From: Aneurinibacillus terranovensis DSM 18919 | GTDB lineage: Bacteria; Bacillota; Bacilli; Aneurinibacillales; Aneurinibacillaceae | Reading direction: 5' to 3' | NCBI RefSeq assembly: GCF_000430625.1 | Contig: NZ_AUMJ01000015.1 | Coordinates: 1-64,000 of the forward strand | DNA: 64,000 bases | In this document: positions 1 through 64,000 of the stretch, piece by piece | How the letters are laid out: each line of letters starts with the position of its first letter | How positions within the stretch are numbered: position 1 is the first letter of the stretch | Notes under the pieces: model-generated | What the model saw: only the letters and a program-made list of their open reading frames with translations | What the model was told of the DNA's origin: nothing | The model's database searches: none | Made by a program: the position numbers and the translations under genes

Positions 1-2
1 CT

Positions 3-845
3 TATTTAGCGAAATCTGCTCAAAGGTACTTGACGGTTACACGTTTCTTATATCGGTTATCCATTTCGGAATATAGGGACAAATTTGTCCTGAAAGGCGG
101 TCTTTTTCTATTTTCCTTGACACAGTTTAAGGCAAGACCAACGAAAGACATTGATTTCTTAGCCCGTCAAATTGCTAATGATATCGAGTATATCAAGGAG
201 ACTTTTGAAAAAATATGCAATTTACCAATTGAAGAAGACGGCGTGCATTTCGACTCTACTGGCATAACGGCAGAGAGAATCAAAGAGGATGCCGATTACG
301 AAGGAGTTCGCATAAAAATCCCCTCATTGTTAGGGAAGATGAGGAAGGTACTTCAACTTGATATCGGGTTTGGGGATGTGATTGTTCCGAAGCCACAGGT
401 TATCGATTATCCAGTTCTGTTAAATATGGAGTCACCAAATATTCAGGCATATTCAACGGAATCCGTGATTTCAGAGAAATTTGAAGCAATGATTACCCTG
501 TCTGTTGTCAATAGTAGAATGAAAGATTTCTACGATATTTATACACTGTTGACCACTGAGAATTTTGACGGGCGTGTACTAATGGAGGCAGTATTTGAAA
601 CCTTTCAGCGTAGAGGAACCCAGGTTGAAAGAGAACATCCTGTTTTCTCTGAAGCATTTGCCAAAGATGAGGCGAGAGTACGACAATGGAAAGCCTTTTT
701 ACGCCGAATTGGAATTGCCGACACTCTTGACTTTCATGAAGTGATGTTAAAAATTACAAAGTTTTTACTGCCGATCTATCAAGCGGTGATAGAGGAAGAA
801 GAGTTCTTTAAACTATGGGATTGCACTTTACAAGAATGGAAGTAA
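3..845 (+). CDS. AbiEii/AbiGii-type nucleotidyltransferase toxin, 5' truncated by window edge
   Basis: The reading frame is open to the first base, so the true start lies upstream; the TTG at 30 is probably internal. Visible are a GG-containing nucleotidyltransferase motif (FVLKGGLFLFS) followed by the DxD pair in RPTKDIDFLAR, the usual order in the AbiEii/AbiGii family (DNA polymerase beta fold). These proteins are normally the toxin half of type IV toxin-antitoxin or abortive-infection pairs, with an AbiEi antitoxin gene just upstream, here outside the window. The lysine in SEKFEAM fits the family's later conserved region. A transfer reaction to tRNA is known for relatives and is only inferred here. 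It lies at the edge of a recombinase-bearing accessory block, which fits a mobile defence role. Confidence 0.8.
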   Translation, partial: YLAKSAQRYLTVTRFLYRLSISEYRDKFVLKGGLFLFSLTQFKARPTKDIDFLARQIANDIEYIKETFEKICNLPIEEDGVHFDSTGITAERIKEDADYEGVRIKIPSLLGKMRKVLQLDIGFGDVIVPKPQVIDYPVLLNMESPNIQAYSTESVISEKFEAMITLSVVNSRMKDFYDIYTLLTTENFDGRVLMEAVFETFQRRGTQVEREHPVFSEAFAKDEARVRQWKAFLRRIGIADTLDFHEVMLKITKFLLPIYQAVIEEEEFFKLWDCTLQEWK

Positions 846-1019
846 AATAACCTTTACCTGTTTTAGGTCATTAGAATAATATTTTGATTTGATTGGTTTC
901 ATGTGTATAATTCATCGACTGATTTCAATAAATGAAGGAATAACAATTATTTTAAGTAATGGTACAACTTAGAGTTGTCATAAAAATAAATAACCACCAA
1001 GACGAGAGGGGTATGCGAT
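846..1019. other. AT-rich intergenic stretch with a small palindrome
   Basis: No gene is seen. A perfect 6-bp inverted repeat ACAACT-TAG-AGTTGT lies at 964-978, about 40 bases before the next start codon, where a repressor could sit. No clear terminator follows the upstream gene. Confidence 0.35.
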
Positions 1020-1277
1020 ATGCGTTGGGATAAAAATGGAAAACCATATACAATCAATTTTCACTTTGGACAAAGAAATTTACATGAAATTGTGAATGAT
1101 CTGGCAAGGCAAGTAGTCCATAAAAATATGGACGATTTTAACAGCAGTAATCCTCGTGTAAAAAAACATCCGTTTTGGGACGTGCAGTTTAACCTAACGG
1201 TAATTAAATCCGCACTAATATTATTCATTCCAATAACAATCACATTGAAATGCGGTAACAGTTCGTTATCCGCTTAA
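1020..1277 (+). CDS. small protein upstream of the serine recombinase, unknown function
   Basis: An 85-residue ORF begins at ATG 1020 behind a GAGAGGGG-type ribosome binding site. The first 45 residues (MRWDKNGKPYTINFHFG onward) look protein-like and polar. The last 35 are hydrophobic and low-quality. A run of seven A's near 1160 precedes the change in character; a one-base shift there would end the protein about 12 residues later, so the tail may be a frameshift product. I do not recognise a family. A short ORF directly ahead of a large serine recombinase is a common layout in Bacillus elements, and it may help control the recombinase. Whether it is expressed is uncertain. Confidence 0.45.
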   Translation: MRWDKNGKPYTINFHFGQRNLHEIVNDLARQVVHKNMDDFNSSNPRVKKHPFWDVQFNLTVIKSALILFIPITITLKCGNSSLSA

Positions 1278-1301
1278 CATAAAAAAAGAGATGGTCTGCA
1301 G

Positions 1302-1339
1302 TCCCTTTGGTCAGTTCAATGCCAAAGGGATTTGCTTTT
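1302..1339 (+). terminator. hairpin between small ORF and recombinase
   Basis: A perfect 9-bp stem TCCCTTTGG / CCAAAGGGA (1302-1310, 1322-1330) with an 11-nt loop is followed by TTTGCTTTT. It ends 20 bases before the recombinase ribosome binding site, so it could act as terminator or attenuator for the recombinase. Confidence 0.6.
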
Positions 1340-1360
1340 CTTAAAGAGGAGGAACAAACA

Positions 1361-3025
1361 ATGAGACGAAATATTTCAACCCAATCTGTAGATAAAAATC
1401 GCACAGCCATCTATGTACGTGTCAGTACGACAAAATTAAGCCAAAAAGACAGTCCAGAACATCAAGTTGGAGTGTGTCGAGATCGTACTAAACAAGAAAA
1501 TTTAGAAGTTGATGAGAATTTGATTTATGAAGACCGTGACACAGGTACGACGATTACTGACCGCCCAGCAATCCAAAAGTTAATGAAGGATGCACAAAAC
1601 GGGGCTTTCGATATTGTGATCTTTGCCTCACTTTCACGTTTCGCACGTGATACTGGGGATGCGTTGAATTTAAAACGAAAATTAGTCGATGCACTAGGGA
1701 TAAGGTTAATATCCATTGATGAAGGTTATGATTCTAAAAAAGATTTAGATGAACTAAAATTTACGATCATATCTGCGGTCAACCAAAAATTAAGCGAACA
1801 GATTAGCTACAGTTCCCGCCGGGGGAAAAGGCAATCCGCACTTAAAGGAAATTTTACTGGAAGTATTCCTCCTTTTGGCTATAAAAAGCAATTGATAAAC
1901 GACAGAAAAGTGCTTATCCCCGATGAAGAGACAAAACATATTGTACAGAAGATTTTTCAGCTTTACACGGCAAATAAAATGGGTGAAAAAGCGATTGTTG
2001 ATTATCTGAATCATGAGGGTATACCTTCACCGAAGAAAGGAAAGTGGGGGATTACAAGTATTCAGAGGATCTTGCAGAATGAAGTATATATAGGAAGAAA
2101 TGCGTTTGGTAAATATGAATCGGTAAAAGTATTTACCAATGTAAACGATACAACGGAAAGAACGAAAAAGCAAATACAAAAGGATCCATCAGAGTGGCAG
2201 AGAGCGCATGAACTTCAAACCCACCAAGCGATTATTGATGAAGAAACGTTTAAAAAAGCTCAAGAGATTCGTTTAGAACGCGGCGGTGGTCAGCGTGGAG
2301 GAATAAGGAACCGAATCAACGTATTCGCAAGTTTTATTAAATGTAAACATTGTGGTTCGTCAATGGTCAGTATGAAAAGTAAAAATGGCAAGAATTCGAC
2401 TGACGGCAGAGAATATCGTTATCTGATCTGTTCTAAGCGAAGAAGGCAGGGGGACGCTGGATGCTCAAATGATTTTTGGCTTCCTTACTACTCGTTTCGA
2501 GACGACCTGCTCGAGGAATTGTCCAACCGATTACGAAGCATTACTTCAGCTGAACAATTGCTGGAACGGTTCAAAGATAACATACAGATAAACACTTATG
2601 ATATTGATTTAGAGATTAAACGGTTAGAAAAAAACATTGACGAAAATCGTAAGTGTATCCTTGAATTGCGGAAAGAGAAGATGCGGGGTGCGATCAATGA
2701 TCAGGAACAGTATGAGTTTGAGAAGAGGCACTACGAACAAGAAATTCAAGGTTGGGAAAATCGGGTTAATCATTTAAAGCAGGAACTTCAAAAGAAGGTA
2801 GATTTAACTCAGTTATATGAAGATGTAATGGATTCCCTGGACGAACTTTTGGATTTAGATTATGACAATTTTGATGAAATACACCTAACTCTCAAAAAGC
2901 TGGTCGCAAGAATTGAAGTGGATCGGGATAGGCAGATTCATGTTGTGACCACTTTTGGAATACAGTTGGATGAGTTAAACGATAATGGAATTGAAGACAA
3001 AGCAATTGCGGGAGGCACAAAGTAG
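1361..3025 (+). CDS. large serine recombinase (site-specific integrase)
   Basis: This enzyme would cut and rejoin DNA through a serine-phosphodiester link to move a mobile element in or out of the chromosome. ATG 1361 is chosen because AAAGAGGAGG lies ten bases upstream; it gives 554 residues. In order there are a resolvase catalytic domain (nucleophile Ser22 in YVRVST, later SLSRFARD), a Recombinase DNA-binding domain around residues 170-300 (PPFGYKK, GKWGITSIQRIL), a zinc-ribbon domain with CKHCGSS and a downstream LICSK...CSND pair near 325-375, and a coiled coil near 420-500. This is the usual large serine integrase architecture. It ends as the next gene's upstream region begins, and lies about 1.3 kb from a truncated chromosomal gene that may be its target. 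Confidence 0.93.
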   Translation: MRRNISTQSVDKNRTAIYVRVSTTKLSQKDSPEHQVGVCRDRTKQENLEVDENLIYEDRDTGTTITDRPAIQKLMKDAQNGAFDIVIFASLSRFARDTGDALNLKRKLVDALGIRLISIDEGYDSKKDLDELKFTIISAVNQKLSEQISYSSRRGKRQSALKGNFTGSIPPFGYKKQLINDRKVLIPDEETKHIVQKIFQLYTANKMGEKAIVDYLNHEGIPSPKKGKWGITSIQRILQNEVYIGRNAFGKYESVKVFTNVNDTTERTKKQIQKDPSEWQRAHELQTHQAIIDEETFKKAQEIRLERGGGQRGGIRNRINVFASFIKCKHCGSSMVSMKSKNGKNSTDGREYRYLICSKRRRQGDAGCSNDFWLPYYSFRDDLLEELSNRLRSITSAEQLLERFKDNIQINTYDIDLEIKRLEKNIDENRKCILELRKEKMRGAINDQEQYEFEKRHYEQEIQGWENRVNHLKQELQKKVDLTQLYEDVMDSLDELLDLDYDNFDEIHLTLKKLVARIEVDRDRQIHVVTTFGIQLDELNDNGIEDKAIAGGTK

Positions 3026-3174
3026 TGTCTCCCACTTTCGAAACGAACCTGTTACTATCTCCGTATGGTTTGTTTAAAGGGGAATATCATATTTTGTTAT
3101 GTTCACTTATTCCTATCAGCTATAATAAGGTTAGGATTATGAATAAGTCTACTTTTCAGCAAGGAGTTGAACGG

Positions 3175-4308
3175 ATGATTTATCAATTTAAAGTGGCATT
3201 AAAAGATATACACCCGACAATTTGGAGAAGATTCCAAGTGAATGGCTCAATTACTTTTCACCAATTGCATAAGACGCTACAGATTGTCATGGGGTGGGAA
3301 GAGTATCATCTCTATATGTTTGATTTTGGGTCTTTCACGATTACCCGTCCAGATCCGACATTTCCACCAGGAAACAAACCAGAGCTAAATGCACGAAGGG
3401 AAAAAATAGTTGATCATATCACCAAAGAAGGGCAGCAGGTACTTTATGTCTACGACTTCGGCGATGATTGGAGACATGAATTAACCCTGGAAAAAATCTT
3501 GCCTGACCAGCCTGAGAAGCAGTATCCTGTATGTCTGGAAGGTGAACGGCATTGTCCGCCAGAGGATTGCGGTGGTATCATGGGGTATCAAAGAATTCTG
3601 GATATTTTAGCAACGAAATCACATCCTGAATATAAAGATACGATTGCCTGGTTGAAAAAAGGGTTTGATCCCGAACTTTTGGACCTTGAAGGAGTAAATG
3701 AACAGCTTCTGCAAAAGGAAAAGCAACTAAATCCAAAAGAGCCGAAGGAAGTTGAAAAAACAAAGAAACCCATTAAGCTAACAACGGCGAAGCTGAAAAA
3801 ACAACTGCAATCCCTTTCACAGCAAGATCTTATTCAATTGCTGGTTGATACCTTTAAGTTGAGCAAGCAAACCGAGCAATTTCTAACCATTCGGTTATTA
3901 GGTGAGGAAGCGATAGAGGCATTGTTTCCTGTCTATGAGAAAAAGGTGAAGGATGAGTTCTTTCCAGACCGAGGGTTCGGAAAACTGAGGTTAGCAGATG
4001 CAAAAAAGGCAATTGATGAGTTTGAAAAGATCACCCAAAGCCCAAAACATACGCTGGAATTAAAGCTCTTTTACGTTGAAATGGGTGTGGAGTTTACCAA
4101 TGCGTATGGTGATATTGATGCTCGGTTTTATGAAAGTATTTTGAAGATGTTTGCCTCGGTCATTGAAATGGTGAATGAAGAGGATGGATACGATTTATTT
4201 GAGGAGTTCGAAGAAAGAATCGCTGCTGTCGTTGAAAAAACGGAAGGAATCGGTTGGGGGTTCCACGAAAACATGCAGTATATTCATGAGACGATAAGAT
4301 GGTTGTAG
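3175..4308 (+). CDS. pRiA4b ORF-3-like domain fused to a DUF6155-like domain
   Basis: The frame is open from 3025, but the start is placed at ATG 3175 because AAGGAG sits eight bases upstream and the family normally opens with MIYQFKVAL. Residues 1-185 match the plasmid pRiA4b ORF-3 family (PTIWRRF, YDFGDDWRHE, CPPEDCGG), often found in mobile DNA and of unknown function. After a Lys-rich linker (about 185-205), residues 205-377 resemble DUF6155 (DLIQLLVD, FFPDRGFGKLRLADAKKAI, IGWGFHENM). I know of no demonstrated activity for either half. It lies between the recombinase and a truncated chromosomal gene, so it is probably element cargo. A TATAAT at 3121-3126 may be its -10, with no good -35. 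Confidence 0.8.
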   Translation: MIYQFKVALKDIHPTIWRRFQVNGSITFHQLHKTLQIVMGWEEYHLYMFDFGSFTITRPDPTFPPGNKPELNARREKIVDHITKEGQQVLYVYDFGDDWRHELTLEKILPDQPEKQYPVCLEGERHCPPEDCGGIMGYQRILDILATKSHPEYKDTIAWLKKGFDPELLDLEGVNEQLLQKEKQLNPKEPKEVEKTKKPIKLTTAKLKKQLQSLSQQDLIQLLVDTFKLSKQTEQFLTIRLLGEEAIEALFPVYEKKVKDEFFPDRGFGKLRLADAKKAIDEFEKITQSPKHTLELKLFYVEMGVEFTNAYGDIDARFYESILKMFASVIEMVNEEDGYDLFEEFEERIAAVVEKTEGIGWGFHENMQYIHETIRWL

Positions 4309-4330
4309 ATTGTTTTAGGTTCAATGTGTT

Positions 4331-4426
4331 TCAAAACACATCACGAACGTCATGCAAAAGCTTGGTGTGAAGGGTCGATCGCAAGCAGTTGTTGAACTGG
4401 TTCGATTAGGTGAAATAAAAATTTAG
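4331..4426 (+). pseudogene. 3' stump of a LuxR/NarL-type response regulator
   Basis: One frame reads SKHITNVMQKLGVKGRSQA and continues to a stop at 4424-4426. This is the C-terminal recognition helix and tail of a LuxR/NarL (DegU/LiaR-like) HTH domain, where families show a VKTHxxNxxxKLxVxxRxxA pattern. There is no upstream receiver domain, no start codon and no ribosome binding site, and the preceding sequence is unrelated. The break coincides with a perfect palindrome ATGTGTTT-CA-AAACACAT at 4324-4341. I infer that an accessory element interrupted the gene and that this is its right-hand remnant; the 5' part should lie beyond the window's left edge. Confidence 0.7.
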
Positions 4427-4447
4427 GTGTTTTGTGAACCAGCTATC

Positions 4448-4476
4448 CCACCTCTACATTATGGGGTGGTTTTTTC
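4448..4476 (+). terminator. rho-independent terminator of the disrupted regulator
   Basis: Stem CCACCTC / GGGGTGG (4448-4454, 4463-4469, one T-G pair) with an 8-nt loop runs into seven T's (4470-4476). It lies 21 bases after the regulator stop codon, so it probably belonged to that gene before disruption. Confidence 0.7.
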
Positions 4477-4494
4477 CGTTAAGGGTGTCTAGCT

Positions 4495-4524
4495 TTGTGT
4501 GTACATAAAATACTGTATACACAA
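4495..4524. repeat. 30-bp imperfect palindrome
   Basis: Two 15-base arms beginning TTGTGTGTACAT and ending ATACACAA match at 11 of 15 positions. The repeat lies between the accessory block and the sigB operon terminator. It could be a protein-binding or recombination site, or may have no function. Confidence 0.3.
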
Positions 4525-4534
4525 AAAAATACAC

Positions 4535-4566
4535 GCAAAAAAAGAGACTTGACATCCGCTTGTCTC
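4535..4566 (-). terminator. terminator of the sigB operon
   Basis: Read on the minus strand, GAGAC / GTCTC (4562-4566, 4544-4548) closes a 13-nt loop and is followed by a run of T's. The stem is short but sits directly after the rsbX stop codon. Confidence 0.55.
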
Positions 4567-4568
4567 CT

Positions 4569-5177
4569 TCAATTCTTCCATCTTCCGACAATAAGGGTGG
4601 CGTCATCATGGATGGGGACCATTTTATCTACCAATTCTTTGAGAATTCTGTCTGTAGACGTCGGTTTTGCTACAATATATTCCCATTCATCCGGCAGCTG
4701 TATACCGTCCGAATACATAAGAATCGTATCTCCCTGGTGGTAAGAAAGCCGCCGCTCAATAGATTGAAAAGGCCGCCCGTTTAAAAAACCCGGTACAGAG
4801 AGTAAGTATTGTTTTTTTCGTTCTGGTGTAATAGAAAGACATGTAATATTGCCGATTCCTGCAAAGATAACACATTCCGTTTCCCATTCGATACGTGCGA
4901 TGCCAGCTACAGCGCCGCGTGCACCTAACATGGTATTGTTCCCAACTCGTAGTAGATCCAGAGGTGAATCCATCGTGTAGTGACTTTCAATTGCTTTAAT
5001 GGTTTTTTCTGCGGAAACCAGTGCTTCCTTACCGCTTCCGAGTCCGTCCGCAATACATAATATCATATGGTTTTCATATTGTTTGATGAAATAACAATCA
5101 CCGGATGGGGCATCGGGTGTTTTAGAAGTATGGTGGACACTAAACTCAAATATAGCGGGTTTCTTTTCTACCTTCAT
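4569..5177 (-). CDS. rsbX: RsbX serine phosphatase, feedback control of sigma-B
   Basis: RsbX dephosphorylates RsbS (and RsbR) in the stressosome and so resets the sigma-B pathway. The 202-residue protein shows a compact PP2C/SpoIIE phosphatase fold: CIADGLGSGKEA near residue 45, GARGAVAGIAR near 90, MYSDGIQLP near 165, and DDATLIVG at the end. These carry the metal-binding aspartates of the family. ATG 5177 is chosen over GTG 5186 because GGAGTG lies six bases before it. It is the last gene of the cluster and follows the sigB stop codon within a few bases, as in Bacillus subtilis. Confidence 0.93.
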   Translation of the reverse strand: MKVEKKPAIFEFSVHHTSKTPDAPSGDCYFIKQYENHMILCIADGLGSGKEALVSAEKTIKAIESHYTMDSPLDLLRVGNNTMLGARGAVAGIARIEWETECVIFAGIGNITCLSITPERKKQYLLSVPGFLNGRPFQSIERRLSYHQGDTILMYSDGIQLPDEWEYIVAKPTSTDRILKELVDKMVPIHDDATLIVGRWKN

Positions 5178-5182
5178 GGAAT

Positions 5183-5959
5183 TCACTCCGAAATTTTTTT
5201 ATAAGCGTCTCTCATCTGCTGTAATGTTTTCCGTAAAATCCGCGAAACCTGCATTTGTGAAATGCCAAGTTTTTCACCGATTTGCCGTTGGGACCACTCT
5301 TCGTAATATACATAATGAATAACCGTACGCTGCTGCTCGTCCAATTCATTAAAAAGCTCAGACAGATCCATTTTTCGGTCGATATCCGCATAGCCGGGGT
5401 CGTGATCCTGAATTACATCCATCAATGTATGGGAATCCTGTTCCTGGCTTTCGCCCTTCATCGACGTATCGAGAGAAAGCGCATGAATATTTCCTTTAAT
5501 TTCCATAATCTCCAACGCTTTTTCCTCGCTGATTTCTAACCTTTGCGCAATCTCACTAATGCGGGGAGAACGTTGAAGTTCAGTGGTTAATTGATCTATC
5601 GTCTTTTGCAGGCGGTAGCCCATTTCCTTAATGGTGCGGGGTACGCGAATGCTCCATGTTTTATCACGGAGATAGTGCTTCATTTTGCCTACAATCGTGG
5701 AAACGGCATAGGCATTAAAATTATGGCTGACATCCATATCAAACTTTTCAATCGCACCAAGTAAAGCTAGCATGCCAACCTGGTACAGATCATCGACCAG
5801 ATGAAAATCGCGGGCCATTTTAGAGGCAAGTTTCTTAACAGCGTCCTGGTAATTTTCAAGAATATTTTCTAGGATATCATTCGACTTTGTCTCCTGGTAC
5901 GTCCGGATATATTCCGTGATATCAATACTGATTGATTTGTTGGCGGACGTCTGGCTCAC
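5183..5959 (-). CDS. sigB: RNA polymerase sigma factor SigB, general stress
   Basis: A 258-residue sigma-70 family group 3 factor. Region 2 is seen around residues 50-110 (DDLYQVGMLALLGAIEKFD, core-binding and -10 recognition), region 3 near 120-175 and region 4 near 205-255 (EEWSQRQIGEKLGISQMQVS, a helix-turn-helix for the -35). It starts at GTG 5959 behind GAGGTG and overlaps rsbW by 38 bases, suggesting translational coupling that keeps sigma factor and anti-sigma factor in balance. Control is by binding to RsbW. The promoter before rsbV fits the sigma-B consensus, giving autoregulation. Confidence 0.96.
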   Translation of the reverse strand: MSQTSANKSISIDITEYIRTYQETKSNDILENILENYQDAVKKLASKMARDFHLVDDLYQVGMLALLGAIEKFDMDVSHNFNAYAVSTIVGKMKHYLRDKTWSIRVPRTIKEMGYRLQKTIDQLTTELQRSPRISEIAQRLEISEEKALEIMEIKGNIHALSLDTSMKGESQEQDSHTLMDVIQDHDPGYADIDRKMDLSELFNELDEQQRTVIHYVYYEEWSQRQIGEKLGISQMQVSRILRKTLQQMRDAYKKISE

Positions 5960-6407
5960 CTTGGTTCACCTCATCCCTGATTAAAGATTTAAGAAGTGTA
6001 ACCTTTACCCCCCCTTGGCTTGAATCATATTTGACTTCATCCATTAGCGTCTTCATCAAATAAATACCTAAACCGCCAATGTCAACTTCATCCAAATTCT
6101 TTCCATGCAAAGAAGAAGCCTTATTTTCTATTTTATCCACGTCAAAAGAAGGACCTTTATCACATACCACCACTTCCAGTTGGTCCATCTGTACATTGAT
6201 ATCAATTGTAATTTCACCGTCTGCCTGTTGATAGGCATGACGGACAACGTTGTTGCAAGCTTCCGCAACCGCTACTTTAATATCTTCAATATCGTTATAA
6301 GAAAAGCCCATTTGATGAGCGAGCCCGGATACAGTAAGACGAATCACTCCTATATAATCGGCGCGAGCCGGAACAATTAATTTTATAGAATCATGCGTGT
6401 TGGGCAT
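5922..6407 (-). CDS. rsbW: RsbW anti-sigma-B factor and RsbV kinase
   Basis: RsbW holds sigma-B inactive by binding it and phosphorylates the antagonist RsbV. The 161-residue protein has the GHKL ATPase fold: N-box AVAEACNNVVRHAY near residue 50, G1 box VVCDKGPSFD near 90, and G2-like DIGGLGIYLMKTL near 115. ATG 6407 follows GGGGGGA. The C-terminal codons overlap the sigB start. The gene lies between rsbV and sigB in the usual order. Confidence 0.95.
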   Translation of the reverse strand: MPNTHDSIKLIVPARADYIGVIRLTVSGLAHQMGFSYNDIEDIKVAVAEACNNVVRHAYQQADGEITIDINVQMDQLEVVVCDKGPSFDVDKIENKASSLHGKNLDEVDIGGLGIYLMKTLMDEVKYDSSQGGVKVTLLKSLIRDEVNQGEPDVRQQINQY

Positions 6408-6430
6408 GACGATCCCCCCTGTGAAAAAAA

Positions 6431-6748
6431 TTAAACGATAGTAAGATATTGGTCCACTCCGGATATTTGAAAAATACGCTGGATTTTTTCAGGTACGTCT
6501 TCAAGTAATAATTCACCGTTAATGCTTTTACGCAGCTTAAGAGTGGCAATAAATACTCCCAGACCCGTGCTGTCCATGTAATGCAAATCTTTTAAATTAA
6601 CTTTGATTGCTTTCTTTTCTTTTTCCGCTAAAGGAAACAGGGCCTCCCGTAGCTGAGGGGCAGTCGCTAAATCCAAATCTCCGGTGATATACAAGCAAAT
6701 CCCGTTGTCGTTTTCTACAACTTCTACTGCAAAGGGCAACTGATTCAT
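6431..6748 (-). CDS. rsbV: RsbV anti-anti-sigma factor
   Basis: When unphosphorylated, RsbV binds RsbW and frees sigma-B. The 105-residue STAS-domain protein carries the phosphorylation-site motif YMDSTGLGVF near residue 55, where the serine is the RsbW target in relatives. The GTG at 6757 is in frame, but ATG 6748 has GAGGTG six bases upstream and a typical N terminus (MNQLPFAVEV). A sigma-B promoter lies about 65 bases upstream, so rsbV-rsbW-sigB-rsbX can be induced apart from rsbSTU. Confidence 0.94.
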   Translation of the reverse strand: MNQLPFAVEVVENDNGICLYITGDLDLATAPQLREALFPLAEKEKKAIKVNLKDLHYMDSTGLGVFIATLKLRKSINGELLLEDVPEKIQRIFQISGVDQYLTIV

Positions 6749-6813
6749 GTCTTTCACCTCTAAATTATTGGGTTTATTTTTTAGTTATTTTGTTATTTGA
6801 CAAGTATTATACT

Positions 6814-6839
6814 TTACCCCCCGGAAGAAACAATGAAAC
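6814..6839 (-). promoter_or_regulatory. sigma-B promoter of rsbV-rsbW-sigB-rsbX
   Basis: Read on the minus strand, the -35 is GTTTCA (6834-6839) and the -10 GGGTAA (6814-6819), 14 bases apart, close to the sigma-B consensus GTTTAA-N12-15-GGGTAT. A vegetative-type TTGTTT-N16-TATAAT overlaps it just downstream. The dual arrangement would give basal plus stress-induced expression. Confidence 0.75.
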
Positions 6840-6883
6840 CCTGATTATGACTTTTACTACTTACTATCAGCATTTACGTCTTT

Positions 6884-7888
6884 CTACTTTTTACGGACCA
6901 TTACGATGGTATGGTCATCATCTAACCGGTAATCTTTTTTATCAATAATATATTGGTACATCTGTTGGACAATGTCCTGAACAGGCAGAATTTCATCAAT
7001 GGTGGCGAGAGCTTCCCGAATGATAGAGTTGTCATCCGGTAGATGGGAGTCCTTTTGCTCAGTTACACCGTCTGTATACAGAACGAGGAAATCACCGGAT
7101 GAAAGCTGGATTTGCTCCTCGCTGTAAACCATGGAAGAATCGACACCAAGAATGAGGCCTTTTGTATTTAAATCCGTATAGGATCCTAAACGTTTATTAA
7201 AATAGAGAGCCGGTTCATGGCCAGCGGAAGAATAGGAAAAAATAGAAGTAGCAGGATCGTAAATCGCATAGAACATCGTTACGAAAAGACTCGGGTCGGC
7301 ATTTTTAATGATGAGTCTATTTATATGATCGAGAATTAAATGAACGGGTTTTGCATCATTTTCGAGCGTATCAATCGCGTACTTAATCATAGACATACAG
7401 AGGGCGGCAGGAATTCCTTTCCCTACTATATCGGCTATGAGGATACCTAGTTTATGATCTGCGTGATGCACAAAATAGTAAAAGTCGCCGGACATTTCGC
7501 GAGCCGGCGTACTAATAAATCCAATATCGAGATCATGGAAGCTGTGGTCAAAGTCATGCGGGTATAAATTCTTTTGCATGGATGTAGCCATCTTAATTTC
7601 ACTTTCCAATTGCTTCTTTTTCAAGCGCAGGCTCTGGCGTTCCTGGTAGGCCATGCCGAAGGAAACCATAATCTCCATCAGAAACTGAAAGGACTTTTCC
7701 CAATCGGAAGAAAGCGTAAACCCGTGTTGTTTCATGGCGCTAAAATGAATAGAGAGAATTTCCTCCGGGGTAACATCTTTTTCGATTAATTTTTTGCTGA
7801 GCTGCTGCCCGGCATAGAGTTGATGCTCTACCGGGTTTTGTAAAAAATGCAGCATAATTTGCTCGTAGTACTCTATCACAAGCTTCAA
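6884..7888 (-). CDS. rsbU: RsbU PP2C phosphatase, activator of sigma-B
   Basis: RsbU dephosphorylates RsbV-P when stimulated by RsbT. The 334-residue protein has an N-terminal helical RsbU_N domain (about 1-85, the RsbT contact) and a C-terminal PP2C/SpoIIE phosphatase (about 110-334) with REMSGDFYYFV, ADIVGKGIPAALCMS, LYTDGVTEQ and DDHTIVMV carrying the metal-binding acids. The start is TTG 7888, seven bases after AGGAGGG. It follows rsbT by 12 bases. A 135-base gap holding the sigma-B promoter separates it from rsbV. Confidence 0.95.
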   Translation of the reverse strand: MKLVIEYYEQIMLHFLQNPVEHQLYAGQQLSKKLIEKDVTPEEILSIHFSAMKQHGFTLSSDWEKSFQFLMEIMVSFGMAYQERQSLRLKKKQLESEIKMATSMQKNLYPHDFDHSFHDLDIGFISTPAREMSGDFYYFVHHADHKLGILIADIVGKGIPAALCMSMIKYAIDTLENDAKPVHLILDHINRLIIKNADPSLFVTMFYAIYDPATSIFSYSSAGHEPALYFNKRLGSYTDLNTKGLILGVDSSMVYSEEQIQLSSGDFLVLYTDGVTEQKDSHLPDDNSIIREALATIDEILPVQDIVQQMYQYIIDKKDYRLDDDHTIVMVRKK

Positions 7889-7900
7889 TATGGTGCCCTC

Positions 7901-8305
7901 CTAAAGAACTTTCCACTTCGTGGCAGAAATCATCGTGCCTTTTCCTTCACTTGTTTCAATGGTGAACTCGTCCATTAAACGCTTTACACCAGGAAGTCCT
8001 GCGCCCAGGCCACCAGAAGTAGAATAGCCGTCTTCCAATGCCTTCATCACATCTTTAATGCCGGGCCCGTTGTCCCGTGAAATAATTTGAATGCCAACTT
8101 TATCACCTTCACTGGCTTTCCTTAGCTCGATTTTACCAGTTTTTGCATACAAGTAAATATTACGAGCCAATTCGGATATGGCAGTCGTTATCCGAGCTTG
8201 ATCTACTTCTCCGAATCCAAGGGATTTGGCGAGGTCTCGCCCCGTTTGTCGGGCAACAACGATATCCCATTCGTTAGTAACGGTAATGTTAGGGTTGTTG
8301 TCCAC
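7901..8305 (-). CDS. rsbT: RsbT serine kinase, stressosome switch
   Basis: RsbT phosphorylates RsbS and RsbR, leaves the stressosome and activates RsbU. The 134-residue GHKL protein shows N-box ELARNIYLYA near residue 47, G1 box RDNGPGIKD near 77 and G2 box SGGLGAGLPGV near 95. It begins at GTG 8305, six bases after a GGAGGG site that overlaps the end of rsbS, so the two genes are likely co-translated. Confidence 0.95.
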   Translation of the reverse strand: MDNNPNITVTNEWDIVVARQTGRDLAKSLGFGEVDQARITTAISELARNIYLYAKTGKIELRKASEGDKVGIQIISRDNGPGIKDVMKALEDGYSTSGGLGAGLPGVKRLMDEFTIETSEGKGTMISATKWKVL

Positions 8306-8307
8306 CT

Positions 8308-8664
8308 TTATCCCTCCAGTAGCTGCTTCAGTTTTTCCAATCCTTGTTCCAGGTTCATGGCGGTTTTTACATTTTGAAACCCAATTCCCAGATCAATTAA
8401 AGTAATGCCCACGGCTGGTTGTATTCCTGTAAATATGACCTGGCTGCCAAGTAATTCAGCCATTTTCACAACATCACCGAGAACTCTCGCGATATAGCTG
8501 TCAATCATTTGAACAGATGTCAAATCAATTACAACACCTTTGGAACCGGTTTTGTGAATCATGTTCAATAAATCCTGTTGGAATTGTACGGCTGTCTTAT
8601 CATCAAGTTCTACCTGGATAGAAACCAATAAATAATTTCCGAGTTTCAGTATGGGGATCCTCAT
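8308..8664 (-). CDS. rsbS: RsbS stressosome scaffold (STAS domain)
   Basis: RsbS forms the stressosome core with RsbR proteins and traps RsbT until phosphorylated. The 118-residue protein has the typical opening [17 protein letters not shown] and the phosphorylation-site stretch [18 protein letters not shown] near residue 60. The in-frame ATG at 8694 would add ten residues, but AGGAGG lies ten bases before ATG 8664 and family proteins start there. Unlike B. subtilis, no rsbR lies upstream; the next 645 bases hold no stressosome gene. Confidence 0.95.
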
Positions 8665-9000
8665 TTCTAACCTTGCCTCCTCTTTACTTATCAATGATGT
8701 GTTTCCCTGTTATCGATAGAGCAAGTCTAAGCCCTTGATTCCTTGTGTTAAGCGTCATAGCTTTATAGTCATAAACAAACGGTTGGGGAGTTTCATAAGC
8801 GTGAGTGCATCTCAATCTACACATTTATCCATTTTACCTTCAATGGTAACATAAAGGTTCTTATTTCATAAGTGCAGTTTGAAGCTAGTTACTGTAACGT
8901 GGTCTGGTACGGCGTCAAGTCTTTTTTTGTCTATTTTATCACAGTTTATACATGAAAAAACACGGGTAAAGATGATTATCAACCTACGGGAGGGGTGAGT

Positions 9001-9210
9001 ATGCAAACTGCTAAAAACGAACCATTCCATTCACCAACCTTACGATATTTCGGTGCCGTTCCTACATGGAAGAGGATACGGACAGCCCGCGCTTCCTTGC
9101 AAGGAAAAAACTGTGCAAAAAGAAACGGATTTCGATGCCTCGTGCTCCATGTTGAATACAATAGAAAAATAGCATCTTGCAATTCGTGCGAGAAACGCTC
9201 AAAATCATAA
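9001..9210 (+). CDS. doubtful 69-residue ORF overlying a dispersed repeat
   Basis: ATG 9001 follows a fair ribosome binding site (GGGAGGGG). The predicted basic protein contains RYFGAVPTWKRIRTARAS. A related stretch on the minus strand near 23115 reads CFGPPPSGRGARTVCAS in its equivalent frame, so the similarity may come from shared repeat DNA rather than a real gene family. No domain is recognised. It may simply be repeat sequence that happens to be open. Confidence 0.25.
   Translation: MQTAKNEPFHSPTLRYFGAVPTWKRIRTARASLQGKNCAKRNGFRCLVLHVEYNRKIASCNSCEKRSKS
9044..9096 (+). repeat. dispersed repeat family 2, copy A
   Basis: This 53-base stretch aligns with the minus strand of 23089-23141. About 38 positions match, with blocks TTTCGGT, GGAAGAGGA, ACGGAC and GCGC in the same order and two compensating one-base gaps. 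The relation was found by eye; its full boundaries are unknown. Confidence 0.5.
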
Positions 9211-9309
9211 AGGTGTGAAGAGGAATTGGCTGGCATCAGGATTAAAAAGCCACGCCTTCATTAAGGAAGGTCCATTGCACAATTACACAATATAAAAGGA
9301 AGCGAAGTA

Positions 9310-10113
9310 ATGAAACAGGGAATAGGGATTATTGATTCGGGTGTAGGTGGATTAACGGTTGCAAAGGAGGTGCTGCGGCAGCTGCCAAGGGAGGATATTG
9401 TTTATTTCGGCGATACGGCGCGCTGTCCGTACGGACCTCGTCCATCTGAAGAAGTCCGGACATTTTCCTTGCAAATGATTGATTTTTTACTGAAAGAAAA
9501 TATAAAGGCGCTTGTCATTGGCTGTAATACGGCAGCCGCTGTTGTTCTCGCGGAGGTAACCGCAAAACTTGACATTCCTGTTGTCGGGGTTATAGAGCCG
9601 GGCGCAAGAACAGCGATTAAGGAAACAAAATCCGGGCAAATCGCGGTGATCGGGACACAGGGGACGATTCGAAGCGGCGCTTATGAGAAGGCGCTAAAAA
9701 AGTTAAATCCGAAGATTGAGGTCACAAGCTTGGCGTGCCCCTCGCTCGTTCCGCTGGTGGAAAGCGGACAGCTCCATGACCCGGAAGGCATGGAAATCGT
9801 AAGAGAAGCGCTGCTGCCGCTCCTGAAGCAGCGCTTTGACACGCTCATCCTCGGGTGTACGCATTATCCGTTAATTGCCCACTTCATTCAGGAGGCGGTA
9901 GGCCCGGATGTTCGTTTAATCAGTTCAGCTGAAGAGGCGGCCCGTGAATTGAGTGCGGTGCTTTCATACCGGCAGATGCTGGCGAATGGCGGAGACGTCA
10001 TTCATACAACCCACCATTTTTACACGAGTGGGGATCGCGCACTGTTTGCCTCGATCGCGGAAGAATGGCTCGGTATCAAAGTGGGAGCGGTACAAGTTGC
10101 ATTGAATGAATAA
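9310..10113 (+). CDS. racE: glutamate racemase
   Basis: The enzyme makes D-glutamate for peptidoglycan in the cytoplasm. The 267-residue protein shows the two cysteine motifs of the family, VIGCNTAAAVV near residue 70 and LILGCTHYPLIA near 181, plus IGIIDSGVGGLT at the N terminus and YFGDTARCPYGPR. These hold the acid/base cysteines and substrate contacts. ATG 9310 follows AAAGGAAG. gerM and rph lie downstream, as in the racE region of B. subtilis. Confidence 0.96.
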   Translation: MKQGIGIIDSGVGGLTVAKEVLRQLPREDIVYFGDTARCPYGPRPSEEVRTFSLQMIDFLLKENIKALVIGCNTAAAVVLAEVTAKLDIPVVGVIEPGARTAIKETKSGQIAVIGTQGTIRSGAYEKALKKLNPKIEVTSLACPSLVPLVESGQLHDPEGMEIVREALLPLLKQRFDTLILGCTHYPLIAHFIQEAVGPDVRLISSAEEAARELSAVLSYRQMLANGGDVIHTTHHFYTSGDRALFASIAEEWLGIKVGAVQVALNE

Positions 10114-10192
10114 GGATTTGGACAAAACATGTATAATTCCGCAATAGGCTCGTATACATAGTAGTAAAAAATAGAGCCTAGGAGGAAAAGCC

Positions 10193-11278
10193 ATGTCTCG
10201 AAAAATAACGTTTGCCAGCGCACTAATGGGTCTTTTATTTTTGAGTGGATGCAGCATGTATGGCCCCAAGGATGTTTCAAGCAACCAAATTGACCCTCCT
10301 CCGTTGACTTCACAACCGGCTGGCAGTGAAAAGGTAACAACGGATGGCCAGCCCGTAACCGATACGTTTACCGATCCGTCTTCTGTCACCGGAGCAAAAG
10401 AGAGTGCTGCAGCAAGCACCATTGTAAGCAAAATATATGCGGTAGATCCGGACGGATACGTCGTTCCTTGGGAAGTTGAACTTCCGAAAAAAACAGGGGT
10501 TGCGAAGGAAGTGCTTACCTGCATGGTGCAGGGAAGCGAGGGAGAAAAAATGCTTCCAACCGGATTCCATGCTGTGCTTCCGCCGGGAACTAAAGTAAAA
10601 AGTTTAAATATCAAAAATGGGGTTGCGACCGTCGATTTCTCACCTGAATTCAAAAAGTATAAGCCGGAAAACGAACAGAAAATCATCGATGCTGTTACCT
10701 GGGCCCTTACCGAATTTGATTCCATTAAAGAAGTAAACATTCAAATCAACGGATACCCGCAGGATGTCATGCCGGTGAAAGGAACTCCCATTTCCCATTT
10801 GAGCCGTAAGAATGGCATTAACCTGGAGATGGCTTCCAATGTGAAGATAGGGCATACAATGCCGGTCACTTTATACTTCCAAGGACAGTTAGGGGATAAA
10901 GGCACGTATTTTGTTCCTGTTACAAGACTTGTTCCTGATGACCAGTCCAATAAGGCGGATGTGGTTTTGAAAGAGTTAGTTCACGGTCCGACGCAGGGTT
11001 CACCGCTTTTTTCTTCCATTCTTCCCACAGTCAACGTGTTAAACGTGAAAGAGAATAACGGCGTCATTGTTGCAAACCTTGATAATAAGATTCTTTCGTA
11101 CAGTGATAAGCAGGCAAATCCGGATGCCCTTGAGGAAATCGTTCTTTCCCTGACGGAGAATACGAATGCGAAGAAAGTTCAAATTATGGTGGACGGAAAG
11201 AGCACGGTTAAGACAGGCAAGGTGGACTATTCGAAACCCGTTTCACGTCCCTCTACGATTAATAGTAAACTTTATTGA
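10193..11278 (+). CDS. gerM: GerM-type spore lipoprotein with two GerMN domains
   Basis: GerM family proteins act in spore formation and germination; in B. subtilis GerM is needed for a stable SpoIIIA-SpoIIQ complex across the two spore membranes. The 361-residue protein begins with a lipoprotein signal and lipobox LSGC (Cys20), then a Ser/Thr-rich linker (20-75), then two GerMN repeats, about 80-200 and 220-345, each with a VDFSPEF- or ANLDNK-type strand. ATG 10193 follows GGAGG. A 7-bp inverted repeat TAGGCTC/GAGCCTA (10145-10151, 10174-10180) ends at the ribosome binding site. Confidence 0.92.
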   Translation: MSRKITFASALMGLLFLSGCSMYGPKDVSSNQIDPPPLTSQPAGSEKVTTDGQPVTDTFTDPSSVTGAKESAAASTIVSKIYAVDPDGYVVPWEVELPKKTGVAKEVLTCMVQGSEGEKMLPTGFHAVLPPGTKVKSLNIKNGVATVDFSPEFKKYKPENEQKIIDAVTWALTEFDSIKEVNIQINGYPQDVMPVKGTPISHLSRKNGINLEMASNVKIGHTMPVTLYFQGQLGDKGTYFVPVTRLVPDDQSNKADVVLKELVHGPTQGSPLFSSILPTVNVLNVKENNGVIVANLDNKILSYSDKQANPDALEEIVLSLTENTNAKKVQIMVDGKSTVKTGKVDYSKPVSRPSTINSKLY

Positions 11279-11312
11279 ATGATGAGCCCCAAGGGCGTTT
11301 TTGAAGAGGTGT

Positions 11313-11340
11313 TAAGAGGTGTGTTTCCACCTCTTTTTCT
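11313..11340 (+). terminator. terminator after gerM
   Basis: An 8-bp stem AAGAGGTG / CACCTCTT with a 6-nt loop is followed by a T-rich tail. It separates gerM from the promoter of rph. Confidence 0.8.
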
Positions 11341-11385
11341 TTTCTATTCCTGTGCCGCACGATTTACATTTTTATGGATGGATTG

Positions 11386-11394
11386 TGCTATAAT
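11386..11394 (+). promoter_or_regulatory. extended -10 promoter of the rph operon
   Basis: TGC-TATAAT forms an extended -10 element 35 bases before the rph start. No strong -35 is seen at 17 bases, which is usual when TGN is present. Confidence 0.55.
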
Positions 11395-11429
11395 AAGCCA
11401 GTACTATGCAATTGGAGGGAATGTATACG

Positions 11430-12194
11430 ATGCGAATAGATCATCGGGGAAACAATGAATTAAGACCGGTTCGTTTTACGATGGATTACATAAAGCACGC
11501 GGAAGGCTCTCTGCTGATCGAGGTTGGAGATACGAAAGTGATATGCACGGCTACTGTTGAAGAAAAAGTCCCTCCATTTATGCGAGGCCAAGGGAAAGGC
11601 TGGGTAACAGCGGAATATTCCATGCTCCCCCGGGCGACAGCTACACGAAACGTACGGGAATCGAGCAGAGGAAAAGTTAGCGGTAGAACGATGGAAATTC
11701 AACGGCTAATTGGCCGCGCCCTTCGTTCAATCGTGAACTTGAATGGCCTTGGCGAGCGCACGATCTGGCTTGATTGCGATGTTATTCAAGCGGACGGGGG
11801 GACTCGCACTGCCTCGATAACCGGAGCCTATGTGGCGATGGTTTCCGCTATGGCGAAGTTAGTAAATAACAAACAAATTGCCCAACTGCCGGTCACGGAT
11901 TTTTTGGCGGCGACAAGTGTCGGGATTATTGATGGAGAGGTATGCCTTGACCTTTGTTACGAGGAAGATTCCCACGCCCAGGTAGACATGAATATCGTGA
12001 TGACCGGTTCCGGGAGTTTTGTCGAACTGCAGGGAACGGGGGAAGAATCACCGTTTAGCGCGAACGAACTGCAGGGATTGCTCGAACTTGGAAAGAAAGG
12101 TATCGAACAATTAATCGGTTTTCAAAAGGCAGCGCTTGGCAGCACAGCGGCATTACTTCCCCGGCAAAAAGAAGGGGATGAAAGGAATGGATAA
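11430..12194 (+). CDS. rph: ribonuclease PH
   Basis: RNase PH trims the 3' ends of tRNA precursors by phosphorolysis. The 254-residue protein contains [14 protein letters not shown] at the N terminus, [19 protein letters not shown] near residue 55, and IGRALRSI with [17 protein letters not shown] near 90-125, the family's RNA- and phosphate-binding stretches. ATG 11430 is chosen over the in-frame upstream codon at 11406, because GGAGGG lies ten bases before it and the protein then begins like other RNase PH. It overlaps rdgB by 8 bases, so they form one operon. Confidence 0.96.
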
Positions 12195-12804
12195 TCGCTC
12201 ATTTCCCTGGGAAACAATCGTGCTGGCCACACGAAATAAAGGGAAAATTCGTGAATTCGAGCAAATGCTGGCCGGCTATGCCGCGAGTATTCAAACCGTT
12301 GAACATTATCCCGGGCTTCCCGAAGTAGAGGAGGACGGGGATACGTTTGAAGCAAACGCGATAAAAAAAGCAGAAACTATATGTGCAGCAACAGGCCAGG
12401 CAGCGTTGGCGGATGATTCCGGACTGGAAGTGGACGCGTTAAATGGAATGCCGGGCGTATACTCTGCCCGCTTTGCCGGGCAGAATGCGAATGACGAGGC
12501 AAACAACAAAAAACTTATTTCTCTTGTACGCGACTTACCGCCAGGGCAGCGCCACGCAAAGTTTGTTGCTGTGCTTGCCCTGGCGGCTCCTGGTGAGAAA
12601 ACGATGGTGGTGCGCGGGGAGTGTGAAGGCGAAATAGTTCTGTTTCCTTCAGGGGAAGGCGGCTTTGGCTATGACCCGTACTTTTTCCTTCCTGAATTCG
12701 GAAAAACAATGGCTGAGCTGTCCGCGAAAGAAAAAAATAAAATCAGCCATCGCGGGAAAGCGATCCGCAAACTGGAAAGCATACTACGAGGGCGTTGCAT
12801 ATGA
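12187..12804 (+). CDS. rdgB: RdgB/HAM1-type XTP/dITP pyrophosphatase
   Basis: This housekeeping enzyme hydrolyses non-canonical purine nucleotides (XTP, dITP, ITP) to monophosphates and keeps them out of DNA and RNA. The 205-residue protein has [16 protein letters not shown] near residue 12, [13 protein letters not shown] near 78 (catalytic Asp), GFGYDPYF near 160 and [10 protein letters not shown] near 185. ATG 12187 follows AAGGGGATGAAAGGA; the longer frame from 12136 lacks support. It overlaps both rph and the next gene (ATGA at 12801-12804). Confidence 0.95.
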
Positions 12805-13343
12805 AAATTCTGGTGGTAAGTGATACGCATGGGAGCACCGAACATCTTCCGGGTATTTTGCAGCGTCACCGGCCTGACTATGTCTTTCACTGTGGTGATT
12901 TTTGCTATTCACGCAAAAGCTTTTCGGACTTTTCCTATGTACGGGGAAATTGCGATATCGATTCCCAAGTCCCGGATGAGAACATTACGGATATTGGTTC
13001 CATTCGTATTTTCCAGACGCACGGACATTTGTATCGTGTGAAAGAAACGGTCATGCGGCTAAAATACCGTGCGCTTGAAGCAAACGCCAGCCTTGTGTTA
13101 TTCGGCCATACGCACGTGCCGGCCTGCGTACAGGAAAACGGAATTCTCTATGTAAATCCGGGCAGTCTGCTGCTGCCCCGCCGTTATCCGGTACCTACAT
13201 ACGCCCTCATTGAATGGCCGGAAGAATGTCCGGAAGAAAAAAACGGCGAAACAGTGGAGATGACGGTAGTCTTTTATTCTGAGACGGGGGAGAAGCAGCA
13301 GCGGCTTGGCGGAGTTTATTCAGTGCGGGCCCTATCCGCATAA
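12801..13343 (+). CDS. YsnB/YfcE-type metallophosphoesterase
   Basis: A probable phosphodiesterase of the MJ0936/YfcE family, 180 residues. The metal-binding motifs are VVSDTHG near residue 8, FHCGDF near 35, RGNCD near 51, THGH near 74, and FGHTHVP near 105. ATG 12801 overlaps the rdgB stop as ATGA, so translation is coupled. Family members cut model phosphodiesters in vitro; the natural substrate is not settled. The rph-rdgB-phosphoesterase order is shared with B. subtilis (rph-ysnA-ysnB). Confidence 0.88.
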   Translation: MKILVVSDTHGSTEHLPGILQRHRPDYVFHCGDFCYSRKSFSDFSYVRGNCDIDSQVPDENITDIGSIRIFQTHGHLYRVKETVMRLKYRALEANASLVLFGHTHVPACVQENGILYVNPGSLLLPRRYPVPTYALIEWPEECPEEKNGETVEMTVVFYSETGEKQQRLGGVYSVRALSA

Positions 13344-13354
13344 GGGGGTGGATT

Positions 13355-14389
13355 ATGATGAAAAATCGCGGGAGTAATGTCGTTTTGCTCCCGACTGTTG
13401 TCGACTTTTACCTGGAGCAAGCGTTTGTGGCCAGAGAAGAAAAACGGTTTGATGAAGCGATAGCCTGGTTGTCCAATATTCTCCAGTTCGAACCTGAACA
13501 TCCCGTCGCACTTTTTGACATGGCTTTGACGCGGTATGAATCCGATTGCTATGAAGAAGCAAGGGATGTGGCGATGAAGATGTGGGAAGAGGAGATTGGG
13601 GATCGTTCTTCGGTGCTTCGCTTGTACTTATCCTGTTTAATACGGCTCGAAGATTTTGACGGCATTAGCCGGCTTTTAAACGAAGCCCAAAATCATGACG
13701 GCATAATCGTGACCGAGGATTTGCTGGAAATTAAAGCCGCTTGTGATTTGCTTCGTCAATCCGAAGAGGACCACGATGCCAATCTTTCAAGAGATACTGT
13801 AATCCAGCGCATAGCGGATAATCCGGACTACCCGTCGGAACTCTATGAAAAACTGGACGGTGGCACCTTTGAAGAGCAGCTTCGTTCCATCGAACAATTG
13901 AAATACATACACACGCCGGAAACCGTTTCTGTTTTAAAAGAATATTTACTTCTTGTCTACCCGGACCCAATTCTTAAAACATTTGCCGTGCGGGCACTGA
14001 AAGAGATGGGTGAGGGTGGCCGTGTTTTTATACATAAGTATAATCAGTTGTTTGAGGCAAACATAGAAGATGTTCCCCTGCATGACCAGGAAATTCCGGA
14101 TGAGGAACGGCGGGTGATGGAAATTATCGGGCGCGTCGTGGACAATGGCGATGTTTCCTTTCTCCCCTTTGCCCTTCAGCTCTGGATGGAATATCTGTTT
14201 GCGATTTTTCCGCTTCATCCCGCCGTTCGCAATACGGCATCGTGGGCGGCGGCCCTGCACTACGCAACAGCCCGGCTCCTTCATATGGACCTGACGCAGA
14301 AGCGGGTAGCGGCCCTCTACCAGGTCCCTCTTTCAAGCGTCAGCCGTAATTACCGCAGCCTCAACCAAGTGCTGGAGATTGATTCGTAA
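13355..14389 (+). CDS. TPR-type protein (YsoA-like)
   Basis: A 344-residue soluble protein. Residues about 15-100 form tetratricopeptide-like helices (AREEKRFDEAIAWLSNIL, PEHPVALFDMALTRYES), the middle has HEAT-like helices (VSVLKEYLLLVYPDP), and a C-terminal domain follows. It lies directly ahead of tig, where B. subtilis has the TPR protein YsoA, so orthology is likely but not proven. Function is unknown; TPR folds usually bind other proteins. Confidence 0.75.
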   Translation: MMKNRGSNVVLLPTVVDFYLEQAFVAREEKRFDEAIAWLSNILQFEPEHPVALFDMALTRYESDCYEEARDVAMKMWEEEIGDRSSVLRLYLSCLIRLEDFDGISRLLNEAQNHDGIIVTEDLLEIKAACDLLRQSEEDHDANLSRDTVIQRIADNPDYPSELYEKLDGGTFEEQLRSIEQLKYIHTPETVSVLKEYLLLVYPDPILKTFAVRALKEMGEGGRVFIHKYNQLFEANIEDVPLHDQEIPDEERRVMEIIGRVVDNGDVSFLPFALQLWMEYLFAIFPLHPAVRNTASWAAALHYATARLLHMDLTQKRVAALYQVPLSSVSRNYRSLNQVLEIDS

Positions 14390-14427
14390 CCTTTTCTTAC
14401 AGGGGGAATTTTCATTTTTTTGGTGAG

Positions 14428-14455
14428 TTGAAATGGAGTTTGGTTATGATATAAT
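14428..14455 (+). promoter_or_regulatory. sigma-A promoter of tig
   Basis: TTGAAA (14428-14433), a 16-base spacer and perfect TATAAT (14450-14455). It lies some 250 bases before tig, so the transcript would carry a long leader made of repeat family 1 and an IS605-like tail. Confidence 0.7.
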
Positions 14456-14475
14456 ATAATGGCTATAGCTATAAA

Positions 14476-14690
14476 GGTACTTTCGGCAGCCCCGTGCTGA
14501 ATAAGGGCAACTAAGGCTATGACCGGCGCCTGCGGCTTTGCGCTAGCCAAGTTTTCTTTATATAAAGCTACAAGTTTTACATAAGCGATCACTTGTACCG
14601 TCGGATGAACGGGAAATTAAGCCTGTGGAGAAAGTAGGCGTACGAAATCAACGAAGCAGGAAATCCATCCTCAGGGTCGTTAAATTTTTA
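14476..14690 (+). mobile_element. relic resembling the omega-RNA/3' end of an IS200/IS605 tnpB element
   Basis: The stretch begins with a GGCAGCCCCGTGCTG motif (14484 on), passes through the 57-bp repeat core (14507-14563), and ends with sequence containing GTACCGTCGGATGAACGGG and AACGAAGCAGGAAATCCATC. From memory, this order matches the 3' part of IS605-family tnpB genes, where the guide (omega) RNA scaffold is encoded. A translated frame reads SDEREIKPVEKVGVRNQRS, like a TnpB tail. No tnpB or tnpA gene is present here. The assignment rests on recall, not on a search. It lies inside the tig leader, downstream of its promoter. Confidence 0.5.
14507..14563 (+). repeat. dispersed repeat family 1, copy 1
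   Basis: This 57-base core aligns without gaps to 43244-43300 (52 of 57 identical by hand count) and to 24266-24322. An internal hairpin pairs GGCTA with TAGCC and GCGC with GCGC around the CTGCGGC loop. Confidence 0.85.
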
Positions 14691-14707
14691 GGAGGGGAAA
14701 GCATAAA

Positions 14708-15991
14708 ATGAAAGCTACTTGGGAAAAGTTAGAAAATAATCAGGGTGTTCTTACCGTTGAGGTGGAAGAAACCCAGGTGAATGAAGCGATTGACCGAGCA
14801 TTCACCAAAGTTGTAAAGAAAGTAAATATTCCGGGATTCCGCAAAGGAAAGGTGCCCCGTAAGATTTTTGAAGCACGCTTTGGCATTGAGTCTCTTTACC
14901 AGGATGCGCTTGATATCCTTCTTCCGAAAGCTTACTCTGAGGCTGTTGAAGAAACGGGCATTGACCCGGTTGACCGTCCGGAAGTAGATGTAGAAACGAT
15001 GGAAAAAGGACAACCTCTTGTATTTAAAGCTACGGTAACCGTTAAGCCTGAAGTAAAGCTCGGTGATTACAAAGGATTAACCGTTGAGCCGAAAGATTTT
15101 GCCGTAACCGACGAATCTGTTGAGCAAGAATTAAAAACGATGCAGGAACGCAATGCTGAGCTTGTTGTAGTAGAAGATGGCGCCATTGAGAAAGGCGACT
15201 ACGCGATCATTGACTTTGATGGCTACGTGGATAATGAACCTTTTGAAGGCGGACAAGCGGACAACTATCAATTAGAAATCGGTTCCGGTACATTTATTCC
15301 CGGATTTGAAGACCAGCTCGTCGGCCTTAAGAAGGGCGATGAAAAAGATGTCGAAGTCACGTTCCCGGAGGAGTACCACGCAGCGGAGCTCGCTGGCAAA
15401 CCTGCTGTATTTAAGGTAAAAGTCAACGAAATTAAACGTAAAAACCTGCCGGAGCTGGATGATGAATTCGCTAAAGATGTGAGTGAATTTGATACGCTTG
15501 ATGAATTGAAAGCCGACATTAAGAATAAGCTGGAAGAGAAAGCGGTTATCGATGCCGATAACTATAAAAAAGAAGCGCTGATTGAGCAGGTAGCTGCCAA
15601 TGCAACTATTGACATTCCGGAAGTTATGATTGAACATGAAGTTAACCATATGGTTGATGATTTTGCCCAGCGCCTGCAGTATCAAGGCATGAATCTTGAC
15701 CTGTATTATCAATTTACCGGATTGGATGAAGAGAAGCTTCGTGAGCAGTTCCATGCCGACGCTGAAAAACGCGTTCGCACAACACTGACACTTGAAGCGG
15801 TTGGCAAGGATGCAAATATCGAAGTAACGGATGAAGACGTTAATGAAGAGTTAAATAAACTTGCCGAACAATACAATCGTCCGGTAGACGAACTTCGCCG
15901 CATATTTGAGACACAGGGTAATCTGGAAAGCTTGGAAAATGACATTCGTATTCGCAAAACGATTGACCTGCTTGTTGAAAGCAGCAAATAG
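14708..15991 (+). CDS. tig: trigger factor, ribosome-bound chaperone
   Basis: Trigger factor meets nascent chains at the ribosome exit and has peptidyl-prolyl isomerase activity. The 427-residue protein has an N-terminal ribosome-binding domain (1-145) with [17 protein letters not shown] near residue 43, an FKBP-type isomerase domain (about 160-245; [19 protein letters not shown]), and a helical C-terminal chaperone domain. Length is as usual. ATG 14708 follows AGGAGGGG. The long leader holds repeat family 1. It heads the tig-clpP-clpX block. Confidence 0.97.
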
Positions 15992-16012
15992 TCAGGAATG
16001 AAATAAGAATGG

Positions 16013-16045
16013 CAAGGCACGAAGGACGATTCGTGCCTTGTTTTT
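16013..16045 (+). terminator. terminator after tig
   Basis: An 11-bp perfect stem CAAGGCACGAA / TTCGTGCCTTG with a 6-nt loop and TTTTT tail. Only 28 bases separate it from the clpP start, leaving little room for a separate promoter. Confidence 0.9.
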
Positions 16046-16073
16046 CAAACGTGTTGTGAAAGGAGGAGTATGA

Positions 16074-16664
16074 ATGACTGTCATACCTTATGTTGTAGAG
16101 ACGACAAGTCGGGGAGAACGCGCTTATGATATTTATTCCCGTTTATTGAAGGATCGCATTATCATGCTTGGTTCGGAAATCGATGATCATGTGGCAAATG
16201 CGGTCGTAGCTCAACTTCTTTTTCTAGCAGCAGAGGATCCAGATAAGGACATAAACTTATACATAAACTCTCCCGGAGGTTCAGTAACGGCCGGGTTGGC
16301 GATTTATGACACTATGCAGTTTATTAAACCGGACGTTTCAACCATCTGTATTGGCATGGCTGCAAGTATGGGCTCCTTCCTGTTGATGGCGGGAGCGAAA
16401 GGCAAGCGGTATGCTCTTCCACACAGTGAAGTGATGATTCATCAGCCCCTAGGCGGGGTAAGAGGGCAAGCAGCGGATATTAAAATTCACGCTGAATGGA
16501 TTATTAAGACAAAGGAGAAATTGAACCGAATTTATTCCGAGCGTACAGGGCAGCCTATGGAACGGATTGAACGCGATACGGATCGTGACAATTTTATGGG
16601 TGCCCTTGAAGCGAAAGAATACGGATTAATTGACGCCGTCATTACTCGTAATGATGAAAAGTAA
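16074..16664 (+). CDS. clpP: ATP-dependent Clp protease proteolytic subunit
   Basis: ClpP forms the tetradecameric serine protease chamber used with ClpX and other Clp ATPases. The 196-residue protein shows the catalytic triad: Ser near 97 ([11 protein letters not shown]), His near 122 ([12 protein letters not shown]) and Asp near 171 (DRDNFM). ATG 16074 follows AAAGGAGGAG. It sits next to clpX, unlike B. subtilis where clpP is elsewhere. No CtsR operator (tandem GGTCAAA) is seen in the short upstream gap, so CtsR control is not supported here. Confidence 0.97.
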
Positions 16665-16675
16665 GGGGTGAATTC

Positions 16676-17947
16676 ATGTTTAAGTTCAATGATGAAAAAG
16701 GTCAGTTGAAATGTTCTTTCTGTGGAAAATCTCAGGACCAGGTACGCAAGCTCGTGGCCGGACCGGGTGTATATATTTGTGATGAATGTATTGAGCTTTG
16801 TACCGAAATCGTGGAAGAGGAGCTCGGAACTGAAGAAGAGATTGATTTAAAAGAGATTCCGAAGCCAAGTGAAATCCGCAATTTCCTTGATGATTATGTC
16901 ATCGGCCAGGATGCGGCGAAGAAATCACTTTCTGTTGCCGTTTACAACCATTATAAGCGAATTAATACCGGTGCAAAAATCGATGACGTTGAGCTTGCAA
17001 AGAGCAACATTCTTATGCTCGGTCCTACCGGCAGCGGGAAAACCCTGCTTGCTCAAACGTTAGCCCGTATTTTAAACGTGCCGTTTGCGATCGCCGATGC
17101 TACGTCCCTCACAGAAGCAGGATATGTAGGGGAAGACGTGGAAAACATTCTTCTTAAACTGATCCAGGCGGCCGATTATGATGTGGAAAAGGCCGAACGT
17201 GGAATTATTTACATCGACGAAATTGACAAAGTGGCGCGGAAATCGGAGAACCCTTCTATCACGCGGGATGTTTCCGGTGAAGGGGTTCAGCAGGCTTTGC
17301 TTAAAATTCTCGAAGGCACAGTAGCCAGTGTACCTCCGCAGGGCGGACGCAAACACCCGCATCAGGAGTTTATACAAATCGACACATCCAACATTCTCTT
17401 CATTGTCGGAGGAGCGTTTGACGGGATTGAATCTATTATTAAGCGCCGGATAGGCAAGAAGGTAATTGGTTTCGGTTCCGATATGGATGCAACAACCCGT
17501 GACCTGAAAGCCGGGGAATATTTGCAAAAGGTGCTGCCGGAAGATTTGCTTAAATTCGGTTTGATTCCTGAATTTGTCGGCCGGCTCCCTGTCATTACCA
17601 CACTCGAACCTCTCGATGAAGAAGCGCTCGTACGAATTCTGACAGAGCCAAAGAATGCGCTGGTAAAACAGTACCAGAAACTGCTTGAAATGGATAATGC
17701 CGAACTTGTGTTTGCGGAAGGCGCATTAAAGGAAATCGCCAAAGAAGCGATTAAACGCAACACCGGTGCCCGTGGACTTCGCTCGATCATTGAAGGGATT
17801 ATGCTCGACATCATGTTCGAACTTCCGTCACGTGACGATATCGTAAGATGTGTAATTACGGATGAAACCGTAAAAAGAAAATCGGATCCTGAATTATACA
17901 CGGAACAGGGCAAACTAATTGATGTAAGTAAACCGGAAAGTGCATAA
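16676..17947 (+). CDS. clpX: ATP-dependent Clp protease ATPase subunit ClpX
   Basis: ClpX unfolds substrates and feeds them to ClpP. The 423-residue protein begins with a four-cysteine zinc-binding domain (CSFCGKS and CDECIELC, residues 12-42), followed by the AAA+ domain with Walker [13 protein letters not shown] near 118, Walker [14 protein letters not shown] near 180, a ClpP-docking IGF loop near 263 (KKVIGFGSD) and sensor 2 GARGLRS near 365. It follows clpP by 11 bases, and a terminator lies downstream. Confidence 0.97.
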
Positions 17948-17958
17948 GACACTTTGCT

Positions 17959-17991
17959 AAGAGAGGTTGTTATTACAGCCTCTCTTTTGTT
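17959..17991 (+). terminator. terminator after clpX
   Basis: Stem AAGAGAGG / CCTCTCTT (17959-17966, 17979-17986) followed by TTTTGTTG. A second inverted repeat follows at 18004-18045. Confidence 0.8.
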
Positions 17992-18003
17992 GCGTTTCAA
18001 CTT

Positions 18004-18045
18004 AGCAAGAAAAATGGAGGAAGAAAACCGCGCGTTTTTCTTGCT
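18004..18045 (+). repeat. inverted repeat between clpX and lonB
   Basis: Arms AGCAAGAAAAA and TTTTTCTTGCT (18004-18014, 18035-18045) are perfectly complementary around a 20-base loop. A T-rich stretch follows, so it may be a back-up terminator. Confidence 0.55.
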
Positions 18046-18057
18046 CTGTTTTTCTTA

Positions 18058-18087
18058 GTTTAGTTCCCGGCTTCAAAGGCAATAATA
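18058..18087 (+). promoter_or_regulatory. sigma-F promoter of lonB
   Basis: GTTTA (18058-18062), a 15-base spacer and GGCAATAATA (18078-18087) match the forespore sigma-F pattern GYWTA-N15-GGNRANAHTR at every defined position. B. subtilis lonB is known to be sigma-F dependent, which supports the call. Confidence 0.75.
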
Positions 18088-18148
18088 CTCCTAGAAAAGA
18101 GACATAGAGGTGCCCGCTTCGCATTTCTCTATTTTTAGGAGGGTACAT

Positions 18149-19843
18149 ATGAATTGGACATTTATCTTAACGTTGATTCAGGTGTTTTTTGCGGTGGTCA
18201 TTGGATTATACTTCTGGAATCTACTTAAGAATCAACGATCCAGCCGAACGACGGTGGACCGTGAATCGCGAAAAGAAATGGAGCAATTAAAAAAGCTTCG
18301 TTCCGTTTCACTTACTGAGCCTCTCTCTGAAAAAACGCGCCCGTCATCTCTTGCCGATCTCGTTGGACAGGAAGATGGCATCCGTGCCCTCCGCGCTGCG
18401 CTGTGTGGTCCCAATCCTCAGCACGTGATTATATATGGGCCGCCGGGAGTAGGGAAAACGGCGGCGGCGCGAGTTATTTTAGAAGAAGCGAAAAAGAATC
18501 CCACTTCCCCATTTAAACAGGATGCATTATTTACCGAATTGGATGCAACGACTGCCCGCTTTGATGAACGGGGAATTGCCGACCCATTAATAGGCTCGGT
18601 TCATGATCCTATTTATCAAGGGGCCGGTGCGATGGGACAGGCCGGAATTCCCCAGCCTAAACCCGGAGCTGTGACAAAAGCACACGGGGGACTGCTGTTT
18701 ATTGACGAAATCGGTGAATTACATCCGATTCAGTTGAATAAGCTGCTTAAAGTATTGGAAGATCGAAAAGTATTTTTGGAGAGCGCGTATTATAACGAGG
18801 AAAACCCGCAGATCCCTAAACATATTCACGATATTTTTCAAAATGGGCTGCCTGCTGATTTCCGTTTGGTTGGTGCGACTACACGGACGCCGGATGAGCT
18901 GCCGCCGGCCCTTCGCTCCCGCTGTCTGGAAATATTTTTTCGGTCCCTTACACCGGATGAAATTGCTTCGATAATAAAGAACGCTGTTGAAAAAATGAAT
19001 ATGTCTGCCGCAGAAGGGGCGATTGAATTTTTAACCAGGTACGCCGCCAATGGGCGGGAAGCGGTGAATATGGTTCAGATTGCAGCGGGGCTGGCAATTA
19101 CAGAAGACCGCAATACGATAACGAAGTCGGATGTCGAATGGGTTGTGAACAGCAGTCAGAAGTCTCCTCGTCCGGATAAAAAAGTATCGGGTGAATCGTT
19201 TGTAGGTCTTGTTAATGGCCTAGCCGTATACGGCCCGAATTTGGGTGCGCTGCTGGAGATTGAAGTAACAGCAGCGAGAGCGGTGCAACCGGGAACCGGG
19301 CAGGTGATGATAAGCGGCGTTGTAGAGGAAGAAGAAATGGGGGGACGCGGCCGGACGCTTCGCCGCAAATCGATGGCCCGTAGTTCGTTGGATAATGTTT
19401 TGACTGTTCTGCGGATGAAAGGTGTTCCGACGGCTGATTACGAAATCCACATTAACTTTCCCGGCGGTGCGCCAGTCGACGGACCGTCAGCCGGAATCGC
19501 TATCGCTACGGCTATTTTTTCAGCCATTATGGAGGAGCCGATCGATAACTATGTGGCGATGACCGGGGAGATTGGTTTATATGGGAACGTCAAGCCGATC
19601 GGCGGTGTCGTGGCCAAAGTGGAAGCAGCCAGACGTGCCGGCGTGAAAAAAGTCCTTATCCCGAAGGACAACTGGCAGGAAATTTTTCAAGGGATGGAAG
19701 GGATCGAGGTCATCGCGGTGGAGAAATTAGACGAAGTGCTGGAGCAAGCGATCATTACCAAGCCTGAAATAGTCCCGCTGGAACAAACTCTTCGCAAGGC
19801 CACTGAAATCCTGAATCCTTCTCCGTCCTCCATTCAAGCATAA
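18149..19843 (+). CDS. lonB: LonB, forespore-type ATP-dependent protease
   Basis: LonB is a sporulation-linked Lon protease. ATG 18149 follows AGGAGGG; the in-frame upstream extension is not supported. The 564-residue protein has an N-terminal membrane segment (residues 3-23, WTFILTLIQVFFAVVIGLYF), an AAA+ module with Walker [10 protein letters not shown] near 108 and LLFIDEIGELH near 185, and a C-terminal Lon peptidase domain (about 345-550) with catalytic Ser in GPSAGIAIATA near 450 and Lys in the GGVVAKVEAARRAG stretch. It lacks the large N domain of LonA. A sigma-F promoter lies upstream. Confidence 0.95.
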   Translation: MNWTFILTLIQVFFAVVIGLYFWNLLKNQRSSRTTVDRESRKEMEQLKKLRSVSLTEPLSEKTRPSSLADLVGQEDGIRALRAALCGPNPQHVIIYGPPGVGKTAAARVILEEAKKNPTSPFKQDALFTELDATTARFDERGIADPLIGSVHDPIYQGAGAMGQAGIPQPKPGAVTKAHGGLLFIDEIGELHPIQLNKLLKVLEDRKVFLESAYYNEENPQIPKHIHDIFQNGLPADFRLVGATTRTPDELPPALRSRCLEIFFRSLTPDEIASIIKNAVEKMNMSAAEGAIEFLTRYAANGREAVNMVQIAAGLAITEDRNTITKSDVEWVVNSSQKSPRPDKKVSGESFVGLVNGLAVYGPNLGALLEIEVTAARAVQPGTGQVMISGVVEEEEMGGRGRTLRRKSMARSSLDNVLTVLRMKGVPTADYEIHINFPGGAPVDGPSAGIAIATAIFSAIMEEPIDNYVAMTGEIGLYGNVKPIGGVVAKVEAARRAGVKKVLIPKDNWQEIFQGMEGIEVIAVEKLDEVLEQAIITKPEIVPLEQTLRKATEILNPSPSSIQA

Positions 19844-19963
19844 AGGCATATTTGACGGATTTCGGGATTAGACAAGAAGGACTGGTTACGTTAAAATGAA
19901 ATGCAGAAAAACCTTGTACTGGTAACATTTCATCATGGCTACAGGGGACTGGAGGTAGAACAG

Positions 19964-22294
19964 ATGGGAACAACTGAAAAAGAGAGACAAATCCCTCTTC
20001 TTCCATTGCGAGGATTGCTCGTTTTCCCGAGCATGGTCTTGCATCTTGATGTCGGCCGGCAAAAGTCGGTCAAGGCGTTGGAAAAAGCAATGGTGGATGA
20101 TAACCTCATTCTTCTGTCTACACAGGAAGAAGTGCACATTGAGGAACCAGATAAAGAACAGATTTTTAACGTAGGTACCGTGGCCAAAGTGAAGCAGATG
20201 TTGAAGCTGCCCAATGGGACGATTCGTGTGCTGGTGGAAGGAATTTGTCGGGCAAGAATCGAGCAATATTTACAGGAAGAGGAATACTTCGAAGTACAGA
20301 TTTCCTTTCTAGATGATAAGGAAGACTCCGGCACTGAGATTGAAGCGCTGATGCGAACCGTGCTGGCTAATTTTGAACAGTATATAAACCTGTCAAAAAA
20401 AATTGTACCGGAGACGCTTGCCTCCGTATCTGATATAACGGAACCCGGAAGACTTGCGGACATTATTACCTCTCACCTCCCGCTCAAGATACGAGATAAA
20501 CAGGAGATTTTGGAGACGATTCCCGTTCGGGAACGTCTGGAAAAGCTGCTTGCAATTTTGAATAACGAGCGAGAGGTGCTCGATCTGGAACGAAAAATCG
20601 GACAGCGTGTAAAAAAGCAGATGGAGAAAACGCAGAAGGAGTATTATCTGCGTGAACAGATGAAAGCGATCCAGAAGGAGCTTGGGGATAAAGAGGGCCG
20701 CGTCGGAGAAGTAGAAGAGTTGCGCAAGAAACTCGATGAGTCGGGAGCACCCAGGAATATCGTTGACAAAGTGGAACGGGAAATTGAACGACTTGAGAAA
20801 ATGCCGACAACGAGTGCGGAAGGCAGTGTCATCCGTACGTATATTGATTGGCTGCTTGGACTGCCGTGGACGAAGCGAACCGAGGACAATCTTGATATCA
20901 GAAATGCGGAACGCGTGTTGGATGAAGACCATTACGGGCTTGAAAAAGCCAAAGAACGCGTGCTTGAATATCTGGCCGTACAGAAACTCGTTAACAAGTC
21001 AAAGGGCCCCATCCTTTGCCTTGTTGGACCCCCGGGAGTTGGAAAAACGTCACTCGCTCGTTCTGTTGCGCGTGCGTTAAACCGGAAATTCGTCCGCATT
21101 TCACTGGGTGGAGTCAGGGATGAAGCTGAAATCCGCGGACATCGCCGCACCTATGTGGGTGCGATGCCGGGCCGGATCATCCAGGGAATGAAGACGGCCG
21201 GCACGTTAAACCCTGTGTTCCTGTTGGACGAAATCGATAAGATGTCCAACGATTTTAGGGGGGACCCGGGAGCAGCCTTACTCGAAGTGCTGGATCCGAA
21301 CCAAAATGACACTTTTAGCGATCACTATATTGAAGAACCGTATGATTTATCATCCGTTATGTTTATTACAACAGCCAACGCGGTTCATACGATTCCCCGG
21401 CCACTGTTAGACCGGATGGAAATGCTGTATATTCCCGGCTATACAGAAATTGAAAAACTTAAAATTTGCCAGGGATACCTGCTGCCTAAACAATTGGAAG
21501 AGCATGGTCTCGATAAAGATAAGCTTCGCGTGCAGGAAAAGGCGCTTATGAAAGTGATCCGCCAGTATACCCGGGAAGCGGGCGTGCGCAACCTGAACCG
21601 GATGATGGAGACCATTTGCCGGAAAGCAGCCCGGATGATTGTGTCCGGTGAGAAGAAAAAAGTCGTTGTTACCCCGAATACCGTCGAAGATATGCTCGGT
21701 GGGCCTAAGTTTCGCTACGGCGTGGCTGAAACGGAAGATCAGGTTGGCGCGGTGACAGGCCTTGCGTGGACGGAAGCGGGAGGAGATACACTCAATATTG
21801 AAGTATCCGTTCTTCCTGGTAAAGGGAAACTTACGCTAACGGGTCAGCTCGGCGATGTGATGAAGGAATCTGCCCAGGCTGCGTTTAGTTATATTCGCTC
21901 CCTCGCGAAAGAGTTCAATATCGATCCGGAATTTTATGAAAAAAACGATATCCATATTCATGTTCCGGAAGGGGCCATCCCGAAGGATGGGCCGTCCGCG
22001 GGGATTACGATGGCCACCGCACTTGTCTCCGCTCTAAGCGGCATCCCTGTTTCCCGGGAAGTTGGCATGACGGGAGAAATTACCCTGCGGGGCCGGGTGC
22101 TGCCGATCGGCGGCTTGAAGGAAAAGGCTCTAGCCGCTCACCGGGCCGGATTAAAGACAATTATTATTCCACGCGACAATGAAAAAGATATTGATGATAT
22201 TCCGGAAAGTGTTCGGGAAGACCTGACATTTATCCCGGTTGAGCACCTTGATCAAGTATTGAAGGTGGCCTTGGTAAAGGCGGTATCCCGATGA
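19964..22294 (+). CDS. lonA: Lon (LonA) ATP-dependent protease
   Basis: LonA degrades damaged and regulatory proteins in the cytoplasm. ATG 19964 follows GGAGG, giving 776 residues and the usual opening before [13 protein letters not shown]. Domains in order are a LAN substrate-binding domain (1-200), helical linker (200-310), AAA+ ATPase (Walker [14 protein letters not shown] near 355, Walker [12 protein letters not shown] near 418), and Lon peptidase (about 590-775) with Ser in [12 protein letters not shown] near 678 and Lys in [14 protein letters not shown] near 720. The stop codon overlaps the start of engB (ATGA). No CtsR box is seen upstream. Confidence 0.97.
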
Positions 22295-22917
22295 AGGTTA
22301 ATCAAGCCGAATTTGTGATTAGCGCCGTTTCACCCAGGCAGTATCCGCCGGGCGACCTTCCGGAAATTGCCCTGGCCGGACGGTCGAACGTAGGTAAATC
22401 ATCATTTATCAACAAAATGATAAACCGTAAAAATCTGGCCCGCACATCCTCTAAACCTGGTAAAACCCAGACTCTGAACTATTATTTAATTAATAATGAA
22501 ATGTTTTTTGTCGACTTGCCTGGTTACGGCTACGCCAAAGTTTCAAAAACGGAGAAAGAAAAATGGGGCCAGATGATGGAAGAGTACCTGAAAACCCGGG
22601 AGCAGCTCAAGGCGGTGATTCAGGTTGTTGATATTCGTCACCTTCCTACCAAAGATGACCAGGCGATGTACCAATTTTTAAAACACTACCGGATTCCCGT
22701 CATTGTGATCGCGACAAAAGCGGACAAGGTTTCGAAAGGCAGATGGCCCAAACACCTGAAAGATGTACGGACAACCCTGCAGATGGAGAAAGAAGACTCG
22801 CTTTTGATCTTTTCTTCCGAAACCGGCGCAGGGAAAGACGAAGCCTGGAAAGAAATCTGGAACAAGATAAAGCATGGAAAGGAAAATGGTGGAAACGACG
22901 AGGGAAGTCCCAAATAA
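22291..22917 (+). CDS. ysxC: EngB/YsxC ribosome-assembly GTPase
   Basis: This GTPase takes part in assembling the 50S ribosomal subunit. The 208-residue protein carries G1 GRSNVGKSS near residue 30, a G2-like threonine in KPGKTQT, G3 [11 protein letters not shown] near 74, and G4 TKADKVSKG near 140. Its start overlaps the lonA stop, so translation is coupled. In B. subtilis hemA follows closely; here about 7 kb of other genes intervenes. Confidence 0.95.
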
Positions 22918-22933
22918 TTAAATCCCAAAAAAT

Positions 22934-22975
22934 AGCCCGTAATCACGATAAAAGTGGTACGGGCTCATTATTTTT
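22934..22975 (+). terminator. terminator after ysxC
   Basis: Stem AGCCCGTA / TACGGGCT (22934-22941, 22958-22965) followed by a T-rich tail ATTATTTTTG. It closes the lonA-ysxC unit. Confidence 0.85.
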
Positions 22976-23272
22976 GATGCGATTTTTACTGCTAAAGTGG
23001 GTCTTGGAATTTCTATAAGAGGCTTTTGGGTCAGCCCCCTTTTTTCTTTTACCACGCATGAATGCAGCCGAGTGTAAAACTTAAGTTGGGATGCGCAAAC
23101 CGTCCGTGCTCCTCTTCCGCTTGGAGGCGGACCGAAACATCCGGGTATCTCAATGATGGAGACAGTCGGGCCTAAAAGCACCTCCAAGCTCCAGAGAAGC
23201 ACTGGGTAGCGGAAAAAAAGCAAAAAAATAGAAACCGACCATTCCATTCACCGCCCTCTGAGTTTGTTTCTG
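22976..23272. other. intergenic stretch with repeat family 2 copy B
   Basis: No supported gene. The minus strand is open for about 109 codons but shows no family and overlaps the ysxC terminator. The stretch holds the second copy of a dispersed repeat. T-runs on the minus strand near 23210-23225, after a weak AGAAAC/GTTTCT pairing, may end the transporter transcript. Confidence 0.45.
23089..23141 (-). repeat. dispersed repeat family 2, copy B
   Basis: Its minus strand aligns with 9044-9096, sharing TTTCGGT, GGAAGAGGA, ACGGAC and GCGC blocks in order. A 15-base word ACCATTCCATTCACC occurs near both copies (9021 and 23238), but in different relative orientation, so it may be chance. Confidence 0.5.
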
Positions 23273-24202
23273 CTAACAATTCGTCGAAGTTTTTGCCTTG
23301 TCCCTCATCCTCTGTACCAGCTGATCAATAGGCAGCTCCGCTAAAATCATACCGATAAAAATAAACAGACACCCAACGAGTGAACGGCCGGTTAATACGT
23401 CGCTGGAGAAGAAGTAGGAGGTAACGGCGGCGAAAACGGGTTCCATTGAGAAGATAAGGGCGACCCGTGTTGGAGTCGTAAACTTTTGGCACTTTGTCTG
23501 GGCCAGAAAAGCAAGTGCTGTTGCGGGTATCGCTGTGATGAGAAGGGCCCAATACACGGTGGGGTTCATCATCACGGCCGGTCTCAGAGCCGCATGCCAG
23601 TCTTCAAACACCAGGGAACCAAGGCCGCTAAGGATCGATACCGTGAGAATCTGCAGCAATGCGAGCGCCAACGATGGAAAATGAGGGGCGTAACGCCCGG
23701 TGTAAATAATTTGTAAAGCGAAAGAAATCGCACAAAGAAAAACAAAGATATCTCCCTTATTAACCGCCATCGTATTGCTCATGGTAAGAAAGTATAATCC
23801 AATGGTTGCAATCAGAATGCCTAAAATGGCGGAAAGTTTTGGATGCTGCCTGAGGATGAAAAAAGCAAAAACCGGAACCATGACAACAGAGAGACCGGTG
23901 ATAAATCCGGCCTTAGATGAAGTTGTATAAAGCAAGCCAACTGTTTGAAACGCATACCCTAAAAACAGCAGGGTCCCAAGTATGAATCCTGCAACCATTA
24001 ATTTTCCATTAATTTGGCGAATCTGCTGCCGATAAAACATAATAAGAAAAACAAATAAAAAAACGGACGCAATAAAAAAACGAATGCTGTTAAATGTCAG
24101 TGGGGGGAGGGTATTAATTGCATTCTGCACCACAACGAAAGTCGTTCCCCACACGAGAGTAACAAACAGCAAAATAGCATCAGCTACAAGCGTTTTTTTC
24201 AT
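23273..24202 (-). CDS. EamA/DMT-family transporter
   Basis: A 309-residue inner-membrane protein with ten predicted hydrophobic segments arranged as two EamA repeats (about 5-140 and 150-290), typical of the drug/metabolite transporter superfamily. LFVTLVWGTTFVVVQ in the first segment is characteristic. Substrates of this family range from amino acids to drugs and cannot be deduced here. ATG 24202 is preferred (GGTGA seven bases before), though GTG 24214 is possible. It is a single gene on the minus strand, divergent from the chemoreceptor gene, with repeat family 1 copy 3 in between. Confidence 0.85.
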   Translation of the reverse strand: MKKTLVADAILLFVTLVWGTTFVVVQNAINTLPPLTFNSIRFFIASVFLFVFLIMFYRQQIRQINGKLMVAGFILGTLLFLGYAFQTVGLLYTTSSKAGFITGLSVVMVPVFAFFILRQHPKLSAILGILIATIGLYFLTMSNTMAVNKGDIFVFLCAISFALQIIYTGRYAPHFPSLALALLQILTVSILSGLGSLVFEDWHAALRPAVMMNPTVYWALLITAIPATALAFLAQTKCQKFTTPTRVALIFSMEPVFAAVTSYFFSSDVLTGRSLVGCLFIFIGMILAELPIDQLVQRMRDKAKTSTNC

Positions 24203-24228
24203 AAAGATGTTCACCCGACCCTTTCTCA

Positions 24229-24322
24229 GCGTGCAGGAAAGTGTAACTTTCTTACACGCATACGTGTAACTAAAGCTAACGCCTACGCCTTTTGCTTGGC
24301 GCTAATCAAATTGTCTTTACAC
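24229..24322 (+). repeat. dispersed repeat family 1, copy 3, with upstream hairpin
   Basis: A 13-base imperfect inverted repeat (GCGTGCAGGAAAG / CTTTCTTACACGC, loop TGTAA) is followed six bases later by the 57-base core at 24266-24322. The core matches copy 2 at 41 of 57 positions. The hairpin plus core layout matches that at 43209-43300. Confidence 0.7.
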
Positions 24323-24500
24323 ACATACATGCAGCCAAGCCTGGTACTCCCGTTTGTATGTGGCAGAGAGATATTACAATTATAAGGGAAAAAAAGATAA
24401 GGTGGAAAAGAAATAATATTCCGAAATATAATAAGGAAAAGCAGGTTCGACTGAATCGAATGGCGAATAATTCAATATGCCTAATAAAGGGGGAACGTGT

Positions 24501-26123
24501 ATGAATCGCATGCTTCAAAGCCGGAGTGCGAGAACAGGACTTGCTAAAGTCCAGCGAACAGCAAAAAGAATAGAACCGCTTCTAAGAGAAATGGAATCCA
24601 TCGATTCATGCAGAGAGCAGATAAGGGCGATCCTGGATGAGGATCTTGCGAACGACGAATATTTCGTACTCGTTGACAGGAACGGACACGGTCTTGTTCA
24701 TACGAATCGGCTTCGTGAAGGAAATATTTTTGACGATGAAGTAGGTAGAAAGTCGGCGAATACGGATCAACCTCTGCTGCAAGTGTATCCGCGCAATACG
24801 GGTGAATTGTTAATCGACGCATCCTGTCCGGTTTTAAAATACGCAAATGGTAAGCGCTTTAATTTGCGGATGGGACGCATTATGCACCGCCCGTTTTTGA
24901 CTCCGGCGATTTATGGATTGGGGACTGTTCCAACGCTGGCAACCGCCTTTACATTTATCGCGATGGGCGACATGAAGGAATCTATGCTATTTGCCTCCAT
25001 TATCTCACTTGTTGTAGGAATCAGCGGATCTTTTATTTTGTATAACCAGATCGCAAGCCGTTTACGTGATTGGTACAAGGTAACCCGAAGTATTTCAGCG
25101 GGAGACCTGCGTGTCACAACGCGAAGCCATGGGCGGAATCAATTTACCCAGATGGGGTATGAGTTAAATAAAGTTATTATTGGAACGAGGAACATTGTAC
25201 AGGAATTGGCTGTCTCCGCTGAGGTGACAAAAGATATAAGTGAAGCCCAGGCGGGAGAAGCGGCACAGATCGTTCGGACTTTCGAAGAAATGTCGGAAAT
25301 GATGAACACGTTTCGCACAGGGACGGAATCCCAGCTCGCTTCCTTAGAAGAAGCGCACGCGATGACAGAGCAAATGATGACCGAAGTACATAAGATGACC
25401 GATAATATAAGTCAGGCTCTGTCTTTATCAAACAGTGCTTTTGAGAGCGCCAACATAGGAACTGCAGCTATAGGCGATTCAGAATTTCATATGAAAAACA
25501 TTGAATCTCTCGTAACGGAAGCGGTTCAGAGAATTTCGGCCGTATCGCATTTTACAAATGAAATGATGCAGAAAATTTCCATGATTACGGGGATTGCGCG
25601 GCAAACGAATATGCTTGCGCTGAATGCTTCCATTGAAGCCGCGCGTGCCGGAGAACACGGACGCGGATTCGCAATTGTAGCGGGTCAGGTACGCAATCTG
25701 TCCGAAAGCACGTCACAGTTTGCAGACGATATTTTGATGACGCTGGAAAAAACGCGGGAGGAAGCAACGGAAGCCGTACAAAAAGCGGAAGAAAGTGTAA
25801 GGGCGATTACAAAAGGAATGGAAGTCGTGAAAGTAGCGGGAGAATCGATCCGTACGATGCATGAAGTAGTTGAAAAAACGAAAGATCAAGTATCGGAAAA
25901 TGTAACGTTCTCAAGCCGCATCATGGAGAATGGAGCGGAGATGGAACATATTATTGGAAGTCTGACCGCCATTGTGGAGGAATTTACCGAGTCAATGGCC
26001 AAGGGGGCAGCCTCTATGGAACAGCAGGTAGGTGGAGTTCAGGATCTTGCCCGGGCAGCCGAAAAATTATCTGAGCAATCACAAATTCTTCATACAGTTG
26101 TTAAAAGATTTACAATAAGTTAA
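24501..26123 (+). CDS. methyl-accepting chemotaxis protein with sensor ahead of its membrane hairpin
   Basis: A 540-residue chemoreceptor-like protein. ATG 24501 follows AGGGGGAA. Residues 1-130 form a soluble region with a sensor-like stretch ([17 protein letters not shown]). Two membrane segments follow close together, about 132-152 and 158-178, then a HAMP-like stretch and a long methylation/signalling coiled coil. The signalling tip has the conserved [20 protein letters not shown] and [15 protein letters not shown]. No membrane segment precedes the sensor, so the sensor is probably cytoplasmic. It lies 52 bases upstream of ppx, suggesting a possible shared transcript. The ligand is unknown. 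Confidence 0.88.
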
Positions 26124-26175
26124 CATATAATCGTTAAAATAAGTAAGAAGTACAAAATGCGTAAGGCTGGTAATT

Positions 26176-27702
26176 ATGGATAAATATGAGGCTATCATTG
26201 ACATGGGGTCGAATTCTGTTCGTCTTGTCATTTACTGTAAATCGGATAAAGGCGTTATGTATGAAGTGGACCATGTAAAAAATACGATTCGTTTAAGTGC
26301 TTACTTAGATAAAAGCAGCAATATTTCAGATGAAGGCATGGAAAAAACCATCAGTACGTTATTGAAATTTCGCCGTCTGTGTGAGGTGCGTGGTGTTACA
26401 AAAGTAATAGGCGTAGCTACTGCTGCCGTACGCAAAGCAGGTAATAAAGAATTTTTCCTGAAAGAAGTTAGCGAGCGTACCGGATTTCATTTTCGCTTGT
26501 TAACAGGAGAAGAAGAAGCCTATTATGGTTATCTTGCTGTAGTTAATTCGATACGGGTAAACGATTGTTTGACAATTGATGTCGGGGGTGGAAGCACAGA
26601 GGTAGTAAAAATTTGCAATCGAAACCTTGTGAAAAGCCACAGCTTTCCCTTTGGGGCTGTTACGCTGACTCAACAATTTTTTCATCACGAAGTGCCTACT
26701 CCGGAAGAAATTCAGTCACTGGAGAACTATTTGCGCAGCATGTTTGCAACACAACCATGGATAAAAAAAGAGAATATTCCGCTTGTAGGCATGGGGGGAA
26801 CGGCGAGAAATCTCGGTAAAATTCACCAGAAAATCTCCCGCTACCCTCTGCCGAGCCTTCATCAATATGAAATGAAAACATGGCAGATCGATTCTGTCTA
26901 TGACTATGTGCGTCCACTAACCATCGCACAGCTTAAAAACGTAGAGGGACTTTCAAAGGAGCGGGCGGATATAATTGTGGCCGGGATCGCCATTATAAAA
27001 GTCTTGCTTGAGCATGCCGAATGTGACTCGCTCATGATAAGCAACAGAGGTCTGCGGGATGGTGTTTGGATGGAAAATGACCTTTCGCCAGCGGCTAAAC
27101 CATTACTGAATGACGTTGTCGAACATGGTGTTCAGATGTTTATCAATCGCTACAATGTCAACCCGGTGCATGCTGCTCATGTAGACCAGTTAACAGGATG
27201 GATGTTTGACCAGTTGAAACAGGAGAAAGTGCATAACTACGGCAACCGTGAAAAAATGCTGCTTCGAGTGGCGTCACGGCTGCGTGATATTGGACAGGCA
27301 ATCAATCTCCGGGAATCGAACCAGCATACCTTTTATTTAATGATACATGTCCTTCTGCCGGGATTATCACACCGGGAGAGGCTTCTGGCGGCACTGCTTG
27401 CTTCCTATAAAGGAACCAAGAAAATGCGCCAGCTTGCCGCGCCTTATGATTCGCTGTTAACGGAAGCTGATTTTCAAATGATTGAACAGCTTAGTCTCCT
27501 TATTTTAATGGCAAAAGCGCTGGATCGGACAGCTACACAGCAAGTTTCCATCATCCGGTATACCCGCAGCCAGGAGGAAATCACTCTGAGGTGTTTTAGC
27601 AACGGCAATCAAGTGCTTGAAATGGATGCCATTGAAGAATATAAGAAAAAGTTTAAAAAACAATTTGGTCACCCATTGCAAATTGAATGGAAGGCTTTAT
27701 AG
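26176..27702 (+). CDS. ppx: Ppx/GppA exopolyphosphatase family protein
   Basis: A 508-residue member of the family that removes terminal phosphate from inorganic polyphosphate or converts pppGpp to ppGpp. The ASKHA-fold motifs are visible: DMGSNSVRLVIY at residues 7-18, TGEEEAYYGY near 112, DVGGGSTEVV near 136 and GMGGTARNLG near 204. The C-terminal 190 residues are an HD-type helical domain (LLRVASRLRDIG). It lies 25 bases before ppk, so polyphosphate is the likely substrate. Confidence 0.92.
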   Translation: MDKYEAIIDMGSNSVRLVIYCKSDKGVMYEVDHVKNTIRLSAYLDKSSNISDEGMEKTISTLLKFRRLCEVRGVTKVIGVATAAVRKAGNKEFFLKEVSERTGFHFRLLTGEEEAYYGYLAVVNSIRVNDCLTIDVGGGSTEVVKICNRNLVKSHSFPFGAVTLTQQFFHHEVPTPEEIQSLENYLRSMFATQPWIKKENIPLVGMGGTARNLGKIHQKISRYPLPSLHQYEMKTWQIDSVYDYVRPLTIAQLKNVEGLSKERADIIVAGIAIIKVLLEHAECDSLMISNRGLRDGVWMENDLSPAAKPLLNDVVEHGVQMFINRYNVNPVHAAHVDQLTGWMFDQLKQEKVHNYGNREKMLLRVASRLRDIGQAINLRESNQHTFYLMIHVLLPGLSHRERLLAALLASYKGTKKMRQLAAPYDSLLTEADFQMIEQLSLLILMAKALDRTATQQVSIIRYTRSQEEITLRCFSNGNQVLEMDAIEEYKKKFKKQFGHPLQIEWKAL

Positions 27703-27727
27703 ATCCCGTTAAACGGAGAGGATAAGC

Positions 27728-29905
27728 ATGGAAAACATAAATACTTCAGCAAATATCGAGCATTCGGTTGAACAGGATAAAATAGATTTCGATTGTACGG
27801 ATTATTATATCAACCGTGAATTAAGCTGGCTGGCTTTTAACCGGCGTGTTCTGGAAGAAGCCATGGATCCGGATAATCCCATTCTGGAGCGGTTGAAGTT
27901 CCTTTCTATCACTAGTTCGAATTTGGATGAATTTTTTATGGTTCGGGTGGCCTCGATTAAGGACCAGGAAAAACATGGGGATTACGCTCCGGAAAATAAA
28001 GCGGGCATGACCCCCCGACAGCAGTTAGAAGCGATCTCGGATGAAGCGCATCAGCTCGTTGCTTCCCAATATGAAATCCTTCATAATTCTATCATTCCGT
28101 TGCTTTTCGAACAGGGGATTTCGTTTCTTAAACCGAAACAGTTGACAGCGGAGCAAGAGAAATTTGTCCACGCTTATTTTTACGACCGGATTTATCCGGT
28201 ATTAACGCCAATGGCTGTGGATGCCAGCCGTCCGTTTCCGCTGCTATTAAATAAGAGCGTTAATTTAGCGGTGATGCTCGAGACCGAAAAAGACGGCAAG
28301 AGTAAATTGTTGTTCGGGGTGGTCCAGGTTCCTTCCGTTCTTCCTCGCTTTATTAAGCTGCCATGCCAGGAAGATAAGTCGCAGTTTATCCTATTGGAAG
28401 ATATCATCTGCCATTATGTGGACTTTCTTTTCAAAGGGAATCGGATTCTGTCCGTTCAACCATTCCGGATTACACGGAATGCGGACATGACACTGGACGA
28501 GGAAGGCGCCGAAGATTTACTGAAAGAGATTCAAAAAGAGTTGAAAAAACGCAAATGGGGCTCCGCTGTCCGCCTTGAAATAACCAGGGAGATGGATGAA
28601 TACGTAAAAGGGATTCTTCAGGAGTCGTTAGAGATTGAATCAAGCGATATCTATCAAGTCGACGGGCCGCTTGACCTGACATTCGCCATGAAATTTTATT
28701 CTTTACCGGGGTATAACCATTTGCGCTATCAGGAACTCCCGCCTCAGCCGCCTGCTGATTTTATAGGGGAAAACAACATCTTTGAAGCAATTGCCACCAA
28801 AGATATTCTTGTACACCATCCGTATGAGTCATTCGATCCGGTCGTCCATTTTGTGAAGCAGGCTGCCGAGGATCCGAACGTACTTGCCATTAAACAAACC
28901 CTGTACCGCGTAAGCGGGGATTCACCGATCGTGAATTCACTGGCAAAAGCGGCGGAGAACGGCAAGCAGGTTACCGTGCTTGTCGAACTTAAGGCGCGCT
29001 TTGATGAAGAAAACAATATTGTCTGGGCTAAAAAGTTGGAGAAGGCGGGCTGCCACGTTATATACGGGTTGGTTGGTTTGAAAACGCATTGCAAAATTAC
29101 GCTTGTGGTCCGGCAGGAAGGACAGAAACTTGTCCGTTATGTGCATTTGGGTACAGGAAATTACAATGATTCCACAGCCCGCCTCTATACCGACCTTGGA
29201 ATGTTTACCTGTAATGAGATGTTTGGTATTGATGCTTCCTATATTTTCAATCATTTGTCCGGCTACTCAAAAACGCCGAAGTGGAAAAAAATCGAGGCGG
29301 CTCCAACAGGGCTGCGAAATAAATTTCTCCAGCTGATTGAACATGAAATCGCGAACAGTACGCCGGAAAATCCGGGACAGATTATCATAAAGATGAATTC
29401 AATTACCGACAAGAAACTAATTAAAGCTTTGTATAAGGCCTCAGCGGCCGGTGTCCAGATCGATATGATTGTGCGGGGGATTTGTTGTCTGCGGCCGGGA
29501 ATTCCGGGAGTAAGTGAGAACATCCGGGTGCGCAGCATCGTTGACCGTTTCCTGGAACACAGCCGTATTTTCTATTTCCGCAACGGCGGGCAGCCGCAAA
29601 TCTTTCTCTCCAGCGCAGATTGGATGACAAGAAATATGGAACGCCGGGTCGAAATTCTTTTTCCGGTTGAAGCCAATCATTTAAAAAAACGGGTGAGAGA
29701 AATTCTGCGCATTTATTTAAGCGACAATGTTAAAGCGAGACAGCTCAACCCGGACGGCACGTATACCCGCGTTGAAAAAAAAGAAGGCGAAAAAACTGTT
29801 CACAGCCAAACTTATTTCCATGCACTGGCCGTTAAACACACAAAGAAAATCCGTCAAACACCTTATATGAAGCAGCTTAAACCGAAAACGCACGCCGAGG
29901 AATAA
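27728..29905 (+). CDS. ppk: polyphosphate kinase 1
   Basis: Ppk1 makes polyphosphate reversibly from ATP through a phospho-histidine. The 725-residue protein shows NRELSWLAFNRRVLEEA near residue 28, IKQTLYRVSGDSPIV near 388, and the two conserved histidine regions VHLGTGNYND (near 475, first catalytic His) and FLEHSRIFYF (near 610). Domains N, H, C1 and C2 are in the usual order. It follows ppx closely and ends at a strong terminator. Confidence 0.97.
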   Translation: MENINTSANIEHSVEQDKIDFDCTDYYINRELSWLAFNRRVLEEAMDPDNPILERLKFLSITSSNLDEFFMVRVASIKDQEKHGDYAPENKAGMTPRQQLEAISDEAHQLVASQYEILHNSIIPLLFEQGISFLKPKQLTAEQEKFVHAYFYDRIYPVLTPMAVDASRPFPLLLNKSVNLAVMLETEKDGKSKLLFGVVQVPSVLPRFIKLPCQEDKSQFILLEDIICHYVDFLFKGNRILSVQPFRITRNADMTLDEEGAEDLLKEIQKELKKRKWGSAVRLEITREMDEYVKGILQESLEIESSDIYQVDGPLDLTFAMKFYSLPGYNHLRYQELPPQPPADFIGENNIFEAIATKDILVHHPYESFDPVVHFVKQAAEDPNVLAIKQTLYRVSGDSPIVNSLAKAAENGKQVTVLVELKARFDEENNIVWAKKLEKAGCHVIYGLVGLKTHCKITLVVRQEGQKLVRYVHLGTGNYNDSTARLYTDLGMFTCNEMFGIDASYIFNHLSGYSKTPKWKKIEAAPTGLRNKFLQLIEHEIANSTPENPGQIIIKMNSITDKKLIKALYKASAAGVQIDMIVRGICCLRPGIPGVSENIRVRSIVDRFLEHSRIFYFRNGGQPQIFLSSADWMTRNMERRVEILFPVEANHLKKRVREILRIYLSDNVKARQLNPDGTYTRVEKKEGEKTVHSQTYFHALAVKHTKKIRQTPYMKQLKPKTHAEE

Positions 29906-29927
29906 CGCCATACTATACATTTCCTAA

Positions 29928-29960
29928 CATCCTCCAATTGTTTGGCGGATGCTTTTTTTT
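29928..29960 (+). terminator. terminator after ppk
   Basis: Stem CATCCTCC / GGCGGATG with one mismatch, loop AATTGTTT, followed by eight T's. Confidence 0.85.
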
Positions 29961-29993
29961 GCTATAATAAAAAAGACAAGACTTCATAAACCG

Positions 29994-30047
29994 TTCACAA
30001 TTTATTTTAATTATCGACAAAATGAGTGGTATAATAAATTTTGTGAA
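29994..30047 (+). promoter_or_regulatory. hemA promoter flanked by an inverted repeat
   Basis: A perfect TATAAT lies at 30030-30035 with a weak -35 (TTAATT, 30007-30012) at 17 bases. An inverted repeat, TTCACAATTTATT (29994-30006) and AATAAATTTTGTGAA (30033-30047), encloses the promoter. The end words TTCACAA/TTGTGAA are the half-sites known for Rex, but spaced too far apart and in reversed order for a standard Rex box. A binding site for some repressor is possible. Confidence 0.5.
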
Positions 30048-30120
30048 AAGAAGTGCATAGCACTTTAGAACGGGTCGTAACATAGAAAGAAGAAATTTAT
30101 GTAAGGATGGGGTGTCACCT

Positions 30121-31479
30121 ATGCACATTCTTTCAATCGGATTGAATTACCGCACGGCCCCAGTGGAAATCCGTGAACGATTTGCATTTTTAGAAGAAGA
30201 TAAGCGTGCGGCTTTGCTTACGTTAAACGGTACAAAAAGCGTGTTGGAGGCCGTCATTCTTGGCACGTGCAACCGGACGGAAGTATATGCGGTTGTTGAC
30301 CAGCTCCACACGGGCCGACATTTTATTAAAGCCTTTCTCGCGCAGTGGTTTAATGTTCCGCGCGAGGAATTCATAGACCATATTTATATAAAAGAGAACG
30401 ATGATGCTGTTCGCCATTTGTTTCGGGTCGCCTGCGGCCTTGATTCAATGGTGCTGGGTGAAACACAGATTCTTGGTCAGATTAAGGATGCGTTCCAGTT
30501 AGCGCAGACGGTTGGAACGACCGGGACCGTTTTTAATACGTTGTTTAAGCAGGCGATTACGGTTGCGAAACGGGCTCATTCTGAAACCGAAATCAACAAG
30601 AATGCTGTTTCTACCAGCTATGCTGCCATCGAACTGGGCAAGCAGGTGTTCGGATACTTTAACGATAAAATCGTTCTGGTGCTCGGCGCCGGGAAAATGA
30701 GCGAGCTGACAGCCAAACATTTGCACGCGAATGGGGCGGCCCACGTTATTGTGGCTAACCGTACATATGAGCGCGCAGCAGCGCTCGCGGAAAAGTTTCA
30801 CGGTACGGCGTATACAATGGAACAGCTCAATGACGGCCTTATTCAGGCTGATATCGTGATTAGCTCAACCGGTGCGGAAGGATACGTGGTAACCAAGCAG
30901 GGTATTGCATCCATTATGCGCAAACGACGCAATCGCCCGCTTTTTATGATCGATATTGCGGTGCCTCGGGATCTTGACCCGGCTATCAATGAACTGGAAG
31001 GCGTCTATTTATATGATATTGATGATTTAGAGGGGATTGTGGAAGCCAATTTAAAAGAACGCGCGCAGGAAGCGGAGAAAATTGGTATAATGATTGGGGA
31101 AGAACTTGTTGCCTTCAAGAGCTGGCTGAATACACTAGGGGTAGCTCCCCTTATTACAGCACTTCGGGAAAAACTGCTGACTCATCAGCAGGAGGCGATG
31201 CGCAATATCGAGAATAAATGTCCGGATTTAACGGAAAAAGAAATACGAATGATTAATAAGCAGACGCGAAGCTTGATTAACCAGGTGATGCATGATCCGA
31301 TTGTTCGGCTTAAAGAACTGTCAGGACAGCCGGACTCCGAACAAGCGCTGAACATGTTTATTAAGCTATTTGCTCTTGAGGATAGAATAGAGAATGAGCC
31401 GGAGCAGGGAGAAGAAGATTATATTTCTGTACGGCATCGCCGGGTTCTTATTGGACAGGAGCTTCCTGTTCGCTCCTAA
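30121..31479 (+). CDS. hemA: glutamyl-tRNA reductase
   Basis: HemA reduces glutamyl-tRNA with NADPH to glutamate-1-semialdehyde, the first step of tetrapyrrole synthesis. The 452-residue protein shows SIGLNYRTAPVEIRE near residue 5, LGTCNRTEVYAV with catalytic Cys near 50, CGLDSMVLGETQILGQIK near 105, a Rossmann NADPH domain with VLGAGKMSELTAKHL near 190, and a C-terminal dimerisation helix. ATG 30121 fits better than GTG 30112, which lies too close to AAGGATGG. It heads the hem operon. Confidence 0.96.
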   Translation: MHILSIGLNYRTAPVEIRERFAFLEEDKRAALLTLNGTKSVLEAVILGTCNRTEVYAVVDQLHTGRHFIKAFLAQWFNVPREEFIDHIYIKENDDAVRHLFRVACGLDSMVLGETQILGQIKDAFQLAQTVGTTGTVFNTLFKQAITVAKRAHSETEINKNAVSTSYAAIELGKQVFGYFNDKIVLVLGAGKMSELTAKHLHANGAAHVIVANRTYERAAALAEKFHGTAYTMEQLNDGLIQADIVISSTGAEGYVVTKQGIASIMRKRRNRPLFMIDIAVPRDLDPAINELEGVYLYDIDDLEGIVEANLKERAQEAEKIGIMIGEELVAFKSWLNTLGVAPLITALREKLLTHQQEAMRNIENKCPDLTEKEIRMINKQTRSLINQVMHDPIVRLKELSGQPDSEQALNMFIKLFALEDRIENEPEQGEEDYISVRHRRVLIGQELPVRS

Positions 31480-31497
31480 GGAGAGGAGTCATGCCGT

Positions 31498-32319
31498 TTG
31501 TTTCGTGAGAATTTAATATATGATGCCATTGTTTATCTTTATGCAAGTAGTGTACTCCTCTATTTTGCGGATTTCCTTAATCGTAGCCGGAAGGTGAATC
31601 GAATCGCCTTCTGGCTGCTTGCTATTGTTTGGGCGCTGCAAAGCGTCTTTTTTGTCATGAGCATGGTGGAAAAAGATTATTTTCCTGTCCTTACTCTGTT
31701 TGAAACCCTGTTTTTTTATTCATGGATTCTCGTTACCCTTTCGTTAATTATTAACTACTTTTTCAGGGTGGATTTGCTCGTATTATTTACAAATGTGATT
31801 GGTTTTTCTGTTCTGGCGATTAACTTTTTTGCCAACCAGAGCGCTTCCCCTCTTGTGTCAGAGCGTCTGACCTCTGATTTATTGTTTATTCATATAAGCA
31901 TTGCGCTGTTGAGCTATGGGGCTTTTTCCCTTTCCTTTATCTTTTCGCTGATGTATCTGGTGGAAGATCGAATGCTCAAGCAGAAAATATGGAATAAGTG
32001 GATGCGTCGCCTTCCCGGTCTTGCTCTGCTTGATTTATATTCGTACCGATTAAATATGGCGGGGGTTCCCCTCCTTCTTATGGCGATTATTCTAGGGGCC
32101 ATATGGGCGCATCTGAAAGTATCGGCAAATTTCTGGATTGACCCAAAAGTATTAATGTCGATTAGCCTTTTGCTCGTTTATTCCTTCTATTTATACCAGA
32201 GGGTTACCTGCGGCTGGCAGGGCAGAAAACTGGCACTTTGGAATGCCGGATCCTTTCTGCTTGTGCTTCTTAACTACGTGATCTCCGGATCGGTTTCTTC
32301 TTTTCATCAATGGTTGTAA
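31498..32319 (+). CDS. hemX: HemX membrane protein (CcsA-like)
   Basis: A 273-residue integral membrane protein with about eight hydrophobic segments, resembling the CcsA/ResC cytochrome-c assembly family. In B. subtilis HemX lowers the level of HemA. The start is TTG 31498, eight bases after GGAGGAG-like sequence; an out-of-frame ATG at 31491 would read only MPFVS. It sits between hemA and hemC as in B. subtilis. Confidence 0.88.
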   Translation: MFRENLIYDAIVYLYASSVLLYFADFLNRSRKVNRIAFWLLAIVWALQSVFFVMSMVEKDYFPVLTLFETLFFYSWILVTLSLIINYFFRVDLLVLFTNVIGFSVLAINFFANQSASPLVSERLTSDLLFIHISIALLSYGAFSLSFIFSLMYLVEDRMLKQKIWNKWMRRLPGLALLDLYSYRLNMAGVPLLLMAIILGAIWAHLKVSANFWIDPKVLMSISLLLVYSFYLYQRVTCGWQGRKLALWNAGSFLLVLLNYVISGSVSSFHQWL

Positions 32320-32366
32320 ACGGGCTGTATCCGTTTAGACAATAATTCAAAAAGGAACGGTATATC

Positions 32367-33293
32367 ATGCGAAAAATTATCGTCGGTTCAAGACAAAGTG
32401 CTCTGGCGCTTACGCAGACAAACTGGGTCATTGAGCAATTAAAAAGCTATGGATTACCCTATACGTTTGAAATTAAAAAAATCGTGACCAAAGGCGATCA
32501 AATTCTGGATGTCACCCTTTCTAAAGTGGGTGGAAAAGGGTTGTTTGTTAAAGAAATTGAGCAGGCGATGCTTGATGGTGATATCGATTTGGCCGTTCAC
32601 AGCATGAAGGATATGCCGGCCCGGCTGCCTGACGGGCTTGTGATTGGATGTGTGCCGAAGCGGGTGGATGTGCGGGACGTTCTCATCAGCCTTGACGGTA
32701 AGAAGCTCGATGAACTGCCGCAAGGCTCCGTCATTGGAACCAGCAGCTTACGGCGTGCCGCGCAGATTAAAGCAAGGCGCCCTGACCTGACGATTAAATC
32801 GATCCGTGGAAATATTGATACCCGAATCCGCAAGCTCAAGGAAGAGGGTTTTTCCGCGATTATCCTTGCCGCTGCAGGTCTGGAACGTATGGAATGGAAA
32901 GGTGAGGTCACGGAATATCTCCCGGTGGAGGTAAGTTTGCCTGCCGTCGGACAGGGGGCGCTTGGTATCGAATGCCGGGCGGATGACCGGGAAGTGCTTG
33001 ATCTGCTTACCCGTTTACATGATCAGGATACGGCGTTTGCCATTCGCGCGGAGCGTGCTTTTTTAACTGCGCTCGAAGGTGGCTGCCAGGTTCCTCTTGC
33101 CGCCCATGCAAATGTACAGGGCAGTGAGGTGGCCTTAACCGGTCTGGTAGCGGAACCGGATGGACAGGTTATTCTAAAAGAAAAGCTTTCCGGCAGCAAT
33201 CCTGAGGAAGTTGGCCGGGAGCTGGCAGGCCAATTAAAACAGCAGGGGGCTGACGGGATTTTGCGCAGGGTTAAAGAGGAAAACGCGCAATGA
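32367..33293 (+). CDS. hemC: porphobilinogen deaminase (hydroxymethylbilane synthase)
   Basis: The enzyme joins four porphobilinogen units into hydroxymethylbilane on a dipyrromethane cofactor. The 308-residue protein shows [15 protein letters not shown] at residue 6, [14 protein letters not shown] near 53, the catalytic Asp in [12 protein letters not shown] near 82, and the cofactor-binding Cys in [12 protein letters not shown] near 240. The stop overlaps the hemD start (ATGA). Confidence 0.97.
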
Positions 33294-34090
33294 CACAGCA
33301 CAGGGGTCCGCTCTCCGGTAAACGGATTGTTATTACGCGGGCACGCAGCCAGTCGGGCGAGTTTGCCAAACAAATCGAACAATTGGGGGGCGAGCCGATT
33401 ATTTTTCCGGTAATAAAAACCGCTCTCCCGGCAGATTTATCCGAACTTGATCACTGTTTGCGCACGGTTGATTCCTATGATTGGCTCGTATTTACCAGCG
33501 TTAACGGTGTGAAGTTTTTCTTTCAGCGTGCCCAATCCGTACATATAGAGCTGGCTAAAAAAATAACGCACGTTCGTGTGGCGGCGGTGGGAACAAAAAC
33601 AGCGGCTGCGCTCTCCAGACACGGGGTAGAAGTTGAGCGCACAGCAGGAACGTTTACCGCAGAAGGATTGCTGGAAACACTAAAAACACACGTAAAACCG
33701 GGTGAAAAGGTTCTTTTGCCGCGGGCCAATATCGCACGTGATTTTCTGCCTGATGAATTGAGGAAGCTGGGTTTGCGCGTGACAGATGTGGCAGCTTATG
33801 ATACGGTAGCAGCAGTTGAGAATATTCAACAAATCAGTGATTTGTTGAAAGATAAGAAAATTGATATCATTACATTTGCCAGTTCGTCTGCCGTCCGCTT
33901 TTTTCTCACGGCTCTGCCTGAAGAGAGGCGGCGAAAGTGGCTGGACAGGGTCTGCATTTGTGTAATTGGCCCGATAACCGCCGATACAGCTGCGGAACTC
34001 GGACTGCATGTCGATGTAATGGCTGAAGAACATACGATTCATGGTTTAGTTGAAGCTATCTTACAACATGTACAGTTAAATACCCTATGA
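33290..34090 (+). CDS. hemD: uroporphyrinogen-III synthase
   Basis: HemD closes hydroxymethylbilane into uroporphyrinogen III. The 266-residue protein shows the weakly conserved family pattern: [18 protein letters not shown] near residue 12, [14 protein letters not shown] near 64, [17 protein letters not shown] near 143, [12 protein letters not shown] near 193, and [14 protein letters not shown] near 225. It is translationally coupled with hemC. Confidence 0.93.
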
Positions 34091-34103
34091 GGAGGAGTCA
34101 AAT

Positions 34104-35084
34104 ATGTCGGCTAATTTTCAACGGCATCGCCGTCTTCGTACGACAGCAGCGATGCGCAATCTCATTCGTGAAACATCTCTGAGTGCCAACGACTTTATCT
34201 ATCCGCTTTTCGCAGTAGAGGGAGAAAACATTAAACATGAAATCGACTCAATGCCCGGTGTTTATCATTACTCACTGGACCGGCTGGAGGAAGAAATCGA
34301 AGAAATCGTAAATCTTGGCATTCAGTCGATTATTTTATTCGGCGTACCGAACCATAAGGATGAATGCGGTTCAGCCGCCTTCGATGAAGAAGGAATTGTG
34401 CAGCGTGCCACGCGTAAAGTCAAGCAGTGGGCACCCCAGCTTGTGACGATGGCAGACACATGCCTTTGCCAGTTTACCGATCATGGGCACTGTGGAATGA
34501 TTCATGGTGACTATGTCGATAACGATTCCAGTCTGGAAGTGCTTGTAAAAACAGCGGTGTCCCAGGCGAGAGCGGGTGCTGATGTCATCGCTCCTTCCAA
34601 CATGATGGACGGATTCGTTGCCGCGATTCGTGAAGGACTGGATGAAGCGGGCTTCATTAACGTTCCCATCATGTCCTATGCCGTTAAATATGCCTCACAG
34701 TTCTACGGTCCTTTCCGGGATGCGGCCCATTCAACCCCGCAATTTGGCGACCGCAAAACGTACCAGATGGATCCGGCCAACCGCCGCGAAGCGCTGCGTG
34801 AAGCCGCCTCAGACGTTGAAGAAGGGGCGGACATTCTGATGGTAAAACCGGCCATGGCATTTATGGATATTATCCGGGAAGTGAGGGATAATTTTGATCT
34901 GCCTGTTGCCTCCTACAATGTGAGTGGAGAGTATTCGATGATTAAGGCAGCGGCACAGCGCGGCTGGATCGATGAAAAGGCCATTACACTTGAGTTGCTT
35001 ACCGGGTTAAAACGCGCGGGTTCCGATATGATCCTGACCTACCATGCCAAAGATGCTGCACGCTGGTTGCAGGAATTAGAATAG
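34104..35084 (+). CDS. hemB: delta-aminolevulinic acid dehydratase (porphobilinogen synthase)
   Basis: The enzyme condenses two aminolevulinate molecules to porphobilinogen. The 326-residue protein has the cysteine-rich zinc motif [16 protein letters not shown] near residue 114, so it is the zinc type, and the two Schiff-base lysines in [15 protein letters not shown] near 196 and [10 protein letters not shown] near 248. ATG 34104 follows GAGGAGGAG. Confidence 0.97.
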
Positions 35085-35108
35085 GACAAACTCAAGGAGG
35101 CTGGCAGC

Positions 35109-36398
35109 ATGGGTAAAAAATTTGATAAATCCATAGAAAATTTTGCAGAAGCCAAAAAATACATGCCGGGCGGGGTTAACAGCCCCGTTCGCGCCTTTAA
35201 ATCCGTCGGGATGAACCCGATTTATATGGAACGGGGAGTCGGATCAAAAATATATGATATCGACGGTAACGAGTACATAGACTATGTTGGCTCGTGGGGG
35301 CCGCTCATTCTCGGGCACTGCCATCCGGCTGTGCAGCAGGCATTAAAAGAGGTAATGGAAAAGGGGACCAGCTTTGGGGCTCCTACAACAATAGAAACGG
35401 ATATGGCAAAGCTCGTTTGTGATATTGTGCCGTCTGTTGAAGTGGTGCGCATGGTCAATTCGGGCACGGAAGCGACAATGAGCGCCCTGCGCCTGGCACG
35501 CGGGTATACGAAGCGCGATAAAATTATGAAATTCGAGGGAAGTTACCATGGTCATGGAGACAGCTTATTAATTAAAGCGGGCTCCGGCGTGGCTACCCTT
35601 GGACTCCCGGACAGCCCGGGTGTTCCGGAATCGATCGCTTCCCACACCATTACCGTTCCGTATAATGACCTGGACAGTGTCAAGGTCGCCTTCGAACATT
35701 TTGGCAATGAGCTGGCGGCTGTTATTGTTGAGCCTGTTGCCGGGAATATGGGAGTGGTTCCGCCGCAGCCGGGTTTCCTGGAAGGACTGCGGGAAATAAC
35801 GAGCCAGTATGGAACTGTGCTTATTTTTGATGAAGTGATGACCGGATTCCGTGTAGATTATCATTGTGCCCAGGGGCGGTTTGGCATTACGCCGGACCTT
35901 ACGACACTGGGTAAAGTCATTGGTGGCGGCCTGCCTGTCGGGGCGTATGGGGGAAAAGAGGAGATTATGCGCCAGATTGCTCCTGACGGCCCGGTATACC
36001 AGGCGGGAACCCTGTCAGGAAACCCGCTGGCGATGACGGCTGGATATGCCACCCTGCTTGAGCTTGGAAAGCCCGGCGTTTATCAAGAGCTGGAACGCAA
36101 GGCATCCCGCATGGCAGAAGGCATCACCGCCAACGCACACGAAGTGGGGATTCCGATTCATATCAACCTCGTCGGCTCTATGGTCGGTCTTTTCTTCACC
36201 GACGAAGCGGTGGTCAATTATGAAACGGCCAAAACTTCCGATCTTGAGCGCTTCAGCAAATACTTCCGCCTCATGATCGAAGCGGGAATCTCCATTCCAC
36301 CTTCACAATTTGAGGGCATGTTTATTTCCCTTGCCCACACCGATGAAGATATCGAGCGAACCATTCAAGCAAACTATGAAGCATTGAAGCAGCTGTAG
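35109..36398 (+). CDS. hemL: glutamate-1-semialdehyde 2,1-aminomutase
   Basis: This PLP enzyme turns glutamate-1-semialdehyde into 5-aminolevulinate. The 429-residue class-III aminotransferase has [15 protein letters not shown] near residue 20, [18 protein letters not shown] near 116, [19 protein letters not shown] near 143, DEVMTGFR near 244 and the PLP lysine in [17 protein letters not shown] near 266. It is the last gene of the hem operon. Confidence 0.97.
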
Positions 36399-36437
36399 TG
36401 CTTCATAGTCTGCTTGAATAGACTGTATCAGTGCAAG

Positions 36438-36470
36438 CCTTTGGCTGGTTTTTAGCCAAAGGTTTTTCTT
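36438..36470 (+). terminator. terminator of the hem operon
   Basis: A 9-bp stem CCTTTGGCT / AGCCAAAGG (36438-36446, 36454-36462) and a TTTTTCTT tail. Confidence 0.9.
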
Positions 36471-36566
36471 ATTTGTAGCACGGCCAGTTAAGGCTTCCAT
36501 GCAAGGGAAAATCCGCAAAAATACAACGAATTTTGATGTATTCCACGAACTTTTTCTTTACGGCTG

Positions 36567-36595
36567 GCATATCTATCAATCCCATTCTATATATT
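36567..36595 (+). promoter_or_regulatory. possible sigma-E promoter of spoVID
   Basis: GCATATC (36567-36573), a 14-base spacer and TATATATT (36588-36595) resemble the mother-cell sigma-E pattern KMATATT-N13-15-CATACANT. B. subtilis spoVID is sigma-E dependent. The match is only partial. Confidence 0.4.
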
Positions 36596-36635
36596 TAATA
36601 AAGAAAGCCATTAGCGAAGGGAGGACATTAGCATC

Positions 36636-38255
36636 ATGCATGAAGGCGAAGTAAATAAGCTTTCGTTTCCTATCCAGGATGCCTTTTTTGTATCACCCGA
36701 TGAAAAAGAAATCGCGGAAATTGATGAGATAGAGTTAACTCCTATGATTCAAATTCAGGAAAAGGGCGAAGAGATAACGATTTCCGGATACCTCCAGCTT
36801 TCCGGAAAGTACGTGGCAAAACCCGACCCTCATCCGAATCCTTTCCTGAATAGGGATCCGGATGAAGTCACAGGATATGTAGATTCGGTGAAATTCAATC
36901 CGTTTCAACTGGAGCCGATTGATTTTTCGTTAGAACAGGAACTGGTTTCATTTGCACGGAAAATCCCTGTCCATATTGAGATTCCACGAAATAAAATAGA
37001 AGATTTGCAGAAGATTTATGCTTCTATTGATTCTTTCGATTATGAGTTTCATTCTTCCCGAAAACTTTTTATATCGGCTGACTTGATTTTAAATGGGATT
37101 CATTACAGGAATACACTTCCGAGGGAAGAGCAAACGCAAACGTCTTCTTTTCCTATTTCCTATGAATATATTGCTTCACGGAACAAAGAGCCGGAAGAAG
37201 GGGATGAAGTGGCTAATGAGTTCTCTTTCCAGGCAGAAAGTGACGAAGAGAGCCAGCAGGCAGCTATATATGATATAGAGAGAAATATGGAAGACGAAGA
37301 ACAGGAGGACACGGCAAATAATTATTCTCTTCCGGTAACGGAAATCGCAGAGGTGTCCAAAAAAGAAGAATTCCTCCCCAAGGTGGCAGAAGAAAGCGAG
37401 AAAATAGTGGAAACACGGAGAAAAGAGAGTGAACCGGCAGTTAAAGTTCATGTTATGCCGGACGGATGGAAAAAGAAAGCAATGGAAAAAAGTGAGGAAA
37501 TAACAGAGGAAGCGGTAGAGGTAAAAGCGGAAGAGAGCGCAGAAGCAAAGGCGAGAGAAACGGTTGAAGTAGAAGTGAAGGAAAGCCTGGAAGTAAAGGC
37601 GGAAGTAAAAACAGAGAAAAAATCGGAGAAAATAGCTGACGATGCAGGTTCGGAAGAATATAAAAATGAAGCCGCCGAAGAAAGAACAGCAGAAGAAGCA
37701 GAAGAAACAGACGGTAGCGTGGCAGAAACAGCGGAAGATGCAGACCAGGAAGAAGCAACTCAGGAGGAAGCTGAACGGGCAGCTGAATTAGCAGAGCAAG
37801 TTCCCGATGAACCGAAGGAAGAAATTAAAGTTTCGATAACGAAAAAAGGGACGAAGTTGGATCCTGTCACGGTTGATCCTTCTTCGCTGTTCCGTTCCAA
37901 AGATTCGGCTGAACAAGTGGAAACTGCGGAAAGATTGCGGGCGGGTATGCTGGAGGTGGAAGCCGATGTCCAGAAGTCCCGAATCGCACAGGAAAAGCCG
38001 CAGGATGACAGGGATGAAAGCGAAGAAAAACCCAAAGCAAAAGAAAATGCACTGTATCTGACCAATTTTATGGGGAGTGAAGAAACCTTTACACGTCTCA
38101 AAATGTGTATCGCCCAGAAGGATGAGACACTTGAAATCATTGCGGAAAGGTATAGTATTTTAGCATCTGATCTCGCACAGGCGAATGGCCTGCATAGTAA
38201 CGCCACCCTTTCTCAGGGCCAAGTCTTGTATATTCCTGTGCGCAAGAGCGGATAA
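36636..38255 (+). CDS. spoVID: SpoVID spore coat morphogenetic protein
   Basis: SpoVID drives encasement of the spore by coat proteins. The 539-residue protein has an N-terminal conserved domain (1-185; KLSFPIQDAFFVS, EITISGYLQLSG), a long acidic Glu/Ala/Lys-rich low-complexity middle (about 190-410), a short conserved segment (about 420-445), and a C-terminal LysM domain (about 490-537; IAERYSILASDLAQAN), the part that reaches peptidoglycan or its precursors. It follows hemL and precedes ysxE, as in B. subtilis. The middle DNA is purine-rich and repetitive, a site where indels would be expected. Confidence 0.92.
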   Translation: MHEGEVNKLSFPIQDAFFVSPDEKEIAEIDEIELTPMIQIQEKGEEITISGYLQLSGKYVAKPDPHPNPFLNRDPDEVTGYVDSVKFNPFQLEPIDFSLEQELVSFARKIPVHIEIPRNKIEDLQKIYASIDSFDYEFHSSRKLFISADLILNGIHYRNTLPREEQTQTSSFPISYEYIASRNKEPEEGDEVANEFSFQAESDEESQQAAIYDIERNMEDEEQEDTANNYSLPVTEIAEVSKKEEFLPKVAEESEKIVETRRKESEPAVKVHVMPDGWKKKAMEKSEEITEEAVEVKAEESAEAKARETVEVEVKESLEVKAEVKTEKKSEKIADDAGSEEYKNEAAEERTAEEAEETDGSVAETAEDADQEEATQEEAERAAELAEQVPDEPKEEIKVSITKKGTKLDPVTVDPSSLFRSKDSAEQVETAERLRAGMLEVEADVQKSRIAQEKPQDDRDESEEKPKAKENALYLTNFMGSEETFTRLKMCIAQKDETLEIIAERYSILASDLAQANGLHSNATLSQGQVLYIPVRKSG

Positions 38256-38256
38256 C

Positions 38257-39261
38257 GTGGAAGTACACGAGCATCTCTTTAGCGGCTATTTAAAGGCGTA
38301 TGCTCTTGAGGTGGAGAAAATAGAGAACGTAGAAGACGGCTGGGTGGCGCTAACAGACCGGGGAGCGAAGCGAATTATTTACTGTCCCGATAAGGAACTT
38401 TTCCAATGGTCGCATACATGGCGTGAAAACCTCGTTCGACGCGGGTTCCGTTATGTGGAGCGCTACCTTGCTACGAAGGAAGATGAGCATTGGATTGAGG
38501 ATCGGATAGGCATTTATGCTTTGTCGGATTATTGGCCGCCAATGACTCAATGGCCGGAAGATAGGGAAATCAGGTTGAAAGGATATGAATCGTTCGGTCA
38601 AATCCTTGCTTCTATTCATGCCGACAGCTGCCTGGTTGATTACAGGGGGAGATACAGGGCTGAAGGTACGATTGGACCAGAAAAATTTACAAATGCCTAC
38701 CAATGGCTTCAAACGATTATGAAGGAAAAAAAGGAAGGAGTCCGCTGGATACACAATCTTCCGCACGTAACGGAACGGGTTCAAAAGGCGGAAGAACTCT
38801 ATCTGGCGTCTAAAGCCCGGGGAGACACCCAACGGCTCTCTTTTGCTTTTGTTCAATGCTCGCAGCTTGTTTATTGGGAAGGGGAATGGTATGTAACCGG
38901 CCTGCATAATCCCGTGCTTGGCCCGCTGCATGAAGATACGGTGTCGCTGCTTGAGCAGATTTTTCAAGCCGAGAACGGCCAGGCAGACGCGCTCCATGCC
39001 TTTCTGGGTGGATATACATCCGTTCGTGAATGGCCTGAAGCCGAGTGGAAGTACGTATCTGCGCTCCTCTGCTACCCCGGGAGGTTGCTTCAGCAAATGT
39101 TAGCCATTTTAGGGGGATACCGTGCCGAGGAAGATGATTTCGTCCAGCGCCAGTTCAAGCTGCAGATGGAAAGGGAAAAAATTTTACATGAGATTGCCTT
39201 ATGGAACGAACAGCGAGGGAGGTCTGTCAATGGAAAGACAGGCAAAACACCTTCTGTATGA
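38257..39261 (+). CDS. CotS/YsxE-like degenerate kinase-fold protein
   Basis: The protein is 334 residues long from GTG 38257, immediately after the spoVID stop; the frame is open further upstream but overlaps spoVID. The pattern YCPDKELFQWSHTWRENLVRRGF near residue 45 and GQILASIHADS near 118 resemble the aminoglycoside-phosphotransferase/CotS lineage. No HGD catalytic loop or metal-binding aspartate is seen, so catalysis is unlikely. Its end overlaps the start of ysxE by 32 bases. A role in the spore coat is inferred from spoVID and ysxE on either side. Confidence 0.6.
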   Translation: MEVHEHLFSGYLKAYALEVEKIENVEDGWVALTDRGAKRIIYCPDKELFQWSHTWRENLVRRGFRYVERYLATKEDEHWIEDRIGIYALSDYWPPMTQWPEDREIRLKGYESFGQILASIHADSCLVDYRGRYRAEGTIGPEKFTNAYQWLQTIMKEKKEGVRWIHNLPHVTERVQKAEELYLASKARGDTQRLSFAFVQCSQLVYWEGEWYVTGLHNPVLGPLHEDTVSLLEQIFQAENGQADALHAFLGGYTSVREWPEAEWKYVSALLCYPGRLLQQMLAILGGYRAEEDDFVQRQFKLQMEREKILHEIALWNEQRGRSVNGKTGKTPSV

Positions 39262-40219
39262 ATATGATTTGCGTCCGCTTGCTATTCAAACGAATGAGCC
39301 GGAAAAAGCATGGCTTATTAAAACAAAAAAAGCCAAATATTTGTTAAAAAAAACAGAAGAAAAACCTGCACAAATTGAATCTGTAGCCAATGCGTTGTAT
39401 TTTTTAGAGAAGCAGGGAATGAAAAGCATCCTTCCTTTTTGTAAGACAAAGTATGGGGAATCATATATTCATGCACCGAAAGGGATGTTCACATTAATAC
39501 CATGGGATCTTGATGGCGGGAACAGCCTTGTTCCGACGAATTGGGAACTGATCGTGCTTCAGGAAATGGCACGCATCCATGCGGTAAGTTCAGACATGGA
39601 AAAAAAGTGGACCGGATATGGGCCAGTTGCCCTTCGGCAGATAGGCGCACGCTGGAAAGAAGGAATCGTGCGCCTTAAAGCCTTTTCTTCCGATAAATCC
39701 GAGGGGCAGCTCACTCCGTTTCAGAGATGTGTGGCAGAAGATTTGCATCACGTGCTCAAGCCAGCGGTTCACGCGCTCCACAAATTAGAAGAACTGGAGC
39801 GCGGCATCGACGAGGATAAAGGGCTGCCGTTAAGCTTATGCCACGGGAATATTCACCGGAAGAATCTGTTATTCTCGGATAACCGCCTTTATTTCCTTAA
39901 TTATGAGAAAGCTAATTATGATACGCCGGTGCGTGATTTGGCTCTGTTTTTTCGCAAGCACCTGTTTAATTACAGCTGGGATAACAGCAGGGGAAGCAGG
40001 TGGCTCGCCATATACAATAAACACCGGCCGTTATCTGAACAGGAAAAAAGGCTGCTCGGCTGCTGTTTGCTTTATCCGGAACGCATGATGTCTCTCATCG
40101 AACGATATACGCGCGATCGGCCGCCTGCTCAAAATGTGGAACAGGAATTTATTGAGCGATGGCAGAAAGACGTAAAAATGCTTACTAAAATTCAAAAGTT
40201 TGTGCGTCAGTTGGATTAG
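39230..40219 (+). CDS. ysxE: YsxE, CotS-family spore coat pseudokinase
   Basis: A 329-residue protein of the CotS/YsxE group in the kinase-like superfamily; B. subtilis YsxE is a spore coat protein encoded after spoVID. ATG 39230 follows GGGAGG; the frame upstream overlaps the previous gene. The catalytic loop reads LCHGNIHRKNLLF where active kinases of this fold have HGD, so the catalytic Asp is replaced by Asn. The expected metal-binding IDFD is LNYE. The protein is therefore probably a non-catalytic scaffold. Confidence 0.82.
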   Translation: MERQAKHLLYEYDLRPLAIQTNEPEKAWLIKTKKAKYLLKKTEEKPAQIESVANALYFLEKQGMKSILPFCKTKYGESYIHAPKGMFTLIPWDLDGGNSLVPTNWELIVLQEMARIHAVSSDMEKKWTGYGPVALRQIGARWKEGIVRLKAFSSDKSEGQLTPFQRCVAEDLHHVLKPAVHALHKLEELERGIDEDKGLPLSLCHGNIHRKNLLFSDNRLYFLNYEKANYDTPVRDLALFFRKHLFNYSWDNSRGSRWLAIYNKHRPLSEQEKRLLGCCLLYPERMMSLIERYTRDRPPAQNVEQEFIERWQKDVKMLTKIQKFVRQLD

Positions 40220-40241
40220 CCGCAGCCATTATTGGCTGCGG

Positions 40242-40433
40242 CTATATCCATTCCATCAACAGCGACGAATACGCGAAAACGAGTATGATTAAAATCAGCA
40301 CATCAAACGCTGTCGGAAAGATAAGAGTTCTCGCCAGCTGAAATACGATAAAAGGGATAAGCAGCTGGGAAGCTCCTGAACGAACCTTTACATAGAGGGG
40401 ATGAGTGCGCCAGTTTTTCATAAACAGCTTCAT
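40242..40433 (-). CDS. small two-segment membrane protein
   Basis: A 63-residue ORF on the minus strand behind AATTAGGAAAGG. A basic N terminus (KNWRTHPLYVKVRSG) is followed by two hydrophobic segments, about residues 22-39 and 42-60. The sequence looks protein-like, but I cannot name a family. It sits convergent with ysxE and divergent from the cbb3 oxidase operon. Confidence 0.6.
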   Translation of the reverse strand: MKLFMKNWRTHPLYVKVRSGASQLLIPFIVFQLARTLIFPTAFDVLILIILVFAYSSLLMEWI

Positions 40434-40533
40434 CCTTTCCTAATTACCTAGTACCAATCTATGCGCAGAAAAAAAATAGGTGATTATAAATATTTATACA
40501 TATATACGTATTGTGTTATGGATAAGAAAACTA

Positions 40534-40552
40534 CATTCACACAGTGCGAATG
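40534..40552. promoter_or_regulatory. 19-bp operator-like palindrome upstream of ccoN
   Basis: CATTCACAC-A-GTGCGAATG has 9-base arms with one mismatch, 52 bases before the -35 element. The position suits an activator or repressor of the oxidase genes. The binding protein is unknown. Confidence 0.5.
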
Positions 40553-40603
40553 ATAAGTATTTAGACCTGATTCCATTGTCACTAATTTGCCATGCTTTAT
40601 AGG

Positions 40604-40632
40604 TTGACCGTAACAGAACGAGGATATATTCT
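40604..40632 (+). promoter_or_regulatory. sigma-A promoter of ccoNOP
   Basis: TTGACC (40604-40609), a 17-base spacer and TATTCT (40627-40632). Confidence 0.55.
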
Positions 40633-40788
40633 AAAAATGTGATTACTTGTGGAGGCGTATTATTTTTGCCCATTTTATTTTTTTCTATATTTTGGATTGT
40701 ATAAAAACAAAGATGGCAAAAATTTTCGGGGGGCTGAAACAAGTATTCGTTCTCACGCACTATTTTAAAAAAGGGGGAGGTTCACAAC

Positions 40789-42168
40789 ATGTTAAGTAAT
40801 GCACCATTCAGTACCGCTAAGAACTTTTGGTACTCCGCTATGTTTTGGCTAATCGTTTCGATGTTGGCTGGTCTTGTTGTGGCAATTAAGCAAATTAACC
40901 CTGATTTCCTTTACTTTAAAGGACAAAACGGGCTGGATTTTGCTTTAACGTACGCCCACATTCGTGTTATACACACGAACGGAATCCTGCTTGCCTGGTT
41001 GTCCATGGCGATGGTTGGAGCCATGTTTTACATGATTCCGAAGTTAACACGCACGCCGCTGTGGAGTGAAAGACTGGGAAACCTTACATGCCTAATCTGG
41101 AACCTTGCAATCGCTGCTGCAGTCGTTGTCATCTGCATGGGTTATTCCACTGGCGTTGAGTATGCAGAGCTTCCGTTACCGCTCGATATTGGAGTCGTTC
41201 TTCTTTGCATTCTTATGTCTATCAATCTTTTTATGACTATCGCCAAACGCGAGGAAAAGCAATTATACGTTTCTATTTGGTATTTTGTCGGATCTTTAAT
41301 TTGGCTGCCGCTCGTGTATATAGTGGGGAATGTTCCTTCTTCGCTCGTTGGCGGTACCATCCAATTAAACATGAACTGGTTTTATGGGCATAACGTTCTC
41401 GGATTGTGGTTTACTACTGTAGGTATCGGCCAAATCTATTATCTTCTGCCGAAGCTTACCGGAAAGCCGCTGTACAGTCATAAGCTGTCCCTTATCGGTT
41501 TTTGGACAATTGCAACGATTTATGTATGGAACGGACCCCACCATATTGTTAACGGCCCGATTCCTTTATGGCTGATGAAAGCAGGTATCGTCCCTTCTGT
41601 ACTTTTAATTATTCCGGTTTGGACAGTGCTGGCAAACGTATTTGGAACGATGAAAGGCGTATGGAATAAAGTTTCAGATGATGTGAGCCTGAAATTCCTC
41701 GTAACGGCTTCCATCTTTTACTTAATGGCGTGTTTACAAGGGCCGTTCCAGGCATTAATGCAGGTTAGTGCGGTTGTCAAATTTACGCACTGGGTTGTAG
41801 GCCATGCGCACATGGCGCCTTTTGCAGCCTTCTCATTCGTATGCTTCGTAACGATCTACTATGCCGTGCCGCGTTTGACAGGGCGGAATATTTACAGCAA
41901 AAAATTAATGGATGCCCATTATTACTTCTCGGTTATCGGCTTCTTAATGTTTGCCTTTACCTTATGGATTGCCGGGGTAATTCAAGGGTTTGCATGGATG
42001 AAAGGCACTCCGTTTATCGAAACGGTTCGTACGGTGCACCAGCTGATTGTATGGCGCGCCATCGGCGGAAGCCTGATGATTATCGGCCAATTCTTCTTTG
42101 CCTTTAATATCTGGAAATCCGTAAAATCAGGAACAAAATTCGTTTCTGATGAAAGCGCAGCAGCTTAA
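40789..42168 (+). CDS. ccoN: cbb3-type cytochrome c oxidase subunit I
   Basis: CcoN is the membrane catalytic subunit that reduces oxygen at a heme b3-CuB centre. The 459-residue protein has about twelve hydrophobic segments. Probable heme and copper ligands lie in HIRVIHTNGILLAW (near residue 57), WFYGHNVLGLWFT (near 195), WNGPHHIVNGP (near 246) and HWVVGHAHMAPFAAF (near 333). ATG 40789 follows GGGGGAGG. The ccoNOP order matches a high-affinity oxidase. No ccoGHIS assembly genes are seen in the window. Confidence 0.94.
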   Translation: MLSNAPFSTAKNFWYSAMFWLIVSMLAGLVVAIKQINPDFLYFKGQNGLDFALTYAHIRVIHTNGILLAWLSMAMVGAMFYMIPKLTRTPLWSERLGNLTCLIWNLAIAAAVVVICMGYSTGVEYAELPLPLDIGVVLLCILMSINLFMTIAKREEKQLYVSIWYFVGSLIWLPLVYIVGNVPSSLVGGTIQLNMNWFYGHNVLGLWFTTVGIGQIYYLLPKLTGKPLYSHKLSLIGFWTIATIYVWNGPHHIVNGPIPLWLMKAGIVPSVLLIIPVWTVLANVFGTMKGVWNKVSDDVSLKFLVTASIFYLMACLQGPFQALMQVSAVVKFTHWVVGHAHMAPFAAFSFVCFVTIYYAVPRLTGRNIYSKKLMDAHYYFSVIGFLMFAFTLWIAGVIQGFAWMKGTPFIETVRTVHQLIVWRAIGGSLMIIGQFFFAFNIWKSVKSGTKFVSDESAAA

Positions 42169-42208
42169 TTATTTCAACCCTGTACTATAACCCGGGGAGG
42201 GGAAAAAC

Positions 42209-42718
42209 TTGGAAAGAAACGCTTTAGCTATATACCTTGCTGCGATCGTTTTGTTCATGATCGGTACGTTTGCCACAATTATTCTGCCGTTCTTTGATAA
42301 AGACATGACGACTCCGACAGCAAGTGCTGAACTTCGACATTATAAAGCGGATTCACCTGAAGCAAAAGGGCGTTTAGTTTACATAGCAAATGGTTGTAAC
42401 ACTTGCCATACCCAGGTCGTTCGGCCTGTTAAAGCAGACCTTGCGATGAATCTTGGCCCTGTAACGGTTCCTGGCGACTATGTGTATGACCATCCACACT
42501 TGGTAGGTTCTAACCGTACCGGTCCGGACCTTATGTGGGTAGGCGCCCGTACGAGTGCAGACTGGAACTACAAACACTTGAAAGACCCGCAGGCGCTCGT
42601 TCCTGACTCGATTATGCCTAAGTTTGATTATTTGAGTGAGCAGGATTTAAACAATCTCGTAGCCTACCTGATGAGCTTAAAACCGGCTCCTGCAGGTGCA
42701 ACGGCTTCAGCGAAATAA
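42209..42718 (+). CDS. ccoO: cbb3-type oxidase subunit II, monoheme cytochrome c
   Basis: CcoO passes electrons toward CcoN. The 169-residue protein begins at TTG 42209 after GGGGAGGGG, has one N-terminal membrane anchor (about 5-27), the heme-c site CNTCH near residue 66 and a likely Met axial ligand in SIMPKFDYL near 139. It is somewhat shorter than proteobacterial CcoO (about 200 residues). Confidence 0.92.
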   Translation: MERNALAIYLAAIVLFMIGTFATIILPFFDKDMTTPTASAELRHYKADSPEAKGRLVYIANGCNTCHTQVVRPVKADLAMNLGPVTVPGDYVYDHPHLVGSNRTGPDLMWVGARTSADWNYKHLKDPQALVPDSIMPKFDYLSEQDLNNLVAYLMSLKPAPAGATASAK

Positions 42719-42734
42719 GAAAGGAGGAGACAAT

Positions 42735-43160
42735 ATGTCGAACAACGAAAATCATGGTCATGAAGAGCACGTTGATGAAGTAATGGGTATGAAGCAAGGC
42801 CACGGCAAAGTCCCTCGCTTTCTTATTGTCGTATATGTCATTCTGGCAATATGGGCCGTTACGTATGCGTTAACAGCAAAAGGGATCGATGACCGCCCTG
42901 CAGGCGGCCAGACAGCAGCTCAAGGCGTTAGCGCAGAAGTAGGAAAAGGTTTGACTTCGGCCTGCGCAGCATGCCACGGAGCGGATTTAAAAGGCGGCCT
43001 CGGGCCGAACTTGCATGGCGTGGTTGGAAAGCTTAAGGAAGACGGGGTTATGAAGATACTCGAAAACGGTAAGGGCGGAATGCCGGCGATGGCGAAAAAC
43101 AGCGGATGGACAACCGACCAGACAAAATCTGTTATCGCGTATTTGAAAACCTTGAATTAG
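42735..43160 (+). CDS. ccoP: monoheme c-type cytochrome, CcoP-like third subunit
   Basis: A 141-residue protein from ATG 42735 behind AAAGGAGG; the frame extends upstream into ccoO but without support. The N terminus is rich in His and Glu (NENHGHEEHVDEV), then a single membrane anchor (about 32-52), then a cytochrome c domain with CAACH near residue 77 and a probable Met ligand in GGMPAMAKNSG. Classical CcoP has two hemes and is about twice as long, so this is a reduced form. Confidence 0.88.
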   Translation: MSNNENHGHEEHVDEVMGMKQGHGKVPRFLIVVYVILAIWAVTYALTAKGIDDRPAGGQTAAQGVSAEVGKGLTSACAACHGADLKGGLGPNLHGVVGKLKEDGVMKILENGKGGMPAMAKNSGWTTDQTKSVIAYLKTLN

Positions 43161-43165
43161 TAGGA

Positions 43166-43205
43166 AAAAGGTCTGTCGGCTATAGCTGTCAGACCTTTTA
43201 TATTT
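43166..43205 (+). terminator. terminator of ccoNOP
   Basis: Stem AAAGGTCTG / CAGACCTTT (43167-43175, 43190-43198) and a TTTATATTT tail. Repeat family 1 copy 2 begins right after it. Confidence 0.85.
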
Positions 43206-43208
43206 CGT

Positions 43209-43300
43209 AGATAAGAAAGAATAACTTTCTTATCTATATAAGTGCAACTAAGGCCATCACCGACACCTGCGGCTTGGCGCTAGCCAAGTTTTCTTTATAT
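43209..43300 (+). repeat. dispersed repeat family 1, copy 2, with perfect hairpin
   Basis: An 11-bp perfect inverted repeat (AGATAAGAAAG / CTTTCTTATCT, loop AATAA) lies eight bases before the 57-base core (43244-43300), which matches copy 1 at 52 of 57 positions. The hairpin-then-core layout recurs at 24229-24322. Confidence 0.8.
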
Positions 43301-43364
43301 TCCAAGTACGGTATGATATATTTCAATAGTAAAAATAATTTTTAGCATTGTGTGGTGAACATCA

Positions 43365-43463
43365 TTGCTTAACGGAGTAGAAATTGTCCACTCTATTATC
43401 TGGTATGTCGTACTCGCAGGGTTGATTTTTATGTCGATAAAAATATTCACTTCCCGTGATTAA
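43365..43463 (+). CDS. possible 32-residue single-span membrane protein
   Basis: A short ORF from TTG 43365, with GGTGA six bases upstream, encodes a peptide with one hydrophobic segment (HSIIWYVVLAGLIFMSIKIF) and a charged end (TSRD). It lies 61 bases before the ABC permease gene and after the cbb3 operon terminator. It might be a small subunit of either, or an unused frame. No family is recognised. Confidence 0.4.
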   Translation: MLNGVEIVHSIIWYVVLAGLIFMSIKIFTSRD

Positions 43464-43524
43464 TTCTTTTTCTCTTAAACTATTATATTTTGCAGCGTAG
43501 GATAGAACGCAGGAGTGTGTGCAG

Positions 43525-44733
43525 ATGAATAGACTATCGACCGTAGCCTGGCGTAACCTGAAACGAAAGATGTCCCGAACCGTCCTGTTAGCTGGCAGTG
43601 CGGCCATTACGGCCTTTATATTATTTACCAGTTATTTTTTTATTTTTTCCATGGAAAGAAGCATTGCAGCCAGTTCAAATCGCCTGGGAGCCGATTTAAT
43701 GGTCGTGCCGAAAGGATTTGGCGGCCAGGCGGGGGATATGATTATTTCGGGTACTCCGACTCGATTCTATATGCCAGAGACAGTATTGGATAGAATCCGT
43801 ACAATAAGCGAGGTGCAGATCGCTTCACCACAAATCTATCTTCAAACCGTCTCAGCGGTTTGCTGTCGGACAGCAGGCGACTTTCCCGTCGTAGCGTATG
43901 ATCCGAAAACGGACTTTACCCTGAAGAATTGGGTGGCCGGCGATAAAAAAATAGGAAAGTATGATTTAATTATCGGCGCAAACGCGGGAGGTGAAAATTA
44001 CCTCTATCATTATGATGATAACGCAACCGAAGAATGGATTACCTTGTTTGGCAAGGACTTTTTAATAAAAAATTTGATTTTTCCAACGGGAATGGGGACG
44101 GATAAAACGATTTTTATGCAGATGGATGCCGCCCGTGAATTAAACCATAAAAGAGATAACAAGCTTAATTTTCCGGACGGCTCCATTTCCATTGTGCTGG
44201 TGAAAACACAGCCGGGTATGATGGAATTCGTTAAACGTCAAATAGACAGAATGAACTTGAATGTCGATGTAGTAAAAGGCAGCGGTCTGCAGGAAACGGT
44301 AAATAAGCAGGTTTTCCCCGTCAAAATGCTGAGTTATATGATGATTGGGCTCGTTCTTATTATGAGTGCGCTGCAGGTGATGACAATGTTCACAGCCGTC
44401 ATAAGCGAGAGGCAAAAGGAAATTGGCATGTTGCGGGCGATGGGCGCTTCTAAAATGGTTACCTACCGCTTGCTCTTGATGGAAGCTGCTTTTGCATCGG
44501 TTATAGGGGCCGCAGTCGGTTCGCTGCTGGCAGGAGCGGCGCTCTATGATAACCGTATTCTTATTTTGCAGCTTTTGCAGCTGCCCATGCTCTTTCCGGA
44601 TTGGCCAACCGGATTGCTTATCGGAACGATAATCACAGTGATTACGGCGGTTATTGCGGTATTTGCCGCCTTCTTCCCTGTCCGGTCCACATTAAAACTT
44701 CAACCATATGAGGCGATTCGGGAAGGGGAATAG
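43525..44733 (+). CDS. FtsX/MacB-type ABC transporter permease with a vicinal CC pair
   Basis: The protein is 402 residues long from ATG 43525 behind AGGAG. It has one membrane segment near residues 20-45, a large outer MacB_PCD-like domain (about 45-255), and three C-terminal segments in an FtsX domain (about 265-400; MFTAVISERQKEIGMLRAMGAS is the coupling region). The outer domain contains adjacent cysteines in SAVCCRTAGDFPVVAYDP near residue 115, which could bind metal or act in redox. Members act as mechanotransmitters or exporters; the substrate is unknown. The ATPase gene follows within four bases. Confidence 0.85.
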   Translation: MNRLSTVAWRNLKRKMSRTVLLAGSAAITAFILFTSYFFIFSMERSIAASSNRLGADLMVVPKGFGGQAGDMIISGTPTRFYMPETVLDRIRTISEVQIASPQIYLQTVSAVCCRTAGDFPVVAYDPKTDFTLKNWVAGDKKIGKYDLIIGANAGGENYLYHYDDNATEEWITLFGKDFLIKNLIFPTGMGTDKTIFMQMDAARELNHKRDNKLNFPDGSISIVLVKTQPGMMEFVKRQIDRMNLNVDVVKGSGLQETVNKQVFPVKMLSYMMIGLVLIMSALQVMTMFTAVISERQKEIGMLRAMGASKMVTYRLLLMEAAFASVIGAAVGSLLAGAALYDNRILILQLLQLPMLFPDWPTGLLIGTIITVITAVIAVFAAFFPVRSTLKLQPYEAIREGE

Positions 44734-44736
44734 TAA

Positions 44737-45426
44737 GTGATTACATTAGACAATGTCAGCAAAGTGTATAAAATTGGCCGGGAGCGGAAGATATTTGCCT
44801 TAACTGAAGTAAGTGCCACCCTGCAGTCCGGCGAGTTTGTAGCGGTTGTCGGGCCTTCAGGAAGCGGGAAGTCTACGTTTCTTGCTATGTCTGGTCTGCT
44901 GGACAAGCCGACGGAAGGAAAAATTCTCTTTGATGGCAAAGATGTTACCGGCTTAAGCGATCAGGAGCGGACGGCAATCCGGGCTGGGCGCTGCGGTTTT
45001 ATTTTTCAATTTCCCAGCCTGATTCCTACGTTAAATGCCCTTGAGAATGTGCTGCTCCCGCGGACAATTAATAGAAACTATGATAAAAAAGATAATGAAT
45101 GGGGCCGGGAAGTGCTCGAACGGGTCGGGCTCGGAGATAAGCTGGAAAATCTGCCGTATCAATTAAGCGGGGGCGAGCAGCGGCGTGTCGCTTTAGCCCG
45201 TTCTCTGATTAACAACCCCGACATTATACTGGCCGACGAACCGACGGGGGCTGTCGATGAACAGAATGCAAAACTCATTATCGATCTGTTTAAAGAGTTG
45301 AATCAGCAGGGGAAAATGATTATTATGGTTACGCATGATTTAACGCTTGCCCAACAGGCAGAACGCATCATTGAATTAGAGAACAGCAGGATAGTCCAGG
45401 ACATCGTCAGGGAAAATCATGTATAG
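44737..45426 (+). CDS. ABC transporter ATP-binding protein (LolD/MacB type)
   Basis: A 229-residue nucleotide-binding protein that would power the preceding permease. Walker A GPSGSGKST near residue 41, signature LSGGEQRRVALARS near 142, Walker B IILADEPTGAVD near 165 and switch His in MVTHDL near 202 are intact. GTG 44737 follows GGAAGGGG. No third component of a tripartite pump is seen. Confidence 0.93.
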   Translation: MITLDNVSKVYKIGRERKIFALTEVSATLQSGEFVAVVGPSGSGKSTFLAMSGLLDKPTEGKILFDGKDVTGLSDQERTAIRAGRCGFIFQFPSLIPTLNALENVLLPRTINRNYDKKDNEWGREVLERVGLGDKLENLPYQLSGGEQRRVALARSLINNPDIILADEPTGAVDEQNAKLIIDLFKELNQQGKMIIMVTHDLTLAQQAERIIELENSRIVQDIVRENHV

Positions 45427-45441
45427 TCAGTTATACACATG

Positions 45442-45471
45442 TTGACTATTATGCAGAGAACTGGGTAAAAT
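45442..45471 (+). promoter_or_regulatory. sigma-A promoter of valS
   Basis: TTGACT (45442-45447), an 18-base spacer and TAAAAT (45466-45471), just before the T-box leader. Confidence 0.6.
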
Positions 45472-45479
45472 AATAAGAT

Positions 45480-45747
45480 GAATTGAAATTGATAGCTGAT
45501 CAGCGCTGATGAGGAAGAGTACATCAGGATGCCATACCAGAGAGCGGACCATTGGTGGAAGGCCGCATGGATGTACTGATGGAAGGTAGCCTTTGAGCTG
45601 TTTGCCTGAAAAACGTAGGGCAGACCGGAATTTCTCCGTTATGAAATGAGTGAACTTGCTTTCCTTTATTTCAAGCAGGTTAACAAAGGTGGTACCGCGA
45701 AATCAACTTCTTTCGTCCTTTGAGGGACGGGAGGAGTTTTTTTTCTT
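45480..45747 (+). promoter_or_regulatory. T-box leader of valS
   Basis: The leader senses uncharged tRNA-Val. The T-box core AAAGGTGGTACCGCG lies at 45685-45699, where the UGG/ACC antiterminator pairing forms. Stem I contains an AGAGAG motif near 45539. The probable specifier codon is GTA (Val) at 45586-45588 in GGAAGGTAGCC. The terminator is a CGTCC/GGACG-based hairpin with a run of T's ending near 45745. Charged tRNA gives termination; uncharged tRNA-Val gives read-through into valS. Confidence 0.92.
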
Positions 45748-45777
45748 TATTTGCTTACAAATGATGGAGGTCATGTT

Positions 45778-48441
45778 ATGTCCAGTCAGGAAAATCACGA
45801 GATTGAAATGCCAACAAAATACGACCCGAAGGCGGCTGAATCCAAATGGTATCCGTTCTGGCGGGATAACGGGTATTTTAAAGCCGAAAGAAACCCTGAT
45901 AAAAAGCCGTTTACCATTGTGATTCCGCCGCCCAATGTTACGGGAAACCTGCATATCGGCCACGCGTTAAACAATACACTGCAGGATATTATGATCCGGT
46001 TTAAGCGTATGCAGGGATTTGACGCGCTCTGGCTGCCGGGAATGGACCACGCCGGAATCGCTACGCAGGCGCGGGTAGAGGGAAAACTGCGCGAAGAAGG
46101 CATATCACGCTATGATTTAGGCCGGGAGGAATTCGTCGAAAAAGTATGGGAGTGGAAAGAACATTATGCGGATGTGATCCGCCAGCAGTGGACAAAAATG
46201 GGACTTTCTCTTGATTACAGCCGCGAGCGTTTTACGCTCGATGAAGGTTTGTCCCGGGCTGTTCGTGAAGTGTTCGTCCGTCTCTTTGAGAAGGGCCTGA
46301 TTTATCGCGGCAAATATATTATCAACTGGGACCCGGCAACCCGCACTGCGCTGTCCGATATTGAAGTGGAGTATAAAGATGTGCAGGGAGCGCTGTACCA
46401 TCTGCGCTACCCGTTAAAGGACGGAAGCGGTTTTATTGAGGTGGCAACCACCCGCCCGGAAACGATGCTCGGTGATACCGCGGTGGCGGTCCATCCGGAA
46501 GATGAACGCTATAAGGCGTTAGTAGGCAAAACCGTTATCCTGCCGATTGTCGGCCGGGAAATTCCGATTGTTGCGGATGATTATGTTGACCGTGAATTTG
46601 GAAGCGGTGCGGTTAAAATTACACCGGCGCACGATCCGAACGATTTTGAACTTGGCCTTCGCCATAATCTTGCGCAGATCCTTGTCATGGACGAGTCCGG
46701 GAAAATGAACGGGAACGCCGGTGCTTATCAGGGGCAGGATCGCTTCGAATGCCGCAAGAATATTGTGCGCGATATGCAGGAGCAGGGGATCCTTTTTAAA
46801 ATTGAGGAACATATGCATTCCGTCGGCCATAGTGAGCGCAGCGGCGCCGTTGTGGAACCGTACCTTTCCACGCAGTGGTTTGTTAAAATGGGACCGCTGG
46901 CGGAACAGGCGATTGCCGATGCGAAATCGAAACAGGGCGTATCGTTTGTCCCGGATCGTTTCGAAAAAATTTACCTGCACTGGATTGAGAACGTACGTGA
47001 CTGGTGTATTTCCCGCCAACTCTGGTGGGGCCACAGAATTCCCGCCTGGTATTGTGACAGTTGCGGGGAAATGACCGTATCCGAGGATGATGTTCACCAG
47101 TGTTCGCACTGCGGCAGCCAGGATATCAAGCAGGATGATGATGTGCTGGATACGTGGTTCAGTTCTGCCCTCTGGCCGTTTTCCACGCTCGGCTGGCCGG
47201 ATGAGACGGAAGATTTGAAGCACTTCTACCCGACCGATGTGCTGGTGACGGGCTACGATATTATTTATTTCTGGGTCGCGCGAATGATATTTACGGCCCT
47301 TGAATTTACCGGTAAGAATCCGTTTAAGTATGTATTGATTACCGGCCTTGTCCGCGATGCCGAAGGGCGCAAAATGTCCAAGTCGCTCGGCAACGGTGTC
47401 GACCCGATGGAAGTCATTGAAAAATACGGGGCCGATGCGATGCGCTACATGCTGGCAACCGGCTGTACGCCGGGGAATGACCAGCGCTTCCGCTGGGAGC
47501 GCGTAGAGGCTGCGCGCAACTTTGCCAATAAAATCTGGAATGCGTCCCGTTTTGCGCTGATGAACATGGAGGGTTTCACGTACGAAGAAATTGACATTAG
47601 CGCAAACCTCGGCATTGCCGACAAATGGATTCTTCACCGCCTCAACGAAACGATTAAAGAAACGACGCGCCTGCTCGACAACTTTGAATACGGAGAGGTC
47701 GGCCGCGTACTTTATAATTTCGTATGGGACGAATTGTGCGATTGGTATATTGAAGCAGCCAAACTCCCACTGTATGGTGAAGATGAAGCCGCAAAGAAAA
47801 CGACGCGTTCCGTTCTTGCTTACGTGCTTGACCAGACAATGCGCCTGCTGCACCCTTTCATGCCGTTCATTACGGAAGACATCTGGCAGCACCTGCCGCA
47901 TAAAGGAGGAAGCGTGATCGTGGCCGAGTGGCCGGTTTACCGTTCCGAGCTTGTCAATGAGGAAGCCGTTCAGCAGATGAATTTGCTCATTGATATTATC
48001 CGGAGCGTGCGCAACATACGGGCCGAAGTCAATGTCCCGATGAGCAAAAAAATTGAACTGCTTATTAAAGCATCCGACGATACGGTACTCTCGTATCTGG
48101 AAGGCGGTAAGGCGTATATCGAACGTTTCTGTAACCCTGAACTGCTCAAGATGAACACAGATTTGGAGGCGCCTGATAAGGCGATGTCGTCCGTATTAAC
48201 CGGAGCCGAGCTTTATCTGCCGCTTGCCGGGCTTATCGACATTGAGCAGGAAGTCGCCCGCCTGGAAAAAGAGATCGAAACGTTGAATGCGGAAGTGGAA
48301 AGGGTGCAAAAGAAATTAGCTAACAAAGGTTTTGTGGACAAAGCACCAGCTCATATTGTAGAAGTAGAAAAAGCGAAAGAAAAAGATTATCTTGATAAAC
48401 AGGCAAAGGTACGTGCCAGAATTCAGGAACTTAAAGGATGA
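45778..48441 (+). CDS. valS: valyl-tRNA synthetase
   Basis: ValS charges tRNA-Val and edits mischarged threonine. ATG 45778 follows GGAGG at seven bases, giving 887 residues; upstream in-frame codons lie in the leader. It has the HIGH box in [14 protein letters not shown] near residue 48, a CP1 editing domain (about 190-350; [19 protein letters not shown]), paired CxxC motifs (CDSCGE, CSHCGS) near 435, KMSKS in [11 protein letters not shown] near 530, an anticodon domain, and a C-terminal coiled coil (about 820-887). Confidence 0.97.
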
Positions 48442-48442
48442 G

Positions 48443-49789
48443 ATGACGGTGAATCCGGAACAAAACATTGAAAAAATACAAACATGGCTTGGCGGTCTGG
48501 ATAAGTTTTCGATCCGGCCCGGCCTCGAACGAATGGAATATATGATGGAGCGGCTTAACCATCCGCATCGCCGCTTAAAATTTATTCATATAGCGGGGAC
48601 GAATGGAAAGGGCTCGACTTCCGCTTATCTCGCAGCTATTCTCCGGGAGGCAGGGCACGATGTCGGGCTTTTTACGTCCCCTTATATTGAATCGTTCCAT
48701 TCACGCATACAGAATAATGGCGAGCCCATTTCCGACGAAAACCTCTTTCTTTTACAGGAGAAAATCCGTCCGATCGTCGAAGAAATGGCGGACATGGAAA
48801 TTGGAGAACCAACCGAGTTCGAAGTTGTCACGGCCCTTGCCATCTTGTACTTTGCCACTATCGTATACCCCGATATTGTTGTTTGGGAAACCGGGCTGGG
48901 CGGCAGGTTAGACTCGACCAATATTGTGCATCCAATCGCAACAGTTATCACAAATATTGGGCTGGATCATATGAATATACTGGGGCATGACATTCCCTCT
49001 ATTGCCCGGGAAAAGGCGGGCATTATCAAAAGTGGTGTCCCGCTCATTACCGGGGAGCGTAAGGAAGAGGCTTTGCATGTGATTCTTGAGGTTGCCCGGC
49101 AAAAAAACGCGACCGTCTACCGCCCGGATGTGGAATATGAGGTCAACCGCAGAGAAAAGAGACCAGGAATGCACGGGGAAATGTTTGACTTCAAAAGCAT
49201 TTTCGGTGCGCTTGAAGCTTGCGAAACACCGATGGCCGGGAAGCACCAGGTTGAAAATGCCGGAATTGCTCTGATGACCCTTCAGGTGCTGGGCAAATAT
49301 TTCGCCCTTTACACGGAAGAAAAGCATATACGGGCGGGATTGCTGGCAACCGTGTGGCCGGGGCGTTTTGAAAAAATAAGCGAAGCACCGATTGTCGTTC
49401 TCGATGGAGCGCATAACGCAGATGGAATCAAAGCCCTCCGACAAACGGTGGAAGAATTTTATCCGGGCAAAAGGATTTCTCTGGTGTTTGCCGTGCTGGC
49501 GGATAAACCGTATCAAGAAATGATTGAAATAATTGCCCCTGTTTGTAAACAGGTCCGTGTAACAAAGGTCGATAATCCACGTTCCCAGTCCCCTGATAAG
49601 CTTGTTTCCGTATTCGGGGCTGTGATTGGAGAAAATCGGGTTCATTCTTACATGGACTGGCGGGAAGCGTTGCATGACACCATACATACGGCCGAATCCG
49701 ACGACATTATTGTCGTCGCTGGTTCCCTTTATTTTATTTCAGATGTGAGAAAAGAGTGGAAAGAAAAGTATAGGAAAGCTGGTGATTAA
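48443..49789 (+). CDS. folC: folylpolyglutamate/dihydrofolate synthase
   Basis: FolC adds glutamate to folates (and may join glutamate to dihydropteroate). The protein is 448 residues long from ATG 48443, which follows AAAGGATG across the valS stop. It shows the P-loop HIAGTNGKGSTSAYL near residue 48, a Mur-ligase centre with TNIGLDHMNILG near 165 and KAGIIKSGVPLITG near 185, and a C-terminal domain with DGAHNADGIKAL near 325. valS-folC order is usual in Bacilli. Confidence 0.95.
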   Translation: MTVNPEQNIEKIQTWLGGLDKFSIRPGLERMEYMMERLNHPHRRLKFIHIAGTNGKGSTSAYLAAILREAGHDVGLFTSPYIESFHSRIQNNGEPISDENLFLLQEKIRPIVEEMADMEIGEPTEFEVVTALAILYFATIVYPDIVVWETGLGGRLDSTNIVHPIATVITNIGLDHMNILGHDIPSIAREKAGIIKSGVPLITGERKEEALHVILEVARQKNATVYRPDVEYEVNRREKRPGMHGEMFDFKSIFGALEACETPMAGKHQVENAGIALMTLQVLGKYFALYTEEKHIRAGLLATVWPGRFEKISEAPIVVLDGAHNADGIKALRQTVEEFYPGKRISLVFAVLADKPYQEMIEIIAPVCKQVRVTKVDNPRSQSPDKLVSVFGAVIGENRVHSYMDWREALHDTIHTAESDDIIVVAGSLYFISDVRKEWKEKYRKAGD

Positions 49790-49790
49790 G

Positions 49791-51188
49791 ATGAACACAT
49801 CCATACCAAAACAACTTGACGATAATATACAGCATGTTCATTTTATTGGCATTGGGGGGTATGGCATGAGCGCCATTGCCCGTGTCATGGTTGACATGGG
49901 CTATAAGGTTAGCGGTTCTGACGTTGCACGGAAAGAACTAACGGAAAAGCTAAGTAAAAAAGGCGCTCATGTGTTCATCGGTCATCATGCCCGCAATATA
50001 GCAGGTGCGGATCTCGTTGTCTATTCGACGGACATTCCAAAGAATAATGTGGAGCTTGCAGCTGCGAAGGAGCAATCGATTCCGCTTATTCACCGCTCGC
50101 AAATGCTTGGGCGCCTGCTCAATGAGAAACATGGCATTGCGGTGGCGGGAGCGCACGGAAAAACAACCACCTCCTCCATGATTGCGCTCGTTATGGAAAA
50201 GTCGGGTGCGGATCCGACCTATATTATCGGCGGTGAAATTATAGGGGTAGGCAGCAATGCGCGTGCGGGAAAAGGCGACTATGTCGTCGCGGAAGCGGAT
50301 GAAAGCGACGGGACGTTCCTCGAATATTACCCGCAGATTGCGGTTGTGACGAACATTGAACCCGATCACCTGGAAAACTACGACGGTAATTTTGAGAATC
50401 TCAAAAAAGCATACCGTCAGTTTCTGTCCCAGGTTAAACCGGGCGGTGCGGCCGTTGTTTGTTCGGATGACGGGTATGTGCGTGAGATGCTGCCGCAGGT
50501 AAGCAAGCAAGTTTCCACCATTACGTACGGCATTAAACGGGAAGCCGATTATACAGCGGTGAATATAAGGCCTGGCGACCGGACCATTGCCTTTGACGTG
50601 CTGTACAAAGGAAATTCGCTTGGCGCGCTTACACTCTCCGTACCCGGCATCCACAACGTATACAATGCGCTTGCCACAACAGCGGTCTGCATGGAGGCAG
50701 GCTTATCGTTTGAAGCAATTGTCAAGGCGATCATAGAATTCAGAGGGGCCAAGCGCCGCTTCCAGGTGATTGATGAAGTGAATAACATACTTGTAGTAGA
50801 TGACTACGCGCACCACCCGACGGAGATTGAGGCAACGCTTGAAGCGGCCCGTTCTACCAATCGACGCATTATCTGTGTTTTCCAGCCGCAGCGCTACACC
50901 AGGACTTTCTTCCTGTTTGATGAATTTAGCCGGGCGTTTAAAGAAGCGGACGAAGTGATTATCGTAGATATCTATTCTCCGGCAAACGACCCTGAAATTG
51001 AAGGCGTCAGCGCCGAGAAGCTGGTAGATCTGATTAAACAGAACAGCAACCAGAACGCCAGGTATCTTTCTTGCAAAGAAGATGTGCTCGCATACCTCCA
51101 GTCTGCTGCCAAGCCGGGTGATCTGGTTATGACAATGGGCGCAGGGGACATATGGAAAGTAGCTGAAAGATTAGTGGAGAAATTATAG
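49791..51188 (+). CDS. murC: UDP-N-acetylmuramate-L-alanine ligase
   Basis: MurC adds L-alanine to UDP-MurNAc. The 465-residue protein has an N-terminal Rossmann domain (VHFIGIGGYGMSAIARVM near residue 16), the ATP P-loop AVAGAHGKTTTSSMI near 115, TNIEPDHLENYDGNF near 184, and DDYAHHPTEIEATL near 335. ATG 49791 has GGTGAT close upstream; the in-frame GTG 49782 is an alternative that overlaps folC. Confidence 0.95.
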   Translation: MNTSIPKQLDDNIQHVHFIGIGGYGMSAIARVMVDMGYKVSGSDVARKELTEKLSKKGAHVFIGHHARNIAGADLVVYSTDIPKNNVELAAAKEQSIPLIHRSQMLGRLLNEKHGIAVAGAHGKTTTSSMIALVMEKSGADPTYIIGGEIIGVGSNARAGKGDYVVAEADESDGTFLEYYPQIAVVTNIEPDHLENYDGNFENLKKAYRQFLSQVKPGGAAVVCSDDGYVREMLPQVSKQVSTITYGIKREADYTAVNIRPGDRTIAFDVLYKGNSLGALTLSVPGIHNVYNALATTAVCMEAGLSFEAIVKAIIEFRGAKRRFQVIDEVNNILVVDDYAHHPTEIEATLEAARSTNRRIICVFQPQRYTRTFFLFDEFSRAFKEADEVIIVDIYSPANDPEIEGVSAEKLVDLIKQNSNQNARYLSCKEDVLAYLQSAAKPGDLVMTMGAGDIWKVAERLVEKL

Positions 51189-51491
51189 AAGAATTCGGGA
51201 GAAGCAATTCGGCATAACAATTCAGCACAAGAAGCTATAGAAAAAATTATAGAAAAAAAATGATAAAGAAAAAAATATAAATGAAAAAAAGTATAGGTTT
51301 TTATATATGTAACTCCCCTCCTTATAGTGAAAAAGAGGGGAGTTTTTGTTCATAAATTGTGTTCATTGTATGACAGAATTTGCAATTGTGAGCAAGGAAT
51401 TATTAAAAGTTCATTTAATATATAGAAGAAATGAAGTATTATAAAAGTAGGATGGTTAAATAGGAAAAAAGTGGCGTATGGGGGGGTAGCC
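51189..51491. other. AT-rich gap between murC and the vWA gene
   Basis: No gene is seen. A strong terminator lies at 51311-51347. The following 140 bases are AT-rich and must hold the promoter of the vWA gene, but I see no clear -35/-10 pair. Confidence 0.5.
51311..51347 (+). terminator. terminator after murC
   Basis: A 10-bp stem AACTCCCCTC / GAGGGGAGTT (51311-51320, 51335-51344) and a TTTTTG tail. Confidence 0.9.
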
Positions 51492-54224
51492 TTGAAAAAA
51501 ATTTTATCCGTAGGGATGTCGCTTCTTCTTCTTTTTGGTCTTGTATTTTTTAATATGTTTATCCCGCAGGCTAAGGCAGATAATGATAAGACGATAACGA
51601 TTCCGGCGTCCTTGAATATGACTGTGGGTCAAACGGTAACAATCAGTGCCGGTGATACGAACGGGAATCCGACGTGGAACTGGGATAATCAGGATGTTAT
51701 CTCACTTCAAGGCGGAAACGGCAATAACGTGAAAGGTCTGACAGTAACCGTTCAGGCACTAAAAGAAGGAACGGCCACCATTACCGTAAAGCATGATAAC
51801 GGGAAAAATACACCGGTCTCAACATGTGTGGTGACGGTAACCCAGGGACCTTCTTTAGACGCGGCTGTGACGGGCCAGTCTCCAATAACAAAGCCCGCCA
51901 ATTCACCTGCCCAGGGAAGCCTGAATATCTCATTGACAGCGAAAGGAAAAGCACCGAATACAACCCGGCCTCCTGTGGATGTAGTGTTTGTATTGGATAC
52001 GTCCGGTTCGATGAACAACAAAGTTGGCTCTAGTAAGCAGACTAAACTACAGCTTGCAAAGGGTGCGCTTCAACAGGCTATCAACATCCTAAAAGGTGTA
52101 AATTCCGGTTCTGTTAATTGTGGGGATAGAATTGCACTGGTTCCTTTTAGTTACGATATATCAAGTTCCGGAGTATCTGCTCTTACAACGAACGATAATG
52201 ACGCTTTTCAAAATGTAATCATGCAAAAAGCAAATGGTTTACAAGCAGGTGGTGGGACTAATTACTACGCGGCATTAAGCCAGGCGCAGAATATTTTTAG
52301 TTCCCAATCGACTCCGGATAGGAAAAAATATATTGTTTTTCTAACAGATGGTGAACCCACTGTTATGAAATCAAATGGGGTATATTATGCCCTCTCATCT
52401 GATGGCCGTAGTACTCTATATTCAAATGATGGGAGAAATTATTTACTCTGGTTTTTTGGGGCCTCTCGACTAGGATGGAATTATTATGATTACCAAACTT
52501 TAAATAATACGATTCGAACACAAGCCCTTAACTTAGCAGGTAATCTGTCGGCAAACAATATTAAAATCTACTCTGTTGGACTGGGAGACCCAAATAGTCA
52601 GGAAAATGATGCTGTAGACATGTCCTATCTTCAACAATTGTCTTCCAAAACAGGAGGCAGCGCGGAAAACGGCACCGTTGATAATTTAGACGATGTTTTC
52701 AGCAACATAACCCAACAAATCAATCAACATCAAATTGGGAATGTGAAAGTAAAAATAAAATTACCGCAAAATGTATCTTTGCCTCAAGATTCTACGGCGT
52801 ACATCGATGATCAGGGCTATGCGGTAGTAAGTATGCCTGATGTACCGTTCGATACAAATGGACCGATTCTGGATGGGTTGAATTTGACCAAATCACTACC
52901 TCTCCAGTTTTCGTCTGCAGGTACCTACGTTTTCCGCGACATGGTACTCACGTATACGAATTATGATGGAACGAATGTCACCAAGACGATAACCAATCCG
53001 GTAACTATTAATGTTGTCAGTATTCCTGTGACAGGTGTGAGTCTGAATAAAACATCGACTACCATCACTGTAGGGAACAGCGAGCAATTAACGGCAACGG
53101 TATCTCCGGCAAATGCGACAGATTCCAGTGTAACATGGAAATCAGACAATCTATCTATCGCCACTGTGGACAGCAGTGGAAATGTAACAGCGGTCGCTCC
53201 GGGAACTGCAACCATTACGGTGACTACGAATGATGGAAACAAAACGGCAAGCTGTACGGTTACAGTAGTCAGTCCGGTTATACATGTAACAGGTGTGACT
53301 CTGAATAAAACATCAACGACAATTAACGCGGGGAACAGCGAACAGTTGACGGCAACGGTAACACCAGCCAATGCAACAGATCCCAGTGTTACATGGACAT
53401 CAAGCAATCCATCCGTAGCCACTGTAGATAGTAATGGGATCGTTAAAGGTATATCAGGTGGTACGGCCATCATAACCGTAACAACAAACGACGGAAATTT
53501 AACTGCGACATGTACGGTAACGGTTAAACAAGTTCCAAAATTCAATCTCGAATTAGGGAATATTGTAGGAAATTATGCAATCGTTACAATTGTGCCGGAC
53601 ACCAGCACCATTACGGGAAGCACACAATGGACGACAAAGGTATTGCCTGATGGAGCACCGGCAACCTATACAGGTACATTTGATAAGAAAAATATTGTCG
53701 TTCAGCTGAACACTGACGGGAATGGAAATTTGTTAGATACGACCTTTACCGTTACAGCGGTAAACCCTGGAGGAGATGAGTCTACTCAGACCGCTGTTAT
53801 CCGTGGAGATGGAAAGGATATCTTCACCAATCTCGTAAACTTCCTCTTCTCTACTCCCGACGATCAGTTGTCAAATGAGAATAGGGCGGCCAGATTAGAA
53901 GTAGGATATAATATTTTAGCTCTTCGTCCAAACGTTGATTCGGTCACTATAATATCTGCGAGTTATGATATAACGAATACATCGAATGGAAAAACACTTC
54001 ATGTTTCTCTACCCATGGGCACCCAGAAAGATAAGGATAAACCTACTGAGATTTATAAAACCGTTCGTTATATTAAAACAGCCAGCGGGTATAGTGAGCA
54101 ATACAAAGTGAAAATCAACTTAACGATTTCTGTAAAATTCAATGGAGATCCTACCCCCATTTCAATTACCGGATCTAAGGATTTAGGACCTATCAAAGTG
54201 AAAGCAAAGGATAATCTGCAGTAA
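51492..54224 (+). CDS. secreted vWA-domain protein with three BIG2-type Ig-like domains
   Basis: A 910-residue exported protein. TTG 51492 is preferred because it starts directly with a signal peptide (MKKILSV then a hydrophobic stretch, cleavage after QAKA); GTG 51471 would put seven residues before it. Order: BIG2-like domain (about 30-120), von Willebrand A domain (about 160-415) with an intact MIDAS (DTSGS near 169, a GGGTN Thr near 255, LTDGE near 286), two tandem BIG2 repeats (about 511-595 and 597-678) and an unassigned C-terminal region. No LPXTG or membrane anchor is visible. MIDAS vWA domains bind ligands through a metal ion. Convergent minor-pilin-like genes suggest a pilus or surface adhesin role, which is inference. 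Confidence 0.82.
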   Translation: MKKILSVGMSLLLLFGLVFFNMFIPQAKADNDKTITIPASLNMTVGQTVTISAGDTNGNPTWNWDNQDVISLQGGNGNNVKGLTVTVQALKEGTATITVKHDNGKNTPVSTCVVTVTQGPSLDAAVTGQSPITKPANSPAQGSLNISLTAKGKAPNTTRPPVDVVFVLDTSGSMNNKVGSSKQTKLQLAKGALQQAINILKGVNSGSVNCGDRIALVPFSYDISSSGVSALTTNDNDAFQNVIMQKANGLQAGGGTNYYAALSQAQNIFSSQSTPDRKKYIVFLTDGEPTVMKSNGVYYALSSDGRSTLYSNDGRNYLLWFFGASRLGWNYYDYQTLNNTIRTQALNLAGNLSANNIKIYSVGLGDPNSQENDAVDMSYLQQLSSKTGGSAENGTVDNLDDVFSNITQQINQHQIGNVKVKIKLPQNVSLPQDSTAYIDDQGYAVVSMPDVPFDTNGPILDGLNLTKSLPLQFSSAGTYVFRDMVLTYTNYDGTNVTKTITNPVTINVVSIPVTGVSLNKTSTTITVGNSEQLTATVSPANATDSSVTWKSDNLSIATVDSSGNVTAVAPGTATITVTTNDGNKTASCTVTVVSPVIHVTGVTLNKTSTTINAGNSEQLTATVTPANATDPSVTWTSSNPSVATVDSNGIVKGISGGTAIITVTTNDGNLTATCTVTVKQVPKFNLELGNIVGNYAIVTIVPDTSTITGSTQWTTKVLPDGAPATYTGTFDKKNIVVQLNTDGNGNLLDTTFTVTAVNPGGDESTQTAVIRGDGKDIFTNLVNFLFSTPDDQLSNENRAARLEVGYNILALRPNVDSVTIISASYDITNTSNGKTLHVSLPMGTQKDKDKPTEIYKTVRYIKTASGYSEQYKVKINLTISVKFNGDPTPISITGSKDLGPIKVKAKDNLQ

Positions 54225-54226
54225 AA

Positions 54227-54267
54227 AATAAGGCTTAACGTACGGTGAAAATACGTTAAGCCTTATT
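54227..54267. terminator. bidirectional terminator between vWA gene and pilX-like gene
   Basis: A 16-bp perfect stem (54227-54242 with 54252-54267) around a 9-nt loop, including AAGGCTTAACGTA / TACGTTAAGCCTT, with A/T runs on both sides. It serves the two converging genes. Confidence 0.92.
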
Positions 54268-54299
54268 TAATGATCTATTGTTTTTTTAAAAGTTTACTG

Positions 54300-56255
54300 T
54301 TAAGGAACAATCGTAAGGTTTGCCGGAGGTGTCTTGTATTTGACATCATATGTATCAAAGAAAAATTCATCTCCAGCCGGCAACCCTGGGGTAGATTCAT
54401 CGAAAATTTTCCGGTTAAATTGAACGGTCATACGGGATGGATTGCCTTTCTGTGTATCGGTTCCAAGTTCCCGTCTTGTGTTTAATTCTATATAAGAACT
54501 TGAGGCAATTCCACCGTTAATCCAATTTCGTGATTGTATAGAGTACACCTCAATTCCCTGGTCGGAATATAGAAATGCAAAAAGTACCGGACTTGGGCTG
54601 AGAGATGACCATTCGCTAAATGTTTTATCAGCGTAACGGTCGGTCAGGCTAATTTTACCGGAAGCGATAATCACGAGATTTTTATTTGCAAGATTACTTA
54701 TTTCACGAATTAAAACATCGCCATCCACATAAATGGTTCCATTCACCTTAATATCCCCAACAATGTCCAGGTTTCCTTTAATATATATAGTTCCGTTAAA
54801 AGTAAACGGATCATCGGTATTCCCAGGAGGAAGAAAATTTAAAAATGAACTGAGCTTTCCCATCTCTACGTATGCCTTTGTATCTGGGTTTGCGCTAACC
54901 GACGGGCCTATATAAAGCTCATTCAAGCCGGAAAAATGGTCACCTGTCAGCCTGACAGTAACCGGGGCACTATCAATATTCTGCGTATAGGTTGACCGGA
55001 TTACCAGCTTGCCCGGAGGAATAGTAGTAGGTGTTATAAACTCTCTGTCTGTTTCCTCTCCTGGACTCGTATAAGGGTCGGGATATTCGAACTGCATAGA
55101 TTGCGGTCCTGTATCTGTTGCCGGGTCACCACTTCCCACAGTAAAACCCGGTGTTTCCGATCCTGCATCTGCCATTTTTTGTTCAATAAATGCACCGATC
55201 GTTTGGCTTTGAAACAATGATTCAACTGCATTCGTTTGTTTCTGTACAATCGGAGGCTCGTACCCGGGATAGTAAGGTTCACCGGCCGGATAAGACAGGT
55301 TTGTCTCTGTCTGTTGGTCTGTGCCCTGTAATTCTTTCGGTGTGAATACTTTATTCGTATCGAGTTCGCTGCGCGAAGTTCCAAGTGAACTGACATACGA
55401 TGAATTTAAACTAATCGTGTCCGCGGTCGGCGCAGCAACCTGGCCGGTGGTTGGGTCGGTTGGCCACGCCGTTAACTGATACAGATTCCCGGATGTCAAA
55501 AATACATTGCCTTCAATATAAGGTTTATTTATAGCAGCAATCGCACCACTATCGCTGCTGTCAGGGCCTGTTTTCCATTGGGCTGTTGAGGTTGAATCAC
55601 TAGGTATAGTTCGGTAGCGATACTGCGTGGTTGTTACAACATTGGAGGCGATAACGTTGCCTATAATGTTGCTTCCCCCAAACAGGCGTAATTCACCCGG
55701 CGTGCTGAGCGCATAATGAAAGGGGGCCGGTATCGTATTGATATAGACGGTTGCGTCCAGTTCAACCTGTTTTTGTGTGAGAGAAGAATTACCGATTGCC
55801 CGCGGCGGGATGCCAATGATGGAGACATCCAACCGGTGGATATACGGCTGGCTCGGCCCGTTGCTTCCGTCTTTGTACGAATAAAAGGGGTGAGAAATAT
55901 ATCCGATAGCAAATGCCCCTTTGTTGTCCGGTAATACGGTTTGCCGATAAGTCGGGTGTCCGGTGTCAGCCATTTTTGCAGCAATTGGATTTAATTTAGC
56001 CAAAAGAGCCGAATCGTCTGTGCTTTCTATCGCGGATTGAAGATCAGAGAATACCAGATTTTTTTCCAAATATTTCTTAAAATACTCCAAGCCCATATCC
56101 GCCAGCATTTTCCCCTGAACCTGATCGTTTTCAAATACCCTTACATTGGTTGACTGATTAGTGAAGCCCATTATTGAGAGTCCAAGCACCATAAATAATA
56201 TAAGAATAATAAAAACCGTTATGAGGGCGGCTCCTCTTTCGTTGCGAAGAATCAT
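54300..56255 (-). CDS. PilX-like minor pilin/pilus assembly protein, large
   Basis: A 651-residue protein opening with RNERGAALITVFIILILFM, a PilX-type N terminus with Gly-Ala before a hydrophobic helix (prepilin-like). The rest is predicted to be outside the cell and rich in Ser/Thr/Gly, including a beta-type stretch near 470-540 (IYIKGNLDIVGDIKVNGTIY), of polar repeats seen in parallel-beta folds. It is far larger than usual PilX (about 200 residues). ATG 56255 follows AAAGGGGTGAGG. It is the last gene of a pilV-pilW-pilX set. Confidence 0.75.
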   Translation of the reverse strand: MILRNERGAALITVFIILILFMVLGLSIMGFTNQSTNVRVFENDQVQGKMLADMGLEYFKKYLEKNLVFSDLQSAIESTDDSALLAKLNPIAAKMADTGHPTYRQTVLPDNKGAFAIGYISHPFYSYKDGSNGPSQPYIHRLDVSIIGIPPRAIGNSSLTQKQVELDATVYINTIPAPFHYALSTPGELRLFGGSNIIGNVIASNVVTTTQYRYRTIPSDSTSTAQWKTGPDSSDSGAIAAINKPYIEGNVFLTSGNLYQLTAWPTDPTTGQVAAPTADTISLNSSYVSSLGTSRSELDTNKVFTPKELQGTDQQTETNLSYPAGEPYYPGYEPPIVQKQTNAVESLFQSQTIGAFIEQKMADAGSETPGFTVGSGDPATDTGPQSMQFEYPDPYTSPGEETDREFITPTTIPPGKLVIRSTYTQNIDSAPVTVRLTGDHFSGLNELYIGPSVSANPDTKAYVEMGKLSSFLNFLPPGNTDDPFTFNGTIYIKGNLDIVGDIKVNGTIYVDGDVLIREISNLANKNLVIIASGKISLTDRYADKTFSEWSSLSPSPVLFAFLYSDQGIEVYSIQSRNWINGGIASSSYIELNTRRELGTDTQKGNPSRMTVQFNRKIFDESTPGLPAGDEFFFDTYDVKYKTPPANLTIVP

Positions 56256-56259
56256 TCCC

Positions 56260-57030
56260 TCACCCCTTTCCCAGGTTGTTAATCGATATTTCTGTTTTTA
56301 CTACATGAATAAAATCATGGTGGGAAGCGTCAATAGCCGCTTTAATCTCCGCAAGGTTTTTATAGCTGGCCTGTATTCCTTTAATAAACATCGGCTGGTT
56401 GTTTGAAGAGGCAGAGCCCGGATCATAATGCGGCGCGATGACGAGATAGATATATAGTTTCTTGTTGTCATCCGACACGCGAAACAATCCCTTCGCGATA
56501 TAGGCGGCGTTATCGTAATCAAATCCCTGAAATAAATCGGTGGAGCCCCCCCGATTGAACGTATAGATTTTTCTGTTTAACGTAGAGGAAGGCTGGCCGC
56601 TGGAGCTGTCATACGCAACCGTCTGTTTATACGAGATGATTCCCTGGTGGTAATCGGTGTCGGCCGGCGTCCCGGATGGCGCCGTGGGTGAATTTCGTGT
56701 TAACAAATTTGTTTGTGAAAATATCGTAAGCAGGGTTTCCTTATCATCCGCTGTAACCAATCCCTGATCGCTTAACATGCTATCATCGGCAAGTTCGAAA
56801 TAGGACGACTCCTGCACCTGCTTCATGATGCCGGATAGTAAAAAATCCGCTTCATTGCGAAGCTGGGTTTGTATTTTCGTCTTTTTGTATTCATTCATTC
56901 CCTGTATATAGACGGTAGAAAGAGGAAGGACAATGGTTAGAAAAATAACCGTTGCAATAAGCAATTCTATCAAGGTTACACCGTACTGATTTGGGAGAAA
57001 AGAACGCAGATACGCTGCTTTATTTTTCAT
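56260..57030 (-). CDS. PilW-like minor pilin with prepilin signal
   Basis: A 256-residue protein with a type III (prepilin) signal: QYGVTLIELLIATVIFL, cleaved after Gly, followed by a hydrophobic helix, then an outer domain. A family label of PilW is by position and N terminus. It ends four bases before the pilX-like start, and its own start lies seven bases after the previous gene ends, so the three are one operon. Confidence 0.78.
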   Translation of the reverse strand: MKNKAAYLRSFLPNQYGVTLIELLIATVIFLTIVLPLSTVYIQGMNEYKKTKIQTQLRNEADFLLSGIMKQVQESSYFELADDSMLSDQGLVTADDKETLLTIFSQTNLLTRNSPTAPSGTPADTDYHQGIISYKQTVAYDSSSGQPSSTLNRKIYTFNRGGSTDLFQGFDYDNAAYIAKGLFRVSDDNKKLYIYLVIAPHYDPGSASSNNQPMFIKGIQASYKNLAEIKAAIDASHHDFIHVVKTEISINNLGKG

Positions 57031-57037
57031 TGGAACT

Positions 57038-57568
57038 TCATCCTCTCGCCGGATTAGCCATGGCAGTCGTCAAGGTTGCGAGCTCCTGGTTATTTTCGTC
57101 TGTTACGGTAACGGTAATTAACACCATGGCTTTCTTGGGACTGCCGCCATCTGGATCGGAAACTGAAAGAGCGCGCAGGGTGACACTTTGCCTGTAAATC
57201 CGCCCGTTAATTGGCTGCCCGATCGGTAAAGCAAGTGTTTTCACCTGGCTGTCTCCGCTGCCGGTTCCACTGCTGATGAGCGCATTTAACACATCATAAG
57301 TAAAAGGCTGGCTTAAATCAACGCCGGTCACATGAATCGCACTTCCATCTGTTTCTGTTGGATTCGTCACATTTCCATCCCCGTTTTTCCACTGCTCCGC
57401 AGTCTGCCGCGCCAGATTCATGGCAATCAACTGCGCATCCTGTTTGCTTGATTGATTAATGTTATTGATAAAAAAAGTGCTGAATAGTAAAAGAGAAATA
57501 GAAAAAATGACAATAGATAGCAAAACCTCTATTAATGTAAACCCTTTTTCGTCAGGGAACCCCCTCAT
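57038..57568 (-). CDS. PilV/GspI-like minor pilin with prepilin signal
   Basis: The protein is 176 residues long from ATG 57568 (GGAGGGG five bases upstream; the codon at 57592 adds eight unsupported residues). The N terminus DEKGFTLIEVLLSIVIF is a classic prepilin peptidase site (cleavage after Gly, Phe next, Glu at +5). It heads the minus-strand minor pilin operon, divergent from the 57740 gene. Confidence 0.82.
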   Translation of the reverse strand: MRGFPDEKGFTLIEVLLSIVIFSISLLLFSTFFINNINQSSKQDAQLIAMNLARQTAEQWKNGDGNVTNPTETDGSAIHVTGVDLSQPFTYDVLNALISSGTGSGDSQVKTLALPIGQPINGRIYRQSVTLRALSVSDPDGGSPKKAMVLITVTVTDENNQELATLTTAMANPARG

Positions 57569-57739
57569 TTCTACCCCTCCGATCAACTGCATCTATTTTA
57601 CCATGAAGTGGTATGATTGTTTGGCAATTTTAGAAAAGGAAATTGTAAAAACATGTAGAATTACAACAAATGTTCATAAAAGATAATTCATAAGTATGAT
57701 ATGATAAGTGCTTAGAAAATTAATTATACAGGTGATCCT

Positions 57740-59437
57740 ATGATCGTATCGGGCACATCCGGTTATTTTACCATTTATCTATTATTAACGGCCTTGCTAT
57801 TTATTTTTTTACGGCAAAAATTACAGAATAACAGAGCACTGCTTATTCTGTTTCCTGGATCTATTTTACTAGGTTCTCTGGCTCCATTTCTAGCAAACTT
57901 TTTAGGCGGATTGCTCACCATCGTTATTTTTGGGGTTGCTTCTGTTTTATTTAGTGTGCTCTTTATCGGGTTGCAAATGAGAGAGAAACCTGTACATACC
58001 ATGGAGATCACACCGGACACGGATGTTTCAATGGCTTCTCCCCGTCATGCGGCACAAAATGCTGACCTAATCTATCCTAATTCTATGCCTGTCAGAGAAG
58101 AGGCGGCAGGCGAGCCTGACGAGATCAGCTCCGGGCAGGAAAAGGATTTTGGCCAAACTGATAATGGTGAGAACGGAGACGATGAGTACCTACTTCGTTT
58201 AGAGGATGTATTCAAAGAAGACACAGGTGATATACGTGATTTTGAAACAGAGCGGCCCGTCGCTGTAGTTGAACCTGCTGTTGGAGAAACTCTCCGGTTT
58301 GAGGGTGAGGAACCAGCAGAGCATTCAGAAACGGCAGGTCTTTTACCTGTTGAAGAAATGAATGACTTCGACAAATTTCCATTGTCGGATATTCCGCCTT
58401 TAGACGAAGATAACGGGGCAGAAGTTCAATGGGATGAGCCTGTATCAGGTAATAATGAGTATCTTCTTCGCCTGGAAGAAGTCATGGAAGAGGAAGGAAT
58501 TGATTTTCAAAAAGTAAGCATGCCGGAAAGTACAAGTAGCGAAGAAGCCAATCAGAGAAATCTGATTCTGGATACGCATGATTTTTATCTTGAGCCGGGC
58601 GGGGAGCTTTTTCAGTTTCAACCAGAACCCGAAATAGCGATAGATGAGCCATCCTCCTCTCCTGTGCAGCAGGAGGAAAACCATCTGGCGTCTGATAAAA
58701 AAGATGTTGCAATCAATTTTGTTTTGGAAAATTCCATAGATAACGAACCCGTCTATGTAATGGATAACGAAATCAAAAATGAAACGAATATAGCGGCAGA
58801 TACTCAACCGACATTTGAATTCGCACCTGACTTGCCTGCTTTGGATATTGACGTTGCAGAAGATGATGAACAAAAGGAACAAGAACAAGGGGAACAAGAG
58901 CCCTTCATTCATTTTGACGGCGAGCCTGTGGAAAATGAGAAATTAATAGACGCCCAGTTAGAGTACGCCCATGACTCTCCCATGAATATAGAGCTATTGA
59001 CCGAAAAAGATAGAAGCCAGCTTCCTGCTGTATATGTTTCGTCGCTGGAGGCAATCAACCATCGTGATTATGAAGGCGCGATATTTTGGTTAAAGCGCGC
59101 GCTTGCTCATCCAGTACCTTTTTCTGTGAGAGTCATGCTGAGCGGCGATTATGTATGGTCATTAAAAAACATGGGGATGTACAACCGGGCTATTACGGAA
59201 TTGCAGCGCCTGTTAGAGTGGCTGAAAACCGAAAATGCCAGCATAACAAGAACGAGTAGGTTAAAAATAGAAGTTAAAAAACATATCCAATTTCTTAAAA
59301 TCCTTACTTTACTGCTCAGAGAAAAAGGGAATCCCTATCAACCCTGGCCGCTTGTAACAGAAGCGATTCGCAAACAGGCGTCTGCCCGATTGCTGGAGTG
59401 GATGATACAAAATCCTTCATCCCTCGATGAATCTTAA
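57740..59437 (+). CDS. membrane protein with acidic linker and TPR-like tail, unknown
   Basis: A 565-residue protein. Residues 1-80 hold about three hydrophobic segments (FTIYLLLTALLFIF, then LLILFPGSILLGSLAPFL). Residues 90-420 are strongly acidic and low complexity, and contain two near-copies of a short motif, EYLLRLEDVFKED (near 150) and EYLLRLEEVMEEEGIDF (near 244). The C-terminal 120 residues look like TPR helices (NHRDYEGAIFWLKRAL, MYNRAITELQRLLEWL). I recognise no family. Its position between minor pilins and vanW/pilB suggests a pilus-related or envelope role. Confidence 0.7.
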   Translation: MIVSGTSGYFTIYLLLTALLFIFLRQKLQNNRALLILFPGSILLGSLAPFLANFLGGLLTIVIFGVASVLFSVLFIGLQMREKPVHTMEITPDTDVSMASPRHAAQNADLIYPNSMPVREEAAGEPDEISSGQEKDFGQTDNGENGDDEYLLRLEDVFKEDTGDIRDFETERPVAVVEPAVGETLRFEGEEPAEHSETAGLLPVEEMNDFDKFPLSDIPPLDEDNGAEVQWDEPVSGNNEYLLRLEEVMEEEGIDFQKVSMPESTSSEEANQRNLILDTHDFYLEPGGELFQFQPEPEIAIDEPSSSPVQQEENHLASDKKDVAINFVLENSIDNEPVYVMDNEIKNETNIAADTQPTFEFAPDLPALDIDVAEDDEQKEQEQGEQEPFIHFDGEPVENEKLIDAQLEYAHDSPMNIELLTEKDRSQLPAVYVSSLEAINHRDYEGAIFWLKRALAHPVPFSVRVMLSGDYVWSLKNMGMYNRAITELQRLLEWLKTENASITRTSRLKIEVKKHIQFLKILTLLLREKGNPYQPWPLVTEAIRKQASARLLEWMIQNPSSLDES

Positions 59438-59511
59438 TCTATTCGGTAGGAACGTTTATCCCTATCAAACAGGAAAGAAAAAATAAAGGTAATGGAGGGG
59501 GTGGAGAAATC

Positions 59512-61074
59512 ATGCTTCAAAGAAACTATGCGAGAGAATTCATGCTCGTTTTCTTATTGCTTCTTTTTCAGTTAGTTATTTTTAACGGAATCAGTTTACA
59601 GTTATCCGGCGAATGGAAGCAGCAGGGGAAAGAATCACCGTTATATAACGGCATCACCATTGCAGGAGTGGAAGTTGGCGGACTTCTACCGGAAGAAGCA
59701 GAGACCAGGGTCCGGCAATTGGTATCCAAAATCAATGCGGCCACACTTGAAATTACAATGGACGGGAAGTCATACCCGGTTAATAAAAAGGACATTCAAT
59801 TAGCCTACGATATTGCAGGTACGATTCAGGAAGCGAAGAATGTTTCAGAAGAAAGCTCGGGAATTACAGCCATATGGAAGAAGTGGAGCGGGACAGCTCC
59901 ATCACTGAACATTCCGTTGAAAGTTTCGTACAACCGGGAGTCTTTGTCGGCCATCATCAACCAGATAGGAAAAAATGTGAACCGGCCTGCCGTACCGGCC
60001 AGGGAAAAAGTAGAGGAAAATAAAATTACCGTCATTCCCGAACAGGAAGGATATAAGGTTGATGTGCAAAACACTCTGGCGATGGTTCAGCAGGAACTGC
60101 AAGTATTTCAACGCCAGTTAAAAGTGCCGCTCGTTGTCACGACAGATACGCCAACTGTTACAAGAGCGATGCTGCAGCCGATTAACACGCTGCTTTCAGA
60201 AGAAGAAACAACGATTAAGTCTTCTGTTCCAAATCGGCTGTTTAATGTGCAGAGGGCTGCTGAACTGTTAAACGGTGTGGTTGTCAATCCACAGGAAACA
60301 TTTTCGTTTACTAAGAAAATAGCCCCTTTCTCCGACACAAACGGATATACACCGGTGGCTATTTTAAGCGATGAAGACATACAGGACGGGGTTGCCGGGG
60401 GAGCGTCACAGGTTGCCTCCACCTTATACATAGCAGCTGTTAAGACTCATTTGCCCATTTTGGAACGTCATAATAATGCGCGGCCGGTCGATTATTTACC
60501 TGCGGGATATGATGCGTTCGTCAATGGGAAAGACATGGATTTACGCTTTCTCAACAATGGAAAAACGCCGATCTATATTTATGCCGAAGCAAAAAGTGAC
60601 CGTCTTCATATCTCCATCTTTGGGGGAAAGGACCAAAAAACAAACGTACAGATTACGGCAAAGCAACTGCAAACTTTTTCTCCCGATACGATTGCACGCC
60701 CTGACGAAACGCTGGCGGCCGGTCAGGAGAAAATTGTGCGGCTCGGTGAAAAAGGAGTACGGGTAAAAGTATCGATTTCCTATACGGACAAGGATGGCTC
60801 CACGAAGCAGGAAGCGTTATCGGACGATTTTTACAAGCCGCTGCCAAATATTATTGCGGTAGGTCCGCAAGTAGAGGGAGCAACCCCGCCCGGTGGAAAC
60901 AGTGCGAATTCCAGCCAGCAGGGAAGCGGGCCGCAGCAACAGCAGACAGAGCCCACTCCGCAGCCGGAACCGGACGCTACCTCCCAGGGGAATTCGTCCG
61001 GTCAACAGCCGCAGCAAAAAGACACGAAAGATAAAAAACAGAAAAGTCAGAACAACGTGATTTATCTCAATTGA
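59512..61074 (+). CDS. VanW-family protein with peptidoglycan-binding N domain
   Basis: A 520-residue membrane-anchored protein: one N-terminal segment (about 10-28), a YoaR-like putative peptidoglycan-binding region (about 45-205), a VanW domain (about 240-370; VVNPQETFSFTKKIAPF, GGASQVASTLYIAAV, RPVDYLPAGYDAFV), a G5-like beta stretch (about 385-440) and a Gln/Pro/Ser-rich tail. VanW's biochemical role is not settled. ATG 59512 follows GGAGGGGGTGGAG. It comes just before pilB and may help the pilus cross the wall (inference). Confidence 0.85.
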   Translation: MLQRNYAREFMLVFLLLLFQLVIFNGISLQLSGEWKQQGKESPLYNGITIAGVEVGGLLPEEAETRVRQLVSKINAATLEITMDGKSYPVNKKDIQLAYDIAGTIQEAKNVSEESSGITAIWKKWSGTAPSLNIPLKVSYNRESLSAIINQIGKNVNRPAVPAREKVEENKITVIPEQEGYKVDVQNTLAMVQQELQVFQRQLKVPLVVTTDTPTVTRAMLQPINTLLSEEETTIKSSVPNRLFNVQRAAELLNGVVVNPQETFSFTKKIAPFSDTNGYTPVAILSDEDIQDGVAGGASQVASTLYIAAVKTHLPILERHNNARPVDYLPAGYDAFVNGKDMDLRFLNNGKTPIYIYAEAKSDRLHISIFGGKDQKTNVQITAKQLQTFSPDTIARPDETLAAGQEKIVRLGEKGVRVKVSISYTDKDGSTKQEALSDDFYKPLPNIIAVGPQVEGATPPGGNSANSSQQGSGPQQQQTEPTPQPEPDATSQGNSSGQQPQQKDTKDKKQKSQNNVIYLN

Positions 61075-61122
61075 TTTGAACGTATGGTTGGCTTAGTTAG
61101 CAGTGGAAAGGGGATAAGCACA

Positions 61123-62781
61123 GTGGCGCGTAAACGTCTGGGCGATATACTTGTCGAGAGCGGCATTATCACGCAGGAACAACTGCAGCAGGCTCTGCAG
61201 GAGCAGAAAAAATCAAAGCTGAAGCTCGGAGACCATCTGCTTCAGGCAGGATACATTACAGAGCAGCAGCTCATTGAAATTCTCGAATTTCAGCTCGGCA
61301 TTCCGCATGTTAGTTTGTTCCGGTATAAATTGGATTCTTCGCTCGCCAGCATCGTCCCTGAAGATATTGCAAAACGGTATCTGCTTGTTCCGCTCAAAAA
61401 AGAAGGGGACAGGCTAACCGTTGCTATGGTTGACCCGATGGACTACTTTGCGATCGATGAACTCCGCATGAGCACAGGCTTTACCATTGTACCGGCCATT
61501 GCCACCAGAGATGAGGTACAGCGGGCCATTGTGAGAATGTACGGCATGCAGGATTCCGTCAATGAGCTAATGGAGGGGATGAATGCCGCCGCCGAAATTG
61601 AGGAGGCGGAAATAACGGATGAAGATTCACCAATTGTCCGGCTTGTCAATCAAATGTTTGAACAGGCTGTACACCTGCGGGCCAGTGATATCCATATCGA
61701 CCCCCAGGAAGACGGGATCCGGATCCGTTATCGGATCGACGGACTTATGCGTACGGAACGGGTGCTGCCGAGACATATGATAGGCATTCTTACAGCCCGC
61801 CTTAAAATTATTGCGAATCTGAACATCGCTGAACGGCGGATTCCCCAGGACGGCCGCTTCCAGATGAATGTGGTCTTCAGAGAAATCGATGTCCGGATTT
61901 CAACGCTGCCAACGATTTATGGCGAAAAGATAGTAATGAGGCTGCTTGACCTTACCAATGCGCTGCTTGAAATTGACAAGCTGGGATTAACGAAGCGAAA
62001 TCTTGCGGTGTTTCAGGAGCTGATTAGCCGTCCAAACGGCATCATCCTCGCTACCGGCCCCACTGGGAGCGGGAAGTCGTCCACTCTGTACGCGGTGCTG
62101 CAGCACTTAAATAAAGATTCCGTTAATATCATCACGGTAGAAGACCCGGTTGAGTATCAGCTTGAAGGCGTAAATCAGGTGCAGGTGAACGCCAATATCG
62201 GAATGACGTTTTCTTCTGCTTTGCGCTCGATTTTGCGGCAGGATCCCGACATAGTCATGGTGGGGGAAATCCGGGATACGGAAACGGCGGAAATCGCAAT
62301 TCGGGCGGCTCTCACCGGGCACTTGGTGCTGAGTACTCTTCATACAAACGATGCGGTAAGCAGTTTGACGCGTCTCATCGATATGGGTATCCCGCCTTTT
62401 TTACTTGGTTCATCGATTAACGGTATACTGGCCCAGCGCCTCGTCCGGCGAATTTGCAAGGACTGCATGGAAGAATATGTGCCTGGTGACCATGAAAAGG
62501 AAATTTTTGAGCAGCGAGGCATCAAGATAGATAAATTATGGAGAGGAAAAGGGTGCGGAAGCTGCAGCCTCACCGGCTATCGCGGCAGGCTGGCTGTCCA
62601 TGAAGTTTTCAAAATGGATAACCAGCTGCGGCAGATGCTCACGCGGAATTACCCGACCTCCGAATATAAAAAGTACGCGATGAAGAATGGAATGATTTTA
62701 CTGTTTGATGACGGGTTAATTAAAGTGAGACAGGGACTCACGACGATGGATGAAATTTTCCGGATTGCCGTAAATGAATAG
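61123..62781 (+). CDS. pilB: type IV pilus extension ATPase PilB with MshEN domain
   Basis: PilB drives pilus extension from the cytoplasmic side. GTG 61123 follows AAAGGGG; the ATG at 61084 has no ribosome binding site. The 552-residue protein begins with an MshEN/GspE-N domain matching the c-di-GMP-binding pattern RLGxxLxxxGxI...LxxALxxQ...LGxxLxxxGxI (residues 5-45). The ATPase part follows with GPTGSGKSSTLY near 317, an Asp box, Walker B IVMVGEIRDTETAEI near 380, a His box and a zinc tetracysteine (CKDC and CGSC) near 445-485. Confidence 0.94.
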   Translation: MARKRLGDILVESGIITQEQLQQALQEQKKSKLKLGDHLLQAGYITEQQLIEILEFQLGIPHVSLFRYKLDSSLASIVPEDIAKRYLLVPLKKEGDRLTVAMVDPMDYFAIDELRMSTGFTIVPAIATRDEVQRAIVRMYGMQDSVNELMEGMNAAAEIEEAEITDEDSPIVRLVNQMFEQAVHLRASDIHIDPQEDGIRIRYRIDGLMRTERVLPRHMIGILTARLKIIANLNIAERRIPQDGRFQMNVVFREIDVRISTLPTIYGEKIVMRLLDLTNALLEIDKLGLTKRNLAVFQELISRPNGIILATGPTGSGKSSTLYAVLQHLNKDSVNIITVEDPVEYQLEGVNQVQVNANIGMTFSSALRSILRQDPDIVMVGEIRDTETAEIAIRAALTGHLVLSTLHTNDAVSSLTRLIDMGIPPFLLGSSINGILAQRLVRRICKDCMEEYVPGDHEKEIFEQRGIKIDKLWRGKGCGSCSLTGYRGRLAVHEVFKMDNQLRQMLTRNYPTSEYKKYAMKNGMILLFDDGLIKVRQGLTTMDEIFRIAVNE

Positions 62782-62848
62782 TTAGGTCTTTATGCTTATG
62801 TGAAAGTTCCTTTGCGCCATTATGATGATAATAGGTGGGAGGTGTATT

Positions 62849-63892
62849 ATGTCGGTTGATGACATTGAAAAATTACTCAAATATGCCTATGACACACGCG
62901 CTTCCGATCTGCATATTACAGTCGGAGCCGCGCCCGTATTCCGGATCGACGGGGAGTTAAGAAGGCTTGATACCGATCCGTTATCCCCGGCACAGACAGA
63001 GGCAATGGCCAAAAAATTGATCCCGGAGCATATGTATGACAGGTTTATGGAAAAGGGTGAACTCGATTTTTCATACGGGTTGCCGGGTGTTTCGCGCTTT
63101 CGCATCAACGCCTATCACCAGCGCAACTGCATAGGCATCGTGGCACGCGTCATCCCGACAAGCATTCCGACGCTTGAATCGCTGGGCATGCCGGATGAGC
63201 TTCGGAAATTTTGCCATAAACCCCAGGGGCTCTTGCTTGTCACGGGGCCTACCGGCAGCGGGAAATCTACATCGCTTGCCGCTATGATTGATTATATTAA
63301 CCGGACCATGCGCCGCCATATTATAACGCTGGAAGACCCGATTGAATATTTACATAAACATCAGCTTTCGATTATTAACCAGCGTGAAATAGGATTTGAT
63401 ACGAAAGATTTCACCAGTGGACTGCGCGCCTCGTTGCGCCAGGATCCCGATGTGATCCTCGTTGGAGAAATGCGTGATTTAGAGACGATCAGCACGGCCA
63501 TTACCGCGGCTGAAACCGGCCACCTTGTGTTTGCTACACTGCATACGTCCGACGCGCCGCAAACGATCGACCGGATCATCGACGTATTTCCAGGGCACCA
63601 GCAGCCGCAGATTCGCATTCAGCTCGCTTCGGTGCTGGTCGGGATCATCTCGCAGCGCCTCTTTCCCAAAGTTGGCGGCGGTCGGGTTGCTGCTACCGAG
63701 ATACTCGTTAATACACCAGCGGTTGGCAATCTGATTCGCATCGAGAAGGTCCACCAAATTAAAAGCATGATGCAGACAGGCAAAGATTTAGGTATGCATA
63801 CGCTGGAAATGTCCATGAAAAGCCTGATTGACCAGGGATTGCTGCTGCGTGAGATGGTTCAGCACCATTTTGCTGAAAGGGCGCTGGAGTAG
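62849..63892 (+). CDS. pilT: type IV pilus retraction ATPase PilT
   Basis: PilT powers pilus retraction, giving twitching movement and DNA uptake. The protein is 347 residues long from ATG 62849 behind GGGAGGTG. N-terminal PAS-like domain (SDLHITVGAAPVFRIDGEL), Walker A GPTGSGKSTSLA near 134, Asp box ITLEDPIEYLH, Walker B VILVGEMRDLETI near 203, His box LVFATLHTSDAPQTIDRII near 225, and the PilT-type AIRNLIRE-like stretch (here VGNLIRIEKVHQI) near 290. Presence of both pilB and pilT indicates retractable pili. Confidence 0.95.
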   Translation: MSVDDIEKLLKYAYDTRASDLHITVGAAPVFRIDGELRRLDTDPLSPAQTEAMAKKLIPEHMYDRFMEKGELDFSYGLPGVSRFRINAYHQRNCIGIVARVIPTSIPTLESLGMPDELRKFCHKPQGLLLVTGPTGSGKSTSLAAMIDYINRTMRRHIITLEDPIEYLHKHQLSIINQREIGFDTKDFTSGLRASLRQDPDVILVGEMRDLETISTAITAAETGHLVFATLHTSDAPQTIDRIIDVFPGHQQPQIRIQLASVLVGIISQRLFPKVGGGRVAATEILVNTPAVGNLIRIEKVHQIKSMMQTGKDLGMHTLEMSMKSLIDQGLLLREMVQHHFAERALE

Positions 63893-64000
63893 ATGCCAAC
63901 TTTCGCATATGAAGCAAGGGAAAGCGGCGGAAAGAAGAAGAGAGGCAGCATTGAAGCCAACACGAAAGCTGCTGCCCTCTCGGAACTAAAAAAACAGGGT
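63893..64000 (+). CDS. pilC: PilC/GspF pilus platform protein, start only
   Basis: ATG 63893 follows the pilT stop directly. The 36 visible residues (PTFAYEARESGGKKKRGSI then an Ala-rich helix) match the N terminus of PilC/GspF inner-membrane platform proteins. It runs off the window, so pilB-pilT-pilC is one operon as in other type IV pilus clusters. Confidence 0.85.
   Translation, partial: MPTFAYEARESGGKKKRGSIEANTKAAALSELKKQG

Follow-up and report, generated by a model that had tools for sequence, protein, structure and literature searches.

An omega-RNA-like sequence without tnpB in the leader of the trigger factor gene of Aneurinibacillus terranovensis

Introduction

Does the leader of tig, the trigger factor gene of Aneurinibacillus terranovensis DSM 18919, contain the guide-RNA scaffold of a lost transposon, and if so, is the scaffold debris, a guide for a protein encoded elsewhere, or a working part of the leader? 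The question was raised by an earlier note on the window (the whole stretch of 64,000 nucleotides analysed here, positions 1 to 64,000 of contig NZ_AUMJ01000015.1), in which 215 bases downstream of the tig promoter were likened to the omega-RNA encoded at the 3' end of IS200/IS605 tnpB elements. In the ISDra2 omega-RNA, the loop of stem 1 forms a pseudoknot with the final bases of the scaffold, and a stem 2 is present as well (PMC10097598).

Results

Layout of the tig leader

The genome containing the window comprises 4.25 Mb in 98 contigs, and the trigger factor of the window shares 82% identity with the Aneurinibacillus aneurinilyticus protein. The family sample consists of 11 genomes, with G001 as the sole other member of the genus. 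The tig promoter, placed upstream of the stretch by the earlier note, agrees with the consensus at 11 of 12 positions and is kept in all the genomes of the family (11/11). The distance between its -10 element and the ATG is 252 bases in the window and 281 in G001. The leader and the gene are arranged as follows.

14428-14455, + strand: tig promoter TTGAAA-N16-TATAAT with an extended -10 (TG)
~14497-14562, + strand: dispersed hairpin repeat, one copy, with its core at 14501-14561
14563-14594, + strand: linker
14595-14662, + strand: omega-RNA-like scaffold core, the conserved leader part
14663-14677, + strand: apparently decayed right-end hairpin (stem 4 position)
14678-14683, + strand: transposon-derived 3' end CGTTAA
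14684-14701, + strand: host sequence where the guide of an omega-RNA would sit; the ancestral leader of the relatives resumes here
14690-14697, + strand: tig ribosome-binding site AGGAGGGG, within the guide position
14708-15991, + strand: tig (trigger factor; domains Trigger_N, FKBP_C, Trigger_C)

Between the promoter and tig neither a tnpB nor a tnpB fragment was found, in agreement with the earlier note, nor a tnpA or tnpB flanked by left and right ends; the right-end core alone is left. The linker aligns weakly and, compared with G001, is not conserved above chance; it is perhaps a remnant of the tnpB stop-codon region, its origin being uncertain. No terminator was found in a scan of 14300-14800, so that attenuation at the repeat hairpin gains no support from the scan.

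The comparison with HEARO and other Rfam models, suggested as a check, gave no match in the tig leader at the gathering level over the window. Elsewhere in the window a T-box leader (RF00230) was matched at 45497-45723 with 136.6 bits. HEARO/RAGATH-18 RNAs are likewise structured and transposon-associated, and in PMC11061315 the RAGATH-18-derived RNAs are described as co-occurring with upstream IS607 TnpBs, but the tig-leader segment matches no Rfam family, even at E <= 10 over 14300-14800.

Homology to the right ends of tnpB elements

In a blastn search, 14595-14667 matches the sequence just 3' of a decayed tnpB in another genome (G036), and a protein search led to G026, where an intact tnpB from this subfamily is followed, immediately past its stop codon, by that same right end. 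A covariance model (R1) was built solely from these two right ends, both from other families, and the tig-leader sequence itself was left out. The model matches the leader (14595-14707) with 41.9 bits, the E-value being 8e-8 for the sequences first searched and 3.1e-6 for the whole 4.25-Mb genome; 14595-14683 alone scores 40.6 bits. The tig leader of G001 scores 36.5 bits, a match that was unlisted in the genome-wide R1 scan and surfaced only on direct search of the locus. Across the 399 genomes of the class, R1 matches at E <= 0.001 are confined to 7. The matched span is the non-coding right end immediately past the TnpB stop codon, and over this one span the scaffold of the window aligns with right ends from an intact TnpB (L184) and from decayed TnpBs. 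Only about 90 bases (14595-14683) of the proposed 215-base stretch are omega-RNA-like, and its 5' part belongs to the dispersed repeat.

The refuting outcome named in the earlier note, the lack of any matching IS605-family right end or of a related tnpB in the genus, did not arise, as relics were found within the family. A second right-end relic of the same genome lies on contig 14 (15896-15988; L262 1501-1593) and scores 48 bits. G008, from the same family, has two R1 relics, one of which has a decayed tnpB 3' end upstream (98 bits). These relics indicate that the TnpB subfamily once lived in this family. The search of 14570-14707 against the TnpB loci of the own genome (blastn) returned nothing meaningful, which places the source element outside the resident TnpB families. 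Taken together with the R1 match, the alignments make it, in our view, almost certain that 14595-14683 descends from a TnpB right end.

Several further matches were recorded. The contig 14 relic lies where the reading frame of an ABC-transporter ATPase ends. A tnpB-less element in G015 (L269, ~1380-1680) apparently combines a right-end-like sequence with the left-end-like CTTGGCCGTCAGGATGAAT, as found 5' of the G026 tnpB. The R1 match at 25512-25604 of the window (13.5 bits, E 0.35) was taken as chance.

Architecture of the scaffold

The conserved part and the 3' end of the segment accommodate the following helices.

14598-14612, + strand: stem 1, CCGT (14598-14601) paired with ACGG (14609-14612), loop 14602-14608
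14604-14607, + strand: 5' arm of the pseudoknot, GATG, in the stem-1 loop, paired with CGTT (14678-14681) in the 3' end
14622-14626, + strand: 5' arm of stem 2, CCTGT
14656-14660, + strand: 3' arm of stem 2, GCAGG, paired with 14622-14626

Across eight related sequences, the pseudoknot is paired in 100% of the alignment cells (4/4 pairs in 8/8 sequences), stem 2 in 100%, and stem 1 in 90%, compared with 35-45% in a control in which the partners were slid by 1-3 columns; as the sequences had been aligned by fitting to the model, the counts are biased towards the structure. The pseudoknot arms are GATG/CGTT in the window and GACG/CGTC in G001 and the TnpB loci, and the 3' end accordingly reads CGTCAA in G001 and the TnpB right ends. 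Relative to the TnpB loci both arms of the window pseudoknot have changed, and the pairing survives through two G-U pairs. In stem 1, a compensatory C-G to G-C exchange is common to the tig leaders of the window and G001 and is absent in TnpB right ends. At the position of the right-end hairpin only a short alternative hairpin could form, with no conservation relative to G001. By sequence comparison, then, the three helices that define the omega-RNA core (stem 1, the pseudoknot between loop and 3' end, and stem 2) are present in the tig leader.

Could the leader be an unrelated structured RNA that resembles an omega-RNA by chance? Its thermodynamic folding would allow this, as neither the scaffold segment nor the whole leader folds more strongly than shuffled sequences (z ~ +0.8, in a folding model that does not include pseudoknots). 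A chance resemblance is nonetheless hardly credible, given an E-value of 3e-6 from a model built without the tig leader, the coincidence of the matched span with the non-coding right end past the TnpB stop, and the agreement of three helices including the pseudoknot.

In respect to the ISDra2-type omega-RNA of IS200/IS605 elements, the likeness thus extends to stem 1, the pseudoknot, stem 2, and the host sequence directly 3' (PMC10097598, PMC8612924). The tig leader differs in that tnpB is missing, the right-end hairpin appears decayed, the scaffold lies in the 5' UTR of a host gene, and the guide position is taken by the ribosome-binding site.

Dispersed repeat in the 5' part of the leader

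The segment at ~14497-14562 is unrelated to the omega-RNA, and the leader is composite. In the own genome blastn gave 40 further matches to the repeat, with up to 93% identity; copies within the window also lie at about 24229-24320 and 43211-43300. The repeat is also abundant in other genomes of Bacilli, e.g. G001, G002, G004, and G022. The consensus consists of two hairpins: a variable palindrome (GCGTATAAGAAAG...CTTTCTTATACGC), followed by ATAAGTGCAACTAAGG, the second hairpin, and CAAGTTTTCTTTA. The copy in the tig leader retains the second hairpin, and this conserved element probably contributed to the longer order of motifs perceived in the earlier note. By description, not by sequence, this high-copy hairpin repeat is of a kind similar to the bcr1-like and REP-like short palindromic repeats of Bacilli. 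Loci of Y1 transposases or TnpBs were considered as its source and rejected, as no copy was found beside such loci. The alignment of the copy with the G001 tig leader does not exceed the shuffle level, which makes a later insertion of the repeat probable.

T-rich runs precede many copies of the repeat. A second repeat, AAAGTATATGTTGCTTTACAGTGTTAAAGCAACATATACTTTCC and then a common stretch around GGTCACCTGAGAAAAACTCGCGGGAGTGTGC, occurs 3' of several copies (L053, L054, L064, L067, L073).

Empty sites and conservation among relatives

In the nine family genomes outside the genus the -10 element and the ATG of tig are separated by 87-101 bases, and the scaffold is absent. Around the ribosome-binding site, these nine relatives also have the sequence found past the right end in the window, and the terminus, CGTTAA in the window and CGTCAA in G001, runs straight into this ancestral host sequence. 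No scaffold was detected by R1 in the tig regions of 80 further Bacilli. The empty sites, together with the independent model and the pseudoknot and stem architecture, support the central proposal of the earlier note, namely that the transcribed tig leader contains an omega-RNA-like sequence with no tnpB.

The G001 leader holds the scaffold at the same place, with 52 of 64 aligned bases identical over 14595-14662 (81%). In tig itself, third codon positions of the two species are 51% identical and fourfold-degenerate sites 42%, i.e. near saturation. The alignment scores against G001, compared with those of shuffled sequences, are 71 vs 22.7 for the promoter, 67 vs 20.7 +/- 3.5 for the scaffold, and 44 vs 16.0 for the ribosome-binding region; the scores of the linker, the right-end hairpin, and the copy of the repeat stay within the shuffled controls. 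The simplest history compatible with these alignments would be that one insertion, immediately 5' of the ribosome-binding site, took place in an ancestor common to both species. Two independent insertions at one site are a conceivable alternative, given that the scaffold of the window is 78% identical to G036 vs 81% to G001, but the shared compensatory exchange in stem 1, missing in TnpB right ends, speaks against them.

The earlier note had offered neutral debris as one reading, in which a functionless transposon right end lies in the tig leader by chance. Decay is indeed seen in the other relics of this right end, both in the own genome and in G008, and the tig leader itself seems to have lost its right-end hairpin to decay. 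Even so, debris is an unlikely account of a scaffold that is 81% identical next to fourfold-degenerate sites at 42%, that keeps its base pairs and its pseudoknot, and that is adjoined by leader parts at the shuffle level. Such an identity at saturated neutral divergence points to a retained function at the RNA level. The contig 14 relic shows the opposite decay, with the right-end hairpin kept and the scaffold stems lost; the reversed pattern of the tig leader fits a constraint on the RNA core and not on transposition. With only two genomes as the basis in the case of tig, we consider it likely that the scaffold is under selection.

Related leaders of an oxidoreductase gene

R1 also matches the leaders of one oxidoreductase gene in another family of Bacilli (f30), with 43.3 bits in G293, 35.6 bits in G355, and 25.9 bits in G185; the match in G094 is weak (15.0 bits), and G194 has a diverged look-alike of the scaffold in the corresponding leader. 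No such leader scaffold was seen in the remaining five f30 genomes.

f30 tnpB-less oxidoreductase leaders, several genera: L268, L270, L272, L273, L275, L279

The gene encodes a subunit of a 2-oxoacid ferredoxin oxidoreductase with POR/POR_N domains. Its scaffold is preceded by a promoter-like sequence and followed by the ribosome-binding site, with no tnpB seen adjoining; the pseudoknot is kept, and the bases past CGTC vary between species. These alignments are consistent with either independent capture or common ancient debris.

Partner proteins and the guide position

The own genome carries TnpB and TnpB-like genes, two of them intact, with TnpBs on contigs 39 and 50, and G001 has TnpBs as well. 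Neither genome yielded a cognate TnpB: over most of the G026 protein, identity did not exceed ~43%, and the best full-length match was 43%. Where right ends of the own TnpBs are known, their sequences differ from the scaffold. The intact TnpBs of the own genome have no close relative in G001. When up to 2 mismatches over 18 bases are allowed, the guide-length sequence 14684-14701 occurs in the genome at its own site only.

These results bear on the proposal that processing of the leader yields an omega-RNA which serves, in trans, a TnpB or a nuclease-dead protein of the TldR type whose gene lies elsewhere. The proposal has in its favour that the conserved part is the scaffold core including the pseudoknot between stem 1 and the 3' end described for ISDra2 (PMC10097598), and that a locus with a frameshifted tldR has been suggested still to supply guide RNAs in trans (PMC13418256). 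With no cognate TnpB and no second guide match, and with the guide position being the ribosome-binding region of tig itself, such a role is quite improbable. TldR guide RNAs resemble the tig scaffold as TnpB-type guide RNAs kept outside a mobile element; TldR systems, however, encode a protein and a guide that matches a target gene, and neither was found for the tig leader.

Alternatively, resident proteins of the TnpB family could attach to the scaffold of the tig mRNA and thereby cover or cleave the ribosome-binding site, a repression of tig in cis that depends on TnpB. The position of that site, exactly at 14684-14701, would suit this arrangement, and TnpB is reported in PMC10278001 to process its own mRNA to omega-RNA. 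The missing cognate protein and the differing right ends of the own TnpBs argue against such repression, and in the oxidoreductase leaders the ribosome-binding site lies tens of bases further off; we regard this explanation as very improbable.

Discussion

Among the three readings of the earlier note, a leader with a structural role fits the observations best. The explanation towards which we lean, by a modest degree, is that an omega-RNA core was captured in front of tig and retained there as a structured part of the 5' UTR with a role in cis. An IS200/IS605-type tnpB element would have inserted just 5' of the tig ribosome-binding site in the common ancestor with G001. Loss or decay would then have affected tnpB as well as the left end and the hairpin at the right end. 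The remainder, 14595-14683, would be the core of the scaffold, comprising stem 1, stem 2, and the pseudoknot with the 3' end; the tig promoter would drive its transcription within the 5' UTR, and selection would maintain it. The product would be a stably folded, pseudoknotted leader beside the ribosome-binding site, which may influence the stability of the tig mRNA (e.g. by resisting 5'-3' decay by RNase J1) or its translation. As a model, this structural action in cis is plausible, with chances that we judge to be about even.

In an open-access literature search no description of tnpB-less omega-RNA leaders was encountered, which is not proof of their absence. To our knowledge, the known domestications of TnpB keep the protein together with its guide RNA; in the case of tig, a housekeeping gene, what has apparently persisted in the leader, in cis, is the guide-RNA scaffold alone. 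Tentatively, and with somewhat less confidence than for tig alone, we propose that omega-RNA scaffolds may have been captured repeatedly as conserved, nuclease-free 5'-UTR elements of housekeeping genes, in front of tig and of the f30 oxidoreductase gene, where the mRNA would be controlled either by the pseudoknotted fold or by a protein, of the host or of the TnpB family, that binds it. If this is true, TnpB transposons would supply host genes with ready-made, pseudoknotted 5' UTRs.
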